DNA of 64,000 nucleotides. Source: Luteimonas panaciterrae. Lineage in GTDB: Bacteria > Pseudomonadota > Gammaproteobacteria > Xanthomonadales > Xanthomonadaceae. Made by a program: the position numbers and the translations under genes. The stretch spans positions 1 to 64,000 of the forward strand of contig NZ_JAJAVH010000002.1 in the NCBI RefSeq assembly GCF_020511115.1. Reading direction: 5' to 3'. The notes under the pieces are model-generated. The model searched no databases, had not been told where the DNA came from, and was given only the letters and a program-made list of their open reading frames with translations. How positions within the stretch are numbered: position 1 is the stretch's first letter; every line of letters starts with the position of its first letter. Shown here in pieces: positions 1 to 64,000 of this stretch.

Positions 1-14
1 CCCCGACCCTCCGG

Positions 15-115
15 GTTGCTTCCCTATGGCCGCTATGCGGCGCCGCGCGGCTTGACCTTGCAGACAGCAAGGCGCTGCGCCGCGCAACACCACCTGACGG
101 CCATAGGGAAGCAAC
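15..115. repeat. Long hairpin bounded by a perfect 18-bp inverted repeat
   Basis: Positions 15-32 (GTTGCTTCCCTATGGCCG) are the exact reverse complement of 98-115. The enclosed sequence holds a second, smaller inverted pair (CCTTGC around 56-61, GCAAGG around 67-72). The whole can therefore fold into one interrupted hairpin of about 100 nt. It lies downstream of the stop codon of the minus-strand GGDEF-EAL gene. No T-run follows, so it is not a classical intrinsic terminator. It could be a REP/MITE-like element or a transcript-stabilising structure. The rest of 1-187 shows no gene I can support. Confidence 0.6.
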
Positions 116-187
116 GCGGGCCATGCGGAGTATGGAAACAGGTTCTCAGTGTCCATGTGGGCACGATAGGAGGCGGCGGGGGGGCGG

Positions 188-2416
188 TCAAGACAGGACG
201 AGGGCGGCGTCCGGCTGCGCCGGTGCCCAGCGACGGATGAAGTCCAGGCAATCCTGCGCCTCGCGCGGGGGCGAGAGCCAGAATCCCTGGATTTCGTGAC
301 AGTGCCGTTGCTGCAGGAACTGCATCTGCGTGTCGGTCTCGACACCTTCCGCGACGACGTTCAGCCCCAGCGAATGCGCCATGGCGATGATGGTGCCGGT
401 GATCGCGGCATCGTCCGGATTGCGGGCAAGGTCGTCGATGAACTCCTTGTCGATCTTCACGGTGGTGATGGGCAGGCGCTTGAGATAGGCGAGCGAGGAG
501 TAGCCGGTGCCGAAGTCGTCGATGGCCAGGGAGACGCCGAGTTCGCGGAACGCCTGCAATCGCGCCGCGGTCTGTTCCGCGCTCGCCATCAGCACGGATT
601 CGGTGAGTTCGAGTTCCAGTGCGCTCGCCGGCACGCCGGTTTCGATGAGGATGTCGCTCACGATGTCGGGGAAATCGCCGCGCAGCAATTGCAGGCCGGA
701 GACGTTCACGGCCATGCGGAAGTCATCGAGGCCCTGGCGGCGCCAGTCGCGCAGGGTCTGGCAGGCTTCGCGCAGCACCCATTCGCCGATGTCGCGGATC
801 AGGCCGCTTTCCTCGGCGAGCAGGATGAATTCGGTGGGATCGATCTGGCCATGCTCGCGGCTGCTCCAGCGCAGCAACGCTTCCGCGCCGGAGATGCGCG
901 CGGCGGCGGAAGGCGTGGACGCCAGGGTCAGGCGCGGCTGATAGACCAGATGCAGTTCGTTGCGGTCGAGCACCTTGCGCAACGCGCCGGAGAGGATCGC
1001 GCGCCGCCGCGTGGCGACTTCCATCGTGTCGTCGTAGCGCATCGACGTCCGGCGGCCTGCGGCCTTGGCCTGGTACATCGCGGTGTCGGCGTGCTTGAGC
1101 AGATCGGCGGGCACCAGGCCGTGATCGGGATACAGGCTGATGCCGATGGAAGGAGAGATCGAGACTTCCAAGTGCTTGTCGATCGTCAGCGGCGCCTCGA
1201 ATGCTTTCAGCACGGCTTGCGCGACGTCGTCGGCATCTTCCTGTGAGTTGATGTTCTCGAGCACCGCGGTGAATTCGTCGCCGCCGAGACGGGCGACGGT
1301 GTGGTGTTCGCCGACGGTCGCCTGCAGGCGCTGCGCGGCGGCGCACAGGATGCGGTCGCCGATGGCGTGGCCGAGCGAATCGTTGATGTCCTTGAAGCGA
1401 TCGAAGTCGAGGAACAGCACCGCGATGCGGACCTGCGCGTGCTGCGCATGCATGATCGCGCGCCACAGCCTCTCGGAGAGCAGCGTGCGGTTGGGCAGGC
1501 CGGTGAGCGTGTCGTAGTTGGCGAGATAGCGCAGCTCTTCCTCGGCGCGCTTCTGCTGGGTGATGTCGTTGAGAACGGCGACGAAATACTGCTGCGCGCC
1601 GTTGGCATCGAGCACGACGTTGAACTCGTAGGCGCAGAGGAACTCCTCGCCATCCTTGCGCCGCTGCCACAGTTCGCCGGCGTAATGCCCGTGCCGCGTG
1701 ACCAGCGCGCGGATGTGGTGATAGAAGGCGGTGTCGTGCCGGCTGCTGTCGAGCAGCGCGGCGCTGCGGCCGATCACTTCGGTTTCCTCGTAGCCGGTGA
1801 TGCGGGTGAAGGCCGGGTTCACGGAAACGAACTCGAAGTCTCGGTTCAGCACCGTCACCGCCTCGCTCATGCTGCGCAGGACTTGCGCGGCGACGCGGTG
1901 TTCGTCGTCGATCTCGCGTTCGCGAGTGATGTCGAGCGTGGTGCCGGCCATGCGTGTCACCTTGCCGGCGGCATCGCGCTTCACGGCGCGGCCGCTGGCG
2001 CGCACCCAGATGAGCTTGCCATCGGCGTCGAGCATCCGGTGCTCGGAACGATATCTGTCGTCGTTGCCCTCGAGATAATGCTGGATGCGCTCGGTCATGA
2101 GCGGCTGGTCTTCGGAATGGGCGACGTTGCGGATGTCGAGGGTGTGTGCTTCCAGACGACCGGCATTGCCGTCGCCTGGATCCTTCACTTGCAACCGGCG
2201 CACCTTGCCGGCGACGACGTCATAGTCCCAGTAATACTGTCCTGTCGCCCAAAGCGCGAGTTTCAGGCGCTCTTCCAGCTCGCGCATGTCGACCATGCGC
2301 AAGCGGTCCGCGCGCCTGCGCCAGACGACAAGCGCGATCAACGCGAGCAGCACGAACACGGCTGCCGCGAGAAAGCGCAGATCCACGAAACTGCTCAAGT
2401 GGCGCCCCCTGGCCAC
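188..2416 (-). CDS. PAS-GGDEF-EAL c-di-GMP turnover protein (diguanylate cyclase/phosphodiesterase)
   Basis: The product is 742 aa. It has one N-terminal membrane helix (about residues 10-31), two PAS/PAC sensor modules (about 40-172 and 178-295), a GGDEF domain (about 300-460) and an EAL domain (about 475-730). The GGDEF signature RLGGDEF is intact. The RxxD inhibitory site expected just upstream is replaced by GEHH, so product inhibition is probably absent. The EAL domain keeps EALLRW and the DDFGTGYSS loop needed for metal binding, so phosphodiesterase activity is plausible. From family knowledge it would interconvert GTP, c-di-GMP and pGpG at the inner membrane in response to a PAS-sensed signal. 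The net activity cannot be decided from sequence. It is divergent from the UPF0149 gene. Confidence 0.93.
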   Translation of the reverse strand: MARGRHLSSFVDLRFLAAAVFVLLALIALVVWRRRADRLRMVDMRELEERLKLALWATGQYYWDYDVVAGKVRRLQVKDPGDGNAGRLEAHTLDIRNVAHSEDQPLMTERIQHYLEGNDDRYRSEHRMLDADGKLIWVRASGRAVKRDAAGKVTRMAGTTLDITREREIDDEHRVAAQVLRSMSEAVTVLNRDFEFVSVNPAFTRITGYEETEVIGRSAALLDSSRHDTAFYHHIRALVTRHGHYAGELWQRRKDGEEFLCAYEFNVVLDANGAQQYFVAVLNDITQQKRAEEELRYLANYDTLTGLPNRTLLSERLWRAIMHAQHAQVRIAVLFLDFDRFKDINDSLGHAIGDRILCAAAQRLQATVGEHHTVARLGGDEFTAVLENINSQEDADDVAQAVLKAFEAPLTIDKHLEVSISPSIGISLYPDHGLVPADLLKHADTAMYQAKAAGRRTSMRYDDTMEVATRRRAILSGALRKVLDRNELHLVYQPRLTLASTPSAAARISGAEALLRWSSREHGQIDPTEFILLAEESGLIRDIGEWVLREACQTLRDWRRQGLDDFRMAVNVSGLQLLRGDFPDIVSDILIETGVPASALELELTESVLMASAEQTAARLQAFRELGVSLAIDDFGTGYSSLAYLKRLPITTVKIDKEFIDDLARNPDDAAITGTIIAMAHSLGLNVVAEGVETDTQMQFLQQRHCHEIQGFWLSPPREAQDCLDFIRRWAPAQPDAALVLS

Positions 2417-2555
2417 GTCGTGTCATCTTTTGCAGTTTAGGGGTGCGGGCCGATCTGTGACAGGGGGCAACCTATGTCGCCTGTTCAGACAAATTCGAAA
2501 GCCGCGCCATGGCGTTGTTACACTTTGTGGCACCCGTAATATTCGAAGACGATCC

Positions 2556-3101
2556 GTGCCGCTCGATCTGCCCGCATTGCCCGAAGTTGAAGCCGCCTGC
2601 CGCGCACTGCGCATCGGCGTGGGCGCGTCCGAGCTGCATGGCGCTCTGTGCGGCTGGCTGGCCGGCGGCGGCGCCGATACGGACCGGTGGCTGGGCCAGG
2701 TGCTGGCCGACGACGATCTCCCGGCCGTGGCTGCCGATGGCGCGCTGGATCGTCTGTGCAAGGCCAGCGTCACCCAGCTCGAGGACCGCAGTTTCGGCTT
2801 CGAACTGCTGCTGCCCGACGAGAACGAGGCGCTGAGCGAGCGCAGCGGCGCCCTGTTCGACTGGTGTCGCGGCTTTCTCGGCGGTTTCGGGCTGGCCGCG
2901 GGCGCCAAGCCGGCGTTGTCGGAGGAAGCGGGCGAGGCACTGGCCGATCTGGCCAAGCTGGCGGCCGCTTCGCCGCAGGAAGAGGGCGATGAAGAGGACG
3001 AGGCCGCGCTGGCGGAGATCGAGGAATTCGTCCGCGTCGCCGTCCTGCTGCTGCACGGCGATTGCGCGCTGGGGCCGCGGCACCGTCAAAAGCTGAATTG
3101 A
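2556..3101 (+). CDS. YgfB/UPF0149 family protein
   Basis: The product is 181 aa from a GTG start at 2556. A longer open frame exists upstream, but its residues do not look conserved, and homology of the YgfB type begins with VPLDLPALPEVEAACRAL. The protein is acidic and mostly helical. It has the family's AELHGALCGWLAGG-like segment (here SELHGALCGWLAGGG) and a C-terminal acidic stretch (EEGDEEDEAALAEIEEFVRVA). The family is small and cytoplasmic; in Pseudomonas a YgfB protein has been linked to gene regulation. No strong ribosome site precedes the GTG. pepP follows 66 nt downstream on the same strand, a pairing common in gammaproteobacteria and suggestive of co-transcription. Confidence 0.85.
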   Translation: MPLDLPALPEVEAACRALRIGVGASELHGALCGWLAGGGADTDRWLGQVLADDDLPAVAADGALDRLCKASVTQLEDRSFGFELLLPDENEALSERSGALFDWCRGFLGGFGLAAGAKPALSEEAGEALADLAKLAAASPQEEGDEEDEAALAEIEEFVRVAVLLLHGDCALGPRHRQKLN

Positions 3102-3167
3102 ACGAAGTATTGGACGAGATCGGTTGCAGTTGAACCGAATGTTTCCGTTGAATCGAACCACATCGCG

Positions 3168-4496
3168 ATGACCAGCAACGCCGGAATGACCGCCCAGGCC
3201 TACACGCGCCGCCGCAAGCAGCTGATGCGCATGGCCGGTGAAGACGCCATCCTGATCCTGCCGGCCGCGCCCGAGCGCATCCGCAGCCGCGATACGCATT
3301 ACCCGTACCGGCAGGATTCCGATCTCTGGTACCTCACCGGTTTCCCGGAACCGGAGGCCGTGCTGGTGCTGGTGCCGGGGCGTAAGCACGGCGAGCATCT
3401 GCTGTTCTGCCGTGAGCGCAATCCCGAGCGCGAGGGCTGGGACGGGCCGCGCGTCGGTCCGGAAGGCGCCATCGACGCCTATGGCATGGACGACGCCTAT
3501 CCGATCGACGATCTCGACGAAATCCTGCCGGGTCTGCTCGAAGGCCGCACCCGCGTCTACTACCACTTCGGCCGCGACACCGATTTCGATCTGAAACTGA
3601 TCGGCTGGCTCAACCGCGTGCGCGCGCAGGTGCGCCAGGGCGCGCAGCCGCCGCACGAATTCCTTGAGTTGGGGCATTTGCTCGACGAGATGCGGCTGTT
3701 CAAGTCGCAGGGCGAGCTGAAGCTGATGCGCAAGGCCGCCGAGATCAGCATGCTGGCGCACGAGACGGCGATGCGCGCGGCGCGCCCCGGCATCCACGAA
3801 TACGAACTGCAGGCGGAATTGGAGCGCGTGTTCCGCGCCCACGACGCGCATCCGGCCTACGGCAGCATCGTCGGCGCCGGCGGCAATGCCTGCGTGCTGC
3901 ATTACGTCGCCAATGGCGGCGCGGCGAAGGACGGTGATCTGGTGCTGATCGATGCCGGCGCCGAATACCGCAACTATGCGTCCGACATCACGCGCACGTT
4001 CCCGGTCAACGGCCGTTTCAGCAAGGCGCAGCGCGCCCTGCACGACCTGGTCGGCGCCGCGCACGCCGCGGCGATGGCGCAGGCGCGGCCCGGCGTGCCT
4101 TACGAGACTGGCCACAACGCCGCGGTGGAGACGCTCACCGAAGGACTGCTTCAGCTCGGCCTGCTCAAGGGCAAGCTGGAGAAGAACATCGCCGACGGCA
4201 GCTACAAGCGCTTCTATCGCCACAAGACCGGACATTGGCTCGGCCTGGACGTGCACGATGTCGGCGATTACCGCATCGACGGCGAATCGCGCCTGCTCGA
4301 ACCGGGCATGGTGTTCACCATCGAGCCCGGCCTGTACGTCGCGCCGGACGACAAATCCGTGCATGCGAAGTGGCGCGGCATCGGTATCCGGACCGAGGAC
4401 GATGTGGCGATCACCGACGATGGCCACGAAGTGTTGACGGCGAAACTCGCCCGCAGCGCCGACGAGATCGAAGCGCTAATGGCGCGCGGCGCATAA
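3168..4496 (+). CDS. pepP: Xaa-Pro aminopeptidase (aminopeptidase P, M24B)
   Basis: The product is 442 aa, the usual size for PepP. It removes N-terminal residues preceding proline, using two metal ions in a pita-bread fold. The N-terminal domain contains YPYRQDSDLWYLTGFPEPEA. The catalytic domain carries the metal ligands in order: Asp in LIDAGAEY, Asp in SDITRTFPVNG, His in GHWLGLDVHDVG, Glu in FTIEPGLY and Glu in GIRTEDDVAIT. An alternative start 18 nt downstream (MTAQAY) is possible. It lies directly after the UPF0149 gene, as in many gammaproteobacteria. Confidence 0.95.
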   Translation: MTSNAGMTAQAYTRRRKQLMRMAGEDAILILPAAPERIRSRDTHYPYRQDSDLWYLTGFPEPEAVLVLVPGRKHGEHLLFCRERNPEREGWDGPRVGPEGAIDAYGMDDAYPIDDLDEILPGLLEGRTRVYYHFGRDTDFDLKLIGWLNRVRAQVRQGAQPPHEFLELGHLLDEMRLFKSQGELKLMRKAAEISMLAHETAMRAARPGIHEYELQAELERVFRAHDAHPAYGSIVGAGGNACVLHYVANGGAAKDGDLVLIDAGAEYRNYASDITRTFPVNGRFSKAQRALHDLVGAAHAAAMAQARPGVPYETGHNAAVETLTEGLLQLGLLKGKLEKNIADGSYKRFYRHKTGHWLGLDVHDVGDYRIDGESRLLEPGMVFTIEPGLYVAPDDKSVHAKWRGIGIRTEDDVAITDDGHEVLTAKLARSADEIEALMARGA

Positions 4497-4527
4497 CGTG
4501 CAGCTGTTGACGCACCACCGATCGTGA

Positions 4528-5418
4528 TCAGGCGTTCCCGCGCGCCGGCAACAGCCGCGCGCGCAGGCGCGGCCATAGCGTGATCACCACCAAGCCGAGC
4601 AGCAGCAGGGCACACGCCTGCAGTTTCCATGCGGGCAAGGGTTCGGCGAACACGAGTGTCGCGGTGAGCATGCCGAACACCGGCACCAACAGTGACAGCG
4701 GCGAGACCGTCGCCGCCGGATAGCGCGCCAGCAACCAGTTCCAGGCGCCGTAGCCGAACAATGTGTTGGCCACGCCCTGCCAGATCGCCGCGCTCCAGCC
4801 GAGCCAGCTGGCGCTCGCGAGCGCATGCGCGATCCGCTCCGGCCCTTCGAAGACCAGGCTCGCGGCGAGCAGCGGCGGCACCGCGAACAGGCTCGACCAC
4901 ACCATGAATCCCAGCATGTCCACCTTGCCGGCGCGCTTGGCGACGAGATTGGCGATCGCCCACGACAAGCCGCCGGTCAGCGTCAGGATCAGGCCGCGCG
5001 TGGTCAGGGACGCGTCGGTGTGCGCGAACAGGATCACCAGCCCGGCGATGCAGAACGCCAGTCCCACGGCCTGGAAAGCGCGTAGGCGTTCGGACAGCAG
5101 CAGCATCGACAGGCCGATGGTGAAGAACGCCTGCGTCTGCACCACCAGCGAGGCGATGCCGGGCGTGATGTCCGCGCGCATGGCGATGAACAGCAGGCCG
5201 AACAGGCCGAAGCCGAGGAAGATGCCGGTCGCGATCAGCAGTTTCCACGCCACCGGCGGCCGCCGGATCAGGAAGATCCAAGGGAAGAAGGAAAAGAAGA
5301 AGCGCAGTGTCGCGAACAGCAGCGGCGGCAGTTCGCCCAATCCCAGCTTGATGATGACGAAGTTCGTGCCCCAGACGATGACGACGGCCAGGGCAAGCAG
5401 GAGATGGGCGGGGGACAT
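4528..5418 (-). CDS. EamA/DMT-family transporter
   Basis: The product is 296 aa and strongly hydrophobic. About ten membrane helices are arranged as two EamA repeats, starting with [24 protein letters not shown]-type residues typical of RhaT/YdcZ-like drug/metabolite exporters. A short basic tail closes the protein. The substrate cannot be predicted; many relatives export amino acids or nucleobases. It is convergent with pepP and lies 102 nt downstream of the metallo-hydrolase gene on the same strand, so it could be the last gene of that transcript. Confidence 0.88.
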   Translation of the reverse strand: MSPAHLLLALAVVIVWGTNFVIIKLGLGELPPLLFATLRFFFSFFPWIFLIRRPPVAWKLLIATGIFLGFGLFGLLFIAMRADITPGIASLVVQTQAFFTIGLSMLLLSERLRAFQAVGLAFCIAGLVILFAHTDASLTTRGLILTLTGGLSWAIANLVAKRAGKVDMLGFMVWSSLFAVPPLLAASLVFEGPERIAHALASASWLGWSAAIWQGVANTLFGYGAWNWLLARYPAATVSPLSLLVPVFGMLTATLVFAEPLPAWKLQACALLLLGLVVITLWPRLRARLLPARGNA

Positions 5419-5520
5419 CGAAACGCGGCCGGTGCGGAAGTCGTCGTGCGGAAGTGATCGTCAGTAGGCGCCGCATGCATCGCGGCGCTGGTGCGACATT
5501 CTGCACGAAGGCGGCGATGA

Positions 5521-6783
5521 CTATGTGGAGGCCGTCGCTCCGGTGTGGGTCGTCATGCACTGCGGCAGTTCGTAACGCACGGCGGGATTTCCCGTCTTCG
5601 TCGCGATCACCGGGCGTTCCCTCGCGTTCTGCCAGGGAAGTGGCGGCCACCATTGCGCGAACGCCGGATGCTGCGTGGGCTCGAAACTTTGTCCTGGCCG
5701 CGGCGTCAGCACGGGCGTGTCCGTGCAATGGGCTGCAGCGATCACGCGCTCGACCGGTTCGGTCCAGCCGTGATGCGCGAGTTTCAGCAGGCCCCAATGC
5801 ACCGGCAGCAATGTCTTGCCGCGCACCAGCGTGTTCGCGACGACGGCCTGCTCCGGCCCCATGTGCCAGTCCGGCCAGTCGGCGTCGTATTGGCCGGATT
5901 CGATCATGGCCACGTCGAATGGCCCGAAGCGCGTGCCGATTTCGCGCAAGTCCTCGTGCAATCCGGTATCGCCGGAGTAGAACACGCGATGCCGGCCACC
6001 GATCAATGCATAACCGGCCCATAGCGTCTCGTCGCTTTGCGGCACCACGCGGCCGGACGCGTGCCGCGCAGGTGTCGCCACGATGTCGACGCCGCCAATG
6101 CGGGTGTGTTCCCACCAGTCGAGCTCGACGATGCGTGAGTCGGGCACGCCCCAATGCACCAGATGCGCACCGACGCCGAGCGGAACGACGAACACGGCGG
6201 AAGAGGAGGCCTGCAGCGTGCGGATCGTGGCTTCGTCGAGATGATCGTAGTGATCGTGCGAGATCACCACGGCATCGATCCGCGGCAATGCGCGCAGCGG
6301 CAGCGGCGGCGCGAACCAGCGTTTCGGGCCGATCCATTGCAGCGGCGACGGGCGTTCGCTCCACAGCGGGTCGGTCAACACATTGACGCCGTCCAGTTCC
6401 ACCAGCGTCGTGGAATGGCCGAACCAGGTGACGCGCAATCCGCTCCGGGACGGCCGCGCGTATTGCGAGGCATCACTGACCGGGACGATCGGTGCCTCGG
6501 GCACGCTGTGCGGTGTGCTCTCGAACATGCGCGACAGCGCGCGCGGCATGTCGCCCCACATCGCCTGCGGATTGGCGAACGCATCGCCGTGCCACTGCGG
6601 CGAATGCTGCATTCGTGCCAGCCGCGTGCCTTCGGCGCGGCCGCCGAAGGAGGAACTGCCGCCGAGCACGAGCACGCCGAGCGCGAGTGCCAGCAACAGC
6701 GCGGGCACCGCGAGCGTCCAGCGCAGGATGCGTCGCAACCTCCCGCCGACACGCTTCGGCGAAGCAGGGAAACGCTCAGCCAT
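5521..6783 (-). CDS. Membrane-anchored MBL-fold metallo-hydrolase (NAPE-PLD/UlaG-like)
   Basis: The product is 420 aa. An N-terminal helix (about 20-42) should anchor it to the inner membrane or act as an uncleaved signal. The hydrolase domain contains WFGHSTTLVELDG, the zinc motif SHDHYDHLD, a distal His in TPARHASGR, Asp in FYSGDTGLH and a late His in PVHWG. This order is that of the N-acyl-phosphatidylethanolamine phospholipase D-like/UlaG branch of the MBL superfamily. The true substrate is unknown; lipid or phosphoester hydrolysis is an inference. Its start overlaps the end of the upstream epimerase gene by 8 nt, indicating translational coupling within the TetR-linked cluster. Confidence 0.88.
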   Translation of the reverse strand: MAERFPASPKRVGGRLRRILRWTLAVPALLLALALGVLVLGGSSSFGGRAEGTRLARMQHSPQWHGDAFANPQAMWGDMPRALSRMFESTPHSVPEAPIVPVSDASQYARPSRSGLRVTWFGHSTTLVELDGVNVLTDPLWSERPSPLQWIGPKRWFAPPLPLRALPRIDAVVISHDHYDHLDEATIRTLQASSSAVFVVPLGVGAHLVHWGVPDSRIVELDWWEHTRIGGVDIVATPARHASGRVVPQSDETLWAGYALIGGRHRVFYSGDTGLHEDLREIGTRFGPFDVAMIESGQYDADWPDWHMGPEQAVVANTLVRGKTLLPVHWGLLKLAHHGWTEPVERVIAAAHCTDTPVLTPRPGQSFEPTQHPAFAQWWPPLPWQNARERPVIATKTGNPAVRYELPQCMTTHTGATAST

Positions 6784-7459
6784 GGACCGGCTCCCGCTCG
6801 GCGAGCCGTCGGATATCGCGGCTTTCCAGCACGGCCGTCTCCGCGCCTTCGCGCGCCGCCACCAGCATCGCGCGGCCGATCGCTTCGGTGGTCAGCACCG
6901 AATTCGGGAACAACGCGCGCAAGGTCGACAGGAACGGCCGCAGCACCGTGTAGGCGGCCTGATACAGGGCCGTTTTCGAGCGGATGCCGTGCAGCGGCTG
7001 GATCGCGCCGGGCCGGAACAGATAGACGGCCTTGAACGGCAGGCGCTGCAGTGCGTTCTCGGCGCGACCTTTCACGCGTGCCCACATCTTGCTGCCGCGT
7101 TCGGTGCTGTCGGTGCTGGCGCCGGACACGAAGACGAAGGTCATCCGTGGATTCAGCCGCGACAGCGTCCGCGCGGCGGCGAGCGTGAGATCGTAGGTGA
7201 CGCGGGTGTAGTCGGCTTCGTTCATGCCGACCGAGGACACGCCAAGACAGAAGAAGCAGGCATCGAAATCCCGCAGCTGTCCTTCGATGGCCGTGTAGTC
7301 GTACAAATCCTTGTGCACGATCTCGTGCAGCTTGGGATGCTGCTGCTCCGTGGCAGTGCGGCCGAGCGTGACCACGCGCGAAACGTCGTCGTCGAGCAGG
7401 CATTCGCGCAGCACGCCCTGGCCGATCATGCCGGTGGCGCCGAAAATGAGGACGTTCAT
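6776..7459 (-). CDS. Atypical SDR / NAD(P)H-binding epimerase-like protein (TIP30-like)
   Basis: The product is 227 aa from the ATG at 7459. It begins with a Rossmann dinucleotide motif, MNVLIFGATGMIGQGV. It lacks the classical YxxxK catalytic pair in the usual place but has VKGRAENAL, as in the NAD(P)H-binding HTATIP2/TIP30-like and NmrA-type atypical SDRs. The function of these bacterial members is not settled. The ATG overlaps the TGA of the upstream SDR gene (ATGA), and the stop overlaps the start of the metallo-hydrolase. The three genes are therefore almost certainly one operon. A longer open frame upstream of 7459 reads through the SDR gene in another frame and is rejected. Confidence 0.88.
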   Translation of the reverse strand: MNVLIFGATGMIGQGVLRECLLDDDVSRVVTLGRTATEQQHPKLHEIVHKDLYDYTAIEGQLRDFDACFFCLGVSSVGMNEADYTRVTYDLTLAAARTLSRLNPRMTFVFVSGASTDSTERGSKMWARVKGRAENALQRLPFKAVYLFRPGAIQPLHGIRSKTALYQAAYTVLRPFLSTLRALFPNSVLTTEAIGRAMLVAAREGAETAVLESRDIRRLAEREPVHG

Positions 7460-8421
7460 GCGGCGATCTCTTGACGGTCTTGTGGCCAGTGCGCGCTGGT
7501 CAGTTGCTCGGAGACTTCCCACAATCGTTTGGCGACGGCGATGTCGCGCGCGCGCCTGGCGATGGTGGCTTTCCCCACCGGGCCCTTGAGTTCGAGGCAG
7601 TCGTGCGGACCGTAGTAGGCGGCCGGTTCCGCGTCGGGCGAAGTGGCGGCGAACAATGTCGGCAGGGCGCCCTCCGCGGCCGACTGCGACATGTAAGGCT
7701 GCATCCATCGCGTCAGAGGCTCGATCGGATGCGGCTTGCCCTGGCCCAGGCGCGGGCCGGACGTCTGCAGGTCGGTGACCGCGTAGCCGGGATGGCAGGC
7801 ATTGCTCATCAATCCCCAGCCGTGGGCATCGCTGCGGCGCTGCAGTTCGAACGCGAACATCAGCATCGCCAGCTTGGATTGCGCATAAGCGCGCCAAGGG
7901 CTGTAGCTGCGCTGCCATTGCAGATCGTCGAAATGGATCGCCGCGCCCAGGCGGTGGGCGCTGCTGCTCAGATTCACCACGCGCGGCTGCCGGCCGTTGC
8001 GCAGCAGCGGCAGCAATTGTGCGGTGAGCGCGAAATGGCCGAGGTAGTTGGTACCGAACTGCAACTCGAAGCCGTCGCTGGTGGTGAAGCGCGTGGGCGG
8101 TGTCATCACGCCGGCGTTGTTGACGAGCAGGTCGAGGCCGTCGTGCTCGCGCGCGTAGCGCTCGGCGAAGTCCGTCACCGAGGCGAGGCTGCCGAGATCG
8201 AGATGCGCATAGCCGATCGTCGCGTTGGGATAGGCCTTGCGGATACGGACGAGAGCGGTCTGGCCCTTGGCGTTGTTGCGGCCGGTGAGCAACACATTGG
8301 CGCCGGCACCGGCCAGGGCGAGTGCGGTCTCGTAACCGAGGCCGCCGGTCGCGCCGGTGATCACGACCTGGCGGCCGGTTTGAGGAGGGATGTCTTGAAT
8401 GGTCCAGAGGGCGGTTGGCAT
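7456..8421 (-). CDS. Short-chain dehydrogenase/reductase (retinol-dehydrogenase-like)
   Basis: The product is 321 aa from the ATG at 8421. That start has a GGAAA ribosome site 7 nt upstream. An earlier in-frame ATG at 8451 abuts the palindromic operator and is less likely. The cofactor motif is TGATGGLGYE. NNAGV follows, then a Ser in the NLSSSAH strand and a YAQSKLAM active site (YxxxK). This makes it a classical NAD(P)-dependent oxidoreductase like the WWOX/retinol dehydrogenase group, acting on an unknown alcohol or ketone. It is the first gene of the cluster controlled from 8452-8471 and is translationally coupled to the epimerase-like gene. Confidence 0.92.
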   Translation of the reverse strand: MPTALWTIQDIPPQTGRQVVITGATGGLGYETALALAGAGANVLLTGRNNAKGQTALVRIRKAYPNATIGYAHLDLGSLASVTDFAERYAREHDGLDLLVNNAGVMTPPTRFTTSDGFELQFGTNYLGHFALTAQLLPLLRNGRQPRVVNLSSSAHRLGAAIHFDDLQWQRSYSPWRAYAQSKLAMLMFAFELQRRSDAHGWGLMSNACHPGYAVTDLQTSGPRLGQGKPHPIEPLTRWMQPYMSQSAAEGALPTLFAATSPDAEPAAYYGPHDCLELKGPVGKATIARRARDIAVAKRLWEVSEQLTSAHWPQDRQEIAA

Positions 8422-8451
8422 GGCAATGTTTCCGTCGTTGTGTGAGTACAT

Positions 8452-8471
8452 ATGAGTGACTAGTCACTCAT
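8452..8471. promoter_or_regulatory. Perfect 20-bp palindrome, probable TetR operator
   Basis: ATGAGTGACTAGTCACTCAT is its own reverse complement. It lies between the end of the TetR gene (8488) and the likely start of the SDR gene (8421), 31 nt ahead of that ATG. Position and symmetry match a TetR-family operator overlapping a promoter. That the neighbouring TetR protein binds it is inference. Confidence 0.75.
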
Positions 8472-8487
8472 TATTGGAATCAAAAAA

Positions 8488-9063
8488 TCAGGGCTTGGCG
8501 ATTGCATTCCAGCAGGCCTCGAAACCGGCCTGGCTGTAGTGCTCGGCCTGTTTCGGCTCGCGGAGGACCAGATCCATGGTCATTTCCGCCAGCGCCCCGA
8601 GGATGGCCGGGACGAGTTCGGGTGGCAGCCGGTCGCGCAGCAGTCCGCTGCGGCGGCTTTCCTCGAGCAGGGCGCCGATTTCGGCGAATGCCTCGGCGCT
8701 GATCGCCTTGCTGCGGTCGTCGATATGGGAAGACAGGGCCAGTTGCACCATGACCTTGCGCTTGTCCGGATTGGCGACACCCCAGCCGACATAGCTGCGC
8801 CAGAAATGCTGCATGCGCTGTTGCAGGCTCGCGTCATGCGGATAGGCGGCCATGAGCGTTTCCCGCATTTCCAGCTTCAGGCTCAGGTAGAGCTGGTTGA
8901 GCAGCTCCTCCTTGGTGCGGAAATAGGTGAACAGCGTGCCCCCGGCGACGCCGGCCTCGCGGGCGATCCGGGCCGTGGGCGCGCTCAGCCCCTGCTCCGC
9001 GAACACCTGGGTGGCGGCGGTCAGGATGGCGTTGCGTTTGTCTTCGCTACGGGGGCGGGCCAT
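8488..9063 (-). CDS. TetR/AcrR-family transcriptional regulator
   Basis: The product is 191 aa. The N-terminal helix-turn-helix (about 8-55) contains ILTAATQVFAEQG, IAREAGVAGGTLFTYF and KEELL, the standard TetR signature. The C-terminal ligand domain (about 80-185) is not assignable to a known ligand. It probably represses the SDR/epimerase/metallo-hydrolase genes immediately downstream on the same strand through the 8452-8471 palindrome. It may also act on itself, since a TGAG...CTCA dyad lies in its own upstream region. Confidence 0.93.
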   Translation of the reverse strand: MARPRSEDKRNAILTAATQVFAEQGLSAPTARIAREAGVAGGTLFTYFRTKEELLNQLYLSLKLEMRETLMAAYPHDASLQQRMQHFWRSYVGWGVANPDKRKVMVQLALSSHIDDRSKAISAEAFAEIGALLEESRRSGLLRDRLPPELVPAILGALAEMTMDLVLREPKQAEHYSQAGFEACWNAIAKP

Positions 9064-9089
9064 GCCGGGATATTGCTTGAGGAATATTG

Positions 9090-9107
9090 ATTGAGTACGC
9101 GCTCAAT
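9090..9107. promoter_or_regulatory. Dyad ATTGAG-N6-CTCAAT upstream of the TetR gene
   Basis: ATTGAGTACGCGCTCAAT lies 26 nt upstream of the tetR start codon. Its TGAG/CTCA half-sites recall the 8452-8471 operator, but the spacing differs. It is a candidate autoregulatory site. Confidence 0.4.
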
Positions 9108-9110
9108 AAT

Positions 9111-9143
9111 AAAGGCGGGCCGCGCCAAGACAAGAGGCGCGGC
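9111..9143 (-). terminator. Possible terminator of pepQ
   Basis: On the minus strand an 8-bp stem, GCCGCGCC/GGCGCGGC (9143-9136 with 9126-9119, 9-nt loop), is followed after a few bases by a T-rich stretch. It sits 45 nt beyond the pepQ stop and before the TetR gene. Confidence 0.4.
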
Positions 9144-9188
9144 GTGCCGGTTCAGCTTCCGGACGGCCGCGCCTGTTCGGGATCGGGC

Positions 9189-10535
9189 TTATTCGGCGGC
9201 TTCCTCGAACGCCGGCCGCGTCAGATTGAGCGGGTCGCCCTCGGTGACCGCGATGTCGTCCTCGATGCGGATCCCGCCGTAGGGGCGGAAGGCATCGATG
9301 CGGCTCCAGTCCACGCTGTCGGCATGCGGCCCCTGCTTCAGTTCGTCGAGCAACAGGTCGATGAAATAGAGGCCGGGTTCGTTGGTCACCACCATGCCCG
9401 GCTCCAGCGTGCGCGTCAGGCGCAGGTAGGGATGGCCGTCCGGCTTGGCGATGGTGCCGCCCTGATCCGATTCGGCGAAGCCGGCGACATCGTGCACCTG
9501 CAAGCCGATGCCGTGGCCGAGGCCGTGCGGGAAGAAGGTGCTGCTGACGCCGGTTTCCACCGCCGCTTCCGGCGAGATTTTCAGGATGCCGAAGTCCTTG
9601 AGCACGATCGACAGCGTCAGATGCGCGTACAGATGCACCTGGCGGTAATCATGGCCAGCGCGATAGCGCTGGGCGATGTCCAGCTGCGCCTTGTCGACGG
9701 CATCGATCAGCGCCTGGAAGTCGCTTTCGCCCTCGGCGGCATAGGTGCGGGTGATGTCGGAGGCGTAGCCGCCGAAGCTGGCGCCGGCGTCGATCAGGAA
9801 GCTGCGCACGGGCTTGGGCGGCATGCGGCCGAGCTCGGTGTAATGCAGCACTGCGCCGTGTTCGTTGAGGGCGACGATGTTGTTGTAGGGCAGTTCGGCG
9901 GCGTCCTGGCCCACGGCCTGGCAGTAGGCAAGATGGATGCCGAATTCGGACGCACCGGCGCGGAACACGCGCTCGGCCGCGCGATGGCCGCGCACGGCAC
10001 GACGCGTGGCCTCGCGCATCATCGCGATCTCATAGGGCGTTTTGTAGGCGCGGTGGTATTCGAGATAGTTCACCACGGCCGGCGGATTGTTCGGCTTGAA
10101 CGCGCCGTAATCGCCGAGCGCGCTCTGCGGCTCGCCCAGGATGGCGCAGCGCGAGGCGTTCTTCGGCAGATGCTCCAGCGCCTCGGCCGGCTTGCGGATC
10201 ACGACGATGTCGAAATGCTCGACCCACCAGCCGCTCGGCGCTTCCGGCACGACGTGCCAATAGTCGAACGGCTGCAAATAGATCAGCTTGGGCTTGGATC
10301 CCGGCGTATACACCAGCCAGCTGCCCGGATTGCGCGTGAGCGGCACCCAGGCCTTGAACTGCGGGTTGACCGCGTAGGGGTAATCGCGGTCGTCGAAGAC
10401 CTGGTAGTGCGACGTGCCGCTGGGGACCACCAGATGATCGAAGCCGCCGCGCGCCAGCGCCTCGTCCGCGCGCTTGCTGACGGTGGCGAGGTGCTCGGGA
10501 TAGAGGGCGCTGAGTTCCTGAAGATTCATCGGCAT
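9189..10535 (-). CDS. pepQ: Xaa-Pro dipeptidase (PepQ-type, M24)
   Basis: The product is 448 aa from the ATG at 10535; a second ATG lies 6 nt on, and a more distal ATG at 10568 adds an unlikely extension. It hydrolyses Xaa-Pro dipeptides with a two-metal M24 site. The ligands visible are Asp in LIDAGASFGGYASDIT (two), His in PHGLGHGIGLQVHDVAG, Glu in VTNEPGLYF and Glu in GIRIEDDIAV. The N-terminal domain includes DDRDYPYAVNPQFKAWVPL, typical of PepQ/prolidase rather than PepP. Relatives also hydrolyse organophosphate esters. It is transcribed away from hemW with a 113-nt gap. Confidence 0.93.
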   Translation of the reverse strand: MPMNLQELSALYPEHLATVSKRADEALARGGFDHLVVPSGTSHYQVFDDRDYPYAVNPQFKAWVPLTRNPGSWLVYTPGSKPKLIYLQPFDYWHVVPEAPSGWWVEHFDIVVIRKPAEALEHLPKNASRCAILGEPQSALGDYGAFKPNNPPAVVNYLEYHRAYKTPYEIAMMREATRRAVRGHRAAERVFRAGASEFGIHLAYCQAVGQDAAELPYNNIVALNEHGAVLHYTELGRMPPKPVRSFLIDAGASFGGYASDITRTYAAEGESDFQALIDAVDKAQLDIAQRYRAGHDYRQVHLYAHLTLSIVLKDFGILKISPEAAVETGVSSTFFPHGLGHGIGLQVHDVAGFAESDQGGTIAKPDGHPYLRLTRTLEPGMVVTNEPGLYFIDLLLDELKQGPHADSVDWSRIDAFRPYGGIRIEDDIAVTEGDPLNLTRPAFEEAAE

Positions 10536-10648
10536 GATCGGCGGCGGAAACCAGTGATTTTGCCGCAATTGCCGCGATCTTGCGCATGATGCGGCGCAAG
10601 GCGGGCAAGTGCGGCGATGCGGCGAAGGTGGATGCCGGCCTGCGAGCC

Positions 10649-11845
10649 CTAGACGAGGAACAATTCGATCACGTCATTGGTGAAGCGCCGGCCCAGCTCG
10701 GTCGGCGCCACGCGATCGCCATTCATCTGCAGCCAGCCGCGCTCACGCGCGGTGGCGAGCGCGTCGGCGATCGCCGCCCGCGTCAGCCCCGTGCGCCTCT
10801 CGAATTGCGTCAGTGAGAAGCCTTCGTTCAGCCGCAGCGCATTGAGCATGTATTCGAAGGGCCGGCGTCCGGGTTCGATGCGCTCGTCGCCGCCGATCGC
10901 CTGCGGCGTGCCCGCGGCGGCCAGGTAGGCGGCGGGATGCTTGAGTTTCCAGCGCCGCAGGATCGCCTGCTCCGCGCCCAGCGTGATCTTGCCGTGCGCG
11001 CCGGCGCCGATGCCGAGGTAGTCGCCGAAACGCCAGTAGTTGAGGTTGTGCTCGCATTGGCGGCCCGGGCGCGCGTAGGCGCTCACTTCGTACTGCGCGT
11101 AGCCGGCGCCGGCGAGCAGCGCCTGGCAGTGCTCCTGCATCTCCCAGGCGGTGTCCTCGTCGGGAATCCCGGTCGGCGGCTTGGCCGCGAAGACGGTGTT
11201 GGGTTCCAGCGTCAGCTGATAGTGCGAGATGTGCGAGGGCTGCAGGGCGACGGCGCGTTCGATGTCACGCTCGGCCATCGCCAGCGTCTGCTGCGGCAGG
11301 GCATACATCAGGTCGAGATTGAAATTGTCGAATCCGGCCTCGCGCGCGAGCGCGACGGCGGCGACGGCCTCGGCGCTGTCGTGGATGCGGCCCAGGCGTT
11401 GCAGCGTGTCGTCATCGAAGGTCTGGATGCCGAAGCTGATGCGGTTCACGCCGGCGCCGCGGTAATGCTCGAAGCGGCCGTGCTCGGCGGTGCCGGGATT
11501 GGTCTCCAGCGTGATTTCCAGATTCGGCGCGAAGCGTAGGCGCGCGCTGGCGGCTTGCAGGAAGGCGTCGATGGCTTCGGCGGGAAACAGGCTCGGCGTG
11601 CCGCCGCCGAAGAAGACGCTGTGGATTGTGCGGCCCCAGACCAGTGGCAGGTCGTGATCGAGATCGGCCAGCAGCGCATCGACGTAGGCCGCGAACGGCA
11701 ATTCGCCCCGTTGTTCGTGCGAATTGAAATCGCAATACGGACACTTGCGCACGCACCACGGCAGATGCACGTACAGCGAAAGCGGCGGATGCAGCAGCGC
11801 GGGCGCCGCCGGTGCGTCGACGGGCGTGGAAAGAGAGGTGTTCAC
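10649..11845 (-). CDS. hemW: Radical SAM haem chaperone HemW
   Basis: The product is 398 aa. The radical SAM cluster motif CVRKCPYCDF (CxxxCxxC) lies near residue 31 after LYVHLPW. It is followed by FFGGGTPSLF and ETNPGT, and the C-terminal HemW domain contains NYWRFGDYLGIGAGAHGK. Early annotations call this family oxygen-independent coproporphyrinogen oxidase. The absence of the extra N-terminal HemN cysteine and the overall length fit HemW, which delivers haem to respiratory enzymes. rdgB ends 43 nt upstream on the same strand, and the rdgB-hemW pairing is common, supporting co-transcription. Confidence 0.95.
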   Translation of the reverse strand: MNTSLSTPVDAPAAPALLHPPLSLYVHLPWCVRKCPYCDFNSHEQRGELPFAAYVDALLADLDHDLPLVWGRTIHSVFFGGGTPSLFPAEAIDAFLQAASARLRFAPNLEITLETNPGTAEHGRFEHYRGAGVNRISFGIQTFDDDTLQRLGRIHDSAEAVAAVALAREAGFDNFNLDLMYALPQQTLAMAERDIERAVALQPSHISHYQLTLEPNTVFAAKPPTGIPDEDTAWEMQEHCQALLAGAGYAQYEVSAYARPGRQCEHNLNYWRFGDYLGIGAGAHGKITLGAEQAILRRWKLKHPAAYLAAAGTPQAIGGDERIEPGRRPFEYMLNALRLNEGFSLTQFERRTGLTRAAIADALATARERGWLQMNGDRVAPTELGRRFTNDVIELFLV

Positions 11846-11888
11846 GGCAGTGCGATTGTAGGTGCGAAGCGCGCACGGCGCCGCGCCG

Positions 11889-12491
11889 TCAGGCGCCGGG
11901 CTGCAATTCCGGCAGGCGTCGCTTCAGCTCCGCCAGCGCGCGGGCGCGATGGCTGACCCGGTTCTTGAGCGCGTCGTCGATCTCGCCCGCCGACACGCCG
12001 TGTTCGGTATCGAAGAACACCGGCTGATAGCCGAAACCCTTGTTGCCCCGGCGCTCGTGCAGGACACGGCCGTGCCAGACGCCTTCGGCGATGACCGGGC
12101 GCGGATCGCCGGCATGCCGCATCAGCACGATCACGGCGTAGAAGTGCGCGGTGCGCTGCCCCTCCGGCACGTCCGCGAGCGCGGCCAGCAGCTTGTCGAT
12201 GTTCGCCTCGGCATCGCCGTGCTTGGCATAGCGTGCCGAATACAGCCCCGGGGCGCCGCCGAGCGCGTCCACGCAGATGCCCGAATCGTCCGCCAGCGCC
12301 GGCAGGCCGGTCATCGCGGCGGCATGGCGGGCCTTGAGCAGGGCGTTCTCGATGAAGGTGCCGCCGGTTTCCTCCGCGTCCTCGACACCGAGATCGGTCT
12401 GCGCCACCAGTTCGATGCCGGTATCGGCGAGCAGTTCGCGCAACTCCACCAGTTTTCCCTGGTTGCTGCTGGCGAGGACGATCCGTTGCAT
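11889..12491 (-). CDS. rdgB: dITP/XTP pyrophosphatase
   Basis: The product is 200 aa from the ATG at 12491. It hydrolyses non-canonical purine triphosphates (dITP, XTP), keeping them out of DNA. The family signature ASSNQGKLVELRELL opens the protein. ADDSGICVDALGGAPGLYSARYA and GFGYQPVFF follow, matching the HAM1/RdgB substrate pocket and catalytic Asp. It is upstream of hemW on the same strand and divergent from an enoyl-CoA hydratase gene, with an 81-nt shared upstream region. A longer open frame extends upstream antisense to that gene and is not coding. Confidence 0.95.
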   Translation of the reverse strand: MQRIVLASSNQGKLVELRELLADTGIELVAQTDLGVEDAEETGGTFIENALLKARHAAAMTGLPALADDSGICVDALGGAPGLYSARYAKHGDAEANIDKLLAALADVPEGQRTAHFYAVIVLMRHAGDPRPVIAEGVWHGRVLHERRGNKGFGYQPVFFDTEHGVSAGEIDDALKNRVSHRARALAELKRRLPELQPGA

Positions 12492-12572
12492 GACGCTCGA
12501 AGGAGAGGGCGATGGCCTAGGATAACGCGTCGCGGACGCGGCATAGCAGACTCGGTACTGACGGAGACGGCG

Positions 12573-13382
12573 ATGGGCGAACGGGTGCGTTTGGAAGTAT
12601 CCGAGGGCGTGGCCCAGGTGACGCTCGCGCGCGGCGACCGCCACAACGGCGTGGACCTGGCGATGTTGCGCGAGGTGCGCGCGATCCAGCGAGCACTCGC
12701 GCGGCGCCGCGACGTGCGCGCGGCGATCGTGCACGGCGACGGGCCGTCGTTCTGCGCGGGACTCGATTTCAAGAGCGTGCTGGCCGATCGCCGCGGCGCG
12801 TTGCGCGGCGTGCTGTCGCTGTGGCTGCCGTGGCGCAACCTGTTCCAGCAATGGAGCGTGGGCTGGCGCGAGTTGCCGTTCCCGGTGATCGCGGCTGTGC
12901 ATGGCAACTGTTTCGGTGCCGGCATCCAGCTGGCGCTTGGCGCTGATCTTCGCGTGCTGGCGCCGGAAGCGCGACTGTCGTTCATGGAAGCGCGCTGGGG
13001 ATTGGTGCCCGACATGGGCGGGATCGCATTGGTGCGAGAACTGCTGCCGATCGATCGGGCCAAGGAACTGGTGATGAGCGGGCGCGTCATCGGCGCCGAC
13101 GAAGCGCTGCGACTTGGTCTGGCGAGTGAAGTCGCCGACGATCCGCTGTCGCGGGCGCGCGAATTGGCCAGCGAATTGAGCGCGGGGTCGCCCGATGCGA
13201 TCGCCGCCGGCAAGTTCCTGCTGCAGGAGGCCTGGCACGGCTCGCTGTCCGAGGCATTGGCAGCGGAGCGGCGGCGTCAGCGCAGTTTGATCGGGCGTAT
13301 CAATCAGCGCATCGCGATGCGGCGCAACTTGAGCAAGGGCGAAGCGCCGCCCGCGTTCGTCAAGCGTCGCGTCGATCACTGA
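12573..13382 (+). CDS. Enoyl-CoA hydratase/isomerase family protein (crotonase fold)
   Basis: The product is 269 aa from the ATG at 12573, preceded by a GGAG ribosome site. Oxyanion-hole elements are present (GPSFCAGLDF and HGNCFGAGIQLALGADLR), followed by FMEARWGLVPDMGG. The second conserved acidic position appears as D in VPDMGG, and one acidic residue pattern matches isomerase-like members as well as hydratases. The segment VLSLWLPWRNLFQQW fits PaaG-like or peroxisomal-type dienoyl-CoA isomerases. The exact substrate is unknown. It is divergent from rdgB and appears monocistronic. Confidence 0.9.
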   Translation: MGERVRLEVSEGVAQVTLARGDRHNGVDLAMLREVRAIQRALARRRDVRAAIVHGDGPSFCAGLDFKSVLADRRGALRGVLSLWLPWRNLFQQWSVGWRELPFPVIAAVHGNCFGAGIQLALGADLRVLAPEARLSFMEARWGLVPDMGGIALVRELLPIDRAKELVMSGRVIGADEALRLGLASEVADDPLSRARELASELSAGSPDAIAAGKFLLQEAWHGSLSEALAAERRRQRSLIGRINQRIAMRRNLSKGEAPPAFVKRRVDH

Positions 13383-13400
13383 GCAGAAATCCCATCAGCC

Positions 13401-13426
13401 GTCATTCCGGCAGTCGTTGGGATGAC
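13401..13426. repeat. REP-like imperfect palindrome
   Basis: GTCATTCC and GGGATGAC (one mismatch) enclose 10 nt in the gap between two convergent genes. It resembles the GTCATTCCCG-type palindromic repeats at 18975-19047 and 22461-22554. Confidence 0.45.
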
Positions 13427-13437
13427 GGGGCAAACAA

Positions 13438-13827
13438 CTACGCGTTCAGCTGCAACAGATCCCAGCGATTGCCGTAGAGATCCTCGAACACCGCGACCGT
13501 GCCGTAACTCTCCACACGCGGTGTTTCCAGGAAGCGCACGCCGCGTTCGGACATGGCGGTGTGATCGCGCCAGAAATCATCGGTGTGCAGGAAGAAGCCG
13601 ACGCGCCCGCCGGTCTGGTTGCCGATGCTGCGTGCCTGTTCGTCGTTGGAAGCCTGCGCCAGCAGCAAGGCCGTTTCCGCGCCGGGTGGTGCGACACGCA
13701 CCCAGCGCTTGCCGTCGCCGAGGTCGGTGTCCTCGAGCAGGGTGAACCCGAGGGCTTGCGTGTAGAACGCGATCGCCTCGTCGTAATCGCGCACGACCAG
13801 CGCGACCAGGCTGATGCGTTGCTTCAT
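13438..13827 (-). CDS. VOC (glyoxalase/bleomycin-resistance fold) family protein
   Basis: The product is 129 aa, one VOC domain with two beta-alpha-beta-beta-beta modules. Recognisable segments are [21 protein letters not shown] near the N-terminus and [13 protein letters not shown] near the C-terminus. Such proteins are metal-dependent dioxygenases, isomerases, lyases or sequestering proteins; the substrate cannot be called. Its ATG overlaps the stop of rph (ATGA), so it is translated as the second gene of an rph transcript. Confidence 0.88.
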
Positions 13828-14558
13828 CGGCCTTCGGCGAGTGCCGCGTGCTGCAATGCGAGCAATTCGCCGACGCCTTTTTCCGCCAGCGCGAGCAACG
13901 CATTCAGTTCATCGCGACGGAAGGCGTGCCCTTCGGCGGTGCCTTGCAGTTCGATGAAACCGCCGCCGTCGTTCATCACCACGTTCATGTCGGTGTCGCA
14001 GTCGCTGTCCTCGGCGTAGTCGAGGTCGAGCACCGGCATGCCGCGGTAGATGCCCACCGAGATCGCGGCAACCGCGCCGTGCAATGGGTCGCGAGTGATT
14101 TCCTTCTTCGCCTGCAGCCAGCGCACGGCATCGACCAGCGCGACGTAGGCGCCGGTGATCGCCGCGGTGCGGGTGCCGCCGTCGGCCTGCAGCACGTCGC
14201 AATCGAGGGTGATGGTGCGCTCGCCGAGCGCGCCGCGGTCGACGCAGGCGCGCAGGGCGCGGCCGATCAGGCGCTGGATTTCCAGCGTGCGTCCGCCCTG
14301 CTTGCCGCGCGCGGCCTCGCGATCACCGCGGGTATGCGTGGCGCGCGGCAGCATGCCGTACTCGGCCGTCACCCAGCCTTCGCCCTTGCCGCGCAGGAAC
14401 GGCGGCACGCGGTTCTCGACGCTGGCGGTGCATAGCACGCGGGTTTCACCAAAGGAAATCAGTACGGAACCTTCCGCATGACGCGTGTAGGCACGTTCAA
14501 TGCGCACCTCGCGCAACTGGTCGGGGGCGCGGCCGCTAGGGCGAGTCGGGGAGTTCAT
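13824..14558 (-). CDS. rph: Ribonuclease PH
   Basis: The product is 244 aa from the ATG at 14558. It trims tRNA 3' ends by phosphorolysis. The N-terminus has [17 protein letters not shown], then [38 protein letters not shown] and the phosphate-binding [16 protein letters not shown]. The acidic site is in [17 protein letters not shown]. Length matches the family (about 240 aa). An in-frame extension to 14690 precedes the start but lacks conserved sequence. It is divergent from yicC, an arrangement conserved in many proteobacteria, and is followed by the VOC gene with a 4-nt overlap. Confidence 0.97.
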
Positions 14559-14701
14559 CGGTGCAAGTTTAGTGGAGAAGCGGGGCGTCCGGTGCGGGAG
14601 CACGCGGGAAACGATCTGTGCCGGTTTCCGTCGACCCTGCGCCTTTTCCCGGCCTGAGGCATACTGCTGCGCCAATTCAGCACGTCCCACAGGTTCTCGG
14701 C

Positions 14702-15574
14702 ATGATCCGCAGCATGACGGCTTTCGCCTCGGGCGAGCGCAGCACCGAATGGGGCACGCTCGGCTGCGAGCTGCGCGCGGTCAATCATCGCTTCCTCGAA
14801 CTCGGCGTGCGGCTGCCGGACGAGTTGCGCGCGCTGGAATCGGCGCTGCGCGAGCGTGTGGGCGCGCGCGTCTCGCGCGGCAAGGTCGATCTCACCCTGC
14901 GCCTGCGTTCGAGCGAGGGCGGCGACACGCTGCAGATCAACCTCGCGCGCATCGGCCAGCTCTCCGAACTGGCGCTGGACCTGCAGGCGCGCTTCTCCGG
15001 CCTGCGCGTCGAATTGACGGACCTGCTGCAGTTCCCCGGCGTGCTGCAATCGAAGGCGAGCGATCCCGCGGTACTGCAAACAGAAGCGCTGGCGCTGCTC
15101 GATACCGTGCTCGACGATTTCCTCGCCACGCGCGAACGCGAAGGCGGCAAGCTGGTCGCGGCCATCCTCGAGCGCGTCGACGCCATCGCCCGGCTGGCCG
15201 GCGACGCGCGCGCCCTGATGCCGACGATCCGCGCCGGCCAGCGCGCCAAACTCGAAGCGCGGCTGGCCGATCTGATGCAGCCAGGGCCGAACAAATTCGA
15301 GACCGGACGCGTCGAGCAGGAGCTGGTGCTGTGGCTGCAGAAGCTCGATGTCGACGAGGAGCTCGATCGTCTCGACAGCCACATCGTGGAGATCCGACGC
15401 ATCTTCACCCAGCGCGAACCGGTCGGCCGCCGCCTGGATTTCCTGCTGCAGGAATTCAACCGCGAAGCCAATACGCTCGGATCGAAATCCGTCGACACCC
15501 GCACCACCAACATCGCCGTGGAGCTGAAGGTGCTGATCGACCAGATCCGCGAACAAGTCCAGAACATCGAATGA
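14702..15574 (+). CDS. yicC: YicC family endoribonuclease
   Basis: The product is 290 aa from the ATG at 14702. The N-terminal YicC domain starts [12 protein letters not shown]. The C-terminal DUF1732 domain ends [13 protein letters not shown]-like (here [27 protein letters not shown], conserved), with many charged residues. The family is now regarded as a metal-dependent endoribonuclease. In-frame sequence upstream to 14618 is not conserved. Its TGA overlaps the ATG of gmk (ATGA), so the two are translationally coupled, the usual order in gammaproteobacteria. Confidence 0.94.
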
Positions 15575-16191
15575 GCATGCGCGGCACTCTTTTCATCGTT
15601 GCCGCGCCTTCGGGCGCCGGCAAATCCAGCATCGTCAATGCCTGTCTGGCGCGCGATCCGAACATCGCGCTGTCGATCTCGTTCACCTCGCGCAGCCCGC
15701 GTCCGGGCGAGCGCCATGCCGAGCATTACCACTTCATCGGCAAGGATGAGTTCCAGCGCATGATCGATGCCGGCGACTTCTTCGAGTACGCGCTGGTACA
15801 CGGCGACTGGAAGGGCACGGCCAAGCAGTCGGTGGAGCCGCAGTTGTCCGCTGGCCGCGATGTGCTGCTGGAAATCGATTGGCAAGGCGCGCGCCAGGTG
15901 CGTAAGCAGGTGCCGGATGCGGTGAGCGTGTTCATCCTGCCGCCCTCGCGCGCCGCGCTCGACGAGCGCATGCGCAAGCGCGGGCAGGACAGCGAGGCGG
16001 TGATGGCGCAGCGCCTAGCCGCGGCGCGCGAGGAGATGTCGCACTACGACGAGTTCGACTACGTGATCGTCAACGAGGTCTTCGAGACCGCGGTGGACGA
16101 AATGTGCGCGATCTTCGTCGCCAGTCGCCTGCGCCGAGAGGCCCAGGCGGTCCGGCATGCCGGCCTGATCGATACCTTGCTGAACACGTGA
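15571..16191 (+). CDS. gmk: Guanylate kinase
   Basis: The product is 206 aa, the expected size. It phosphorylates GMP (and dGMP) to GDP using ATP. The P-loop is APSGAGKSS near residue 13. GMP-binding residues lie in SFTSRSPRPGERHAEHYHF and GDFFEYALVHGDWKGT, and the core strand is LLEIDWQGARQV. It overlaps yicC by 4 nt. rpoZ and spoT follow, an arrangement linking GTP supply, RNA polymerase assembly and ppGpp metabolism. Confidence 0.97.
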   Translation: MSMRGTLFIVAAPSGAGKSSIVNACLARDPNIALSISFTSRSPRPGERHAEHYHFIGKDEFQRMIDAGDFFEYALVHGDWKGTAKQSVEPQLSAGRDVLLEIDWQGARQVRKQVPDAVSVFILPPSRAALDERMRKRGQDSEAVMAQRLAAAREEMSHYDEFDYVIVNEVFETAVDEMCAIFVASRLRREAQAVRHAGLIDTLLNT

Positions 16192-16249
16192 TTCCGGCCC
16201 GGCCCGGATGGCGAAATCCGGCCTAAATCATTGATTTTAAAGATTTGGC

Positions 16250-16278
16250 TTGCGAATCGCGGGCCGAATCCCCATAAT
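16250..16278 (+). promoter_or_regulatory. Sigma-70-type promoter upstream of rpoZ
   Basis: TTGCGA (16250-16255) and CATAAT (16273-16278) are separated by 17 nt, about 50 nt ahead of the rpoZ start. The surrounding gap (16192-16330) is locally AT-rich. Confidence 0.5.
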
Positions 16279-16330
16279 TGCTGGCCCCTTTCTTGATTAA
16301 GTCGACGGCCCTCAGGCCGCCGGGAGTGTT

Positions 16331-16633
16331 ATGGCCCGCATCACCGTAGAAGATTGCCTGGAAGTCGTCGACAACCGCTTCGAGCTCGTCATGATGGCCG
16401 CCAGGCGCGCGCGCCAGCTGGCCAACGGCGTCGAGCCGCAGCTGGACAACAGCGAGCACGACGACAAGCCGACCGTGCTGGCGCTGCGCGAGATCGCCGC
16501 GCGCCGCATCGATCAGACCTTCATCGAAGCCGTCGACAAGTCCGAGCGCGAGCGCAAAGAGCGCGAGGCGCTGGAATGGGCCGCCGCCGAGGTGGTCGCC
16601 GACGACGACATGTCGAAGGGCGACGATCTGTAA
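16331..16633 (+). CDS. rpoZ: DNA-directed RNA polymerase subunit omega
   Basis: The product is 100 aa. Omega helps fold and assemble the beta-prime subunit and contributes to ppGpp binding at RNA polymerase. The conserved core is [20 protein letters not shown] followed by [11 protein letters not shown] and [12 protein letters not shown]. The C-terminal tail is acidic. A GGGAG ribosome site precedes the ATG. A strong terminator follows before spoT. Confidence 0.97.
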
Positions 16634-16706
16634 GACGATCCATAAAAACAGCGGTTTGGAGCGGGAATGCTGCATTCGCACAGCCCCGATCCCCGAACGC
16701 GATTGC

Positions 16707-16738
16707 AACGGCCCGCTTCGGCGGGCCGTTGTTTTTTT
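16707..16738 (+). terminator. Intrinsic terminator after rpoZ
   Basis: A perfect 10-bp stem AACGGCCCGC / GCGGGCCGTT with a TTCG tetraloop (16707-16730) is followed by GTTTTTTT. It separates rpoZ from spoT. Confidence 0.92.
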
Positions 16739-16785
16739 GTGAATCCCCATTACCGAATTGGTAATCCCGGCCTTATCCTCAGAGG

Positions 16786-18963
16786 ATGACGCCCGCCGAA
16801 CCTGCCCTTCGCTCAGTGCCCGTGCCCGCCGACGAGGCGGTGCCGGACTACGTGCGCGACCTCGAGCAGGCGACCGGCTACCTCCCGGACGACCAGCGCC
16901 TGCTGCTGCGCCGCGCCTGGGCGGTGGGCGCGGCGGCGCATGCCGGGCAGACGCGCAAGTCGGGCGAGCCCTACATCACCCATCCGGTCGCGGTGGCGCG
17001 GGTGCTGGCCGAACAGCACGTCGACGTGGAGACCCTGGTCGCCGCGATCCTGCACGACACCATCGAGGACACGCCGCTCACGCGCGAGGAACTCGCCGGC
17101 CAGTTCGGCGAAACCGTCGCGGAACTGGTCGACGGCGTCACCAAGCTGGACAAGCTGAAATTCCAGGATCGCAAGGAAGCCGCCGCCGAAAGTTTCCGCA
17201 AGATGCTGCTGGCGATGGCGCGCGATCTGCGCGTGATCCTGATCAAGCTCGCCGATCGCCTGCACAACATGCGCACGCTTGGCGCGCAATCGGTGGAGGC
17301 GCGCGAGCGCATCGCGCGCGAGACGCTGGAGATCTACGCGCCGATCGCGCAGCGCCTGGGCATGAACCTGATCAAGTCGGAGCTGCAGGACCTCGGCTTC
17401 CACGCACTGCATCCGGTGCGCCACCTGGTGCTGGAGAAGCGCATCCGCTCGCAGCCGTTGGTACGGCGCGAGGCGATGGCTAAGATCGAGGCGCAGCTGG
17501 CGCAACGGCTCACCAACGAGGGCTTGCAGTACCGCCTCGTGAGCCGTGTGAAATCGCCGTGGAGCATCTACAGCAAGATGCAGGCCGAGGGCAAAACCTT
17601 TGCCCAGGTAGTGGATGTGTTCGGTTTCCGCATCATCGTCGCCTCGGTGGCGGACTGTTATCACGCGCTCGGCGTGGCGCATTCGGTATACAAGCCGCTG
17701 GACGGACGCTTCCGCGATTTCATCGCCATCCCGAAGGCCAACGGCTACCAGTCGCTGCACACGGTCTTGTTCGGGCCGTACGGCTCGCCGATCGAGGTGC
17801 AGATCCGCACCGAGGAGATGGACCTGATTGCCGAGCGCGGCATCGCCGCGCACTGGGCGTACAAGCATGGTGGCAGCGCGCCCAACAGTGCGCAGACGCG
17901 GGCGCATTCGTGGATCGCCAATCTGCTCGAATCGCAACGCGCGACCGGTTCCTCGCTCGAATTCCTGGAGAACGTCAAGGTCGACCTGTTCCCGGACGAG
18001 GTCTACCTGTTCACGCCCAAGGGCGACATTCTTTCGCTGCCGCGCAATTCCACCGCGCTCGATTTCGCCTATGCCGTGCATACCGACGTCGGCAACCAGG
18101 CAGTGGCCGCGCGCGTGGATCGCAAGCTGGTGCCGCTGCGCACCAAGCTCACCAGCGGGCAGAAGATCGAGATCATCACCGCCAAGTCATCCTCGCCGAA
18201 GCCGCAGTGGCTGGAGTTCGTGGTCACCAGCAAGGCGCGCACCGCGATCCGGCATCAGCTCAAGCATCTCGAACACGAGGATGCGGTGCAGCTTGGGCAT
18301 CGCATGCTCGATCGCGCGCTCGAAGATCTCGGCAGTTCGCTCGAACGCCTGCCGGTGTCGTTGCTGGAGGCGTATCTGGCCGAGTTCCGCTATCCGCGTC
18401 TGGAAGAGTTGCTCGCCGACATCGCGCTCGGCAATCGAATGCCGGCACAAGTTGCGCAGGCGCTGGCCAAGCAGGGCGCGGATCTGCCGCAGCCGCCGGG
18501 CAACGTGCGCGTGCCGCGCGATGGCGATCGCATCCTGATCACCGGCAACGAGCGTGGGGTGGTGACGTTCGCGCAGTGCTGCATGCCGATTCCGGGCGAC
18601 GAGATCATGGGGTATCACACGACGGGACGTGGCATCGTCGTGCATCGCTTGGATTGTCCGAACGTGGCGGAGTATCGGAAATCGCCGGAACGATGGGTGG
18701 CGATCGGCTGGGATCGCGAGGTGAGTGGCGATTTCCAGGTGGCGTTGCGGATCGAGGTCGGGAATCGGCCTGGGGTGTTGGCGCAGGTGGCCGCGGCGAT
18801 CGCGCAGGCGGAGTCGAATATCGATGGTGTCGAATATTTAGAGCGTGATACGAATGTGGCGGCGATTCGGTTTTCGATCGAGGTGCGGGATCGGGAGCAT
18901 TTGGCTGAGGTGATTCGGCGTGTGCGGCGGCTGGGTGTGGTGCACGGCGTGCAGCGCGTTTGA
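16786..18963 (+). CDS. spoT: Bifunctional (p)ppGpp synthetase/hydrolase SpoT (RSH family)
   Basis: The product is 725 aa. The hydrolase domain (about 45-200) keeps the HD residues in AAILHDTIEDT and KLADRLHNMRT. The synthetase domain (about 240-355) has SRVKSPWSIYSKM and RFRDFIAIPKANGYQSLHT, where RxRD matches the SpoT/RSH form rather than the RelA ExDD form. A TGS domain (about 400-460, starting DEVYLFTPKGD) and a C-terminal ACT domain (about 650-725) complete the regulatory half. All catalytic residues look intact, so a bifunctional enzyme is expected. It has its own transcription unit after the rpoZ terminator. A repeat island follows instead of an obvious terminator. Confidence 0.96.
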   Translation: MTPAEPALRSVPVPADEAVPDYVRDLEQATGYLPDDQRLLLRRAWAVGAAAHAGQTRKSGEPYITHPVAVARVLAEQHVDVETLVAAILHDTIEDTPLTREELAGQFGETVAELVDGVTKLDKLKFQDRKEAAAESFRKMLLAMARDLRVILIKLADRLHNMRTLGAQSVEARERIARETLEIYAPIAQRLGMNLIKSELQDLGFHALHPVRHLVLEKRIRSQPLVRREAMAKIEAQLAQRLTNEGLQYRLVSRVKSPWSIYSKMQAEGKTFAQVVDVFGFRIIVASVADCYHALGVAHSVYKPLDGRFRDFIAIPKANGYQSLHTVLFGPYGSPIEVQIRTEEMDLIAERGIAAHWAYKHGGSAPNSAQTRAHSWIANLLESQRATGSSLEFLENVKVDLFPDEVYLFTPKGDILSLPRNSTALDFAYAVHTDVGNQAVAARVDRKLVPLRTKLTSGQKIEIITAKSSSPKPQWLEFVVTSKARTAIRHQLKHLEHEDAVQLGHRMLDRALEDLGSSLERLPVSLLEAYLAEFRYPRLEELLADIALGNRMPAQVAQALAKQGADLPQPPGNVRVPRDGDRILITGNERGVVTFAQCCMPIPGDEIMGYHTTGRGIVVHRLDCPNVAEYRKSPERWVAIGWDREVSGDFQVALRIEVGNRPGVLAQVAAAIAQAESNIDGVEYLERDTNVAAIRFSIEVRDREHLAEVIRRVRRLGVVHGVQRV

Positions 18964-18974
18964 GTCTTTTGATC

Positions 18975-19047
18975 GTCATCCCAGCGAAAGCCGGGATCCA
19001 TTTGGCTGTTGCCGTTGCTCGTCATTCCCGCGTAGGCGGGAATCCAG
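18975..19047. repeat. Two REP/dRS3-like palindromic repeats
   Basis: 18975-19001 reads GTCATCCCAGCGAAAGCCGG plus GATCCAT, and 19021-19047 is a second copy in the same orientation. The second contains ATTCCC-N8-GGGAAT (19024-19043), the form of the Neisseria dRS3 element and of many proteobacterial REPs. They lie directly after the spoT stop. Confidence 0.65.
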
Positions 19048-19070
19048 TGTCTTTGCTCTTTGCTGTTGCT

Positions 19071-19566
19071 GTTAAAAAGCAAAAGCGTTTCGTCCGCTAC
19101 GCGGCCGAGTTCATTTCTTTTGGTAAGCCCCAAAAGAAACGAACCAAAGAAAAACGCTTTCCCCGACAAAGCAGCCCCAGGGATTCGTTTTTATCGGGAT
19201 TTTTCGACTCGCCATCCATGGCTCGGTCGAAAAACGGCGCACATCCCTGTGCGCCGCCCTCCGGGTCTCCGACTGTCAGGGCGTTCAAACTTTTTTAGAA
19301 GCAAAAGACGAAGCAAAGCCGAGCAAGGCTTTTGCTCTTGCTGAGAACTTTGCGAGCCGACCTCGCCTCTAGACCCGAAGGGCGGCGGGCAGGATGCCCG
19401 CCGTTTTCCGGCCGAGCCATGGATGGCGAGTCGGAAAATCCTGGGGCAGTTCCCGTCATGGGATTGCTGTGTCGAGAAAAGCGTTTTTCTTTGGTTCGTT
19501 TCTTTTCACGCTTATCAAAAGAAATGAACTCGCCCCTTCAGGGGCGAAACGCTTTTGATTTTCAAC
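19071..19566. repeat. Long imperfect inverted repeat (arms about 198 bp)
   Basis: The arm 19071-19268 is an imperfect reverse complement of 19370-19566. Matching blocks include GTTAAAAAGCAAAAGCGTTTC against the end at 19546-19566, TTCTTTTGGT...AAAAGAAACGAACCAAAG, and GACTCGCCATCCATGGCTCG (19206-19225) against 19413-19432. About 100 nt separate the arms. Open frames on both strands here are repeat-derived and look non-coding. The stretch from the spoT stop to ridA (18964-19654) holds only this structure and the REP pair. Similar long inverted elements recur in Xanthomonadales genomes in my recollection, unverified here. Confidence 0.75.
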
Positions 19567-19654
19567 AAGAGATGCCAGAGGTAAAACACCCTTCATCCAG
19601 TGCAACAGGCAAAAAGGATTAAACTCCGACATCCTCCAAGCATCTAGACAAACC

Positions 19655-20038
19655 ATGCCCCGCGCCCCAATCAGCACCGACCAAGCCCCGTCCGCCATCG
19701 GCCCGTATTCGCAGGCCGCACGTGCCGGGAATACCGTGTTTCTTTCCGGCCAGATCGCGCTGGATCCGGCGACCGGCAATTTGGTCGATGGCGGTGTTGA
19801 AGCGCAGGCGCGGCGCGCATTCGAAAATCTGAAAGCAGTCTGCGCCGCGGCCGGTGGTTCGCTCGACGACGTGGTGCGGGTCGGGCTCTATCTCACCGAT
19901 TTGGGCGCTTTCGCCGAGGTCAATGCGGTGATGGGCGAGTACTTCACGGCGCCTTATCCGGCACGTTCCACCATCGAGGTGTCGGCGCTGCCGAAGGGTG
20001 CGCAGTTCGAGGTGGATGCGATTCTGGTGTTGAGCTGA
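19655..20038 (+). CDS. ridA: RidA family reactive enamine/imine deaminase
   Basis: The product is 127 aa, the standard RidA (YjgF/YER057c/UK114) length. It hydrolyses 2-aminoacrylate and related enamines released by PLP enzymes. The conserved active-site Arg is in [16 protein letters not shown], preceded by [21 protein letters not shown] and [17 protein letters not shown]. The spoT-ridA-recG neighbourhood is familiar from other gammaproteobacteria. Here a repeat island sits before it and an accessory block after it. Confidence 0.95.
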
Positions 20039-20054
20039 GCCAACGGCGGCTGCG

Positions 20055-21092
20055 TCAGCGGCGAATCCGCGCCTCGCGCGGCGCCACACCGGTCCAGCGT
20101 TTGAACGCGCGCCGGAATTCACGCGCGTCGCGGAAGCCGACGCGCGCGCCGATCTGGGTGATCGACAGCTGGCCTTCGCGCAGCAGGTCGTGCGCTCGTT
20201 CGCTGCGCAGCTGATCGTGCATTTCCTTGAAGCCGAAGCCGGCGGCGGACAGTTGCCGGCGCAAGGTGCGTTCGGTGAGATGCAGGTCGGCGGCGATGTC
20301 GGCCAGTCTCGGGTTTTCCTGCAGGCGTTCGCGTAGCAGGTTGCGCACGGTGGCGACGATTTCGCTGGCGCCCTGTCCATCCGGCATCATCGCGCGGCAT
20401 AGCGCAAGAGCTTGTTGCGCGCTGACCGGGTTGTAGGTCGGCAATGCATGAGGCATCCAGCTGGTGTCGATCATGACGCGGTTGCGCGGCATGCCGAAAC
20501 GCACTTCGCATTCGAACAACGCGTCGTATTCCGCCGCATAGGCTGGCGCGGGGTAGGTGAGTTCCAGGCGTCGCGGTTTGAAGTTCGCGCCGACCAGTCC
20601 GCGGCATAGCATCAAAGTGCTGGCGAACAGCTCCTCGCACAGGAACGGCAGGATCTGCGGCTCCTGCGCGCGCGGATGCGCGACCATCGCCACCACGCCG
20701 GATTCGGATGTATCGAGTTCGAGATCCATCAGCCCGCCGGACACGGGCGCGTACTGCATTCCGATGCCGACCGCGTCGCCGAACGTGCGCGCGGTCATCA
20801 TCGCCAGGCCGAGCAATCCGAAATTGCCGATGTTCTGCCGGCGGCCCAAACGCAGGCCGAGATCGGGAAGCGACAGCGCACGCATCGCGCGCTGCACGAT
20901 GCGGCTGGCCTGTCGGTAGGAGACGCGCACGCTGGCATCGTCGATCTGCGCGCGCGTCAGCCGCAGTCCGGCGAACCATGGTTCGCAGGGAACATCCTGT
21001 TCGTCGGCGACCATGCACAGTCCGGACAGGATGTTGGTAGCGTTGCTTGCAGTCGTAAGCCGAGGATCGATGGGCGGGTGTGGCGAGCGCAT
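20055..21092 (-). CDS. AraC-family regulator with N-terminal Arabinose_bd-type domain
   Basis: The product is 345 aa from the ATG at 21092; the open frame continues upstream to 21362 but reads antisense into the next gene's promoter. The N-terminal half (about 30-220) resembles the ligand domain of the OruR/VirS group. The C-terminal double helix-turn-helix (about 245-340) has RLADIAADLHLTERTLRRQL and ITQIGARVGFRDAREFRRAFKRWTG. It is divergent from the beta-helix/cytochrome/TonB-receptor genes across a 115-nt gap, so it is their likely activator. The inducer is unknown; relatives respond to organic substrates. It is convergent with ridA (16-nt gap). Confidence 0.93.
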   Translation of the reverse strand: MRSPHPPIDPRLTTASNATNILSGLCMVADEQDVPCEPWFAGLRLTRAQIDDASVRVSYRQASRIVQRAMRALSLPDLGLRLGRRQNIGNFGLLGLAMMTARTFGDAVGIGMQYAPVSGGLMDLELDTSESGVVAMVAHPRAQEPQILPFLCEELFASTLMLCRGLVGANFKPRRLELTYPAPAYAAEYDALFECEVRFGMPRNRVMIDTSWMPHALPTYNPVSAQQALALCRAMMPDGQGASEIVATVRNLLRERLQENPRLADIAADLHLTERTLRRQLSAAGFGFKEMHDQLRSERAHDLLREGQLSITQIGARVGFRDAREFRRAFKRWTGVAPREARIRR

Positions 21093-21207
21093 CAAATTGT
21101 CCGTTTTGCCCCCCGTCAGTATGCCGTGATTGCCCTCCACTTGCGACGATGCGCGTCGGAGACTGGAATGCGCAGGCTGGCGCGGCGCCGGTCGTGGAGA
21201 GGATGCG

Positions 21208-22425
21208 ATGAAGCGCACATTTTTGGCCTTGGCCGTGCTCGGCCTGCTGGCGGGCTGTGGCCGCGACGGCGGCGGGAACACCCCTGCCGCGCCTGCGGCG
21301 AACGCCGAGTTCCAGAAGACGTTGCAGCAACGTCTGCTCGATGCGAAGACCGGCGAGGTCATCGAGATTCCCGCCGGCCGCTACGCCTTCGATCGCAGCC
21401 TGAGCCTGCGCGTGAACGGCGTGACCATCCGCGGTGCCGGCAAGGACAAGACCGTGCTCAGCTTCAAGGGACAGAAGAGCGGCGCGGAAGGGCTGATCGT
21501 CAACGCCGACAACTTCACGCTGGAGAATCTCGCGATCGAGGACAGCAAGGGCGACGGCCTGAAGGTCAACGAAGGCGAGAACATCATCATTCGCGGCGTG
21601 CGCGTGGAATGGACCAACGGGCCGGATACCGACAACGGTGCCTATGGTTTGTATCCGGTGCAGAGCAAGAACGTGCTGATCGAGGATTCCGTGGTGATCG
21701 GCGCGTCCGACGCCGGCATCTACGTCGGCCAGTCGCAGAACATCGTGGTGCGCCGCAACCGTGCCGAGCGCAACGTGGCCGGCATCGAGATCGAGAACTG
21801 CATCGGCGCCGATGTGCACGACAACGTCGCCACCGAGAACACCGGCGGCATCCTGGTGTTCAACATGCCCGATCTGCCGCAGCCGGGACACACCACGCGC
21901 GTGTTCAACAACAATATCTTCAAGAACAACACCGACAATTTCGGCCGCAAGGGCACGGCGGTGGCCAGTGTGCCGGCGGGGTCGGGCGTGGTGATCATGT
22001 CCAACGACGACGTGGAGATCTTCGGCAACGAGGTGTCCGACAACAAGACCGCCAACGTCATCATCGCCAGCCATTACTCGGCCGGCTATGAGGGCAAGTA
22101 CAAGCCGGCGCCGACGTTCGATCCGTATCCCGAGCGCATCTACGTGCACGACAACAAGTTCTCCGGCGGTGGCGATTCGCCCGACGGGCTCGAACTGAAG
22201 GCGCTGAAACTGGCGATGTTCGGCCTGGGCGGCCATCTGCCCGACGTGATGTGGGACGGTTACGTCAACACTAAGCGCACCGAGGGGCCGCAGATTTGCA
22301 TCCAGGGCGCTTCGGGTGTGATCAACGCCGACGGCCCCAACAAGAACAAGAATCCGAAGTCGGATGCCGCACCGTTCAACTGCAAGCTGGAGCCGTTGCC
22401 GCCGGTGACGCTGCAACTCGGTTAG
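21208..22425 (+). CDS. Parallel beta-helix repeat lipoprotein (TIGR03805-like)
   Basis: The product is 405 aa from the ATG at 21208. The N-terminus MKRTFLALAVLGLLAGCGRD is a lipoprotein signal with lipobox LAGC. From about residue 45 to 330 there are successive right-handed beta-helix rungs with alternating I/V and N/D/G ladders, such as NVLIEDSVVIGASDAGIYVG and NIVVRRNRAERNVAGIEIEN. The architecture and the neighbouring gene match the TIGR03805 family, which characteristically occurs as a two-gene pair with the TIGR03806 family. Beta-helix proteins often bind or cut polysaccharides, but no catalytic residues are evident here. It is first of three same-strand genes under the divergent AraC regulator. 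Function unknown. Confidence 0.87.
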   Translation: MKRTFLALAVLGLLAGCGRDGGGNTPAAPAANAEFQKTLQQRLLDAKTGEVIEIPAGRYAFDRSLSLRVNGVTIRGAGKDKTVLSFKGQKSGAEGLIVNADNFTLENLAIEDSKGDGLKVNEGENIIIRGVRVEWTNGPDTDNGAYGLYPVQSKNVLIEDSVVIGASDAGIYVGQSQNIVVRRNRAERNVAGIEIENCIGADVHDNVATENTGGILVFNMPDLPQPGHTTRVFNNNIFKNNTDNFGRKGTAVASVPAGSGVVIMSNDDVEIFGNEVSDNKTANVIIASHYSAGYEGKYKPAPTFDPYPERIYVHDNKFSGGGDSPDGLELKALKLAMFGLGGHLPDVMWDGYVNTKRTEGPQICIQGASGVINADGPNKNKNPKSDAAPFNCKLEPLPPVTLQLG

Positions 22426-22429
22426 CCGG

Positions 22430-23698
22430 ATGACGTCTAAGATTCGCTTTGCCCTGGTCCGTCGTTCCCGCGCAAGCGGGAGTCCATGGATGTCACCGCT
22501 GGACGCATTGTTGCAGAAGGAAAGCCCATGGGCTCCCGCTTGCGCGGGAGTGACGGCAGGCAGGCTGTTCGGTCTGTTGCTGATCCTGCTGCTCACCGCT
22601 TGCGCGCGCGAGCCCGCGCCCGTGCAGTTCCACGCCGACGGTTATCCGCCCAAGCTGAGCGACTGGCACGTGGTGAGCAGTGACGGCCAGCGACTGGCCT
22701 TGAACGAGGGTGTGGTGCCGTTCGATCTCAACACGCCGCTGTTCTCCGATTACGCGCACAAGCTGCGCACCGTGTGGATGCCGAACGGACAGGCGGCGAA
22801 ATACGAACCCGACGAGGCTTTCGATTTCCCGGTCGGCACGATCTTCAGCAAGACCTTCTTCTATCCCAGGGCCGGGAAGACCGCGGACGGTGGCGATGCG
22901 GTGGCACGCACCTACGACGAATCGCGCGATCGCAGCGGCGAAGGGCTGGATCTGCGCAACGTGCGCATGGTCGAGACGCGCCTGCTGGTGCATCGCAAGG
23001 ATGGCTGGGTGGCGCTGGCCTACGTCTGGAACCAGGAGCAGACCGAGGCCGAGCTGATGCGCACCGGCGACAGCGTGCCACTGCAACTGGTGGCGAGCGA
23101 TGGCAGCCGCGAGGATTTCACCTATCAGGTGCCGGACCAGAACCAGTGCGCCGGCTGCCACGCCAGCAACAACACCACGCGATTGATCCAGCCGCTGGGG
23201 CCGAAGGCGCGGCATCTCAATCGCGACTACGCCTACGCGTCCGGTAAAGAGAACCAACTGCAGCACTGGGCGAAGCTCGGTTATCTCACCGGCACGCCGG
23301 CGGGCACGCTGCCGCACAACGCCAATTGGCGCGATGCCGCCCATGCCAGCCTCGAGTCCCGCGCCCGCGCTTATCTCGACATCAACTGCGCGCACTGCCA
23401 CAACGCCAAGGGGCCAGCCGACACGTCGGGGCTGCTGCTGGAGATCGGCAGCCGCGATCCGCGCCACCTCGGCCTGTGCAAGCCGCCGGTGGCCGCGGGC
23501 CGTGGTACGGGCGATCGACGCTACGGCATCGTGCCCGGCAAACCGGACGAGTCGATTATGGTCTACCGTATGGACAGCGACGATCCCGGCGTGATGATGC
23601 CGGAGCTGGGTCGCGACGTGGTGCATCGCGAGGGGGTCGAGCTGATCCGGGAATGGATCGCGGCGATGGAAACAGGAGGCTGCGAGGCAGCGGGCTGA
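22430..23698 (+). CDS. Two-CxxCH haem-motif lipoprotein (TIGR03806/HNE_0200-like)
   Basis: The product is up to 422 aa. The start is unresolved. The ATG at 22430 lies 4 nt after the previous stop and could be reached by coupling. The ATG at 22490 has a GGGAG site 7 nt upstream, supplied by a REP repeat. The GTG at 22550 gives the neatest lipoprotein signal (GRLFGLLLILLLTAC, lipobox LTAC) but no spaced ribosome site. Two haem-attachment motifs, CAGCH (codon at 23147) and CAHCH (23387), lie in QNQCAGCHASNN and NCAHCHNAKG, so a periplasmic or outer-membrane c-type cytochrome is likely. The pairing with the beta-helix gene matches an uncharacterised conserved pair. I infer an electron-transfer or oxidative role on an extracytoplasmic substrate. 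Confidence 0.87.
   Translation: MTSKIRFALVRRSRASGSPWMSPLDALLQKESPWAPACAGVTAGRLFGLLLILLLTACAREPAPVQFHADGYPPKLSDWHVVSSDGQRLALNEGVVPFDLNTPLFSDYAHKLRTVWMPNGQAAKYEPDEAFDFPVGTIFSKTFFYPRAGKTADGGDAVARTYDESRDRSGEGLDLRNVRMVETRLLVHRKDGWVALAYVWNQEQTEAELMRTGDSVPLQLVASDGSREDFTYQVPDQNQCAGCHASNNTTRLIQPLGPKARHLNRDYAYASGKENQLQHWAKLGYLTGTPAGTLPHNANWRDAAHASLESRARAYLDINCAHCHNAKGPADTSGLLLEIGSRDPRHLGLCKPPVAAGRGTGDRRYGIVPGKPDESIMVYRMDSDDPGVMMPELGRDVVHREGVELIREWIAAMETGGCEAAG
22461..22554. repeat. Inverted pair of REP elements within the 5' end of the cytochrome-like gene
   Basis: 22461-22489 (GTCGTTCCCGCGCAAGCGGG plus AGTCCATGG) is inverted at 22526-22554 (CCATGGGCTCCCGCTTGCGC plus GGGAGTGAC). Each copy also contains its own CCCGC...GCGGG palindrome. 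About 36 nt lie between them. The pair overlaps all three candidate start codons of the downstream gene. Confidence 0.8.
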
Positions 23699-23749
23699 GG
23701 CCGAGGGAGCCAGGGAATGGCAACACAATCAACGCAAGGGGAGAGGGAA

Positions 23750-26263
23750 ATGTCGTTGAAACAACATGTCTTGTGCATTTCGATGCGTCGCGCGCTGATC
23801 GGCGCGTGCGCGCTGTCGTTCTCCGCGATCGCGCCGATCGCGGTCGCCCAGGAAGCACAGGAGGCATCGCCGCCGCAAACGCAGCCATCGCCGCAGGCGC
23901 AAGCGCCCGCGCAGGCGAAGGAAGCGGTGACGCTGGATCGCATGATCGTGACCGCGCAGAGCCGCGAGCAGGAATTGCAGGACGTGCCGATCGCGCTGCA
24001 GGTGGTGAACGAACAGCTGCTCGGTGATGTCGGCGCCGAGAATCTCGGCGATATCGAGGGGTTCGTGCCGGGTCTGCAGGTCAACAGCAACCAGCCGACG
24101 CAGCCCAGTTTCCAGCTGCGAGGCATCCAGACCGACGATTTCGGCATCGGTACGGATTCGGCCGTCGGCGTCTACATCGACGGCGTCTATGCGGGCCGAG
24201 GTGGCGGTGTGCTGCTACCGTTCACCGATGTTGAGCGCATCGAGATCCTGAAAGGACCGCAAGGCACGCTGTTCGGTCGCAACACCGCGGCCGGCGCCAT
24301 TTCGATCATCACCAACAAGCCCAGCGACGAGCAGGAAGCACGCGCCAAGCTGCGTCTGGGCAATGACCATAAGCAGTACCTCGAAGCGATGGTCAATCTG
24401 CCGACGGGCGAGGATTCGGCGCTGCGCTTGAACGGCCTGTTCAATCACAGCAAGGGCTGGATCAAGGACGCCGCCACCGGCGAGGATCTGAATCCCGAGA
24501 ACAACTGGGCGACACGCGCCGCCTGGCGCATGCGCTTCGGCGACAACACCAGCGCGGTGCTGAGTTGGGATCACGAAAGCCTGAGCCAGCGCGCGCAGGC
24601 GACGACCGGGATCGTTGCCCTGCCGCCTGAGCCCGGCGTGCCCCCGGTGCCGGTGGACGAGACCGCCTATCTCGATCCGCGCAAGACGCCGACCTACAAC
24701 GACGCCATCGGCAGCGACGAATCACGCCGTTTCGACGGCGTCACCCTGATCGTCGACCACAGCATGGACTGGGGTTCGATGACCTCGACCACGGCTTGGC
24801 GCGACTACGACTCCAACAACACCGCGGTCGACGAGGACGGCACCAATCGCCGCAACCTGTACATCGATTCCACCAACACCGAAAGCAGCCGCAGCTACTA
24901 CCAGGAGATCAAGTTCAACGGCAGCAACGAGCACGTCGATTGGGTGGCGGGCGCGAGCTACTACGACGAGAAGTCGCAGCAGACCAGCGAAGTGAACCTG
25001 TTCAGCGACAGCGTGGACACGGCGATGGTCAGCAGCGGTCTGATCCCGCCGGAATTCGTGCAGCCCAATGGTCCGCTGCCGCCGGGTGTCGGCTTGTTCA
25101 CCTTCGGCCAGGGATTGCTCGACGCGTTTAACATCCCGATCAAGCTGCTCGGACAACCCTGGAACGAGGCCTATCACAACAGGCTGAAGTCGAAGTCCTA
25201 CGCCTTGTTCGGCGACGTGATCTGGCACGTCAACGACAAGCTCAATCTCACCTTCGGCTTGCGCTACACGCGTGACAAGAAGGAGTTCAGCTGGTTCAAT
25301 CCCGATCGCACCGCGCCCGGACTCGACGCCAGCCTCGACCAGCTCGAACAGATGGGATTGCTGGCCGCGCTGGGCCTGAACCGGGATGACTTGCTCTTCA
25401 ACGTCGCCTTCAGCGATCCGGTGTCCGAGCTCTATCGCAATCAGACCGTGCGCACCAAGCACGCCTGGTCCGATTTCAGCCCGCGCTTCGTCGTCGACTA
25501 TCACCTCAACGATGACACCATGGTGTTCGCCTCGCTGGCGAAGGGCTACAAGGCCGGTGGCTACAACGCGTTGCAGATCAACAGCCGCTTCGACAACGAA
25601 GAGGTGTGGAACTTCGAGACTGGCATCAAGCAGGCATTCCCGGATCTGCGCCTGCAATACAACGCCTCGCTCTTCTACTACGTCTATGACAACCGGCAGT
25701 CGACGGTGCTGGATTTCAGCACCGACATCCCGCGCTTCGTGGTCGATACCGCCGACATCGAGGCCTACGGACTCGACTTCGACACGGTGTGGAAGCCGAC
25801 CGACGCGCTGAGCCTCGACTTCAACGTCGAATACATCGATTCCACGTACAAGGAGTACAAGGTCGGCAATGATGATTTGAGCGGGCAGCCCAGCGGCGAG
25901 CCGCGCTGGTCGTTCGCGGCCGGTGTGAACTACCTCTGGAATCTGAATGAGGCCGGCGATGTGCGCTTCACGCTCCGTCATGCCTATCGCGGCAAGGCCC
26001 GCTGCAACGATCAGTCGCAGGAGCAGGGCGCCTGTGGTCCCAGCCGCGCGCTCGACCTCGGCGAGGCGGAGAACCGCACCGACGTGCGCGTGGCCTGGAC
26101 CTCGCCGCGCGGGCACTGGACCTGGGCCGTGTTCGGCAACAACGTTTTCGACAACCAGTACATCAACTCGCTCGGCACCTACGGCAAGACCGTGCTCGGC
26201 ACGGTCGGCGCGCGCGTCACCGCGCCACGCATGTACGGTGTGGAGGCACAGCTGAAGTTCTGA
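23750..26263 (+). CDS. TonB-dependent outer-membrane receptor
   Basis: The product is 837 aa from the ATG at 23750, preceded by an extended purine-rich AGGGGAGAGGGAA ribosome site; an ATG at 23717 adds 11 residues. A signal peptide ends near IAPIAVAQEA. A TonB-box-like LDRMIVTAQ is followed by the plug domain with DVPIALQVVNEQ, RGIQTDDFG and VERIEILKGPQGTLFGRNTAAGAISIIT. A 22-strand barrel ends ...GVEAQLKF with a terminal aromatic. It would import a large or scarce ligand using the proton-motive force. It lies 51 nt after the cytochrome-like gene, so all three probably form one AraC-controlled operon. An intrinsic terminator follows. The ligand cannot be inferred. Confidence 0.93.
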   Translation: MSLKQHVLCISMRRALIGACALSFSAIAPIAVAQEAQEASPPQTQPSPQAQAPAQAKEAVTLDRMIVTAQSREQELQDVPIALQVVNEQLLGDVGAENLGDIEGFVPGLQVNSNQPTQPSFQLRGIQTDDFGIGTDSAVGVYIDGVYAGRGGGVLLPFTDVERIEILKGPQGTLFGRNTAAGAISIITNKPSDEQEARAKLRLGNDHKQYLEAMVNLPTGEDSALRLNGLFNHSKGWIKDAATGEDLNPENNWATRAAWRMRFGDNTSAVLSWDHESLSQRAQATTGIVALPPEPGVPPVPVDETAYLDPRKTPTYNDAIGSDESRRFDGVTLIVDHSMDWGSMTSTTAWRDYDSNNTAVDEDGTNRRNLYIDSTNTESSRSYYQEIKFNGSNEHVDWVAGASYYDEKSQQTSEVNLFSDSVDTAMVSSGLIPPEFVQPNGPLPPGVGLFTFGQGLLDAFNIPIKLLGQPWNEAYHNRLKSKSYALFGDVIWHVNDKLNLTFGLRYTRDKKEFSWFNPDRTAPGLDASLDQLEQMGLLAALGLNRDDLLFNVAFSDPVSELYRNQTVRTKHAWSDFSPRFVVDYHLNDDTMVFASLAKGYKAGGYNALQINSRFDNEEVWNFETGIKQAFPDLRLQYNASLFYYVYDNRQSTVLDFSTDIPRFVVDTADIEAYGLDFDTVWKPTDALSLDFNVEYIDSTYKEYKVGNDDLSGQPSGEPRWSFAAGVNYLWNLNEAGDVRFTLRHAYRGKARCNDQSQEQGACGPSRALDLGEAENRTDVRVAWTSPRGHWTWAVFGNNVFDNQYINSLGTYGKTVLGTVGARVTAPRMYGVEAQLKF

Positions 26264-26273
26264 GGCCAATCCC

Positions 26274-26301
26274 AACCCCGACCGCGCGTCGGGGTTTTGG
26301 T
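26274..26301 (+). terminator. Intrinsic terminator after the TonB-receptor gene
   Basis: A 9-bp stem AACCCCGAC/GTCGGGGTT (26274-26282 with 26288-26296, 5-nt loop) is followed by a short T-rich tail. It ends the beta-helix/cytochrome/TonB operon before recG. Confidence 0.75.
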
Positions 26302-26329
26302 TTGCGGGCGTTCCCGGCATGCTTGTCGC

Positions 26330-28444
26330 ATGCCGGCGTCCGTTCCCAATCCATCCGCATCTGATCGCGTCGATCCCGCCCACACGCCGTTGACGGCTCT
26401 GCCGGGCGTCGGCGCGCGCGTGGCGGAAAAGCTCGCGGCGCGCGATCTCCACAACCTGCAGGACCTGTGGCTGCTGCTGCCGCGGCAGTACGAGGACCGC
26501 ACCGCGCTGACACCGATCCGGGTGCTGCAGCCGGGCCTGACGGCGCAGGTGGAGGGCAGGGTGGAGGCGGTCGAGCGCGGTTTCCGCTATCGGCCGATGC
26601 TGCGCGTGGCGATCAGCGACGGTTCGCAGGGCACGCTGGTGCTGCGTTTCTTTCATTTTCGCGCGGCGCAGGTGGCGCAGTTCACGCCGGGCGCGCGACT
26701 GCGCGCCTATGGCACGCCGCGTCCGGGCCAGCATGGTCTGGAAATGGTGCATCCGAGCTATCGCATCCTCGGCGCGGACGATGCCGCCGAGCTGAGCGAA
26801 GGGCTCGATCCGGTCTATCCCGCCATCGAGGGCATCGGCCCGGCGACACTGCGCAAACTGATCGGACAAGCGCTCGATCATCTGCCCGACGAGCAGGCGC
26901 TGGAACTGCTACCGCAGGCGTGGTTGCAGGAACGCAAGCTGCCCGGCCTGCGCGATGCATTGCGGATCATGCATCGCCCGCCGAAGGATGCCGACGTGGC
27001 CGCGCTGCTGGCCGGTACGCATCCTGCGCAGCGTCGTCTGGCATTGGAGGAATTGCTCGCCCACCATCTCAGCCTGCGTCGTCAGCGCATCGCCTTGCAG
27101 GCGCATGCGGCGACGCCGCTGCGTGGCGGGACATTGGCGGACAAGTTGCGCAAGGCATTGCCGTTCGCGCTCACGGGCGCGCAGGAGCGCGTGTACGCGC
27201 AGGTGCGCGAGGACTTGGCGAAGGCGATGCCGATGCTGCGCCTGGTGCAGGGCGATGTCGGCAGCGGCAAGACCGTGGTCGCGGCGCTCGCGGCGCTGCT
27301 GGCGATCGAGAACGGGCGGCAGGCCGCGCTGATGGCGCCGACCGAGCTGCTCGCCGAGCAGCACCTCAACAATCTGCGCGCATGGTTGGAGCCGCTCGGT
27401 GTGCGCATCGCCTGGCTGGCGGGCAAGGTCGCCGGCCGCGCGCGTGAAACCGCGCTGGCGTCGGTGGCTGGTGGCGAAGCGCAGTTGGTCGTCGGTACGC
27501 ATGCGCTGATGCAGGAGGGTGTGGTCTTCCGCGATCTCGCGCTGGCGATCGTCGACGAGCAGCATCGCTTCGGCGTGCACCAGCGCCTGGCATTGAGAGA
27601 CAAAGGCGGCGAGGACGGCCGCGTCCCGCATCAGTTGGTGATGACCGCGACGCCGATCCCACGCACGCTGGCGATGGCGGCCTACGCCGATCTCGACGTC
27701 TCGGCGATCGACGAACTGCCGCCGGGCCGCACGCCGGTGCAGACGGTCGTGCTCAGCGGCGAACGCCGGCCGGAGCTGGTGGAACGCATCCGCGCCGCCT
27801 GCGCCGAAGGACGGCAGGCGTACTGGGTGTGCACGATCATCGACGAATCGGATGAAGTGATCGCGCAGGCCGCGCAGGCCACGTTCGAAGCCTTGTCGAA
27901 GGCGCTGCCGGCATTGCGCGTCGGCTTCGTGCACGGGCGCATGAAGGCACGCGACAAGCAGGCGGCGATGATCGCGTTCAAATCCGGGGAGCTCGATCTG
28001 CTGGTGGCGACCACGGTGATCGAGGTCGGCGTCGACGTGCCGAATGCTTCGTTGATGATCGTCGAGAATGCGGAGCGGCTGGGGCTGGCGCAATTGCATC
28101 AGCTGCGCGGCCGTGTCGGTCGCGGTTCCGCGGCATCGACTTGTGTGCTGCTGTACCAGCCGCCGTTGTCGATGATGGCGAAGCAGCGATTGGAGACGAT
28201 GCGCCAGACCAACGACGGCTTCGTCATCGCCGAGAAGGATCTGGAACTGCGCGGTCCCGGCGAACTGCTCGGCACGCGTCAGACGGGTTTGGCTGCGTTC
28301 CGCGTCGCCGATCTGGCTCGCGATGCCGATCTGCTGCCGTTCGTGCATCGCGTGGCCGAGCGTCTGCTGCAGGAATCGCCGCAGCTGGCGGACCGGCTGG
28401 TCGATCGCTGGATCGGCAGCGCCGCGCGCTATGCCGCTGCCTGA
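26330..28444 (+). CDS. recG: ATP-dependent DNA helicase RecG
   Basis: The product is 704 aa from the ATG at 26330; an upstream in-frame TTG gives only 11 extra residues and overlaps the terminator tail. RecG remodels stalled replication forks and Holliday junctions. The wedge OB-fold (about 55-150) follows LTALPGVGARVAEKLAARDL. Helicase motifs are GDVGSGKT (Walker A), DEQHRFGVHQR (DEXH box), MTATPIPRTLA, and ATTVIEVGVDVPNA with QLRGRVGRG (motif VI). Length matches the family (about 690 aa). No RNA gene or partner follows; the 28445-28640 gap has only weak remnants. Confidence 0.97.
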   Translation: MPASVPNPSASDRVDPAHTPLTALPGVGARVAEKLAARDLHNLQDLWLLLPRQYEDRTALTPIRVLQPGLTAQVEGRVEAVERGFRYRPMLRVAISDGSQGTLVLRFFHFRAAQVAQFTPGARLRAYGTPRPGQHGLEMVHPSYRILGADDAAELSEGLDPVYPAIEGIGPATLRKLIGQALDHLPDEQALELLPQAWLQERKLPGLRDALRIMHRPPKDADVAALLAGTHPAQRRLALEELLAHHLSLRRQRIALQAHAATPLRGGTLADKLRKALPFALTGAQERVYAQVREDLAKAMPMLRLVQGDVGSGKTVVAALAALLAIENGRQAALMAPTELLAEQHLNNLRAWLEPLGVRIAWLAGKVAGRARETALASVAGGEAQLVVGTHALMQEGVVFRDLALAIVDEQHRFGVHQRLALRDKGGEDGRVPHQLVMTATPIPRTLAMAAYADLDVSAIDELPPGRTPVQTVVLSGERRPELVERIRAACAEGRQAYWVCTIIDESDEVIAQAAQATFEALSKALPALRVGFVHGRMKARDKQAAMIAFKSGELDLLVATTVIEVGVDVPNASLMIVENAERLGLAQLHQLRGRVGRGSAASTCVLLYQPPLSMMAKQRLETMRQTNDGFVIAEKDLELRGPGELLGTRQTGLAAFRVADLARDADLLPFVHRVAERLLQESPQLADRLVDRWIGSAARYAAA

Positions 28445-28640
28445 TTCTGCATCGATTGTCGACAGTCATGTCGTGAGGCGCTGGTTCGGCGCGCATTTCG
28501 CCGAGCTGCATCCGGCCTTGCAGGCATTGATCGTGACGACGGCGTCGAGACGGGGCGCTATCGCTTCGGTGTCGTGTTATCGCTGACCGTTCTCAGGCTA
28601 CTGTTGCGCTACGAAGGCATCCTGCGAATCAGTGTGCCGT

Positions 28641-29315
28641 TCAGCGCACCGCGATGAGGGATTTGCTCAGCCCGAAGACACGCTCCCGTTCCATCCGGGC
28701 TTCCGGGAACAGGCTGGTGAAGCGAGTCGCGTCGAGCAGGCTCGAATCCTCGATGTAGTTGGCTGCCTGGTCGAACGAGGTGGCGCGCGGGAAGGCGCCG
28801 CAGTTGCGACTGCGCACCAGGGCGATCCGCCAGGGTTCCGGCAGCCAATGAAAAAACGGCACGCGGAAATGCGGTTCGAGCGGGAACCAGTAGTCCGGCG
28901 TCTGCACGAAGTAACGCGGCGCCAGCCGACGCACCTCATTGGCCATGCGCTGCATGTCACCCCAGCGGCCGACATGCTCGATCACCGAATTCGAGTGTGC
29001 GATGTCGAAACTCCGATCCGCGAAACGCGACAGGTCCCGGCAGTCGCCAGCCAGACTGGTGAAGCGCGGATCGGTGACGGGTTCGGCTTTCAGATTGACG
29101 AGTGTGAACACCAGCGGGCGACCGCCCCAGACCGGTTCAAGATCGAGCCAGTACGACACGGTGCCGCCGACATCCAGTACATGGACCTGATCTTTCTCGC
29201 GCAGCACCTCGTCGACGATGGCGACGAAGCCGGCCAGGCGTCGTGCCCGGTACTTGGTCTGCGTGCCCCAGTGCGCATCGCCCGGCTTGGGAGCGAGCGT
29301 GGTTCCGGAATTCAT
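28641..29315 (-). CDS. Class I SAM-dependent methyltransferase
   Basis: The product is 224 aa. The glycine-rich SAM loop is VLDVGGTVSYWL, with an acidic residue after the second strand (LVNLK). The motif FDIAHSNSVIEHVG is typical of the Methyltransf_11 type. A C-terminal region with PDYWFPLEPHFRVPFFHWLP resembles methyltransferases in surface-polysaccharide or natural-product loci, but the acceptor is unknown. It has an AGGGGAC site upstream of the ATG. It is divergent from the nucleoside hydrolase gene and convergent with recG, and apparently monocistronic. Confidence 0.87.
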   Translation of the reverse strand: MNSGTTLAPKPGDAHWGTQTKYRARRLAGFVAIVDEVLREKDQVHVLDVGGTVSYWLDLEPVWGGRPLVFTLVNLKAEPVTDPRFTSLAGDCRDLSRFADRSFDIAHSNSVIEHVGRWGDMQRMANEVRRLAPRYFVQTPDYWFPLEPHFRVPFFHWLPEPWRIALVRSRNCGAFPRATSFDQAANYIEDSSLLDATRFTSLFPEARMERERVFGLSKSLIAVR

Positions 29316-29474
29316 GGGAGTGTCCCCTGTGATGCACTGCGCTGTGCTGGCCCCGAAACCACCCTATGCCCAACAGTGTCTACGTCACATAAAGACGGGG
29401 ACGTACCCCTCCCCAGGGCCGGGAATGGCGCGAAAAAAGCGTATAAACTTCCCCGCCGAGTCCAGATACCCAGC

Positions 29475-30413
29475 ATGACCGACAAGACTCCGCTGCTCAT
29501 CGACACCGATCCCGGCGTCGACGATGCCCTCGCCCTGCTGATGGCATTCAACGATTCCCGACACGACGTCGTCGGATTGACCGTCGCCGCCGGCAACGTC
29601 GGCCTCAAGCACACCGTCGCCAATGCCCTGAAGCTGTGCGAAGTGGCCGGTCGCGCGGACATTCCCGTATTCGCCGGTTGCGCCGGCCCCTTGCTGCATC
29701 CGGCACCGGATGCCGGCTACGTGCATGGGCAGGACGGCTTCGGCGACGTCGGCTATGAGCCCGCCAAGCACAAGGCCGAGGCCGAGCACGCCGCGCAGGC
29801 GATCCTGCGCTTCTCGCACGCGCATGCCGGCAAATTGCTGCTGGTGGCGCTGGGGCCGCTGACCAACATCGCGTTGGCGCTCAAGCTCGATCCCACGCTG
29901 CCGCAGCGCGTGGCGCGTTTCGTGGTGATGGGCGGCGCGGTGACCTGCCAGGGCAACATCACGCCGGCCGCCGAGTTCAACATCTACTTCGATCCCGAGG
30001 CGGCGCACATCGTCTTCGACGCCTTCGAGCGTATCGAACTGGCCGACTGGGAGGCCGTGATCGCGCACGGGCTGCATCACGCCCGCGTGGCCGAATGGCT
30101 GAAGGCCGGCACCGAGCGCGGGCGCTTCTACGACCGCATTTCCGAGAAGACCCGGCTGTGGTCGATCGATCGCCGCGGCGACCACTGGTTCGCCGCCGAC
30201 GCCCTGGCCATGGCCTATGCGCTGGAGCCGGACGGGGCACTGGAAGTGCTCGAACGCCCGATCTCGATCGAGCTCGAAGGCCGCCACGGCCGCGGCGCGA
30301 CCGTGGTCGACTGGCGCCGCCAGGAAGGGCTTCCGGACAAGGCGGCGATCCTGATGCGCTACGACCAGGACCGCTTCGAGTCGCTGATCCAAGCGGCGCT
30401 GGCCGCGGGCTAG
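29475..30413 (+). CDS. Inosine/uridine-preferring nucleoside hydrolase
   Basis: The product is 312 aa from the ATG at 29475. It cleaves the N-glycosidic bond of ribonucleosides. The calcium-binding family signature [18 protein letters not shown] is at the N-terminus. [41 protein letters not shown] and a later Asp in [13 protein letters not shown] complete the metal and ribose site. Base specificity cannot be assigned. A TATAAA-type -10 element lies about 25 nt upstream in a short gap that also holds the GGGGACGTACCCC motif. In-frame sequence upstream of 29475 is antisense to the methyltransferase and not coding. Confidence 0.94.
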
Positions 30414-30465
30414 GGCGGGAAAACCGCCCGGAACCAGGCGGAAATCGGACCGGAATTGGGCCGGG

Positions 30466-30495
30466 TTGCATGATCCGGGCGGAGCGGGCTAAAAT
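30466..30495 (+). promoter_or_regulatory. Sigma-70-type promoter of rpmE2
   Basis: TTGCAT (30466-30471) and TAAAAT (30490-30495) are spaced by 18 nt, 34 nt before the rpmE2 start codon. Confidence 0.5.
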
Positions 30496-30529
30496 GCCGC
30501 TCTTTCCTTGCATGAATCTGGTGCCCGCC

Positions 30530-30772
30530 ATGAAGGCCGACATCCACCCCCAATACCGCGAAGTCGTCTTCCAGGACGTGACTTCGGATTTCAAGTTCCT
30601 GACCCGCTCGACCCTTGGCAGCAAGGAGACGATCAAGTGGGAGGACGGCAGTGAGTATCCGCTGATCAAGGTGGAAATCTCCTCGGCCACGCATCCGTTC
30701 TACACCGGCCAGAACAAGGTCATGGACACCAGCGGCCGTATCGACAAGTTCAAGCGCCGCTACACCAAGTAA
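30530..30772 (+). CDS. rpmE2: 50S ribosomal protein L31 type B
   Basis: The product is 80 aa from the ATG at 30530. It has the type B features [16 protein letters not shown] and [18 protein letters not shown] with the C-terminal basic end [11 protein letters not shown]. There are no cysteines, so it lacks the zinc ribbon of type A L31. In some bacteria type B L31 replaces type A under zinc limitation. Here it may be the only copy or a paralogue; the window cannot tell. A terminator follows. Confidence 0.96.
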
Positions 30773-30802
30773 TAAGCGTCCGCGCTTCGCGCGACGCCGC
30801 CG

Positions 30803-30831
30803 CGGCCGCCCTCGGGCGGCCGTTTGCGTTT
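30803..30831 (+). terminator. Intrinsic terminator after rpmE2
   Basis: An 8-bp stem CGGCCGCC/GGCGGCCG with a CTCG loop (30803-30822) is followed by TTTGCGTTT. Confidence 0.7.
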
Positions 30832-31133
30832 CCGCGATCCCGAAAAACGAAGACGGTGGGTAGGCCATGAATTCCTGCCGCCTTGCGGGTCATGGGCGTG
30901 TGACGGTCGCATGATGCGGCGAGAAAATGTGGCGCTGCGGCCCATGAACCCCACCGTTCGCCAGGCGCAACGCTGCATCGCGCACCACCCGGCGGGATCG
31001 AGTCGGGACTCCAATCGCGCTATGCGATAATTGCTGCATCGCGGCAAGCCGCCGGCTTCGACCGCCGATCCCATCCACCAGCGCTGCCCAGGCAGCGCGG
31101 CTGTGAAAACGGCATGTTCTGAGGAGTGTTGCA
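30832..31133 (+). other. gltA upstream region with a palindromic leader hairpin
   Basis: No gene is seen here. A GATAAT -10-like element lies at 31026-31031 without a good -35. GCGCTGCC-CA-GGCAGCGC (31081-31098) is a perfect 8-bp-arm hairpin in the probable leader. A GAGGAG ribosome site at 31121-31126 lies 7 nt before the GTG start of gltA. Confidence 0.4.
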
Positions 31134-32423
31134 GTGTCAACCATCGATCAGGTCACGTTGAACGCCGGCGACAAGTCGGTCGAATTGCCGGTGCTGAAAC
31201 CGACGCTGGGCAACGGCTGTGTCGACATCGCCAAGCTCACCAAGGAGACGGGGTTGTTCACCTACGACTCCGGCTTCACGGCGACGGCGAGCTGCAAGTC
31301 CGCCATCACCTACATCGACGGCGACAACGGCGTGCTGCTGTATCGCGGCTACCCCATCGAGCAGCTTGCGAAGGATTCCAGCTTCCTCGAAGTCGCCTAT
31401 CTGCTGATGAACGGCGAACTGCCGGACAAGGCGCAATTCGCCGCCTTCGACGACGAAGTCACGCATCACACGATGATGCACGAGTCGCTGAAGAACTTCC
31501 TGCACGGTTTCCATTACGACGCGCATCCGATGGCGATCCTGTGCGCCTCGGTGGCCTCGCTGTCGGCGTTCTATCACGACACGCTCGATCTCAATGATCC
31601 CGAGCAGCGCCGCCTGGCCGCGATCCGCCTGATCGCCAAGGTGCCGACGATCGCCGCGGCCGCCTACCGTTATTCGATCGGCTGGCCGGTCCGTTATCCG
31701 CGCAACAACCTCGAATACGTCGACCGCTTCCTGCACATGATGTTCGAGGTGCCGAGCGAGCCGTTGCAGCTGAACCCGGTGGTCGCCAAGGCGCTGGATC
31801 TGCTGTTCATCCTGCACGCCGATCACGAGCAGAACGCCTCGACCTCGACCGTGCGCCTGGTCGGTTCCACCGGCGCCAATCCCTACGCTTCGGTCGCCGC
31901 CGGCATCGCCGCGCTGTGGGGCCCGGCGCACGGCGGCGCCAACGAAGCGGTGCTGAAGATGCTGGCCGAAATCGGCGACGCCAAGAACGTCGAGAGCGCG
32001 GTAGCCAAGGCCAAGGACAAGGAATCCGGCTTCCGCCTGATGGGCTTCGGCCATCGCGTCTACAAGAACTTCGATCCGCGCGCCAAGATCATCCGCGAGA
32101 TGACGCACAAGGTGCTGGGCGAACTCGGCGTCAACGATCCGTTGCTGGAAGTGGCGCTGAAGCTGGAAGAGGCGGCGCTGAAGGACGAGTACTTCATCCA
32201 GCGCAAGCTCTACCCGAACGTCGATTTCTACAGCGGCATCATCTACAAGGCGCTGAAGATTCCGACCGAGATGTTCACGGTCATGTTCGCCATCGCCCGC
32301 ACCGCCGGCTGGGTGGCGCATTGGCTGGAACAGCAGGTCGATCCGGAAGCGAAGATCGGCCGTCCGCGCCAGATCTACACCGGCCACGACGTGCGCGATT
32401 ACGTCGGTATCGACAAGCGCTGA
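31134..32423 (+). CDS. gltA: Citrate synthase (type II)
   Basis: The product is 429 aa from a GTG start with a well-placed GAGGAG site. It condenses oxaloacetate and acetyl-CoA to citrate at the head of the TCA cycle. The catalytic residues sit in [30 protein letters not shown] and [14 protein letters not shown], and the late active-site region is [15 protein letters not shown]. The roughly 430-aa length and N-terminal beta domain ([21 protein letters not shown]) match the hexameric, NADH-sensitive gram-negative type. The GTG of a membrane-protein gene lies 4 nt after its stop. Confidence 0.97.
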
Positions 32424-32427
32424 GCGT

Positions 32428-33000
32428 GTGAACGACGCGGCGTCGTCCGGGCGGCATTCGCTGCGCGGCTTCGTCGCGTTCAAGTGGTTGGTCTACGTTC
32501 TGCTCGCCGGGAACGTCATGCTCTACGGCATGCACGGCACCGTGACCGAGCAGATCGATACCGGTGCCTGGGTCGTGTTGCTGCTCCTGTTCGAATGGGA
32601 GACGGGTGACTGGCGAACCTCGCCGCGGTTGCGGCGATGGTTGCATGGGTTGCGCATTCCCGCCGCCGCCGCGGTGGTCTGGGCCTGTTTCGATTACGCC
32701 CTGGCGCGGGAATGGCTGGACTTCGGCAATGCCCTGACCTGGCTCGGGGTGGTGGCGTTGCTGGAGCTGGAAGTGCGCATTTCGCCGCAACGCCCGCTCG
32801 CGCACGCGTTCCGGCGTTGGGCGACCGGCTTGCTGTATCTGGCGTTGGCCGGTTTTCTACTCATCTGGTTCGTGCGTGGTGTCGGCGATGGCAGCGCGGC
32901 CGTCTGGCTGGACGCCTGGGATGCGTTGCTGTGGCTGGTGGCGTTCGTGGTGATCGAACTCAACGTCTTCGGTTTCGAGCGGCGTCCGACGACCGCTTGA
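32428..33000 (+). CDS. Uncharacterised integral membrane protein downstream of gltA
   Basis: The product is 190 aa from a GTG 4 nt after the gltA stop, so it is probably translated from the gltA mRNA. Four to five membrane helices are seen (about 15-35, 45-60, 77-95, 100-120, 130-150, with a final one near 165-182). Acidic residues lie within or beside helices (LLLFEWETGDW, LLELEVRISP, VVIELNVFGFE). That repeated helix-E-x-E pattern suggests two or three related hairpins. I do not recognise a family or function. Confidence 0.75.
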   Translation: MNDAASSGRHSLRGFVAFKWLVYVLLAGNVMLYGMHGTVTEQIDTGAWVVLLLLFEWETGDWRTSPRLRRWLHGLRIPAAAAVVWACFDYALAREWLDFGNALTWLGVVALLELEVRISPQRPLAHAFRRWATGLLYLALAGFLLIWFVRGVGDGSAAVWLDAWDALLWLVAFVVIELNVFGFERRPTTA

Positions 33001-33088
33001 ACCTGATCCTCGGCCTGACGCGCGTGGATGCGCGCGATCGCGTCCGCGCATCATCGTGCGAACAAACGATGCGGATACGACACGCCGC

Positions 33089-33730
33089 CTATGCTTCGTA
33101 GGCGGCGATCTCTTCCTCGGTCAGCATCTGCCGCAACTGCGAGGCGGACGCGCGTTTCATCGGTTTCTCGTCGACGCCCGACAACGGTGCCTGCCGCAGC
33201 GCGTCGGCGGGCAGCACGGTGAGATCGAAAGAGAACTCCTCGGCGCTGAACACCCAGACCGGAAAATCGCCTTCGCGCGAACGATCCAGGCGCAGGCGGC
33301 GGTTGCGGCTGTCGGCGGGAATGCGATGCTCTTCGAGGAAGCGCACGACCGCTTCGGCATCGTCGGTGTAGAGCTGCAATGCGACCGGCGCGTTGGCATC
33401 GGCGGTGCCCTCGAGCACCGGGCCGACGAGGCGGGCATCGAAGGCGGCGAAGAATTCCAGCGCGCGCAGCGCGGCATCGCGGCGCGCGCGCAGGGCATCG
33501 CGATGAGCGCCGCCGACAAACAGGCGCTGATATTCGCGCAGCGCATCCTCGATCTCGCGATTGCGTGGTAGCGAGGCGTCGTCGTGGATGCCGAGGCGGC
33601 TGGCGGCCTTGAGCTTGGCTTGGTGATAGTCGCGAATACCGCCTTCGGCCATCAGGCGCGCGGCTTCATGAGCGAGACGGCGGCGACGTTCGCGGGTTCG
33701 TGTCTCGGCGTGCTGACGGGCGTGGTGCAT
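33089..33730 (-). CDS. Conserved protein of unknown function, possible degenerate nucleotidyltransferase
   Basis: The product is 213 aa from the ATG at 33730; the frame remains open to 33790 without conserved sequence. The N-terminus is strongly basic and helical (RERRRRLAHEAARLMAEGGIRDYHQAKLKAASRLG). A middle region, LVGPVLEGTADANAPVALQLYTDDAEAV, aligns by eye with a nucleotidyltransferase-like GS...D.DI strand pattern but lacks its catalytic acids. It ends with DEKPMKRASASQLRQML. Similar proteins of this length occur in pseudomonads and relatives, without a known role. It is convergent with the gltA-linked membrane gene and lies beyond mrcA's downstream end. Confidence 0.8.
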   Translation of the reverse strand: MHHARQHAETRTRERRRRLAHEAARLMAEGGIRDYHQAKLKAASRLGIHDDASLPRNREIEDALREYQRLFVGGAHRDALRARRDAALRALEFFAAFDARLVGPVLEGTADANAPVALQLYTDDAEAVVRFLEEHRIPADSRNRRLRLDRSREGDFPVWVFSAEEFSFDLTVLPADALRQAPLSGVDEKPMKRASASQLRQMLTEEEIAAYEA

Positions 33731-33917
33731 CGCATGCTCCCGGATCAAGCCTCGCCGGACTGTACACGAAGTTTTATGCATGTCTACCAAACGTCCCGGT
33801 CGAAATGACGAATCGGGCGTTAGGAAACGAGACAGATAGACACAACCGGCATCGGTCGGCGATGCCGGAAGAATGGGCCGGCTCCTCGCAGGAATTCACC
33901 CGCGGGAACTCAGCGGC

Positions 33918-36500
33918 TCAGAAGATGTCGAAGGATTTCTCGTCCGGCGCCTGCTCGACGTCTTCGTTGGTGTAGGTTTCCATGCGTTCGAGGTCTTCGG
34001 CCTTGACCCATTCGACGATGCCGCCGCTGCCGCCCGGGATCAGCGTGCCGTTGCCGGCGACGGTGACCTTGACCATGCCCTGCGGCGGATCGTTGCGCGC
34101 GATCGGCACGTCCTTCAGCGCCACGCGCATGTAGTCGATCCAGATCGGCAGGGCGGCCTTGCCGCCGTATTCGCGGTAGCCGAGCGAACGGAAGTCGTCG
34201 CGTCCCACCCAGACGGTGGTGACGAGATTGCCGCCGAAGCCGGAGAACCAGGCGTCGCGGTGGTCGTTGGTGGAGCCGGTCTTGCCGCCGACGTCCTCGC
34301 GTCCGAGCACCTTGGCGGCGGTACCGGTGCCGCGCTGGACCACATCGCGCATCATCGAGACCAATTGATAGGCGACGCGTTCGTCGATGGCGCGCGGCGC
34401 GAGTGGCGTGCCGGGCGGAGGCGGCGGTGCGAGCGGCGCGGTGTCCGCTTCGGCCTTGGCGTCCTTCTTGTCTTTGCCGTTCTTGTCCTTGCCGGCGACG
34501 CTCTTGTCGGTGGGCGCGGGTGGCGATGCGCCGGGGCCGAGATTGAAGCCGTCGACGACGTTGGAAACCTGGATGCCCTGTTCGCCCGCGGCCTGGCTGC
34601 AGCTACGGCAGGCGGTCGGCGGCTTCTCCTTGAAGATGACCTTGCCGTCGCGGTCCTTCACTTCGTCGATGAACCAGGGAGTGATGCGGAAGCCGCCGTT
34701 GGCGAACACGGCGTAGCCGCGCGCGACATCGATGGTCGGCAGCGAGGCGGTGCCGAGCGACATCGACAGGTTGGGCGGCAGCAGCGCCTCGTCGATGCCG
34801 AAGTGGCTGATGTAGCGGCGCGCGTAGTCGACGCCGATGGCATCGAGCAGGCGCACCGAAACGAGATTGCGCGACTGCACCAGGGCTTCGCGCAGGCGCA
34901 TCGGGCCGGCGAAGTTGCCGGTGTCGTTCTGCGGACGCCACATCTGGCCGCGGCGCATGCGGAACACGACCGGTGCATCGAGCACGATCGAGGCGGGGTT
35001 GTAGCCGCGCTCGAAGGAAGCGGCGTAGAGGAAGGGCTTGAAGCTCGAGCCGGGCTGGCGTCGCGATTGCGTGGCGCGGTTGAACTTGCTGCCGGCGAAG
35101 CTGAAACCACCGACCAGGGCACGCAGGGCGCCGGTGTCGGGTTCCAGCGACACCAGCGTCGCCTGCGCCAGCGGCAGCTGGTCGAGGCGCCAGCTCACCG
35201 TGACCGCCGGCGGCGGCTGCGGCGCGTCGGTGGCGCCGGTCTTGTCGTTGCCGGCCGGTGGCGTCGCGGTCTTCACCGGCGTCTCGATCTTGCGCACGCG
35301 CGCGAGGTCGCCGCGCACGAGCAGGGCCGAGGGCGCGCGTCCGGTCCAGCGGCTGCTGGCCGCATCCAGCGTCAGTGTGGTGCCGTCGGCGAGGACGAGG
35401 TCGGCGGTGCCGCCGCCGCTGCGCAGAACCACCGCCGGATACAGGCCGCCCTGCGATGCGATCCCGCGCAGGCGCGCGGCCGCGGCGGTGGCGTCCTCGT
35501 TCGCGGCCAGGTCGAAGTGCTGCTCGACCTTGCGCCAGCCGTGACGGTGGTCGTAGGTCTCCAGGCCATCGCGGATCGCCTTGTCGGCGGCGGCCTGCAT
35601 CACGGGGTCGATGGTGGTGGTGACGTGATAGCCCTTGGTGAGCGCCTCGCCGCCGTAACGGGCGAGCATCTCCTGCCGCACCATTTCCGCGACGTAAGGC
35701 GAGTAGACCTCCACCGGCCGCTCGTGCGGCGTGGCGTGCATCGCCGCGGTCTTGGCCTGCGCGACTTCATCGGCACCGGCGTAGCCGAGTTCGGCCATGC
35801 GGTCGAGGATGTAGTCGCGACGCAGCTTGTTGCGCTCGGGATTGCTGATGGGATTGCCGCTGGAGGGGAACTTCGGCGTACCGGCCAGGGTGGCGATCTC
35901 GTCCAGGCTGAGCTGGTCCAGCGGCCTGCCGTAGTAGTACTCCGATGCCGCGGCGACGCCGTAGGCGCGATTGCCGAAGAAGCTCTTGTTGAGGTACAGC
36001 TCGAGGATCTCGTCCTTGGTCAGCTCGCGCTCCATCTTCATCGCCAGCAGCATTTCCTGCAGCTTGCGCATGTAGCTGTATTCGGAGCTGAGGAAGAACT
36101 GCCGCGCCACCTGCTGGGTGATGGTCGAGCCGCCGGGCACGCGCTGGTCGTTGGTGGTGGCGAGCAGCCAGATGGCGCGTCCCACGCCTTTGTAGTCGAC
36201 GCCGTGGTGCTGGTAGAAGCGGCTGTCCTCGATCGCGATGAAGGCGTCCTTCACACGCTTGGGCACTTTCTCGATGGCGATGGGATAGCGCCGGGTCTCG
36301 CCGAACAGCGCCATCAGGCGGCCGTCGCGCGCGTAGACGTACATCGGTTCCTGCAACTCGATGTGGCGCAGCGTCTGCACGTCCGGCAGGCGCGAGGACA
36401 CGACGACGTAGAGCGTACCGAGTGCCAGTCCTCCCAGGATGATCGCGGCGACGCAAACGATCAGTGTCCAGCGCAACAGGCGGCGAAAGCGTGACATCAA
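33918..36500 (-). CDS. mrcA: Penicillin-binding protein 1A (bifunctional transglycosylase/transpeptidase)
   Basis: The product is 860 aa. It polymerises and crosslinks peptidoglycan at the periplasmic face. An N-terminal helix (about 10-31) anchors it. The GT51 domain (about 55-230) has [34 protein letters not shown] and [28 protein letters not shown]. The PBP1A-specific ODD/OB insert lies about 320-430. The transpeptidase domain has SSFK (catalytic Ser about residue 485), an SRN motif and GGKTGSTND. It is divergent from pilM across a 355-nt region, the arrangement long known for ponA and the pil operon in pseudomonads. Confidence 0.97.
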
Positions 36501-36855
36501 GCGGGTCCCTGGGGTGTGTAACGAGGTTGTCGTGGCCGCGGAAGTATAGAGGACCGGCCTGATCGGCCCCGGAATGGGGGCGGGGGCGCCTCCCGGTAAG
36601 CGTTTCCGGCCGCGTCACGCCCGTCACACCGCGAAACGCCTTAGAAAGTGGGCGTGGCGACCCGATGCGTCGATTTTTGGCATGACAGTTGCATGTCGGT
36701 CGTAAACGAACGCTTCACGTCGCTTGTGCGACCAAAAATGCGGGCATTGCGACACGCTCTGACAACTTGGCGGTTGCCAGGCAGTGAAAAGTCCGTTATC
36801 TAATGACGCTGGGGCACGAGAAGCGCTATGCGCGCCCGTGAAATGGGGAGAGATC
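36501..36855. other. Divergent mrcA-pilM promoter region
   Basis: There is no gene in these 355 nt. On the minus strand a TATACT -10-like hexamer (36543-36548) lies about 45 nt before mrcA, without a clear -35. On the plus strand GGGGAG (about 36845-36850) is the ribosome site for the GTG start of pilM. The middle is relatively AT-rich (around 36675-36800), where both promoters would be expected; no convincing hexamer pair could be chosen for pilM. Confidence 0.45.
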
Positions 36856-37914
36856 GTGGGGTTACTTACTAAGAGCCAGGTCCCGCTGGTCGGGGTCGAT
36901 ATCAGCTCGACGGCTGTAAAGCTGGTGCAATTGTCGCGTGCGGGCGAGCGTTATCGGGTCGAGCACTACGCCATCGAGCCGCTGCCCGCGAACGCGGTGG
37001 TGGAGAAGAACATCGTCGAGGTCGACGCGGTCGCGGGTGCCGTCCGGCGCGCGCTGACGCGTTCGGGCAGCCGCGCCAAGCATGCCGCCGCCGCCGTGGC
37101 GGGATCGGCGGTGATCACCAAGATCATTCCGATGCCGGCCGATCTCGACGACGACGAGCTGGAATCGCAGGTCGAGCTCGAAGCCGCCAACTACATCCCG
37201 TATCCGATCGAGGAAGTGAACCTCGATTACGAAGTGCTCGGCGCGATGCCCGGCAACAACGAGATGGTGCAGGTGCTGCTGGCCGCGTCGCGTTCGGAGA
37301 ATGTCGAGCTGCGCGCTTCGGCGCTCGAACTCGGCGGGCTCTCGGCGAAGGTGATGGATGTGGAGGCGCTCGCGATCGAGAACGCCTTCGCGCTGGTGTC
37401 GCACTCGCTCAACCTGCCGCATGGCGGCCTGGTGGCGCTGGTCGACATCGGCGCGAGCACGACCACGCTGAGCATTCTGCGCAACGGCCGCAGCCTGTAC
37501 AGCCGCGAACAGATGTTCGGCGGCAAGCAGCTCACCGACGAGGTGATGCGCCGCTACGGGCTGAGCTACGAGGACGCCGCGCTTGCCAAGCGCCAGGGCG
37601 GCCTGCCGGAAAGCTACGCCATCGAAGTGCTGGAACCCTTCAAGGAAACGCTGGTGCAGCAGATCGGACGTCTGCTGCAGTTCTTCTATGCGGGCAGCGA
37701 GTTCAATCGCGTCGACCAGATCGTGCTGGCCGGCGGATGCGCCTCCATTCCCGGCGTCGCCGAGATGGTGGTGGAACAACTCGGTGTCCCGACCGTGGTC
37801 GCCAATCCGATGGCGCAGATGACGTTGGGCGCGCGCGTGCAGGCACACATGCTGCAGCAGGATGCGCCGGCGCTGATGATCGCGGTGGGCCTGGCCCTGA
37901 GGAGCTTTGACTGA
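36856..37914 (+). CDS. pilM: Type IV pilus assembly protein PilM
   Basis: The product is 352 aa from a GTG at 36856 with GGGGAG upstream. It is an FtsA-like actin-fold ATPase on the cytoplasmic side of the alignment complex. It opens GLLTKSQVPLVGVDISSTAVKLVQLS, with phosphate-binding elements LVALVDIGASTTTLSIL and IVLAGGCASIPGVAEMV. It binds the cytoplasmic tail of PilN. It is first in a five-gene pilMNOPQ operon and overlaps pilN by one nucleotide. In-frame sequence upstream to 36784 lacks homology. Confidence 0.96.
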   Translation: MGLLTKSQVPLVGVDISSTAVKLVQLSRAGERYRVEHYAIEPLPANAVVEKNIVEVDAVAGAVRRALTRSGSRAKHAAAAVAGSAVITKIIPMPADLDDDELESQVELEAANYIPYPIEEVNLDYEVLGAMPGNNEMVQVLLAASRSENVELRASALELGGLSAKVMDVEALAIENAFALVSHSLNLPHGGLVALVDIGASTTTLSILRNGRSLYSREQMFGGKQLTDEVMRRYGLSYEDAALAKRQGGLPESYAIEVLEPFKETLVQQIGRLLQFFYAGSEFNRVDQIVLAGGCASIPGVAEMVVEQLGVPTVVANPMAQMTLGARVQAHMLQQDAPALMIAVGLALRSFD

Positions 37915-38636
37915 TGGCGCGGATCAATTTGTTGCCGTGGCGGGCGGAACGCCGCAAGCAGCGCCAGAAGGAATTCATGATCATGCTCGGGCTCTTCGCC
38001 CTGGGCGGCGTGTTCCTCTGGTTCCTGGTGAACACCTACTACAACAACCAGATCGACGGCCAGAACGCGCGCAACGCCTACATGGAGGCGCGGATCAAGG
38101 AAGTGCAGAAGCAGATCGAGGAGATCAAGCAGCTCGACGAGAAGAAGGCGCGGCTGCTCAAGCGCAAGGAGATCATCGAGAAGCTGCAGTCCGACCGCTC
38201 GAAGATGGTGCATCTGTTCGATTCGCTGGTGCGCACGATTCCCGACGGCGTGGTGCTGACCTCGATCAAGCAGGAGGGCGAGAAGCTCACCCTGGAAGGT
38301 CGCTCGCAGTCCAATGCGCGCGTGAGCAATTACATGCGCAATCTGGAAAATTCCGGTTGGATGACCAAGCCGGATCTGTCCGTGATCCAGGCCAAGGGTG
38401 CGGTGAAGGGCCTGCCTTACGTCTTCACCCTGGCGGTGACGACCGCGAATCCCAACGCGCCGCGTGACGAGGACGGCGACGGCATTCCCGATGCGCCGCC
38501 ACCAGAGCAGACGCCCGGTGCGGTCGGTGCCACGGGCACGACGCCGGCCGCCGGCACGCAGCCGGCCGCGCCACCAGCGGCGCCTGCCGCCGCCAAGCCG
38601 ACCGACGCCAAGCCTGCCGCGGGAGCCACGCCATGA
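37914..38636 (+). CDS. pilN: Type IV pilus assembly protein PilN
   Basis: The product is 240 aa. The N-terminal cytoplasmic peptide MARINLLPWR carries the INLLPWR motif that docks on PilM. One membrane helix (about 22-42) is followed by a coiled coil (about 55-100) and a periplasmic ferredoxin-like domain (about 100-185). The C-terminal 45 residues are an Ala/Pro/Thr-rich extension, beginning with an acidic patch DEDGDGIPD, longer than in most PilN proteins. Together with PilO it forms the inner-membrane alignment subcomplex. It overlaps pilO by 4 nt. Confidence 0.94.
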   Translation: MARINLLPWRAERRKQRQKEFMIMLGLFALGGVFLWFLVNTYYNNQIDGQNARNAYMEARIKEVQKQIEEIKQLDEKKARLLKRKEIIEKLQSDRSKMVHLFDSLVRTIPDGVVLTSIKQEGEKLTLEGRSQSNARVSNYMRNLENSGWMTKPDLSVIQAKGAVKGLPYVFTLAVTTANPNAPRDEDGDGIPDAPPPEQTPGAVGATGTTPAAGTQPAAPPAAPAAAKPTDAKPAAGATP

Positions 38637-39349
38637 GCCAGAAAAAGGTGTCGCTCAAACAGCTGGACATCAACAGCATCGGATCGTGGCCGCGGACCTA
38701 CCAGATGGGGTTCTGCGCGCTCATCGCCCTGATCATCTTCGGCCTGATGTGGTGGTTGCTGACCAGCGACAAGGGCGATGTGCTGAAGGGGTTGGAGAAC
38801 AAGGAAACCGAGCTGCGCGCCAAGTTCCAGAAGGATCAGGGCCGCGCCGCCAATCTCGAGCCGCTGAAGCAGCAGTTGGCACAGATGGAGCAGCAGTTGC
38901 AGCAGATGCTGCGTCAGCTGCCCAGCAAGACCGAGATGCCCGACCTGATCACCGACATCTCGCAGACGGCGCTGGCCACCGGCATCCGCAACGAGCTGTT
39001 CCGGCCCCAGCCCGAGACGTTGAAGGAGTTCTACGCCGAGAAGCCCATCGACCTGGAAATGGTGGGGACCTATCACCAGTTCGGCGCCTTCGTCAGCGGC
39101 GTGGCTTCGTTGCCGCGCGTGGTCATCATGACGATGCACAACATCTCCCTGAAACCCGTGAATGCGGACAAGGATCCACTCGCATCGCTGCGCCCGGACG
39201 GCAGCCTGAAGCTCGCCGGTACCGTGAAGACCTATCGCTACCTCGACGAGCAGGAAGTGGCCGAGCAGGAAAAGGCCGCCGCCGATGCCGCCGCCAAGGA
39301 GAACAAGGGCAAGAAGAAGCCCAAGGCCGCTGCCGGAGGGGAGAGCTGA
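38633..39349 (+). CDS. pilO: Type IV pilus assembly protein PilO
   Basis: The product is 238 aa with one membrane helix (about 26-46), a coiled coil (about 55-105, containing EPLKQQLAQMEQQLQQML) and a periplasmic domain with TDISQTALATGIRNELFRP and GTYHQFGAFVSGVASLPRVV. It forms a heterodimer with PilN and contacts PilP. The C-terminus is a Lys/Ala-rich low-complexity tail (KENKGKKKPKAAAGG). The pilP ATG follows one nucleotide after its stop, and its start overlaps pilN (ATGA). Confidence 0.94.
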   Translation: MSQKKVSLKQLDINSIGSWPRTYQMGFCALIALIIFGLMWWLLTSDKGDVLKGLENKETELRAKFQKDQGRAANLEPLKQQLAQMEQQLQQMLRQLPSKTEMPDLITDISQTALATGIRNELFRPQPETLKEFYAEKPIDLEMVGTYHQFGAFVSGVASLPRVVIMTMHNISLKPVNADKDPLASLRPDGSLKLAGTVKTYRYLDEQEVAEQEKAAADAAAKENKGKKKPKAAAGGES

Positions 39350-39350
39350 C

Positions 39351-39884
39351 ATGCGCATGATCGTCACTTCGCGTTCCCTCGCACTGTTTGCCGTTGTCCT
39401 GGCGCTGACCGGCTGTGGCCGCGGCATCACCAGCACGCCCGGCGATGCGCCGAACCTCGAGGAATGGGTCGCCGAGATCAAGGCCAAGCCGGCGCCGCCG
39501 CTGGATCCCTTGCCGGTGATGCAGCAGTTCGAGACCTTTGAATACGCCGCGCAGGGGCTGCGCGATCCGTTTAGCGATGCCTTCACCGACGAAGACACGG
39601 GAAGTGGTCCGCGTCCGGACTCGCATCGCCGCAAGCAGCCACTGGAGCAATTTCCGCTGGATACGCTCGACATGGTGGGTACGATCCAGGCCGGTGGCCT
39701 TGTCGCTCTGGTGCAGGCGCCTGACAAGGTCGTCTATCGCGTGCAGTCAGGCATGTACATTGGCCAAAACGATGGTCGTGTAACATCGGTCAGCAAGGAC
39801 AAGATCGAACTCGTTGAATTGGTGCCCGACGGTGCAGGGGGCTGGCTTGAAAGGCCGGCGTCGGTCGCGCTCGAAGACAAGTGA
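39351..39884 (+). CDS. pilP: Type IV pilus assembly lipoprotein PilP
   Basis: The product is 177 aa from the ATG at 39351. The signal ends in a lipobox (LALTGCGRG), so it is lipidated at the inner membrane and bridges PilN/PilO to the PilQ secretin. The conserved segments are FETFEYAAQGLRDPF and the C-terminal beta domain LDTLDMVGTIQAGGLVALVQ with MYIGQNDGRVTSVS. It lies fourth in the pilMNOPQ operon, 14 nt before the preferred pilQ ATG. Confidence 0.94.
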   Translation: MRMIVTSRSLALFAVVLALTGCGRGITSTPGDAPNLEEWVAEIKAKPAPPLDPLPVMQQFETFEYAAQGLRDPFSDAFTDEDTGSGPRPDSHRRKQPLEQFPLDTLDMVGTIQAGGLVALVQAPDKVVYRVQSGMYIGQNDGRVTSVSKDKIELVELVPDGAGGWLERPASVALEDK

Positions 39885-39898
39885 CTAGGGGAGATCAG

Positions 39899-41917
39899 AT
39901 GTTTGTTAAAAGACAGTTAGACTCGCATCGGGGTCGTGCCTCGGTATTGCGCGCGGGCACCGTAGGGCTCGCCGCGGGCCTGTTGGCGGCCTTCGGTGCC
40001 GTCCATGCAGCCCCTATCGACGGTGCCACTGCGATCCCTGCTTCCGCACAGAGCGTCGCCGCGACCGCTGGCGTCGATCCTGCCAAGCGACTTCCGGGCG
40101 GCGTTTCGATTTCCAATCTGGACTTCAAGCGCGGTGACGGCGGCTCCGGCAAGCTGATCATGCGTTTCAGCGGTGACGGCGCGATGCCGGACATGCGCAC
40201 GCAAGGTTCCAGCGTGGTGATCGACGTCGGCAACGCCAATCTGGCACCGGCGCTGCAGAAGCCACTCAACGTCACCGACTTCGCCACGCCCGTGCAGCGT
40301 ATCGACGCCAACCAGGTCGGTACCGGTTCGCGCATCGTGCTGGCAACGCAGGGCACGTTCGAGCCGATGGCCTATCAGACCGGTCGCGACTACGTGGTCG
40401 AGATCGTGCCGCGTGCCGCGGCGTCCGCGCCCACGGGTCGTGCCGTTGGTGCGACGACCACTAGCACCGCCGCCGGCGCGCAGGCGACGGCCGGTGAAGC
40501 CACGCGCATGTACACGGGTCGTCCCGTCACCTTCGATTTCCAGAGCATCGCCGTCAGAACGGTGCTGAAGATCATCGCCGACGAAGCCCATCTCAACATC
40601 GTGGCCTCCGACACCGTGCAGGGCGACATGACCCTGCGCCTGGACAACGTGCCGTGGGATCAGGCGCTGGACATCGTCTTGCAGGCCAAGGGGCTGGACA
40701 AGCGCCGTAGCGGCAACGTGATCTGGGTGGCGCCGCAGGCGGAGATCGCCAGCGCCGAACAGGCCAGGGCCGACGCGCGCATCGCCATCGAGGAGCGTGC
40801 CGAGACGGTGACCGAGTACATCCCGGTCAACTACGCCAACGCCGAGGACATCGCCAAGCTGCTGACCGAGGAAAGCAAGAGCGGCAGTGGTGGCGGTGGC
40901 GCCCAGAGCCGCGGCTTCCTGTCCGCGCGCGGCAGCATCAGCTTCGACCGCCGCACCAACACGCTGCTGGTGATCGACATCCCGCAGCGCGTGCAGAACG
41001 TGAAGAATCTTGTCAGCCAGCTCGACCGCCCGGTCGATCAGGTGGTGATCGAGGCCCGGATCGTGATCGCCAACGAGTCCTTCGCGCGCGAGCTCGGTGC
41101 CAAGTTCGGCATCAGCGGCAGCAACATGAAGGGCGACAAGTATTTCAGCGGCGATCTCGGCGCCAACATCAACAACATCAATGCCGAGGCCACTGCGCAA
41201 CGGGAATACAACCAGTCGCTTCAGGACTACACGGCAGCGCACGATGCCTGGGAACGGGGGGGTGGAACCGGCCCCGAGCCGCAGGCACCGCTTGGCCCGC
41301 TGCGCACGCTGACTCGCGGCTTGAACGTCAACCTGCCGGTCACCAACGCCGCCGGCGCGCTCGCCCTGTCGATCCTCAACGCCGGCTACCTGCTCGACAT
41401 CGAGCTGTCGGCGCTGCAGCAGGAACAGCGTGGCGAAGTGGTCTCCAACCCGCGCGTGGTGACCAGCAACCAGCGTGAAGCGGTCATCACCCAGGGCCGC
41501 GAGATCGGCTACATCACCGTCACCGGCCAGAATGCCAACGTGCCGACGGTGCAGTTCAAGGACGCCGTGCTCGAACTGAAGGTCACGCCCACCATCACCA
41601 ATGACGGCCGCGTGTTCCTGGCCATGGCGATGAAGAAGGACGAGATCGCCGACTACACCACCATCGCCGGCCTCGGCTCGGTGCCGAACCTGGCCAAGCG
41701 CTCGATCAACACCGCGGTGCTGGTCGAAGACGGCCAGACGGTGGTCATCGGTGGCGTCTACGAGTTCAACGACCGCAGCGACGTGACCAAGGTGCCGTTC
41801 CTCGGCGATCTGCCGATCCTCGGCAACCTGTTCCGCAAGAAGGGCCGCAGCAAGCAGAAGGCCGAGCTGCTGATCTTCGTCACGCCGAAGGTGCTGAAAG
41901 TCGCTCAGCGCAATTGA
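39899..41917 (+). CDS. pilQ: Type IV pilus secretin PilQ
   Basis: The product is 672 aa from the ATG at 39899 with a GGGGAG site; a GTG at 39881 in frame overlaps pilP and is less likely. The signal peptide ends near VHAAPID. One AMIN-type domain (about 55-160) precedes secretin N-domains (about 210-370, with FDFQSIAVRTVLKIIADEAHLN) and the C-terminal secretin barrel, which has VSNPRVVTSNQREAVI, GLGSVPNLAKRSINTAVLVEDGQTVVIGG and PFLGDLPILGNLFRKK. Relatives often have two AMIN domains; only one is obvious here. It forms the outer-membrane pore for pilus exit. A terminator follows. Confidence 0.96.
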   Translation: MFVKRQLDSHRGRASVLRAGTVGLAAGLLAAFGAVHAAPIDGATAIPASAQSVAATAGVDPAKRLPGGVSISNLDFKRGDGGSGKLIMRFSGDGAMPDMRTQGSSVVIDVGNANLAPALQKPLNVTDFATPVQRIDANQVGTGSRIVLATQGTFEPMAYQTGRDYVVEIVPRAAASAPTGRAVGATTTSTAAGAQATAGEATRMYTGRPVTFDFQSIAVRTVLKIIADEAHLNIVASDTVQGDMTLRLDNVPWDQALDIVLQAKGLDKRRSGNVIWVAPQAEIASAEQARADARIAIEERAETVTEYIPVNYANAEDIAKLLTEESKSGSGGGGAQSRGFLSARGSISFDRRTNTLLVIDIPQRVQNVKNLVSQLDRPVDQVVIEARIVIANESFARELGAKFGISGSNMKGDKYFSGDLGANINNINAEATAQREYNQSLQDYTAAHDAWERGGGTGPEPQAPLGPLRTLTRGLNVNLPVTNAAGALALSILNAGYLLDIELSALQQEQRGEVVSNPRVVTSNQREAVITQGREIGYITVTGQNANVPTVQFKDAVLELKVTPTITNDGRVFLAMAMKKDEIADYTTIAGLGSVPNLAKRSINTAVLVEDGQTVVIGGVYEFNDRSDVTKVPFLGDLPILGNLFRKKGRSKQKAELLIFVTPKVLKVAQRN

Positions 41918-41938
41918 TCACGGCGACAGCCGACCGGA

Positions 41939-41968
41939 CGGGGCCTGCGGGCCCCGTTCGCGTTTTCG
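41939..41968 (+). terminator. Intrinsic terminator after pilQ
   Basis: A 7-bp stem CGGGGCC/GGCCCCG (41939-41945 with 41950-41956) is followed by TTCGCGTTTT. It ends the pil operon. Confidence 0.7.
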
Positions 41969-42069
41969 TGTCGAGGTTTCCTTAACGGACGAAGGACCGG
42001 CAGGAACCAGAGGCCGCTGAATCAGTCAAACTCGGCCTGACGCCAACCCGCGCCGCTGCCCGTAACGCC

Positions 42070-43092
42070 ATGGATACCGCTGCCTCGTACGACGTCCCCA
42101 AAAACGACCAACCCTCGGACCTTTCGCGCCTCCACGGCCTGTTCCATGCCTTGCGCGAGGATCTCAGCCACGAGATCGTCGGCCAGGCCGCGCTCATCGA
42201 GCGCCTGCTGATCGCGTTGCTGGCCGACGGGCATCTGCTGGTCGAAGGCGCGCCCGGCCTCGCCAAGACTACCGCCATCCGTGCGTTGTCCTCGCGCATC
42301 GAGGCCGATTTCGCCCGTGTGCAGTTCACGCCCGACCTGCTGCCGGCCGATCTCACCGGCACCGAGGTCTGGCGCCCGCAGGACGGGCACTTCGAATTCC
42401 AGCCGGGACCGATCTTCCACTCCGTGCTGCTCGCCGACGAGATCAACCGCGCGCCTGCGAAGGTGCAATCGGCGCTGCTGGAAGCGATGGGCGAGCGCCA
42501 GGTGACCGTCGGCCGCCAGACCTACGGCCTATCGCCGTTGTTCCTGGTGATGGCCACGCAGAATCCGATCGAGCAGGAAGGCACTTTCCCGCTGCCGGAA
42601 GCGCAGCTCGACCGTTTCCTGATGTACGTGCGCATCGGCTATCCGGAAGCCGCGGCCGAAAGCGAGATCCTGCGGCTGGCTCGCGAGCGCGCGCGTCAGG
42701 CGCAGCAGCCCGCGCGCGCGCCGGCGACCAAGATCGTGCCCGCGGACGTGTTCGCCGCGCGCAACGCCGTGCTCGATCTGCACGTCGCGCCGCAGGTGGA
42801 ACGTTATCTGGTCGAACTGGTGCTGGCCTCGCGCGATGCGCGGCGCTACGACGCCGACCTCGCGCGCCGCATCGGTTGGGGCGCCAGCCCGCGCGGATCG
42901 ATCGCGCTGGAGCGTTGCGCGCGCGCACGCGCCTGGCTGGGCGGCCGCGACTTCGTCACCCCCGATGACGTGCGCGCCATCGCGCCGGACGTGCTGCGCC
43001 ATCGCGTGCTGCCGAGCTACGAAGCAACCGCGGAAGGCTGGGACGGCGAGCGGTTGGTGCGGGCGCTGCTGGACAAGGTGCCGTTGCCGTAA
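42070..43092 (+). CDS. MoxR-family AAA+ ATPase
   Basis: The product is 340 aa. Walker A is GAPGLAKTT (about residue 60). Walker B with the MoxR hallmark is VLLADEINRAPAKVQSALLEAMGE, sensor 1 is ATQNPIEQEGTFPLPEAQLDRF, and the lid domain has GASPRGSIALERCARA. MoxR ATPases act as chaperones with VWA-domain partners. Here the partners follow at once: DUF58, DUF4381 and two VWA proteins. It is 47 nt upstream of the DUF58 gene and opens the operon. No clear ribosome site precedes the ATG. Confidence 0.94.
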   Translation: MDTAASYDVPKNDQPSDLSRLHGLFHALREDLSHEIVGQAALIERLLIALLADGHLLVEGAPGLAKTTAIRALSSRIEADFARVQFTPDLLPADLTGTEVWRPQDGHFEFQPGPIFHSVLLADEINRAPAKVQSALLEAMGERQVTVGRQTYGLSPLFLVMATQNPIEQEGTFPLPEAQLDRFLMYVRIGYPEAAAESEILRLARERARQAQQPARAPATKIVPADVFAARNAVLDLHVAPQVERYLVELVLASRDARRYDADLARRIGWGASPRGSIALERCARARAWLGGRDFVTPDDVRAIAPDVLRHRVLPSYEATAEGWDGERLVRALLDKVPLP

Positions 43093-43139
43093 GGCGCGGC
43101 CTCGATCGCGCTCGCCATCTTGCCGCCCATCATCCCCGC

Positions 43140-44063
43140 ATGAGCATGCAACCGGTTGCCCATTCCGTCGCGCTCGGCAACGGCATCACGCCGACGCTGG
43201 CCGAACTCGTCGCCTTGCGCGCCGCCGCGCAGGGACGGCGACCGCCGCGACGCGGGCGTCATGGCGTCAGCGGACAGGCGTTGTCGCCGCAGCGCGGCCG
43301 CGGCATGGAATACGCGGAATCGCGCGAGTACACGATTGGTGATGATGCGCGACATATCGATTGGCGGCTCACCGCGCGCTCCGGTCGTCCGCACACAAAA
43401 TTATTTCAGGCCGAACGCGAACGCCTCACGCTGATCGTCGCCGACACCGCGCCGTCGCTGTACTTCGGCACGCGCGTGCGCTTCAAGTCGGTACAGGCCG
43501 CGCGCGCCGGCGCCATCGCCGCGTGGGCCGCGGTACGCGACGGCGATCGCATCGCGGCGTTGCGCGGTAACGGTTCCGAGCCACCGGTCGCGCCAGCCTC
43601 GGGGCCGCGTGGCGCATTGCGAGTGCTCGATGCGCTGGTGCGCTGGTATGCGCAGCCGCCAGCCGGCGATGCCGGGCTCGGTGTCGCGCTCGATCATGCG
43701 CGGCGCGTGCTGCGTCCCGGCTCGCGCCTGCTGGTGCTGGCCGATCCCGCCAGCATCATGGCAATTCCCGACGAGCGCTGGCCCTCGCTGGCGATGCACA
43801 ACGAAGTGATCGTGCTGCTGCTCAGCGATCCGCTGGAGCGCGTGCCGCCGCGTGCCACGTTGCCGTTCGCGAGTGCGGGACATCGCGTCGAACTCGATCT
43901 CGCGGCCGATGCGCCGCGACAGCGCTGGCGGCAGGAATTCGTACGGCCGCTGGAAGCCACACTCGCGCGTCTGCCCGCGCGAGGCATCCGTGTGCAGGTG
44001 CTGTCGAGCGAGATGCCCAGTGATGCGTGGCTGCCGATTTTCGGCAAGACGAGGGCCGGCTGA
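43140..44063 (+). CDS. DUF58 domain protein (MoxR-associated)
   Basis: The product is 307 aa. The DUF58 signature is GRGMEYAESREYTIGDDARHIDWRLTARSG, followed by HTKLFQAERERLTLIVADT, the opening of a degenerate VWA-like fold. No membrane helix is evident, unlike some longer DUF58 proteins. It occurs almost universally next to moxR and is thought to work with it. The DUF4381 gene begins one nucleotide after its stop. An alternative start 6 nt downstream exists. Confidence 0.9.
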   Translation: MSMQPVAHSVALGNGITPTLAELVALRAAAQGRRPPRRGRHGVSGQALSPQRGRGMEYAESREYTIGDDARHIDWRLTARSGRPHTKLFQAERERLTLIVADTAPSLYFGTRVRFKSVQAARAGAIAAWAAVRDGDRIAALRGNGSEPPVAPASGPRGALRVLDALVRWYAQPPAGDAGLGVALDHARRVLRPGSRLLVLADPASIMAIPDERWPSLAMHNEVIVLLLSDPLERVPPRATLPFASAGHRVELDLAADAPRQRWRQEFVRPLEATLARLPARGIRVQVLSSEMPSDAWLPIFGKTRAG

Positions 44064-44064
44064 G

Positions 44065-44541
44065 ATGCAGTCTTCCGACGGCCTCGTCCTGCGCGAGATC
44101 CACCAGCCCGAGGCGCCGCCGTGGTGGCCGCCTGCGCCGGGCTGGTGGCTGGTTGCCGCCGTAGTGATCATTGCCGTCGTAGTGTCGACGCGTCTCTGGT
44201 TGCGCCGCAGGCGTCGACGCAAGGCGGCCGTCCGTTTGTTCGACGATGCGTTGCAAGCACACGATGCCGCTTCCGCACGGGTCGCCGCCATTTCGGAACT
44301 GCTGCGCCGCGCCGCGCGTCGGAGCGATCCGGCGGCAGACAAGCTCGAAGGCGAAGCCTGGCTGGCCTTTCTCGATGGTCCGTCGAGAAAAAAAGGCCGC
44401 GCGGAAAAACCCTTCTCGCAAGGACCGGGACGTCTTCTGCTCGACGGCGGTTTCCGTCGTGATCTCGCCGACGAAGTCGTGCGTGATCTGCTTCCGCTCG
44501 CACGCAAGCGCTATCTGGAACTGATGGCGGTGCGCAAGTGA
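44065..44541 (+). CDS. DUF4381 domain small membrane protein
   Basis: The product is 158 aa from the ATG at 44065. It has the DUF4381 start LREIHQPEAPPWWPPAPGWW, one membrane helix (about 27-46) and a basic RRRRRRK stop-transfer. A helical cytoplasmic part follows with GEAWLAFLDG and DLLPLARKRYLE. It is found between DUF58 and the first VWA gene in Bat-type operons of gammaproteobacteria. Function unknown, presumably a scaffold for the VWA proteins. It overlaps the next GTG start by 4 nt. Confidence 0.88.
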   Translation: MQSSDGLVLREIHQPEAPPWWPPAPGWWLVAAVVIIAVVVSTRLWLRRRRRRKAAVRLFDDALQAHDAASARVAAISELLRRAARRSDPAADKLEGEAWLAFLDGPSRKKGRAEKPFSQGPGRLLLDGGFRRDLADEVVRDLLPLARKRYLELMAVRK

Positions 44542-45557
44542 GCGACTGGTTTTCCTTGCCGGAATTCTCCTTCGCCTGGCCCTGGCTGCTGCTGGCGCTG
44601 CCGTTGCCCTGGCTGGTGCGGCGCCTGCTGCCGGCACAGCGCAGCGCTTCGGCGGCATTGAAAGTCCCGTATGGCACGCGCCTGGACGCGATTGCGGGTG
44701 GCCGCATCGGCGTCGGGCGCGCAGGATTCGCCAATCCGATGCTGTGGCTGGCATGGGCTTTGCTCTGCGTGGCCGCGGCGCGCCCGCAACAGGCGGGCGA
44801 GGCCTTGCAGCCGCCGCAGTCCGGGCGCGATCTGATGCTGGCCGTCGACCTGTCCGGCAGCATGGCCGAAGAGGACATGCAGCTCGGCAACGGCGTCGTC
44901 GATCGCCTCACCGCGGCGAAAGCGGTGCTGGCGGACTTCCTCGATCGCCGCGCCGGCGATCGCGTCGGCCTGCTGGTGTTCGGACAGCGCGCGTACGCAC
45001 TCACGCCACTCACGCTCGATCGCGAAAGTGTTCGTCAGCAGCTCGTCGACAGCGTGGTGGGCTTGGCCGGGCAGGAAACCGCCATCGGCGATGCCATTGG
45101 CCTCGGCGTCAAGCGTCTGCGCGCGCAGCCCACCGATCAGCGCGTGCTGATCCTGCTCACCGACGGCGTGAGCAATGCCGGCCTGCTCGATCCGATGAAG
45201 GCCGCCGAACTCGCGCGTGACGAACATGTGCGCATCCACACCATTGCGTTTGGCAGCGACGGCACGATGTCGGTGTTCGGTTTCCGCCTGCCGGTGCCCG
45301 GTGGCGGTGATGACATCGACGAAGCCGGCCTGAAGCGTATCGCCGACATGACCGGTGGCCGCGCCTTCCGCGCACGCGACACCGAACAGCTCGCCGGCAT
45401 CTACGCCGAGATCGACAAACTCGAACCGGTGATGCGCGCGGGCAAGCGCGTGAGGCCGCAGATCGAGCGTTATCCGTGGCCGCTGACGGCTTCCGTCCTG
45501 TGCCTGCTGCTCGCGTTCGCGTGGCCGCGCCGGATGCTGGCGGGAGCGACGGCATGA
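44538..45557 (+). CDS. VWA-domain membrane protein, BatA-like
   Basis: The product is 339 aa from a GTG start that overlaps the DUF4381 stop. Membrane helices lie near residues 12-30 and 67-83, with another at the C-terminus (about 312-330). The VWA domain (about 95-290) has an intact MIDAS: DLSGSM, a Thr in QETAIGDAIGLG, and an Asp in LLTDGVSNAG. BatA-like proteins sit in the inner membrane with the VWA facing the periplasm and interact with BatB and BatD. Its TGA overlaps the following ATG. Confidence 0.93.
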   Translation: MSDWFSLPEFSFAWPWLLLALPLPWLVRRLLPAQRSASAALKVPYGTRLDAIAGGRIGVGRAGFANPMLWLAWALLCVAAARPQQAGEALQPPQSGRDLMLAVDLSGSMAEEDMQLGNGVVDRLTAAKAVLADFLDRRAGDRVGLLVFGQRAYALTPLTLDRESVRQQLVDSVVGLAGQETAIGDAIGLGVKRLRAQPTDQRVLILLTDGVSNAGLLDPMKAAELARDEHVRIHTIAFGSDGTMSVFGFRLPVPGGGDDIDEAGLKRIADMTGGRAFRARDTEQLAGIYAEIDKLEPVMRAGKRVRPQIERYPWPLTASVLCLLLAFAWPRRMLAGATA

Positions 45558-47365
45558 GCATCGCGGCTTGGCAGGAGGCACTCTCCGCGCTGCACTTCCT
45601 GCGGCCCTACTGGCTGTTGGCGTTGCTCGCGTTGCCGCTGCCGGCGTGGTGGTGGTATCGGCAGCGGCGACAGCGCAGCGTCTGGCGCGATGCGGTCGAT
45701 CCGCATCTGCTGCCGCATCTGCTGGCGGCACGGGAGGGCGCTCGTGGCGCTCTCGGAATGTGGGCGCTGCTGGCGGCATTCGCGCTGGCGGTGCTGGCGC
45801 TGGCCGGTCCGAGCTGGCGCAAGAGCGAGCAGCCCTTGCTGCAGAACGAAGCGCCGCTGGTGATCGCGCTCGATCTGTCCAGCGCCACGCTCGCGGCCGA
45901 TCTGCCGCCCTCGCGCCTGCTGCAGGCGCGCGCGAAGATCGCCACGCTGCTCAAGCAGCGCGCCGGCGGTCAGGTGGCGCTGGTGGCCTTCGCCGGCGAT
46001 ACGCACACGGTCGCGCCGTTGACCGACGATGCGGGCAACCTCGCGTTGTTCCTGGATGCGCTCACGCCGGACATCATGCCGGTGGAGGGCAGCAACGCGG
46101 CATCGGCGATCGCCTGGTCCGCGCGACTGATCCGGCAGGCTGGTTACGGCGGCGGCGACATCCTGCTGCTGACCGATCATGCCGATGCCGAAGCACAACA
46201 GGCGGCACGCCAGGCACGCGATGCGGGCATGCACGTGTCGGTGCTCGGCCTCGGCAGCGAAGCCGGCAGCGCCTACCGCACGGCGGAAGGGCGCATCGAG
46301 CGCACGCGGCTGGATTCGGCTTCACTGCGCGAACTGGCCGACGGCGGTGGCGGTCGCTATCAAGCATTGAGCGCGGACGCGCGCGATCTCGAAGCCCTCG
46401 GCGTGTTGCGCCCGCAGGCGGGACGCGAGGCGGTATCGCTGCAAGGCGACAAAGCGAGCGTGTGGAAGGACGACGGCTATTGGCTGCTGCTGCCCTTGCT
46501 GCTGCTGATGCTGCCGGCCTTCCGTCGAGGCAGCGTGCTGGCCGCGTTCGTGGTGATGGCGTGGCTGCCGCTGCAGCCCGCGCATGCGGCGGACGATGGC
46601 ACGCTGTGGCGTCGCGCCGATCAGCGGCAACACGAGAAAATGCGCGAGGGGGTGGATGCGTATCGCAAGCGCGACTACGACAACGCCGAACGCACCTGGA
46701 AGGATTTGCCGGGCGCCGACGCCGCCTACAACCGCGGCAACGCGTTCGCGCAGGCAGGCAAATATCAGGATGCGATCGCCGCTTACGACGAGGCCCTGCG
46801 TCAACAGCCGGCGATGGCCGACGCGATCGCCAATCGCAAGGCCGTGCTCGAAGAGATGAAGCGAAAACCGCCGCCGCAGCAGCAGAACAAGAACCAGGAC
46901 AAGCAGCAGAAAAACAATTCCGGCAACGGGCAGTCGAATCCGCAAAACGGCCAGAAAAACGATTCCGACTCGAAGCCCCAGGACGGCGAGCAACAAAACA
47001 ATCATCCGCAGAACGACAAGCCGTCCCAGGACGATCGTCAGCAACAGCCGCAACCGCAAGGGCAGCAGCCGACACCTCCGTCTCAAGACACGCCATCGCA
47101 ACCGAAACCCGACGATGCCGAGGCGCAGCGCAAGGCCGATGCCGAGCAGCGCGCACGCATGGAGGAAGCGCTGCGCAAGGCGCAGGAGCAGAAGAACAAG
47201 GGCGGTGCGAAAGACGCACAGCAACGCGACGAGACGCCCGCCGAACGCGAGCGCCGCCAGGCCAACGACGCTTGGCTGCGGCGCGTGCCGGATGATCCGG
47301 GCGGCCTGCTGCGCGCCAAATTCCGGCTCGAATACGAGCGCCGCCAGGAAACCGGGGAACGCTGA
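45554..47365 (+). CDS. VWA-TPR fusion protein, BatB/BatC-like
   Basis: The product is 603 aa from the ATG at 45554. It has two N-terminal helices (about 18-35 and 60-78) and a VWA domain (about 90-285) whose MIDAS is degenerate: DLSSAT replaces DxSxS, so metal binding is doubtful. A membrane helix follows at about 310-345. A TPR segment starts AYRKRDYDNAERTWKDLPG and continues YNRGNAFAQAGKYQDAIAAY. A long Gln/Asn/Lys/Pro-rich disordered stretch (about 435-570) precedes the conserved tail WLRRVPDDPGGLLRAKFRLE. Elsewhere BatB and BatC are separate genes; here they are fused. It overlaps batD by one nucleotide. Confidence 0.92.
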   Translation: MSIAAWQEALSALHFLRPYWLLALLALPLPAWWWYRQRRQRSVWRDAVDPHLLPHLLAAREGARGALGMWALLAAFALAVLALAGPSWRKSEQPLLQNEAPLVIALDLSSATLAADLPPSRLLQARAKIATLLKQRAGGQVALVAFAGDTHTVAPLTDDAGNLALFLDALTPDIMPVEGSNAASAIAWSARLIRQAGYGGGDILLLTDHADAEAQQAARQARDAGMHVSVLGLGSEAGSAYRTAEGRIERTRLDSASLRELADGGGGRYQALSADARDLEALGVLRPQAGREAVSLQGDKASVWKDDGYWLLLPLLLLMLPAFRRGSVLAAFVVMAWLPLQPAHAADDGTLWRRADQRQHEKMREGVDAYRKRDYDNAERTWKDLPGADAAYNRGNAFAQAGKYQDAIAAYDEALRQQPAMADAIANRKAVLEEMKRKPPPQQQNKNQDKQQKNNSGNGQSNPQNGQKNDSDSKPQDGEQQNNHPQNDKPSQDDRQQQPQPQGQQPTPPSQDTPSQPKPDDAEAQRKADAEQRARMEEALRKAQEQKNKGGAKDAQQRDETPAERERRQANDAWLRRVPDDPGGLLRAKFRLEYERRQETGER

Positions 47366-49050
47366 TGTCAAGAGGAATGTTGTCGTGGTTGTTGCGATCC
47401 CTGCTATGTCTGCTGTTGTCGTGCATGGTTCTGGCCGCGCAGGCGCAGACGCGCGCGTGGATCGACCGCGACAACATCGCCGTTGGCGAAACCACCACGC
47501 TCAACATCGAAACCGATGACCTGACCGTCGATTCACCCGATTATTCGCCGCTGCGGCGTGATTTCGCGATCAGCGGCAACACCAGCAGCCGCCAGATCGA
47601 GATCGTCAACGGCGAGACCCGCACGCGCATGCTGTACGCGGTTGCGCTGCAACCCAAGCGCGAAGGCGCCCTGACCATTCCCGCATTGAGGATCGGCTCG
47701 CGCACCACGCAGCCGCTGGCCTTGAACGTCTCCGCGGTCAGAGTCGCACGCGCGGGCGGACCGGTGTTCATCGAAGCGTCGGCCGACGATCCGGCGCCGT
47801 ATGTGCAGCAGTCCGTGGGCTACACGGTGCGGCTGTATTACGAAACCCCGCTGATTTCCGGCCAGCTCGACCAGCCGACGCCGGAGGGCGCATCGCTGCA
47901 GCGCGTCGGCAGGGATGTGCAATACACCGATCAGGTCGGCGGCAAGCAATACACCGTGGTCGAGCGCCGCTATCTGCTGATCCCCGAGCGCAGCGGCGCG
48001 CTCACCGTGCCCGGCGCGCGTTTCCAGGGGCGTGGCTTGGGTGGCTTCTTCGACGATATGTTCGGCGATGGCGAGCGCGAATTGAACACCGCCGGCAATC
48101 CGCAACGCCTCAGTGTGCGCCCGATCCCCGCGAACGCGCCGCAACCTTGGCTGCCGCTGCGCGGATTGTCATTGCGTTACCTCAATACGCCGCAGAGCGT
48201 GCGTGCGGGCGAAGCGGCGACGGTGATGATCGAAGTGCATGCGGATGGCGCCAACGCCCCGCAGCTTCCTGATCTGCAGTTGCCATCCATCGATGGCGCG
48301 CAGGTGTTCGCCGATCCCGTGCAGAGCGACGACACGATCGAGAAGGGACGGCCGCAGACCAGACTGACGCGCAAGTTCTCGATCGTGCCGGCACAGGCCG
48401 GGACGCTGCGCGTGCCCGGTCCGCGCATCGTCTGGTGGGATACGAGCGCCGGCATCGCGCGCACCGCGTCGCTGCCCGATCTCAATCTGAGGGTTGGCGG
48501 TGGAACACAAGGCGCCAATTCCACGGTGCCGCGAGGTTCCGCCGCGGGCGCGACGGCGATCTCTCCGGCGGCCGGCGATACGAGCATCCCCGGCGCGGAG
48601 GCGCATACCCGTCCGTGGGCACTGGCGACAGTGATCTTCGCGGTACTGTGGCTGGTGACGCTGGGATGGGGATTGCACCGTCGCAACGTCACCATCGTGC
48701 CGCAGCGTCGTGCCGTGGCGAACGCCGGCCAGGGCGTGGCGACGCCTTCCGCGCCGCGCATCGGCCAGCGCGATTTGAAGCACCTGCTCGATACCGCCGA
48801 TCTCGGTACCGTCGCGGATGCGTTGTGCATGATGACGCAGCCGCAGGTCGCCGACCTCGATGCCTTGCGGGCAAGGCTCGACGATCCCGCGCAGCAAGCG
48901 GCCGTCGAGCAGTTGCAGCGGGCACGCTGGGGTGGTGGAGACGCGGTCGCCGCGCGCGCCGCGTTGCGGAGCGCTTTCGCGTCCGGGCCGCGCTGGAAAA
49001 CCGTGACCGTCGCGCGGGAAACGGTGTTGCCGCCGCTGTATCCCTCCTGA
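47365..49050 (+). CDS. batD: BatD family oxygen-tolerance-type protein
   Basis: The product is 561 aa. A signal peptide ends near VLAAQAQTRAW. The periplasmic part is made of repeated Ig-like beta modules (WIDRDNIAVGETTTLNIE; PYVQQSVGYTVRLYYETPL; ERRYLLIPERSGALTVPGARFQG). One membrane helix (about 413-432) is followed by a cytoplasmic helical domain. The family is linked to the Bacteroides aerotolerance (Bat) operon and to spirochaete and Francisella stress tolerance. It is last in the moxR-DUF58-DUF4381-VWA-VWA/TPR operon. No terminator with a T-run is obvious before the symporter gene. Confidence 0.92.
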   Translation: MSRGMLSWLLRSLLCLLLSCMVLAAQAQTRAWIDRDNIAVGETTTLNIETDDLTVDSPDYSPLRRDFAISGNTSSRQIEIVNGETRTRMLYAVALQPKREGALTIPALRIGSRTTQPLALNVSAVRVARAGGPVFIEASADDPAPYVQQSVGYTVRLYYETPLISGQLDQPTPEGASLQRVGRDVQYTDQVGGKQYTVVERRYLLIPERSGALTVPGARFQGRGLGGFFDDMFGDGERELNTAGNPQRLSVRPIPANAPQPWLPLRGLSLRYLNTPQSVRAGEAATVMIEVHADGANAPQLPDLQLPSIDGAQVFADPVQSDDTIEKGRPQTRLTRKFSIVPAQAGTLRVPGPRIVWWDTSAGIARTASLPDLNLRVGGGTQGANSTVPRGSAAGATAISPAAGDTSIPGAEAHTRPWALATVIFAVLWLVTLGWGLHRRNVTIVPQRRAVANAGQGVATPSAPRIGQRDLKHLLDTADLGTVADALCMMTQPQVADLDALRARLDDPAQQAAVEQLQRARWGGGDAVAARAALRSAFASGPRWKTVTVARETVLPPLYPS

Positions 49051-49169
49051 GGCGATTTCCGCCGCGCGACCCGCCTCTGCCGCCGGAACAAGGCCGCAAT
49101 GCGGCGCGGGAAGCGCCGGATGAGCTCGGTTTGCTAAGCTGCGGCCGTTTTTCGCCTGCGGAGCCCGTC

Positions 49170-50516
49170 ATGTCAGAACCGAATACGCACGCTGGCGGAC
49201 ATCGCCAGAAAGACGGGCGCATGCAGCTGCATTGGAAGATCGCGATCGGTTTCGTCGTCGGCCTGTTTCTTGGCCTGATCGTGCACTACGGCGTCGGCCC
49301 CGAGGCGCAATGGGTGCAGCTGCTGACGAAATACGCGACACAGCCGTTCTCCACGGTCTTCCTCAATCTGATCTTCATGATGATCGTGCCACTGCTGTTC
49401 TCGGCACTGGTGGTCGGTGTGTCGGAGATGGGCGACATCGGATCGCTGGGCCGGATCGGCTGGCGCACCTTGCTCTACACCGTACTGCTGTCCGGCGCCG
49501 CGGTCGTGCTCGGACTGGTGATGGTGAACCTGTTCCAGCCCGGTGCCGGCGTCGACAAGGCGCTGGCGCAGCAACTGCTCAACGAAGGCGCTGAACGCGC
49601 GCAGGCCATCGTCCAGGACAGCAGCAAGAGCGACTCCAGCGGCCTGCACATGCTGCTGTCGATCGTGCCCTCGAACGTGATCGGCGCCGCTTCCGACAAC
49701 GCCTCGATCCTGGCGCTGATGTTCTTCGCGCTGATGTTCGGCATCGGCATGGTGCTGACCAACTCACCGGCGGTGCAGACGCTCAAGCGCGGCATCGAAG
49801 GCTTGTTCGAGATTTCGATGACCCTGATCGGGCTCATCATCCGCCTCGCGCCCTACGCGGTGTTCTGCTTCATGTTCAATCTGGCCGTGCTGTTCGGCTG
49901 GGATCTGATGCTGCGGCTTGGCGCCTATGTGCTGGTGGTGTTCTTCGCCCTCGTCATCCATCTGGTGGTGACGTATTCGCTGGCCTTGAAATTCATCGGC
50001 GGCTATTCGCCGATCCGCTTCTTCAAGGGCGTGCAGGAGGCGATGCTCGTCGCCTTCTCCACGGCCTCCAGCAACGCCACGTTGCCGGTGTCGCTGCGTC
50101 TGGCCGACGAGGCGCTGGGCCTGCCGCGCAAGGTCTCGCGCTTCGTGCTGACGGTCGGCGCCACCGCCAACCAGAACGGCACGGCCCTGTTCGAGGGCGT
50201 CACGGTGCTGTTCCTGGCGCAGTTCTTCGGCGTGGAGCTGTCGATCTGGCAGCAGGTGATGGTGATGCTGGTCTGCATCCTCGGCGGCATCGGTACGGCC
50301 GGCGTGCCGTCCGGCTCGTTGCCGGTGGTGGCGCTGATCTGCGGGATGGTGGGCGTGCCGCCGGAAGGCATCGGCCTGGTGCTGGGCGTCAACCACTTCC
50401 TGGATATGTCGCGCACCGTGGTCAACGTCACCGGCGACCTGGGCATTGCCGCGATGGTCTCCAAGGGCGAGGTCGATGGTCCGAGCCTGGATGATCGCGG
50501 TAACAGCATCGGCTAG
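49170..50516 (+). CDS. Dicarboxylate/amino acid:cation symporter (DAACS family)
   Basis: The product is 448 aa from the ATG at 49170. It has eight helices plus two re-entrant hairpins typical of GltP/DctA proteins. Diagnostic motifs are the serine-rich hairpin AFSTASSNATLPVSL, the NQNGTALFEGV sodium-site motif (NMDGT in relatives) and GTAGVPSGSLPV (second hairpin), with NHFLDMSRTVVNVTGD near the end. Substrates are probably dicarboxylates or acidic amino acids with Na+ or H+. An unusual long soluble loop with KSDSSGLHM lies near residue 155. It is preceded by a 119-nt gap and probably has its own promoter. Confidence 0.93.
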   Translation: MSEPNTHAGGHRQKDGRMQLHWKIAIGFVVGLFLGLIVHYGVGPEAQWVQLLTKYATQPFSTVFLNLIFMMIVPLLFSALVVGVSEMGDIGSLGRIGWRTLLYTVLLSGAAVVLGLVMVNLFQPGAGVDKALAQQLLNEGAERAQAIVQDSSKSDSSGLHMLLSIVPSNVIGAASDNASILALMFFALMFGIGMVLTNSPAVQTLKRGIEGLFEISMTLIGLIIRLAPYAVFCFMFNLAVLFGWDLMLRLGAYVLVVFFALVIHLVVTYSLALKFIGGYSPIRFFKGVQEAMLVAFSTASSNATLPVSLRLADEALGLPRKVSRFVLTVGATANQNGTALFEGVTVLFLAQFFGVELSIWQQVMVMLVCILGGIGTAGVPSGSLPVVALICGMVGVPPEGIGLVLGVNHFLDMSRTVVNVTGDLGIAAMVSKGEVDGPSLDDRGNSIG

Positions 50517-50575
50517 GACGCCGGTGCATGCGCGTTAAAACCGCGCGGGCCTGGCATGATGGGCGTGTTAATTGC

Positions 50576-50623
50576 GCGGATGTTTTGAAGCATGGATGTT
50601 CTGAGGCATGGACGTTCTGAAGG
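50576..50623 (+). repeat. Three tandem 16-nt repeats ahead of a small exported-protein gene
   Basis: GGATGTTTTGA (50578), GGATGTTCTGA (50594) and GGACGTTCTGA (50610) recur with an exact 16-nt period. The last copy runs into the AAGGAG ribosome site (50620-50625). They could be iterated binding sites or slippage copies. Confidence 0.6.
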
Positions 50624-50630
50624 AGTCGTC

Positions 50631-51050
50631 ATGAAATCGATTTTCTGCGCCGGGCTGCTGGTGGCGCTCCTGCCGTTCGGGCAGGCACGGGCGCAGGAAG
50701 GCCAGTGCATGGATCACTACAGCAAGGAAGGCAATATCCTGAAGGGCCGCGCATTCAAGAGCTGGGCCGAATATCCCGGCATTTCCGTCGATGCCGCCTT
50801 CAAGAAGCTGCAGCAGGAAGTGGTCAGGCAGGGATTCACGGTCATCAACGCCGACAGGAAGGCGGGCACCATTTCCGCCGATCAAGGCGTGTCCGGCAGC
50901 GGAAGGCGGGTACCGTTGAACGTCCTGGTGTCCAAGAACGGCGGCGGTGTTCGCGTCGAAGTGTCGTTTACGCCCGCCGGCGGGTTGTTCGTGGACAGGA
51001 AAGGCTTGAAGAAGGGCTTCTGCGACATCCTGGAAGCGCCGGTCAAGTAA
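50631..51050 (+). CDS. Small predicted exported protein of unknown function
   Basis: The product is 139 aa from the ATG at 50631, which has a perfect AAGGAG site 5 nt upstream; the frame is open to 50592 but that start is inferior. A signal peptide (about 1-22) ends QARAQEG. The mature part has two cysteines (one near each end, QCMD and GFCDI) that could form a disulphide. It has an alpha/beta pattern with [35 protein letters not shown]. This resembles small periplasmic proteins with a DUF4410/BON-like fold, but I do not recognise a family. It stands alone between the symporter and tkt. Confidence 0.8.
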
Positions 51051-51129
51051 CGAAATCGCGGCAGGCGACAGGGCATTCCCGAGGTGGGACAATAAGCATC
51101 CCACACATTACTCGGCGCCTTGGTTCTCC

Positions 51130-53127
51130 ATGACATCCGCCCCCACTCGCCGCGACCTCGCCAACGCCATCCGTTTCCTCGCCATCGACGCCGTTCAGGC
51201 CGCCAACTCCGGCCATCCCGGCATGCCGATGGGCATGGCCGACATCGCCGAAGTGCTGTGGAACGACTACCTCAGCCATAACCCCAACAACCCGAAGTGG
51301 TTCAACCGCGACCGCTTCGTGCTCTCCAACGGCCACGGCTCGATGCTGCAGTACGCGCTGCTGCACTTGTCCGGCTACGACCTGCCGCTGGAGGAGATCA
51401 AGCATTTCCGCCAGCTGCATTCGAAGACGCCGGGCCATCCGGAGAATTTCGTCACTCCGGGCGTGGAGACCACCACCGGCCCGCTCGGGCAGGGCTTCGC
51501 CAACGCCGTCGGCATGGCACTTGCGGAAAAACTGCTCGCGCAGCGCTACAACCGACCTGAATTCGCCATCGTGGACCATCGAACCTGGGTGTTCATGGGC
51601 GACGGCTGCATGATGGAAGGCATCTCGCATGAAGCCGCATCGCTGGCCGGCACCTGGGGCCTGGGCAAGCTGGTCGCCTTCTGGGACGACAACCACATCT
51701 CCATCGACGGCAATACCGAGGGCTGGTTCACTGACAACACGCCGGAGCGTTTCGAAGCCTACGGCTGGCACGTGATCCGTGGCGTCGACGGGCATGATCC
51801 GGATGCGGTGAAGGCGGCGATCGAGCAGACGCTCACGCGCGACGACAAACCGACGCTGATCTGCTGCCGCACCACGATTGGCTTTGGCTCGCCCAACAAG
51901 GCCGGCAAGGAATCCGTGCACGGTGCTGCGCTCGGCAAGGACGAAGTCGAGGCCACGCGCAAGGCGCTGAACTGGAACTACGGCCCGTTCGAGATTCCGC
52001 AGGACATCCGCGACGCCTGGCGCGCCGGCAACGCCGGCCTCGTGCGCGAGGACCAGTGGAACACCCTTTTCGACAAGTACGCCGCGCGCCATCCCGAGCT
52101 CGCCGCGGAACTGACGCGCCGCTCGCATGCCGAGCTGCCGGCGGACTTCGCCGCAGCCGCCGATGCCTATATCGCCAAGCTGCAGGCCGATGGCCAGACC
52201 ATCGCCTCGCGCAAGGCCTCGCAGATGGCCATCGAGACCTTCGCCCCGCTGCTGCCGGAACTGCTCGGCGGCTCCGCCGACCTTGCCCACTCCAACCTCA
52301 CGCTGTGGAAGGGTAGCAAGACGGTGGTTGGCGAGGATCCGGCTGCCAACTACGCCTATTACGGCGTGCGCGAATTCGGCATGACCGCGATCAGCAACGG
52401 CCTCGCCGTGCATGGCGGTTTCATTCCTTTCGACGCCACCTTCCTCGTCTTCAGCGACTACGCGCGCAACGCCGTGCGCATGAGCGCGCTGATGGGCGCG
52501 CATGCGATCCACGTCTACACGCACGATTCGATCGGTCTCGGTGAGGACGGCCCCACGCATCAGCCGATCGAGCATCTCGCGTCCTTGCGCTACATCCCGC
52601 ACAACGATGTCTGGCGTCCCTGCGACGCCGTGGAATCAGCCGTTTCTTGGCGCGCGGCGATCGAACGCAAGGATGGCCCGAGCTGCCTGATCTTCTCGCG
52701 CCAGAACCTGCAGCACCAGCCGCGCAGCGAGGCGCAAGTGGCCGACATCGCCCGCGGCGGATACGTGCTGAAGGATTCGGTCGGCGCGCCTGAGCTGATC
52801 CTCATTTCCACCGGCTCCGAAGTCGGCATCACCGTGGAAGCCGCCGCGAAGCTCGGCGACAAGGTGCGCGTGGTGTCGATGCCGTCCACCAACGTCTTCG
52901 ATCGTCAGAGCGCGGAGTATCGCGAGTCGGTACTGCCCAAGGCCTGCCGCAAGCGTGTCGCCGTGGAAGCGGGCGTCACGGATTTCTGGCGCAAGTACGT
53001 CGGTCTCGATGGCGCCGTTGTCGGTATCGACAGCTTTGGCGCCAGCGCGCCGATCGAGGCGTTGATGCCGTACTTCGGCTTCACCGTCGATAAGGTGATT
53101 GAGGCTGCGCAGTCATTGAAAGTCTGA
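51130..53127 (+). CDS. tkt: Transketolase
   Basis: The product is 665 aa, the full family length. It moves two-carbon ketol units between sugar phosphates using thiamine diphosphate in the pentose phosphate pathway. The N-terminal ThDP-binding motif is [22 protein letters not shown]. Substrate residues lie in [18 protein letters not shown] and [20 protein letters not shown]. The Pyr domain has [36 protein letters not shown] and [23 protein letters not shown], and the C-terminal domain follows. Upstream, an inverted repeat GTGGGA-N9-TCCCAC (51084-51104) brackets an AT-rich segment and may mark its promoter. The cassette array begins 20 nt after its stop. Confidence 0.97.
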
Positions 53128-53146
53128 AAATCTTTCCTCGCCGAAT

Positions 53147-53198
53147 GCCTAATTAAGCTGAGCCGCGAAGCGGCTTCAGCTCGAATGCATTGTTAGGC
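53147..53198 (-). other. attC recombination site (site A, well preserved)
   Basis: Read on the minus strand, the site starts GCCTAACAATGCATTCGAGC and ends GCTTAATTAGGC. The core GTTAGGC (53192-53198 on plus, GTTRRRY) is paired with an inverse GCCTAAT. The centre folds as AGCTGA-GCCGC-GAA-GCGGC-T-TCAGCT with an extrahelical base, the hallmark of attC. It lies at the 3' end of the DUF2306 cassette gene, overlapping its stop, as expected of a cassette. Confidence 0.8.
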
Positions 53199-53806
53199 AG
53201 CCTTGCAAAGTGATGCCGCGACCGAACGAACCACTCGGCGATCAGTAAATTGGGAATCCAGCAAAGCCACGAAATGGCGGGGTATGCGATTGCCATTGGA
53301 AAGCCCGCCAGCTGGCTCAAGGGTATGTACAGACGAAGTGTCACGGCCGCAAGCGTGAGCGCATAGCTGCGAATCATCCAGCTTCTATGCCCAACAAGAT
53401 CGCCTCGTCTGATGAGGCGATAGGCATTCAACGTGCTGCCCACCCAACAGACTGCCAGCAGGCCAAATCCCAGATGAGAAATCAGGCCGCCCATTGAATG
53501 CGGCGCCAAGATCAACGCTGCAACCCCGCCCATGGCCGCCGCGAGGATGTACAACCGGCCAAGCCAGCGGTGAGCGCCGATGAAACGGTTTCGAAGCCGG
53601 GAATTGAGTTGAAAAGTGTCGGCGATCAGTGCAATCGCTCCGCCCAGAAAATGGGCAAGCGCCGCGACGGGCCAATCCGAAAGAAGGCCACGTACGAATG
53701 GCGGGCGAGCCTCGGGTGCGAGTAGCAACATGGAGATCGCATACCCTGCGACGGCCAGCGCAAGCAGGCTCATGATCAGCCACGCGAATGTCCTTTTCCT
53801 CATCAA
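53153..53806 (-). CDS. DUF2306 membrane protein in an integron-type cassette
   Basis: The product is 217 aa with about seven hydrophobic helices. The DUF2306 features are [18 protein letters not shown] and [21 protein letters not shown], with histidines that could bind haem or metal, though the family is uncharacterised. The C-terminal [15 protein letters not shown] is translated from attC site A itself, so the cassette boundary supplied the stop codon. GC content is visibly lower than in tkt or clpB. Together with the minus orientation and flanking attC sites, this marks acquisition as a cassette. Two ATGs (53806, 53803) are possible starts. Confidence 0.85.
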
Positions 53807-53822
53807 TCAACCTCCATTTGCT

Positions 53823-53883
53823 GCCTGATGCCAGAAATTAAGCCGAGCCGTGAAGCGACTTCGGTTTCAATCAATGGTTGGAC
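53823..53883 (-). other. attC-like site B
   Basis: On the minus strand it begins GTCCAACCATTGATTGAAAC, continues through CGAAGTCGC-TTCA-CGGCTCGG and ends GGCTTAATTTCTGGCATCAGGC. The core is GTTGGAC (53877-53883 on plus, GTTRRRY). The inverse core (53823-53829) is degenerate. It has the same orientation and layout as site A and lies immediately upstream of the DUF2306 start. Confidence 0.65.
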
Positions 53884-53981
53884 GGTAATCCCCAGAAAAA
53901 CCGTGCTTCTTGCCGCTAGGCACAAGGGTGCCACCAGCGGCCAACGACCTGCCAGAGACGAATGGGAGGGTTACTAAATGC

Positions 53982-54128
53982 CTACGGGTCAAGCGCGAGG
54001 CATCGGATGAAGTCGTTGTCATATTCATGATAGACAAGCAAATCCATCGCTTGCTCGAGTGTCGCGTTGTTTGGTAGTTGGACAACGATGGAATTGGTGG
54101 ACAGGAGTGCCGATGCTGAATTGCGCAT
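53982..54128 (-). CDS. Possible 48-aa cassette-encoded protein
   Basis: A minus-strand frame from the ATG at 54128 to the TAG at 53982 encodes MRNSASALLSTNSIVVQLPN and then NATLEQAMDLLVYHEYDNDF plus IRCLALDP. The amphipathic second half looks like genuine protein rather than a shadow of another gene. No ribosome site is strong (GATAGAG just ahead of the ATG). The sequence between its stop and site B has no continuous frame and may be a decayed 3' part. I recognise no family. Confidence 0.3.
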   Translation of the reverse strand: MRNSASALLSTNSIVVQLPNNATLEQAMDLLVYHEYDNDFIRCLALDP

Positions 54129-54219
54129 CTCTATCGTGCAATTAGACGTTCAACCTGTGCGAGTTCGCTGGGATCCCGAAACAATACAGTCAGACTGTCA
54201 CGAGAGTGGAGGCCAATAT

Positions 54220-54262
54220 GATGACCCAGGGCCGCGAAGCGGCTCGGCTTGAGTTGTCAGCC
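54220..54262 (-). other. attC-like site C (degenerate)
   Basis: On the minus strand GGCTGACAACTCAAGCCGAG leads into the hairpin GCCGC-TTC-GCGGC. The TGACAACTCAAGCC side matches the consensus of sites A and B; the far side (CCTGGGTCATC) is degraded. A GTTGAAC core at 54148-54154 could be its other end if the site is long (about 115 bp). Confidence 0.45.
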
Positions 54263-54274
54263 AATGCTTACGCG

Positions 54275-54382
54275 TTATCGGCCTTCATTTCTTGAGGCCG
54301 ATACCTCTAGATACATCCCTTCGCGTTGGGCGTCACTGCCTCGTATGAGCTCGTAAGTGATCTCGCCGATGTTGACGATCAC
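54275..54382 (-). CDS. Possible 35-aa cassette-encoded protein
   Basis: A minus-strand frame from a GTG at 54382 (GGGAG about 9 nt upstream) to TAA at 54275 encodes MIVNIGEITYELIRGSDAQR followed by EGMYLEVSASRNEGR. The alternating pattern (IGEITYELIRG...GMYLEVSA) looks like beta-rich protein. It ends just before attC-like site C, the expected cassette layout. The same frame is open to 54877 but upstream reads against the 140-aa membrane gene. It may be a truncated remnant. Confidence 0.35.
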   Translation of the reverse strand: MIVNIGEITYELIRGSDAQREGMYLEVSASRNEGR

Positions 54383-54402
54383 GTCGCCATACTCCCTGTT
54401 TT

Positions 54403-54442
54403 GAATTAGGCCGAGCTGCGAGCCGGTTGAGTGTGTTGTTTG
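54403..54442 (-). other. attC-like site D (degenerate)
   Basis: On the minus strand GCAAACAACACACTCAACCG continues GCTCGCAGCTCGGCCTAATTC. It keeps the AACAA...TCAA...GG and GGCCTAATTC ends of sites A and B but has a damaged central stem. It overlaps the stop of the 140-aa membrane-protein gene, as site A does for the DUF2306 gene. Confidence 0.45.
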
Positions 54443-54828
54443 CGTTCTTCGACGCGGATGCCTACAGCTCGCAGAATAGTGCCCGTGACAAGCGCTCCAA
54501 TGATTGAAGATGGAGTTCCCCAAAGAATCACGGCGATGTAGATCATGGATGCGCCGCCTCCGGTATATGGGCGGACGCAATCGGTGTAGTAAGCGAAAAA
54601 GAGCCACGGAGCGAACAAGAGGCAGGCACCAACGGCTCTCAAAGGATTTGCGGTCACCAGCGAGAGGATGGCTGGGAGCAAAGGAAGGGATAGAAAGATG
54701 CCGAGGGCCCCGAGGAATGACCAGAGGTCGTGTCCGTAGCAAGCAAAGCTGTTGAATGCTTGAATGCTGATGACGCCGGCAATCGCGATGACGCCTGAGA
54801 GAATGGCTTTGCGACGTTGAATCAGCAT
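54406..54828 (-). CDS. Small membrane protein in an integron-type cassette
   Basis: The product is 140 aa with about four hydrophobic helices (roughly 9-25, 32-58, 62-82 and 92-118). One loop is CVRPYTGGGASM. The C-terminal KQHTQPARSSA is read from attC-like site D. GC content is low for this genome. It starts 11 nt past site E, with no ribosome site, as is usual for cassette genes lying against an attC. I do not recognise a family. Confidence 0.6.
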   Translation of the reverse strand: MLIQRRKAILSGVIAIAGVISIQAFNSFACYGHDLWSFLGALGIFLSLPLLPAILSLVTANPLRAVGACLLFAPWLFFAYYTDCVRPYTGGGASMIYIAVILWGTPSSIIGALVTGTILRAVGIRVEERKQHTQPARSSA

Positions 54829-54838
54829 AGGGGCCAGT

Positions 54839-54887
54839 GCCTGGATTAGTCCGAGCCCCGGAACGGGGCTGGTTCAAATGGTCTACC
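54839..54887 (-). other. attC-like site E (array end beside clpB)
   Basis: On the minus strand GGTAGACCATTTGAACC leads into AGCCCCG-TTC-CGGGGCT and then CGGACTAATCCAGGC. The perfect 7-bp central hairpin (54854-54870) and the CATTTGAACC/GGACTAATCC flanks follow the attC pattern, but both outer cores are degenerate. It marks the edge of the low-GC block. Confidence 0.45.
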
Positions 54888-54971
54888 GCGGCATGCTACT
54901 CCAGCACAGCAGGCGCCCGCGGGCCATGGATCAGGTCGCGGAACCGTAAAAAAGGCGGAGGTCGGCGCCGC

Positions 54972-54999
54972 CTTGAAACCCGCATCGGCACCCGCATTT
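54972..54999 (+). promoter_or_regulatory. Sigma-32 heat-shock promoter of clpB
   Basis: CTTGAAA (54972-54978), 13 nt, then CCGCATTT (54992-54999) matches the sigma-32 consensus CTTGAAA-N11-16-CCCCATNT with one mismatch. Transcription would start about 40 nt before the clpB ATG. clpB is a classical sigma-32 gene, so the placement is convincing. Confidence 0.8.
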
Positions 55000-55046
55000 C
55001 AGGAGCATTGCCGGCTCCGCGCCGGCCGATTTCCGAGGCAATCCCG

Positions 55047-57632
55047 ATGCGAATGGACAAACTCACCTCGCGTTTCCAGCAGGCGCTGGCCGACGCGCAG
55101 TCGCTGGCCGTGGGCCGCGACCACAACCTGATCGAGCCGGCGCACCTGCTGCTGGCCCTGCTCGACCAGCAGGGCGGCGGGACCCGGCCGCTGCTGACCC
55201 AGGCCGGCGTCAACGTGCCCGTGTTGCGTGAGCGGCTGACCGAGGCGCTGGACAAGCTGCCGAAGGTGTCAGGGCAGGCCGGCCAGATTTCCGTCGGCAA
55301 CGATCTCGGCCGCCTGCTCAACGTGACCGACAAGCTGGCGCAGCAGAAGGGCGATGCCTTCATCGCCTCGGAGCTGTTCGTGCTGGCGGCGCTCGACGAC
55401 AACGGCGATGCCGGCCGGGCACTGAAGGCGGCGGGCGCCGACAAACGCAAGCTGGAAGCGGCGATCGATGCCATGCGCGGCGGCGAATCGGTGAAGGACG
55501 AAAACGCCGAGGACGCGCGGCAGGCGCTGGAGAAATTCACGATCGACCTCACTGCGCGCGCCGAGAGCGGCAAGCTCGATCCGGTGGTCGGTCGCGACGA
55601 GGAAATCCGCCGAACGATCCAGGTGCTGCAACGCCGCACCAAGAACAATCCCGTGCTGATCGGCGAGCCTGGCGTCGGCAAGACCGCCATCGTCGAAGGG
55701 CTGGCACAACGCATTATCAACAACGAAGTGCCGGAAGGCTTGCGCGGCAAGCGCGTGCTCTCGCTCGACATGGGCGCGCTGATCGCCGGTGCCAAATATC
55801 GCGGTGAATTCGAGGAGCGCCTGAAAGCGGTGTTGAACGATCTTGCCAAGAACGAAGGCCAGATCATCCTCTTCATCGACGAGCTGCACACCATGGTCGG
55901 CGCCGGCAAGGCGGAAGGCGCCATGGATGCCGGCAACATGCTCAAGCCCGCGCTCGCTCGCGGTGAGCTGCACTGCATCGGCGCGACCACGCTCGACGAG
56001 TACCGCAAGTACGTCGAGAAGGACGCGGCACTGGAGCGCCGTTTCCAGAAGGTTTTCGTTGGCGAGCCGAGCGTGGAGGACACCATCGCCATTCTGCGCG
56101 GCCTGAAGGAGCGCTATGCCGTGCATCACGGCGTGGAGATCACCGACCCGGCCATCGTCGCCGCGGCCACGCTGTCGCATCGCTACATCAGCGACCGCCA
56201 GCTGCCAGACAAGGCCATCGACCTGATGGACGAGGCCGCCTCGCGCATCCGCATGGAGATCGACTCCAAGCCGGAGGAGCTCGACCGCAAGGAGCGCCGT
56301 CTGATCCAGCTCAAGATCCAGCGCGAAGCGCTGAAGAAGGAGAAGGACGACGCCTCCAAGCAGCGTCTGGCCGATCTCGAGAAAGAAATCGAAACGCTCG
56401 AGCGCGAATACAACGATCTGGAAGAAGTGTGGAAGGCCGAGAAGGCCACGCTGCAGGGCGCGACCAAGATCAAGGAGCAGATCGAGCAGGCCAAGTTGGA
56501 ACTCGAGGCCGCGCAGCGTCGTCAGGATTACGCCAAGATGAGCGAGATCCAGTACGGCATGCTGCCGGAATTGGAGAAGCAGCTCAAGGCGGCGCAGGAA
56601 GCAGAGACGCAGGGCTTCAAGCTGCTGCAGGATCGCGTCACCGCCGAGGAGATCGCCGAGGTCGTGTCGCGCTGGACCGGCATCCCGGTCAGCAAGATGC
56701 TCGAAGGCGAGCGCGAGAAGCTGCTGAAGATGGAGGACGCGCTGAAGACGCGTGTCGTCGGTCAGGAAGAAGCGATCCGCGTCGTCTCCGATGCCGTGCG
56801 CCGTTCGCGCGCCGGTCTCTCCGATCCGAATCGGCCGAGCGGATCATTCCTGTTCCTTGGCCCGACCGGTGTCGGCAAGACCGAGCTGTGCAAGGCGTTG
56901 GCGGAATTCCTGTTCGATAGTTCGGACGCGATGATTCGCATCGACATGAGCGAGTTCATGGAGAAGCACAGCGTCGCCCGTTTGATCGGCGCGCCTCCGG
57001 GCTATGTCGGTTACGAGGAAGGCGGTTATCTCACCGAGGCCGTGCGCCGTCGTCCGTACAGCGTGATCCTGCTCGACGAAGTCGAGAAGGCGCATCCGGA
57101 CGTGTTCAACGTGCTGCTGCAGGTGCTCGACGACGGCCGCCTCACCGATGGTCAGGGCCGCACCGTTGATTTCCGCAATACGGTGATCGTGATGACGTCC
57201 AACCTGGGCTCGCATCAGATCCAGGAACTGGCCGGCGACGATTCACCCGAAGCCTATACGCAGATGAAGGCGGCGGTGATGGGCGTGGTGCAGGCGCACT
57301 TCCGTCCTGAGTTCATCAACCGCCTCGACGACATCGTCGTGTTCCATCCGCTCGACAAGGTGCAGATCAAGGCGATCGCGAGGATCCAGATGCGCGGCCT
57401 GGAGAAGCGGCTGGCCGAGCGCGGGCTGCGCATCACCGTCAGCTACAAGGCGTTCGAACTGCTCGGCAACGTCGGCTTCGATCCGGTCTACGGCGCGCGT
57501 CCGCTCAAGCGTGCGATCCAGCAGCAGTTGGAGAATCCGCTGGCGCAGAAGATCCTCGCGGGCGAGTTCGCCAACGGCGACACCGTGCAGGTCGATGCGC
57601 AGGGCGGACAACTGGAGTTCGTGAAGGCCTGA
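55047..57632 (+). CDS. clpB: ATP-dependent disaggregase ClpB
   Basis: The product is 861 aa from the ATG at 55047, with GAGG about 8 nt upstream; an ATG 6 nt on is the alternative, and open sequence upstream to 54837 is not homologous. It dissolves protein aggregates with DnaK. The N-domain (about 1-145) is followed by NBD1 with Walker [10 protein letters not shown] (about 206) and Walker [10 protein letters not shown]. The M-domain coiled coil spans about 410-530. NBD2 has GPTGVGKTE (about 605), [16 protein letters not shown] and the C-terminal [10 protein letters not shown] sensor. Its length matches the E. coli protein closely. It is controlled by the sigma-32 promoter just upstream and convergent with the antiporter gene. 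Confidence 0.98.
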
Positions 57633-57643
57633 CGATATCCGGC

Positions 57644-57670
57644 GACGCCTTCTCTGGTCGAGAAGGCGTC
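57644..57670. terminator. Hairpin between convergent clpB and antiporter genes
   Basis: A perfect 11-bp stem GACGCCTTCTC/GAGAAGGCGTC (57644-57654 with 57660-57670, 5-nt loop) fills the 40-nt gap. T-runs are poor on both sides, so it may act as a weak bidirectional terminator. Confidence 0.5.
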
Positions 57671-57672
57671 GT

Positions 57673-59349
57673 TCAGGCGGGATGCGTCCGCAGCTGTCTG
57701 TAAGGCGGCGTTGCCATCACCATTTCGGCCAGCGAGTAGGCAAGCTCGCGTTCGGCCAATACCGCGCCATCGGCGCCGTGCGCGAGCAGATGTTTCACTT
57801 CGGCATCGCTGTGCGCGCGTGCGAGCACGGTGATCTCCGGGTTCAGCGCCTTGAGTCGCGCGATGGTCTCGCCGGCCTCCAGCGCTTGCGGAATGGCGAA
57901 CACCGCGAGCTTGGCGCGTTCCGGCGCGGCTTCCAGCAACACGCGCTCGACGGCGGCATTGCCACGGATCGTCGGCATGCCCATCGCGCGCGCATGCGCG
58001 ACGCGATCGGTTTCGTCCTCGATCACGACGACCGGCACGCCACGTTCCTGCAGCAGCTTGGCGAGCTGGCTGCCCACGCGCCCGAAGCCGACCACGATGG
58101 CGTGGTCGACGATGTTGTCCGGCAGCTTCACCGGCTCGTCGACGGGATCGACGGTCTTTGCGGCGTTGCGTGCCTCCCAGCGATCGAGCAGCGTGAACAG
58201 GAATGGATTCGCCACGATCGAGAGCAGGGCGCCGGCGAGGATCAGGTCGCGCGCGTTTTCCGTGAGAACTCCCATGTCGACGCCGAGCGAGGCGAGGATG
58301 AAGGAGAACTCGCCGATCTGCGACAGGCTCACCGCGATCGTCAGTGCGGTCAGCTTCGGCAGCTTCAGCATGCGCACGATCAGCAGCGCGACCGAGGCAT
58401 TGCCAAGAATGATGATCGCGAAGGTGGCCAGCACCAGCCAGGGATGATCCACCAGGATCGAGGGATTGAACAGCATGCCCACCGAGACGAAGAACAGCAC
58501 CGCGAAGGCATCGCGCATCGGCAGCGAATCATTGGCGGCCTTGTGGCCGAACTCCGACTCGTTGAGCAGCATGCCGGCGAAGAACGCGCCGAGTGCGAAC
58601 GACACGCCGAACAGTTCGGCGGCGCCGAACGCCACGCCCATCGCCAGCGCCAGCACGCACAGGGTGAACAGTTCGCGCGAGCCGGTGCCGGCGACGCGTT
58701 CCAGTGTCCACGGGATCGCGCGCTTGCCGACGACGAGCATCACCGCGATGAAGGCGCAGACCTTCAGCAGCGTGAGGCCGAGCGCTGCGAGGATGCTGCC
58801 GATTCCCTGGCTTTCGCCGCCATTCATCGCACCGGCCAGGGCGGGCAGCAACACCAGCGCCAGCACCATCGCCAAGTCTTCGACGATCAACCAGCCGATC
58901 GCGATGCGGCCGCGGCGTGTCTCCAGCAGCCGCCGTTCTTCGAGCGCGCGCAACACGACCACGGTGCTCGCCACCGAAAGTGCGAGGCCGTAGACGACTC
59001 CGTTCATCGCCGGCCAACCCATCGCCAGCGACAGGCCAAGGCCAAGCAATGTCACCACCGTGATTTGCGCGACCGCGCCGGGGATGGCGACGGCCTTTAC
59101 CTCCATCAGATCCTTCAGCGAGAAATGCAAACCGACCCCGAACATCAGCAGAATCACGCCGATTTCCGCCAATTGCGGCGCCAGCGTCTGATCAGCGACA
59201 AAACCGGGTGTGAACGGCCCGGCGATGATGCCCGCGACCAGATAGCCGACTAGTGGTGACAGCCGCAATCGCTGCGCGATCAGCCCCAGCACGAAGGCCA
59301 GGACGAAACCGATGCAGAGAATGGCGATGAGGGAAGTGTGGTGCGGCAT
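57673..59349 (-). CDS. ybaL: YbaL-type CPA2 cation:proton antiporter
   Basis: The product is 558 aa. Twelve to thirteen membrane helices form a CPA2 Na+/H+ exchanger domain (about 1-385), with SPLVGYLVAGIIAGPF, IGVILLMFGVGLHFS and LFFVSVGMLFNPS. A cytoplasmic RCK/TrkA-N domain (about 415-530) begins HAIVVGFGRVGSQLAKLL, a Rossmann nucleotide-binding motif, with VVIEDETD after it. The layout matches YbaL/RosB and KefB-like proteins. Potassium or sodium efflux is likely, with nucleotide control; no KefG-like partner is adjacent. It is convergent with clpB and upstream of nothing obvious on its strand. Confidence 0.92.
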   Translation of the reverse strand: MPHHTSLIAILCIGFVLAFVLGLIAQRLRLSPLVGYLVAGIIAGPFTPGFVADQTLAPQLAEIGVILLMFGVGLHFSLKDLMEVKAVAIPGAVAQITVVTLLGLGLSLAMGWPAMNGVVYGLALSVASTVVVLRALEERRLLETRRGRIAIGWLIVEDLAMVLALVLLPALAGAMNGGESQGIGSILAALGLTLLKVCAFIAVMLVVGKRAIPWTLERVAGTGSRELFTLCVLALAMGVAFGAAELFGVSFALGAFFAGMLLNESEFGHKAANDSLPMRDAFAVLFFVSVGMLFNPSILVDHPWLVLATFAIIILGNASVALLIVRMLKLPKLTALTIAVSLSQIGEFSFILASLGVDMGVLTENARDLILAGALLSIVANPFLFTLLDRWEARNAAKTVDPVDEPVKLPDNIVDHAIVVGFGRVGSQLAKLLQERGVPVVVIEDETDRVAHARAMGMPTIRGNAAVERVLLEAAPERAKLAVFAIPQALEAGETIARLKALNPEITVLARAHSDAEVKHLLAHGADGAVLAERELAYSLAEMVMATPPYRQLRTHPA

Positions 59350-59436
59350 CGGCGACTCCGTCGTGCGATTACGTCGATGATGACGGGCGCATGCGAATCA
59401 TGCAAATCCGTCGGTGTGGGGTGTATCCGTAATGAC

Positions 59437-59468
59437 AGAAAAAAGAAACCCCGCGAAGGCGGGGTTTC
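59437..59468 (-). terminator. Intrinsic terminator of the TonB-receptor gene at 59499
   Basis: On the minus strand GAAACCCCGC/GCGGGGTTTC form a 10-bp stem (59468-59459 with 59454-59445, 4-nt loop), followed by CTTTTTTCTG-like T-rich sequence. It lies 31 nt after the receptor stop. Confidence 0.9.
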
Positions 59469-59498
59469 CATGCGAAACGGGTGACGCGGTGTGTGGCA

Positions 59499-61898
59499 TC
59501 ACCATTTGTATCCGATCTTGCCGTAGACGTAGGCACCGTTGAAGCCGAAGGGCGAATTGCGCGGATATACCAGCTGGCCGAAGTTGGAGGTCGCGAACAT
59601 GTACTCGTCCGGATACTCGTCGGTGACGTTGTCGCCGCCGAGCGTGAAGCTCCAGGGGCCGGTCTTGTAGGTCGCGGACAAATCCAGCAGCCATTTCGCG
59701 CCGAACGTCTGGTCGAGGGCCGGATTGGTGTTGAGCACGGTGAACTCGCCGTAGCGGGTGAGGCCGGCGGTGAAGTTCCAGTGCTCGCTGGTCCAGTTGC
59801 CGCCGAGGAACAGCTTGTCACGCGGGGCGCCCTTGGTGATGCGGCCCTGTTCGACACGTCCGATGCGCTGCAAGTTCAGTCCGCCCGCCGTCAGCTCCGG
59901 CGGATTCGGCGCGATCTTCTCGATCGTGGTCTTGTTGTAGTTGTAGCCCAGCGTGAAGTCCAGCTTGCCGGCGTCGAGATTCCAGCTGTAAGTACCGACG
60001 ATGTCGATGCCCTTGGTGCTGGTGTCGACGGCGTTGGTGAAATAGCGGCCGCCGGTGACGCCGAAGATGCCGCGGTTCTCGAGGAATGCGGTGACTGCGG
60101 GGCCGATCAGGTTTTCGGAAAGGATGATGCGATCGTCGATGTCGATGCGATAGGCATCGGCGGTGATGTAGAGATTCTCGATCGGTTGCAGCACCAGTCC
60201 GAGGCCGTAGTTGTTCGACTCCTCGGCCTTCAGCGGTTCGGCGCCGAGGGCGATCGCCACCGGATTGTTGACGGCGAAGGTACGCAGGTCGAAGGGAACG
60301 CCGCCGATGAAGTTGGTCGCGGTCGACTGGAAGAACTGTTGCTGCAGCGAAGGCGCGCGGAAGCCGGTGGATACGGTGCCGCGCAGCGCCACCTTGTCGG
60401 TGAAGGCATAGCGTGCCGAGAGCTTGCCGGTGGTGATGTCGCCGAAGTCGCTGTACTTCTCGTAGCGCGTGGCGAGACCGGCGGAGAACTTCTCGGTCAG
60501 GTCCGCTTCCAGGTCGAGGTAGGCGGAGTAGCTGTGACGATCGTGATCGCCGCTGTCACCGGGCGTGAATCCCGGGAACACCTGCGCACCTGGTGCCGCG
60601 CGGCCGCCGTTGGGCAGGGGCACCAGTCCGTCGAGATACGAAGCCGGTTCGCCCGCCGTCTGCTTGAAGCGCTCGCCGCGCCACTCGACGCCGAAGGCGA
60701 AGGTGAGCGGATACTGCAAGCCCACATCGAAGTTGCGATTGACGTCGAGGTTCAGCACGTTCTGGGTGACGGACAAGGCGCCGGCATAGAAATCACGCGG
60801 CGAGGCATTCCCCATGCTGCGGTTGAGGCTGTTCTCGACCTCGAAGCTGAGATGGTTGTAGCCATAGTTGTAGCTGAGATCGACGTTCCAGTCGTCGGCG
60901 ATCACGCCGCGCATGCCGAGCACGAGGGCGCGGTCCTTGGCGACGTTCCGAATCAATGGCAGGAAGCCGTCGGGATAGATTTCCGGGTTGTTGCGCGCAT
61001 CGCCTGCGGGGCGGTAGAAGCCGTTGGAGAGCGCGTCGCGATTGCTGGCCGTGCCGAAGGAATAGAAGCTCACGCCTTCGGCGGCGTCGAATTCGGTGTT
61101 GTAGGAGACCGCGCCCTGGTCGATCTCGGGATCGCCATAGCGCTGTACGACGCGACCGAACGGCGGCGCGGAAGTCGAATAGGCACCGGTGTAGGGGCGT
61201 GCGCGATTAGTGTAGTCCTCGTGCTTGCCTTCCGCGGCGAGATGCAGCTTGCCGCGCTCGCCGGCATAACCGAGACCGATGTCGCCGGTGAGCCCGTACT
61301 GCTTGCCGTCGCCGGCACTGTATTGGCCCGCCTGCACAGCGATGCTGCCGCCGGAGCCGCTGCCTTTCAGCACCACGTTGATCACGCCGGCGATGGCATC
61401 GGAGCCGTACTGCGCCGAGGCGCCGTCGCGCAGCACTTCGACGCGCTCCACGGCGGCGACCGGAATCGCATTGAGATCGACCGGAGAGGAGCCACGCCCC
61501 TGCGTGTCGTTGAGGTTGATCAGCGCGGTGGAGTGGCGGCGCTTGCCGTTGACCAGCACGAGTACCTGATCCGGTGCGAGTCCGCGCAACTGCGCCGGGC
61601 GCACGGCGTTGCTGCCATCGCTGATCGCAGGTCGCGGAAAATTGAGCGAGGGCACGGCCCGTGCCAGTGCGGTGGCGAGTTCGCTGCTGCCGGTGGCTTG
61701 CAGCGTCTCGGGCGTGATGATGTCAATTGGTGATTGCGATTCGGCGACGGTGCGGTCGCTCACGCGAGTACCGGTGACAACAAGAGTGTCGAGCGTATTG
61801 GTGGTCTTGGGCTGGCTTTCGGCGGGGGCTGTCTGGGCCAGTGCGGGGGAGGAAACGAGGGCAAACAACAGTGCTGCTGACAACGGAGTACGGCGCAT
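59499..61898 (-). CDS. TonB-dependent outer-membrane receptor (tandem copy 1)
   Basis: The product is 799 aa with a signal peptide ending SSPALAQTAPA. A TonB-box-like LDTLVVTGTR is followed by the plug (PIDIITPETLQATGSSELATAL; DQVLVLVNGKRRH; VERVEVLRDGASAQYGSDAIAGVINVVLK). A barrel ends with the aromatic GKIGYKW. The GGAG site lies 7 nt before the ATG. The ligand is unknown. The downstream half matches the partial receptor at 62098-64000 almost segment by segment (for example TGFRAPSLQQQF, GAEPLKAEES, DIDDRIILSENL), so the two are tandem paralogues. Its promoter overlaps a palindrome at 61926-61940. Confidence 0.93.
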   Translation of the reverse strand: MRRTPLSAALLFALVSSPALAQTAPAESQPKTTNTLDTLVVTGTRVSDRTVAESQSPIDIITPETLQATGSSELATALARAVPSLNFPRPAISDGSNAVRPAQLRGLAPDQVLVLVNGKRRHSTALINLNDTQGRGSSPVDLNAIPVAAVERVEVLRDGASAQYGSDAIAGVINVVLKGSGSGGSIAVQAGQYSAGDGKQYGLTGDIGLGYAGERGKLHLAAEGKHEDYTNRARPYTGAYSTSAPPFGRVVQRYGDPEIDQGAVSYNTEFDAAEGVSFYSFGTASNRDALSNGFYRPAGDARNNPEIYPDGFLPLIRNVAKDRALVLGMRGVIADDWNVDLSYNYGYNHLSFEVENSLNRSMGNASPRDFYAGALSVTQNVLNLDVNRNFDVGLQYPLTFAFGVEWRGERFKQTAGEPASYLDGLVPLPNGGRAAPGAQVFPGFTPGDSGDHDRHSYSAYLDLEADLTEKFSAGLATRYEKYSDFGDITTGKLSARYAFTDKVALRGTVSTGFRAPSLQQQFFQSTATNFIGGVPFDLRTFAVNNPVAIALGAEPLKAEESNNYGLGLVLQPIENLYITADAYRIDIDDRIILSENLIGPAVTAFLENRGIFGVTGGRYFTNAVDTSTKGIDIVGTYSWNLDAGKLDFTLGYNYNKTTIEKIAPNPPELTAGGLNLQRIGRVEQGRITKGAPRDKLFLGGNWTSEHWNFTAGLTRYGEFTVLNTNPALDQTFGAKWLLDLSATYKTGPWSFTLGGDNVTDEYPDEYMFATSNFGQLVYPRNSPFGFNGAYVYGKIGYKW

Positions 61899-61925
61899 GG
61901 AACGACTCCTGAACAGGGTGGCGTC

Positions 61926-61958
61926 CCGTGTTTAACACGGCCGTAACAAATGCGTCAA
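61926..61958 (-). promoter_or_regulatory. Promoter with overlapping palindrome upstream of the receptor gene
   Basis: On the minus strand TTGACG (61958-61953) and TTAAAC (61935-61930) are 17 nt apart. The -10 lies within CCGTGT-TTA-ACACGG (61926-61940), a perfect dyad with 6-bp arms, placed 27 nt before the start codon. It is a likely operator for an unseen regulator. Confidence 0.5.
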
Positions 61959-62048
61959 TTCGCGCTTGGTCTGGATTTGACCCGAAATGCCCGGAAATGG
62001 GACTCCGTTGGATGTTCCACTCCGGACATCGGCGACGCTTCGATGCGC

Positions 62049-62080
62049 ATCCGCCATTCCGTCGCCGCGGAATGGCGGAT
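62049..62080. repeat. 13-bp-arm hairpin between the tandem receptors
   Basis: ATCCGCCATTCCG (62049-62061) is the exact reverse complement of 62068-62080, with a 6-nt loop. It lies just after the stop of the second receptor. No T-run follows on the minus strand, so it is either a REP-like element or a 3' stabiliser. Confidence 0.6.
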
Positions 62081-62097
62081 CGAGATCAGCGATCAGC

Positions 62098-64000
62098 TCA
62101 CCATTTGTAGCCGACCTTGCCGTAGACGAACGCGCCATTGAAACCGAACGGGGAATAGCTACTGTAGGGCAGCTGGCCGCTCTCGCTGTTGGCGTAGATG
62201 GCTTCGTCCGGATATTCGTCGAGGATGTTGTCGGCGCCGAGGGTGAAGGTCCAGCCGCTGATGGCGTAGGTGGCGGCGAGATCGAGGGTCCACTTGGCAC
62301 CGAAGGTCTGGTCGCGCACGCCGCTGGGGTCGTCGTTGAAGGTGTGGAATTCGCCGTAGCGCGTGGCGGTGGCGTCGAAGCGCCACGGGCCGGTATTCCA
62401 GGTGCCGCCGACGAAGAACTTGTCACGCGGCGCGCCCTCGGTGATGCGGCCCCGTTCGACGCGACCGATGCGCTGCAGGTTGAGACCACCGGCGGTCAGC
62501 TCCGGTGGATTCGCCGCGATGCGTTCGAGCGTGGTCTTGTTGCGGTTGTAGCCCGAGGTGAGGTTGAGCGTGCCGTTGCCCAAGTCCCAGCGATAGCTGC
62601 CGACGATGTCGATGCCCCGCGTGCGCGTGTCGACCGCGTTGGTGAAATAGCGCCCGCCGGTGATGCCGGGATAGCCGCGCGCGGTGAGGAAGGCTTCCAC
62701 CGCCGGACCGCGCAGATTCTCGGACAGGATGATGCGATCGTCGATGTCGATCTGATAGGCATCGACGGTGATGTAGAGCGCATCGATCGGCTGCAGCACC
62801 AGACCCAGGCCGAGGTTGGTCGATTCCTCCGCCTTGAGCGGTTCGGCGCCGAGCGCGACCGCGGCCGGATCGTCGACGGCGAAGGTGCGGATCTCGTAGG
62901 GCGTGGGATCGCCGAGCACGATTACCGTCTGCGTGGATTGATAGAACTGCTGCTGTAGCGAAGGCGCGCGGAAACCGGTCGAGATCGTGCCGCGCAATGC
63001 CACCTTGTCGTTGAAGGCGTAGCGCGCGGACAGTTTTCCGGACGTGGTTTCGCCGAAATCACTGTATTTCTCGTAGCGGCCGGCGAGACCGAGCGAGAGC
63101 TTCTCGGTGACGTTCGCCTCGAGATCGGCATAGAACGAATAGCTGTTGCGATCGCGATTGCTGGCATCGGAGGGCGTGAAGCCCGGGAACACCTGCGCGC
63201 CCGGCGCTCCGGGTTCGGGGCCGGTGATGTAGGAAGCGGGTTCGCCAGCCGCTTGCACGAAGCGTTCGCCGCGCCATTCCGCGCCGAAGGCGAGAGTGAG
63301 CGGATAGGCCAGCCAGCCGACGTCGAAGCTCTTGTTGAAGTCGGCGTTGAGTAGGTTCTGTGTCGTTTCCAGCGAGCCGATGTAGAAGCTGCGTGGCGAG
63401 GCTTCGCCGAGCGTGCGATTGAGGCTGTGACGCACATCGAAGTCGAGCTGGTTCTGTCCGCGGTTGTAGCTCAGGTCGATGTTCCAGCCGCCGGCCGTCT
63501 TGCCGCGCAGGCCGAGCACGAAGGCACGGTCATAGCTGTGGTTGTCGATCTGCGGCAGGAAGCCGTCGGGGTAGATCGAGGGGATATTGTTGGGGTTGCC
63601 GGGCGCGCGGTAGTAGCCGTTGGAGATGGCGCGACGGCGGCTGAAGGTACCGAAGGAATAGAACTCGATGCCTTCGCGCGGGCTCCAGTCGGCGTTGTAC
63701 GAGAACGCCGCATCGTCTACTTCCGGATCGCCGTAACGGTGCACGACGCGGCCGGGCGGATTGCTGGTGGGCGTGACCGTGCCGAGATAGGGCCGCGCGC
63801 GGTTGGTGTTGTCCTGATGGCCGGCCTGCGCCGCCAGATGGATCGCGCCGTTCTCGCCGAGCTTGAAGCCGGCATCGCCGGAGAGCTGATACTGCTCGCC
63901 GTCGCCCGCGCTGTACTGGCCGTAGCGTCCGGCGATGCTGCCGCCTTCGCCGCTGCCCTTGAGCACGATGTTGATCACGCCGGCGATGGCGTCGGAGCCG
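62098..64000 (-). CDS. TonB-dependent outer-membrane receptor (tandem copy 2, 5' end outside window)
   Basis: The partial product is about 633 residues, open through the right edge: the frame at 64000 reads GSDAIAGVINIVLKGSGEGG, which corresponds to the end of the plug domain. The signal peptide and most of the plug lie beyond the window. An internal ATG at 63978 is not the start. The barrel ends VYGKVGYKW. Differences from copy 1 cluster in probable extracellular loops, for example GPEPGAPGAQ replacing VPLPNGGRAAPGAQ. It would be transcribed towards copy 1. The 199-nt gap with its own promoter suggests copy 1 can be expressed separately. Confidence 0.9.
   Translation of the reverse strand, partial: GSDAIAGVINIVLKGSGEGGSIAGRYGQYSAGDGEQYQLSGDAGFKLGENGAIHLAAQAGHQDNTNRARPYLGTVTPTSNPPGRVVHRYGDPEVDDAAFSYNADWSPREGIEFYSFGTFSRRRAISNGYYRAPGNPNNIPSIYPDGFLPQIDNHSYDRAFVLGLRGKTAGGWNIDLSYNRGQNQLDFDVRHSLNRTLGEASPRSFYIGSLETTQNLLNADFNKSFDVGWLAYPLTLAFGAEWRGERFVQAAGEPASYITGPEPGAPGAQVFPGFTPSDASNRDRNSYSFYADLEANVTEKLSLGLAGRYEKYSDFGETTSGKLSARYAFNDKVALRGTISTGFRAPSLQQQFYQSTQTVIVLGDPTPYEIRTFAVDDPAAVALGAEPLKAEESTNLGLGLVLQPIDALYITVDAYQIDIDDRIILSENLRGPAVEAFLTARGYPGITGGRYFTNAVDTRTRGIDIVGSYRWDLGNGTLNLTSGYNRNKTTLERIAANPPELTAGGLNLQRIGRVERGRITEGAPRDKFFVGGTWNTGPWRFDATATRYGEFHTFNDDPSGVRDQTFGAKWTLDLAATYAISGWTFTLGADNILDEYPDEAIYANSESGQLPYSSYSPFGFNGAFVYGKVGYKW

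Follow-up and report, generated by a model that had tools for sequence, protein, structure and literature searches.

The 64,000-nucleotide stretch of Luteimonas panaciterrae DNA analyzed here (the window) contains a complete four-gene cassette, consisting of a divergent AraC gene, a TIGR03805 beta-helix gene, a TIGR03806 cytochrome gene, and a gene for a TonB-dependent receptor, followed by a hairpin (Table 1). The cassette is probably one real uptake-and-oxidation device, since its four genes stay together across many relatives. Tentatively, we read it as one regulated unit that takes up and oxidizes a small organic compound, a reading that falls somewhat short of probable; the substrate class would most likely be an alcohol- or sugar-like organic molecule. 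Open reading frames and profile scores bore out the inventory of a preliminary description of this DNA (AraC regulator, beta-helix protein, two-heme protein, and TonB receptor). Profile scans recognized no glycan-degrading gene within the cassette, and it holds no cytoplasmic catabolic gene.

Table 1. Features of the cassette and its flanks, numbered from the first nucleotide of the window.
Feature	Position	Strand	Basis
ridA, left flank, outside the cassette	19655..20038	+	TIGR00004, 164.3 bits
AraC-family regulator, divergent	20055..21092	-	PF12625, 153.4 bits; HTH_18, 68.6 bits
Operator-like element	21097..21137	+	TTGTCCG-5-CCCCCC-5-TATGCCG-5-GCCCTC
TIGR03805 parallel beta-helix protein, predicted lipoprotein	21208..22425	+	456.7 bits; lipobox LLAGC
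TIGR03806 (SO2930 family) diheme c-type cytochrome, predicted lipoprotein	22430..23698	+	412.2 bits; lipobox LLLTAC
REP-like inverted repeat within the 5' part of the cytochrome open frame	22458..22552	.	Sequence
TonB-dependent receptor, distinct subfamily	23717 or 23750..26263	+	Scores above the Plug and barrel cut-offs
Terminator-like hairpin and T-rich tail	26274..26296	+	9 pairs, then T-rich
recG, right flank, outside the cassette	26297..28444	+	Open reading frame; named by eye and synteny

The cytochrome scored above its cut-off in 73 of 297 sampled genomes of the window's family, and the receptor subfamily adjoined it in all 73. When the best three receptor candidates per genome were scored, cytochrome and receptor were jointly present or absent in 294 of the 297. 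For 60 of the 72 other carriers the region was read with mechanical gene calls, and for the remaining 12 adjacency was taken from coordinates. All 60 regions matched the window in gene content (all four genes) and in gene order, with the AraC gene divergent in each. The cassette lay between ridA and recG in 53 of them, and a recG homologue stood downstream of the receptor in 55. Conversely, ridA was directly followed by recG in the 19 non-carriers tested (19/19). Since 53 of the 60 regions share one site, they may descend from one event, and the counts are not independent.

Within the cassette, the helix and cytochrome genes are the closest partners. From the helix stop to the aligned cytochrome start the median distance was 86 nt (range, 64 to 314; 60 regions), a gap largely filled by a signal peptide; to the nearest in-frame start it was +3 (-8 to +9), a choice of start that favors short gaps. 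Pairwise distances of helix and cytochrome correlated at 0.94, and at 0.89 after removing the ridA component (52 loci), while receptor distances correlated with those of both proteins at 0.58 to 0.61 and, after ridA, at 0.37 to 0.40. Furthermore, helix and cytochrome share one open frame in four genomes (G367, G380, G454, and G570). These fusions, together with the short gap and the correlated distances, strongly support, at the level of sequence, helix and cytochrome working as one complex.

The AraC protein matched both the N-terminal PF12625 domain and HTH_18, and it missed the equivalog cut-offs of QhpR, CypR, and GliR (156 of 250, 117.4 of 500, and 142.5 of 570 bits). Longer upstream starts, to 21362, are possible for its frame, but they cross a conserved operator-like block. 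This block consists of two similar halves, with AGACT following at 21160-21164. It was conserved in an alignment of the window with the 60 divergent regions, and 43 of the 60 carry its strict first half between the AraC and helix genes. Its first 30 bases (21097-21126) had a sole match genome-wide at up to three mismatches, and a reversed control had none; the stretch thus occurs once in the genome, and therefore the regulon search yielded no further regulated genes. The AraC protein would presumably bind this element. The preliminary description had proposed an inducible module and named absent linkage in other genomes as a reason to reject it; the findings agree with the module: the linkage held in 73 of 73 genomes and 60 of 60 regions, the gene order was constant, helix and cytochrome almost abut, and the block is conserved. 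Of the terminator that it placed after the receptor, the hairpin and T-rich tail are present, but the hairpin by itself is weak evidence because 15 such sites were found in the region versus 6.5 expected.

The pair is more widespread than the cassette. We compiled 80 loci as a capped list of the best 60 to 80 relatives by similarity to the window cytochrome; this set overlaps the sampled genomes, as L148/L002, L154/L003, and L187/L024 seem to be the same records. The helix adjoined the cytochrome in 71 of the 80 loci, whereas the receptor subfamily lay within 2 kb of the cytochrome in 9, and an AraC homologue above 100 bits was present in 3. In two further loci, a receptor of another type lay downstream of the cytochrome at about 3.2 kb, and 60 of the 71 helix-cytochrome loci had no receptor nearby by the models used, which could miss other receptor types. 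Receptor and AraC are thus not general features of the TIGR03805/TIGR03806 pair. Beyond the family, the receptor recurs next to the pair in betaproteobacteria and Kangiella. A divergent AraC homologue also occurs in another family of the order (L247) and adjoins a fused helix-cytochrome gene in L248. Wax-ester synthase family genes lie near the fusions L248 (just under the cut-off) and L250; two such neighbors were too few, and the idea of a lipid substrate was dropped.

The window helix and cytochrome exceed their curated cut-offs (141.5 and 313.3 bits, respectively). The preliminary description had called both lipoproteins, and both window lipoboxes were read. This assignment is less uniform among relatives, as a crude lipobox pattern was found in 45 of 70 helix rows (43 of 48 of proteobacterial type) and, among 60 family copies, in 39 helices and 42 cytochromes.

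The helix model (pLDDT, 93.7) is a parallel beta-helix by fold comparison. In an alignment of 70 helices (67 of the 80 loci, L082, L083, and the window), a face formed by Tyr149, Tyr172, Glu194, Glu196, Asp168, and Trp135 was conserved in 69 to 70 sequences. The same residues appeared in 9/9 further helices outside a MauG-associated group and two outliers, L239 and L240; L240 passes the family threshold, retains few of these residues, and lies on a short contig that carries no cytochrome. Lys119 is likewise invariant in 70/70 and was considered as a catalytic residue; this was dropped, since four further helices carry Glu (L249, L250, and L251) or Arg (L241). The MauG group has Met at this position. 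From these alignments, Lys119 is unlikely to be essential to the chemistry. Two Cys columns are conserved at 80% or more across the 70 helix proteins, and no redox cofactor of the helix was seen.

The cytochrome alignment comprised 73 sequences (70 of the 80 loci, L082, L083, and the window). Both heme motifs (C200xxCH204 and C280AHCH284) and Met350 were invariant in all 73, and at least two CxxCH motifs were present in 60/60 family copies, so the heme motifs on which the preliminary description relied are conserved. The conserved part begins at about 22550, where an alternative GTG start is located. The REP-like repeat separates the helix stop codon from the signal peptide of the cytochrome, and the unaligned stretch here exceeds that of L145 by about 88 nt. 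Because of this repeat, the early codons of the open frame may be untranslated.

The cytochrome model (pLDDT, 90.1) had no PDB match at an E value of 0.001 or better, with 337 matches at E values up to 10, and P460 was absent among the 50 of these listed by Foldseek. The N-terminal half shows, by eye, motifs in the same order as a P460 domain. PF16694 reached 11.8 bits versus 27 on the window protein (E, 0.32), and 46 of the 73 members matched at E values up to 10 (best, 5.4e-5). Profile comparison with hhalign scored 32.3 for the full alignment and 29.1 for the N-terminal half, both at a probability of about 26%. The score of 29.1 exceeded 40/40 column shuffles and a reversed control. Among 100 block shuffles, however, 15 equaled or exceeded it (6 in global mode), and the best path covered the heme motif alone; the P460 resemblance is kept as a lead.

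The receptor combines a Plug domain (PF07715, 69.5 bits) with a barrel (PF00593, 99.7 bits). The best stretch of each of its 32 PDB matches fell within residues 24-351 of 837; solved structures thus gave no ligand, as the matches cover N-terminal stretches alone.

Under the preferred reading, the AraC protein would sense the compound or its product and switch on the divergent three-gene operon, a role that we infer because the genes are divergent and accompanied by the operator-like block. The dedicated receptor would move the compound across the outer membrane, as is the function of its family. Helix and diheme cytochrome, tethered in the periplasm as lipoproteins, would act as one oxidoreductase; the helix would provide the binding and probably active surface, and the cytochrome would accept electrons and hand them to the respiratory chain. 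The reaction would be an oxidation, the receptor's cargo would be the substrate of the pair, and the conserved helix face would be its active site. The conservation of this face speaks for the reading, as do the solved structures nearest to the helix, most of them carbohydrate-acting (described below). Against it stand the helix without a recognized redox cofactor, the variable Lys119, the altered face of the MauG-associated helices and L240, the weaker receptor correlations, the 60 loci with no receptor nearby, the loss of the pair in G309, the single operator stretch, and the missing cytoplasmic catabolic gene.

Variants of the pair are consistent with this reading. All four helix-free long frames scanned with Pfam (L120, L122, L124, and L138) carry a GSDH (sugar dehydrogenase) domain (PF07995) before the cytochrome domain. 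The latter is of the same two-heme type as the window cytochrome, but GSDH replaces the beta-helix, and the scores are under the TIGR03806 cut-off. A GSDH gene also lies 115 to 129 nt downstream in three of nine loci without a helix. These fusions and neighbors point to the cytochrome as an acceptor for a catalytic partner, and L028, L033, and L245, where the pair is accompanied by a PQQ alcohol dehydrogenase and a receptor, point to periplasmic alcohol oxidation nearby. In four loci (L212, L236, L237, and L238), the helix is fused to its own cytochrome c, and a MauG/MbnH-like diheme enzyme takes the place of the TIGR03806 cytochrome (205.2 bits in L212, under the model cut-off of 362.85; also sub-threshold in the other three). 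Linkage, fusions, and variants together support an oxidoreductase that works in the periplasm and is served by its own receptor. A more specific proposal, which we consider doubtful, is that TIGR03805 proteins are a new type of redox enzyme with a beta-helix fold: a face including Tyr149, Tyr172, Glu194, and adjacent residues would bind and oxidize an organic substrate, and electrons would leave through an exchangeable cytochrome, be it TIGR03806 (separate or fused) or a helix-fused cytochrome c assisted by a MauG-like enzyme, with a receptor of its own in this lineage. We know of no beta-helix oxidoreductase; if the helix is catalytic, a fold mostly associated with enzymes acting on sugars would gain one.

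Association by chance, or shared inheritance of one chromosomal neighborhood, could be read from the common site of most regions, but it is very improbable given that cytochrome and receptor come and go together, that ridA and recG adjoin where the cassette is absent, and that L011, L016, L019, L042, and L044 likewise have the receptor subfamily next to the pair. Metal acquisition is a doubtful alternative, in which the receptor imports a metal chelate, the cytochrome reduces it, and the helix docks or carries it, with the metal freed in the periplasm. The receptor plug is closest to the siderophore type (TIGR01783, 150.1 bits, under the cut-off of 223.5), its PDB matches are siderophore, pesticin, colicin, heme, metallophore, and B12 receptors, and the helix exceeds the Pfam NosD cut-off (47.5 versus 23.6 bits). 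Against this, the helix reached 42.9 bits, below the cut-off of 300, for the NosD copper protein model TIGR04247, and the columns conserved in at least 80% of the 70 helices include two of Cys but none of His or Met. The regulator is a PF12625 AraC protein and not Fur, and the GSDH and alcohol dehydrogenase neighbors point to organic substrates. The MbnH-like enzymes of the four variants recall MbnP/MbnH (MopE/SACCP, CorA/CorB), likewise a partner protein and a diheme enzyme near a TonB receptor (PMC3621798), and another paper places MbnPH-like genes in copper-related operons (PMC9426467). However, the former paper notes that evidence connecting close MbnP homologues with copper was lacking at the time (PMC3621798). 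The MbnP/MbnH models are unmatched by the window helix and cytochrome, TIGR04039 (MbnH) had no match in the five window proteins scanned, and MbnH-like enzymes appear only in variants such as L212.

Non-redox carbohydrate processing, by a lyase- or epimerase-like helix acting on an imported glycan while the cytochrome serves an unrelated envelope function, is unlikely. Almost all of the closest solved structures are helices that act on carbohydrates, with the A-module of the mannuronan C5-epimerase AlgE4 first (TM, 0.54 by query length), followed by RbmB, PL6 lyases, and GH28 enzymes, and there is a weak profile match to the PL6 enzyme BcAlyPL6 (E, 1.2e-4). This similarity may merely reflect the common beta-helix. 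AlgE4 has 18% identity to the window helix, the likeness is a fold match, and to our knowledge neither AlgE4 nor related beta-helix enzymes have a cytochrome partner. Moreover, the helix is fused to and covaries with the cytochrome, and the cassette lacks a recognized glycan-degrading gene. MauG and MbnH oxidize residues of their partner proteins, and the cytochrome might similarly oxidize residues of the helix, the matured helix then being the working part. Such maturation agrees with the MauG/MbnH-like enzymes in the cytochrome's place and with the invariance of Trp135, Tyr146, Tyr149, and Tyr172 in 70/70 canonical helices. It is nevertheless quite unlikely, as MauG-associated helices lack Trp135 in three of four cases and have Phe for Tyr149 in all four, TIGR03806 did not clearly resemble the MauG model (best E value, 0.14; 9 of 73 members matched at up to 10), and permanent helix-cytochrome fusion suggests continuous electron transfer.

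A precedent for the uptake-and-oxidation reading is given by TonB-receptor operons such as the polyethylene glycol (peg) operon, which likewise has a receptor, an oxidizing enzyme, and an AraC regulator, although its oxidizing enzyme differs from that of the cassette. The window proteins pass both family cut-offs and adjoin, as the pair does in the 71 loci above; the window adds the receptor, the divergent AraC gene, and the operator-like block. Two paired families without a function are thereby opened to testing: the cargo should be among the compounds that TonB receptors carry, the operator-like block could drive a reporter in a search for the inducer, and the fusions indicate the proteins for co-purification. 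Among the literature matches listed, none was a functional study of the pair. SO2930/SO2931, putative counterparts of the window genes, are listed as outer-membrane cytochromes in four papers on Shewanella, where SO2931 is also among the genes removed in a multi-deletion strain (PMC5829830, PMC10986466, PMC5955497, and PMC4837345).

Within the genus, the receptor exceeded 1200 bits in 3 of 52 genomes, with the next best at 389 (best 19 candidates per genome). Its frame is interrupted in L200 (genome G158) and in G249. G309 keeps the AraC gene and the receptor and has lost the helix-cytochrome pair, which suggests that the receptor can serve alone.

The AraC regulator, beta-helix lipoprotein, two-haem lipoprotein, TonB receptor and terminator named in the preliminary description were all found in the window, the last as a terminator-like hairpin (see table). 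In the profile search, both lipoproteins scored far above their curated cut-offs, and the cytochrome is the sole TIGR03806 match in its genome. A REP-like inverted repeat (22458-22552) separates the stop codon of the helix gene from the signal-peptide region of the cytochrome; the reading frame is open across it and is about 88 nt longer than in locus L145.

Layout of the cassette and its flanking genes in the window
Feature	Position	Strand	Score (curated cut-off), bits	Place in series
ridA				left end, before the AraC-family gene
AraC-family gene	20055-21092	minus		
TIGR03805 beta-helix lipoprotein (predicted)	21208-22425		456.7 (141.5)	
TIGR03806 two-haem lipoprotein (predicted)	22430 or 22550-23698		412.2 (313.3)	
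TonB-dependent receptor	23717 or 23750-26263			
Terminator-like hairpin	26274-26296			
recG				right end, after the terminator-like hairpin

The expectation that the cytochrome and receptor would be linked in other genomes was borne out in Xanthomonadaceae. TIGR03806 exceeded its cut-off in 73/297 genomes of the family sample, and the receptor subfamily, counted by a separate search using the receptor alignment, occurred in 76/297; both were present in 73 genomes, the over-cut-off cytochrome alone in none, the receptor alone in 3 and neither in 221, although genomes of one family are kin and such presence counts are not independent events. In 73/73 genomes the two genes adjoin by coordinates. 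As for the receptor-alone genomes, G339 (57% complete) has a cytochrome broken into three pieces adjoining the receptor, G309 retains ridA, AraC, receptor and recG with neither lipoprotein found, and in G317 the receptor, of the window type, stands immediately downstream of a MauG-type arrangement. The G309 region (L211:5328-9078) is a cassette remnant, with AraC and receptor between ridA and recG. In the genus, TIGR03806 passed its cut-off in 2/37 genomes and is thus an accessory trait; a receptor above 1200 bits occurred in 3/52 genus genomes (next best, 389), the third of which, G711, holds the whole cassette.

Helix, cytochrome, receptor and divergent AraC kept the same order in 60/60 family regions, with ridA upstream in 53, recG downstream in 55 and both in 53. 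In cassette-free genomes recG directly follows ridA (19/19 tested), and in genus carriers AraC comes after ridA (3/3). This comparison of flanks between carriers and non-carriers indicates a four-gene block that occupies a single site in some genomes and is missing from it in others.

Among 80 named loci, relatives picked by similarity to the window cytochrome with the nearest ones listed, the helix gene adjoined the cytochrome in 71, and the window-type receptor lay within 2 kb in 9. The receptor follows the cytochrome in L002, L003 and L024, from the window's family, and in L011 (Vitreoscilla MAG), L016 (Duganella) and L019 (Roseateles MAG); it is divergent and upstream of the helix in L034 (where a contig end cuts it), L042 and L044 (Kangiella). 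In L028 and L033 the pair is followed by a PQQ alcohol dehydrogenase and then a receptor of a different type, and in L245 a PQQ alcohol dehydrogenase and a receptor converge on the pair. AraC homologues above 100 bits were limited to L002, L003 and L024 among the 80, the search in five other named loci giving 17-31 bits only; divergent homologues were also seen in L247, which belongs to a different family of the order, next to the helix (332 bits), and in L248, next to a fused helix-cytochrome gene (115 bits). These neighbourhoods make the pair the core, accompanied by receptor and AraC in some lineages. In Maricaulis-like loci (L012, L018, L022, L026, L038), the stretch about 1 kb or less upstream of the helix gene repeatedly holds a gene for a membrane transporter that, judged by eye, looks like a sodium/bile-acid symporter.

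Fusion, spacing and co-variation argue strongly that helix and cytochrome would form one complex. Measured from the helix stop codon to where the aligned cytochrome begins, the distance has a median of 86 nt (range, 64-314; 60 family regions). Pairwise distances over 52 loci, raw and after removing ridA, correlated at 0.94 and 0.89 for helix-cytochrome, 0.83 and 0.71 for AraC-cytochrome, 0.61 and 0.40 for receptor-helix and 0.58 and 0.37 for receptor-cytochrome. TIGR03805 exceeded its cut-off in 15/369 genomes of the gammaproteobacterial sample: seven have a separate adjacent pair (G000, G070, G088, G047, G388, G508, G623), four have both in one open frame (G367, G380, which has further copies, G454 and G570), three have a MauG/MbnH-like gene immediately before a helix that runs in frame into a cytochrome c motif (G692, G597, G462), and the last, G687, carries its helix and its cytochromes on different contigs.

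A sugar dehydrogenase (GSDH) domain precedes the cytochrome domain in 4/4 helix-free long frames covered by the Pfam scan (L120, L122, L124, L138), and a GSDH gene lies 115-129 nt downstream in 3/9 named loci without a helix; no partner gene was found in the other six, some of them cut by contig ends. Judging by these partner swaps and fusions, the two-haem domain behaves like an electron-transfer module serving more than one partner. A variant operon in L212:1774-7658 combines a two-domain cytochrome c, an MbnH/MauG-like enzyme, a helix fused to cytochrome c and the window-type receptor. L242:64-4275 has three related cytochrome genes in tandem, without a helix gene on its 6.9-kb contig; L240:1554-2861 has an above-cut-off helix without a cytochrome on a 5.9-kb contig; and L239:6018-10768 has a weak, below-cut-off helix relative followed by a receptor gene on the opposite strand. 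Wax ester/triacylglycerol synthase family genes occur near helix-cytochrome fusions at L248:8022-9137 (300.2 bits; cut-off, 309.95) and L250:2088-3500 (512.1 bits).

The predicted helix model (pLDDT 93.7) matched mostly carbohydrate-acting beta-helix enzymes, AlgE4 first, the likeness being one of fold (TM 0.54; identity, 18%). Lys119, Trp135, Asn143, Tyr146, Tyr149, Asp168, Tyr172, Gln175, Glu196 and Asn197 are identical in 70/70 helices and Glu194 in 69/70; with repeat motifs lined up by eye, Lys119, Tyr149, Tyr172 and Glu194 probably share one face. When 15 more distant helices were examined, nine retained Trp135, Tyr149, Asp168, Tyr172, Glu194 and Glu196 (Lys119 in 5/9). Four MauG-associated helices retained Tyr146, Asp168, Tyr172, Glu194, Glu196 and Asn197, with Met replacing Lys119 and Phe replacing Tyr149; L239 and L240 retained fewer than the other distant helices, and in L240 the conserved face is largely missing. 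In the helix alignment, neither His nor Met was conserved at 80% or more in any column. The cytochrome model (pLDDT 90.1) had no significant match among PDB folds, and profile comparisons gave no assignment of its N half to the P460 family. A separate cytochrome P460 family protein is encoded elsewhere in the window's genome (G000:C18:100094-100465).

TIGR03805 and TIGR03806 are known pair families without a functional name in their profile entries. Our literature search found no paper for TIGR03806 by name, two for TIGR03805, and none for helix, diheme cytochrome and receptor jointly; the accessible parts of the SO2930/SO2931 literature give no function for the pair. The nearest arrangement described in the available portions of the sources is that of MbnP/MbnH systems, in which a diheme enzyme and its partner protein are found with a TonB receptor (PMC3621798, PMC9426467). 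A profile search of the window proteins did not place the cassette among them, and we filed it as a new variant among TonB-linked periplasmic redox loci. The helix-cytochrome complex might oxidize an imported organic compound, a tentative proposal that we favor over the alternative, reduction of a metal, because sugar- and alcohol-oxidizing enzymes and TonB receptors accompany the pair or related cytochromes in some loci.

When the window and 60 loci were aligned over their divergent regions, one conserved block emerged in the AraC-helix gap: TTGTCCG and CCCCCC set five bases apart, then, past a short spacer, AGTATGCCG and GCCCTC, with AGACT downstream. AraC proteins bind direct repeats, and the two halves of this putative operator are likewise similar to each other. 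The window stretch 21097-21126 is the sole match in its own genome at ≤3 mismatches, where its reversed control gave 0 matches. The strict first half of the block occurs in the AraC-helix gap of 43/60 family regions and in 62/214 loci overall, several of which repeat one genome.
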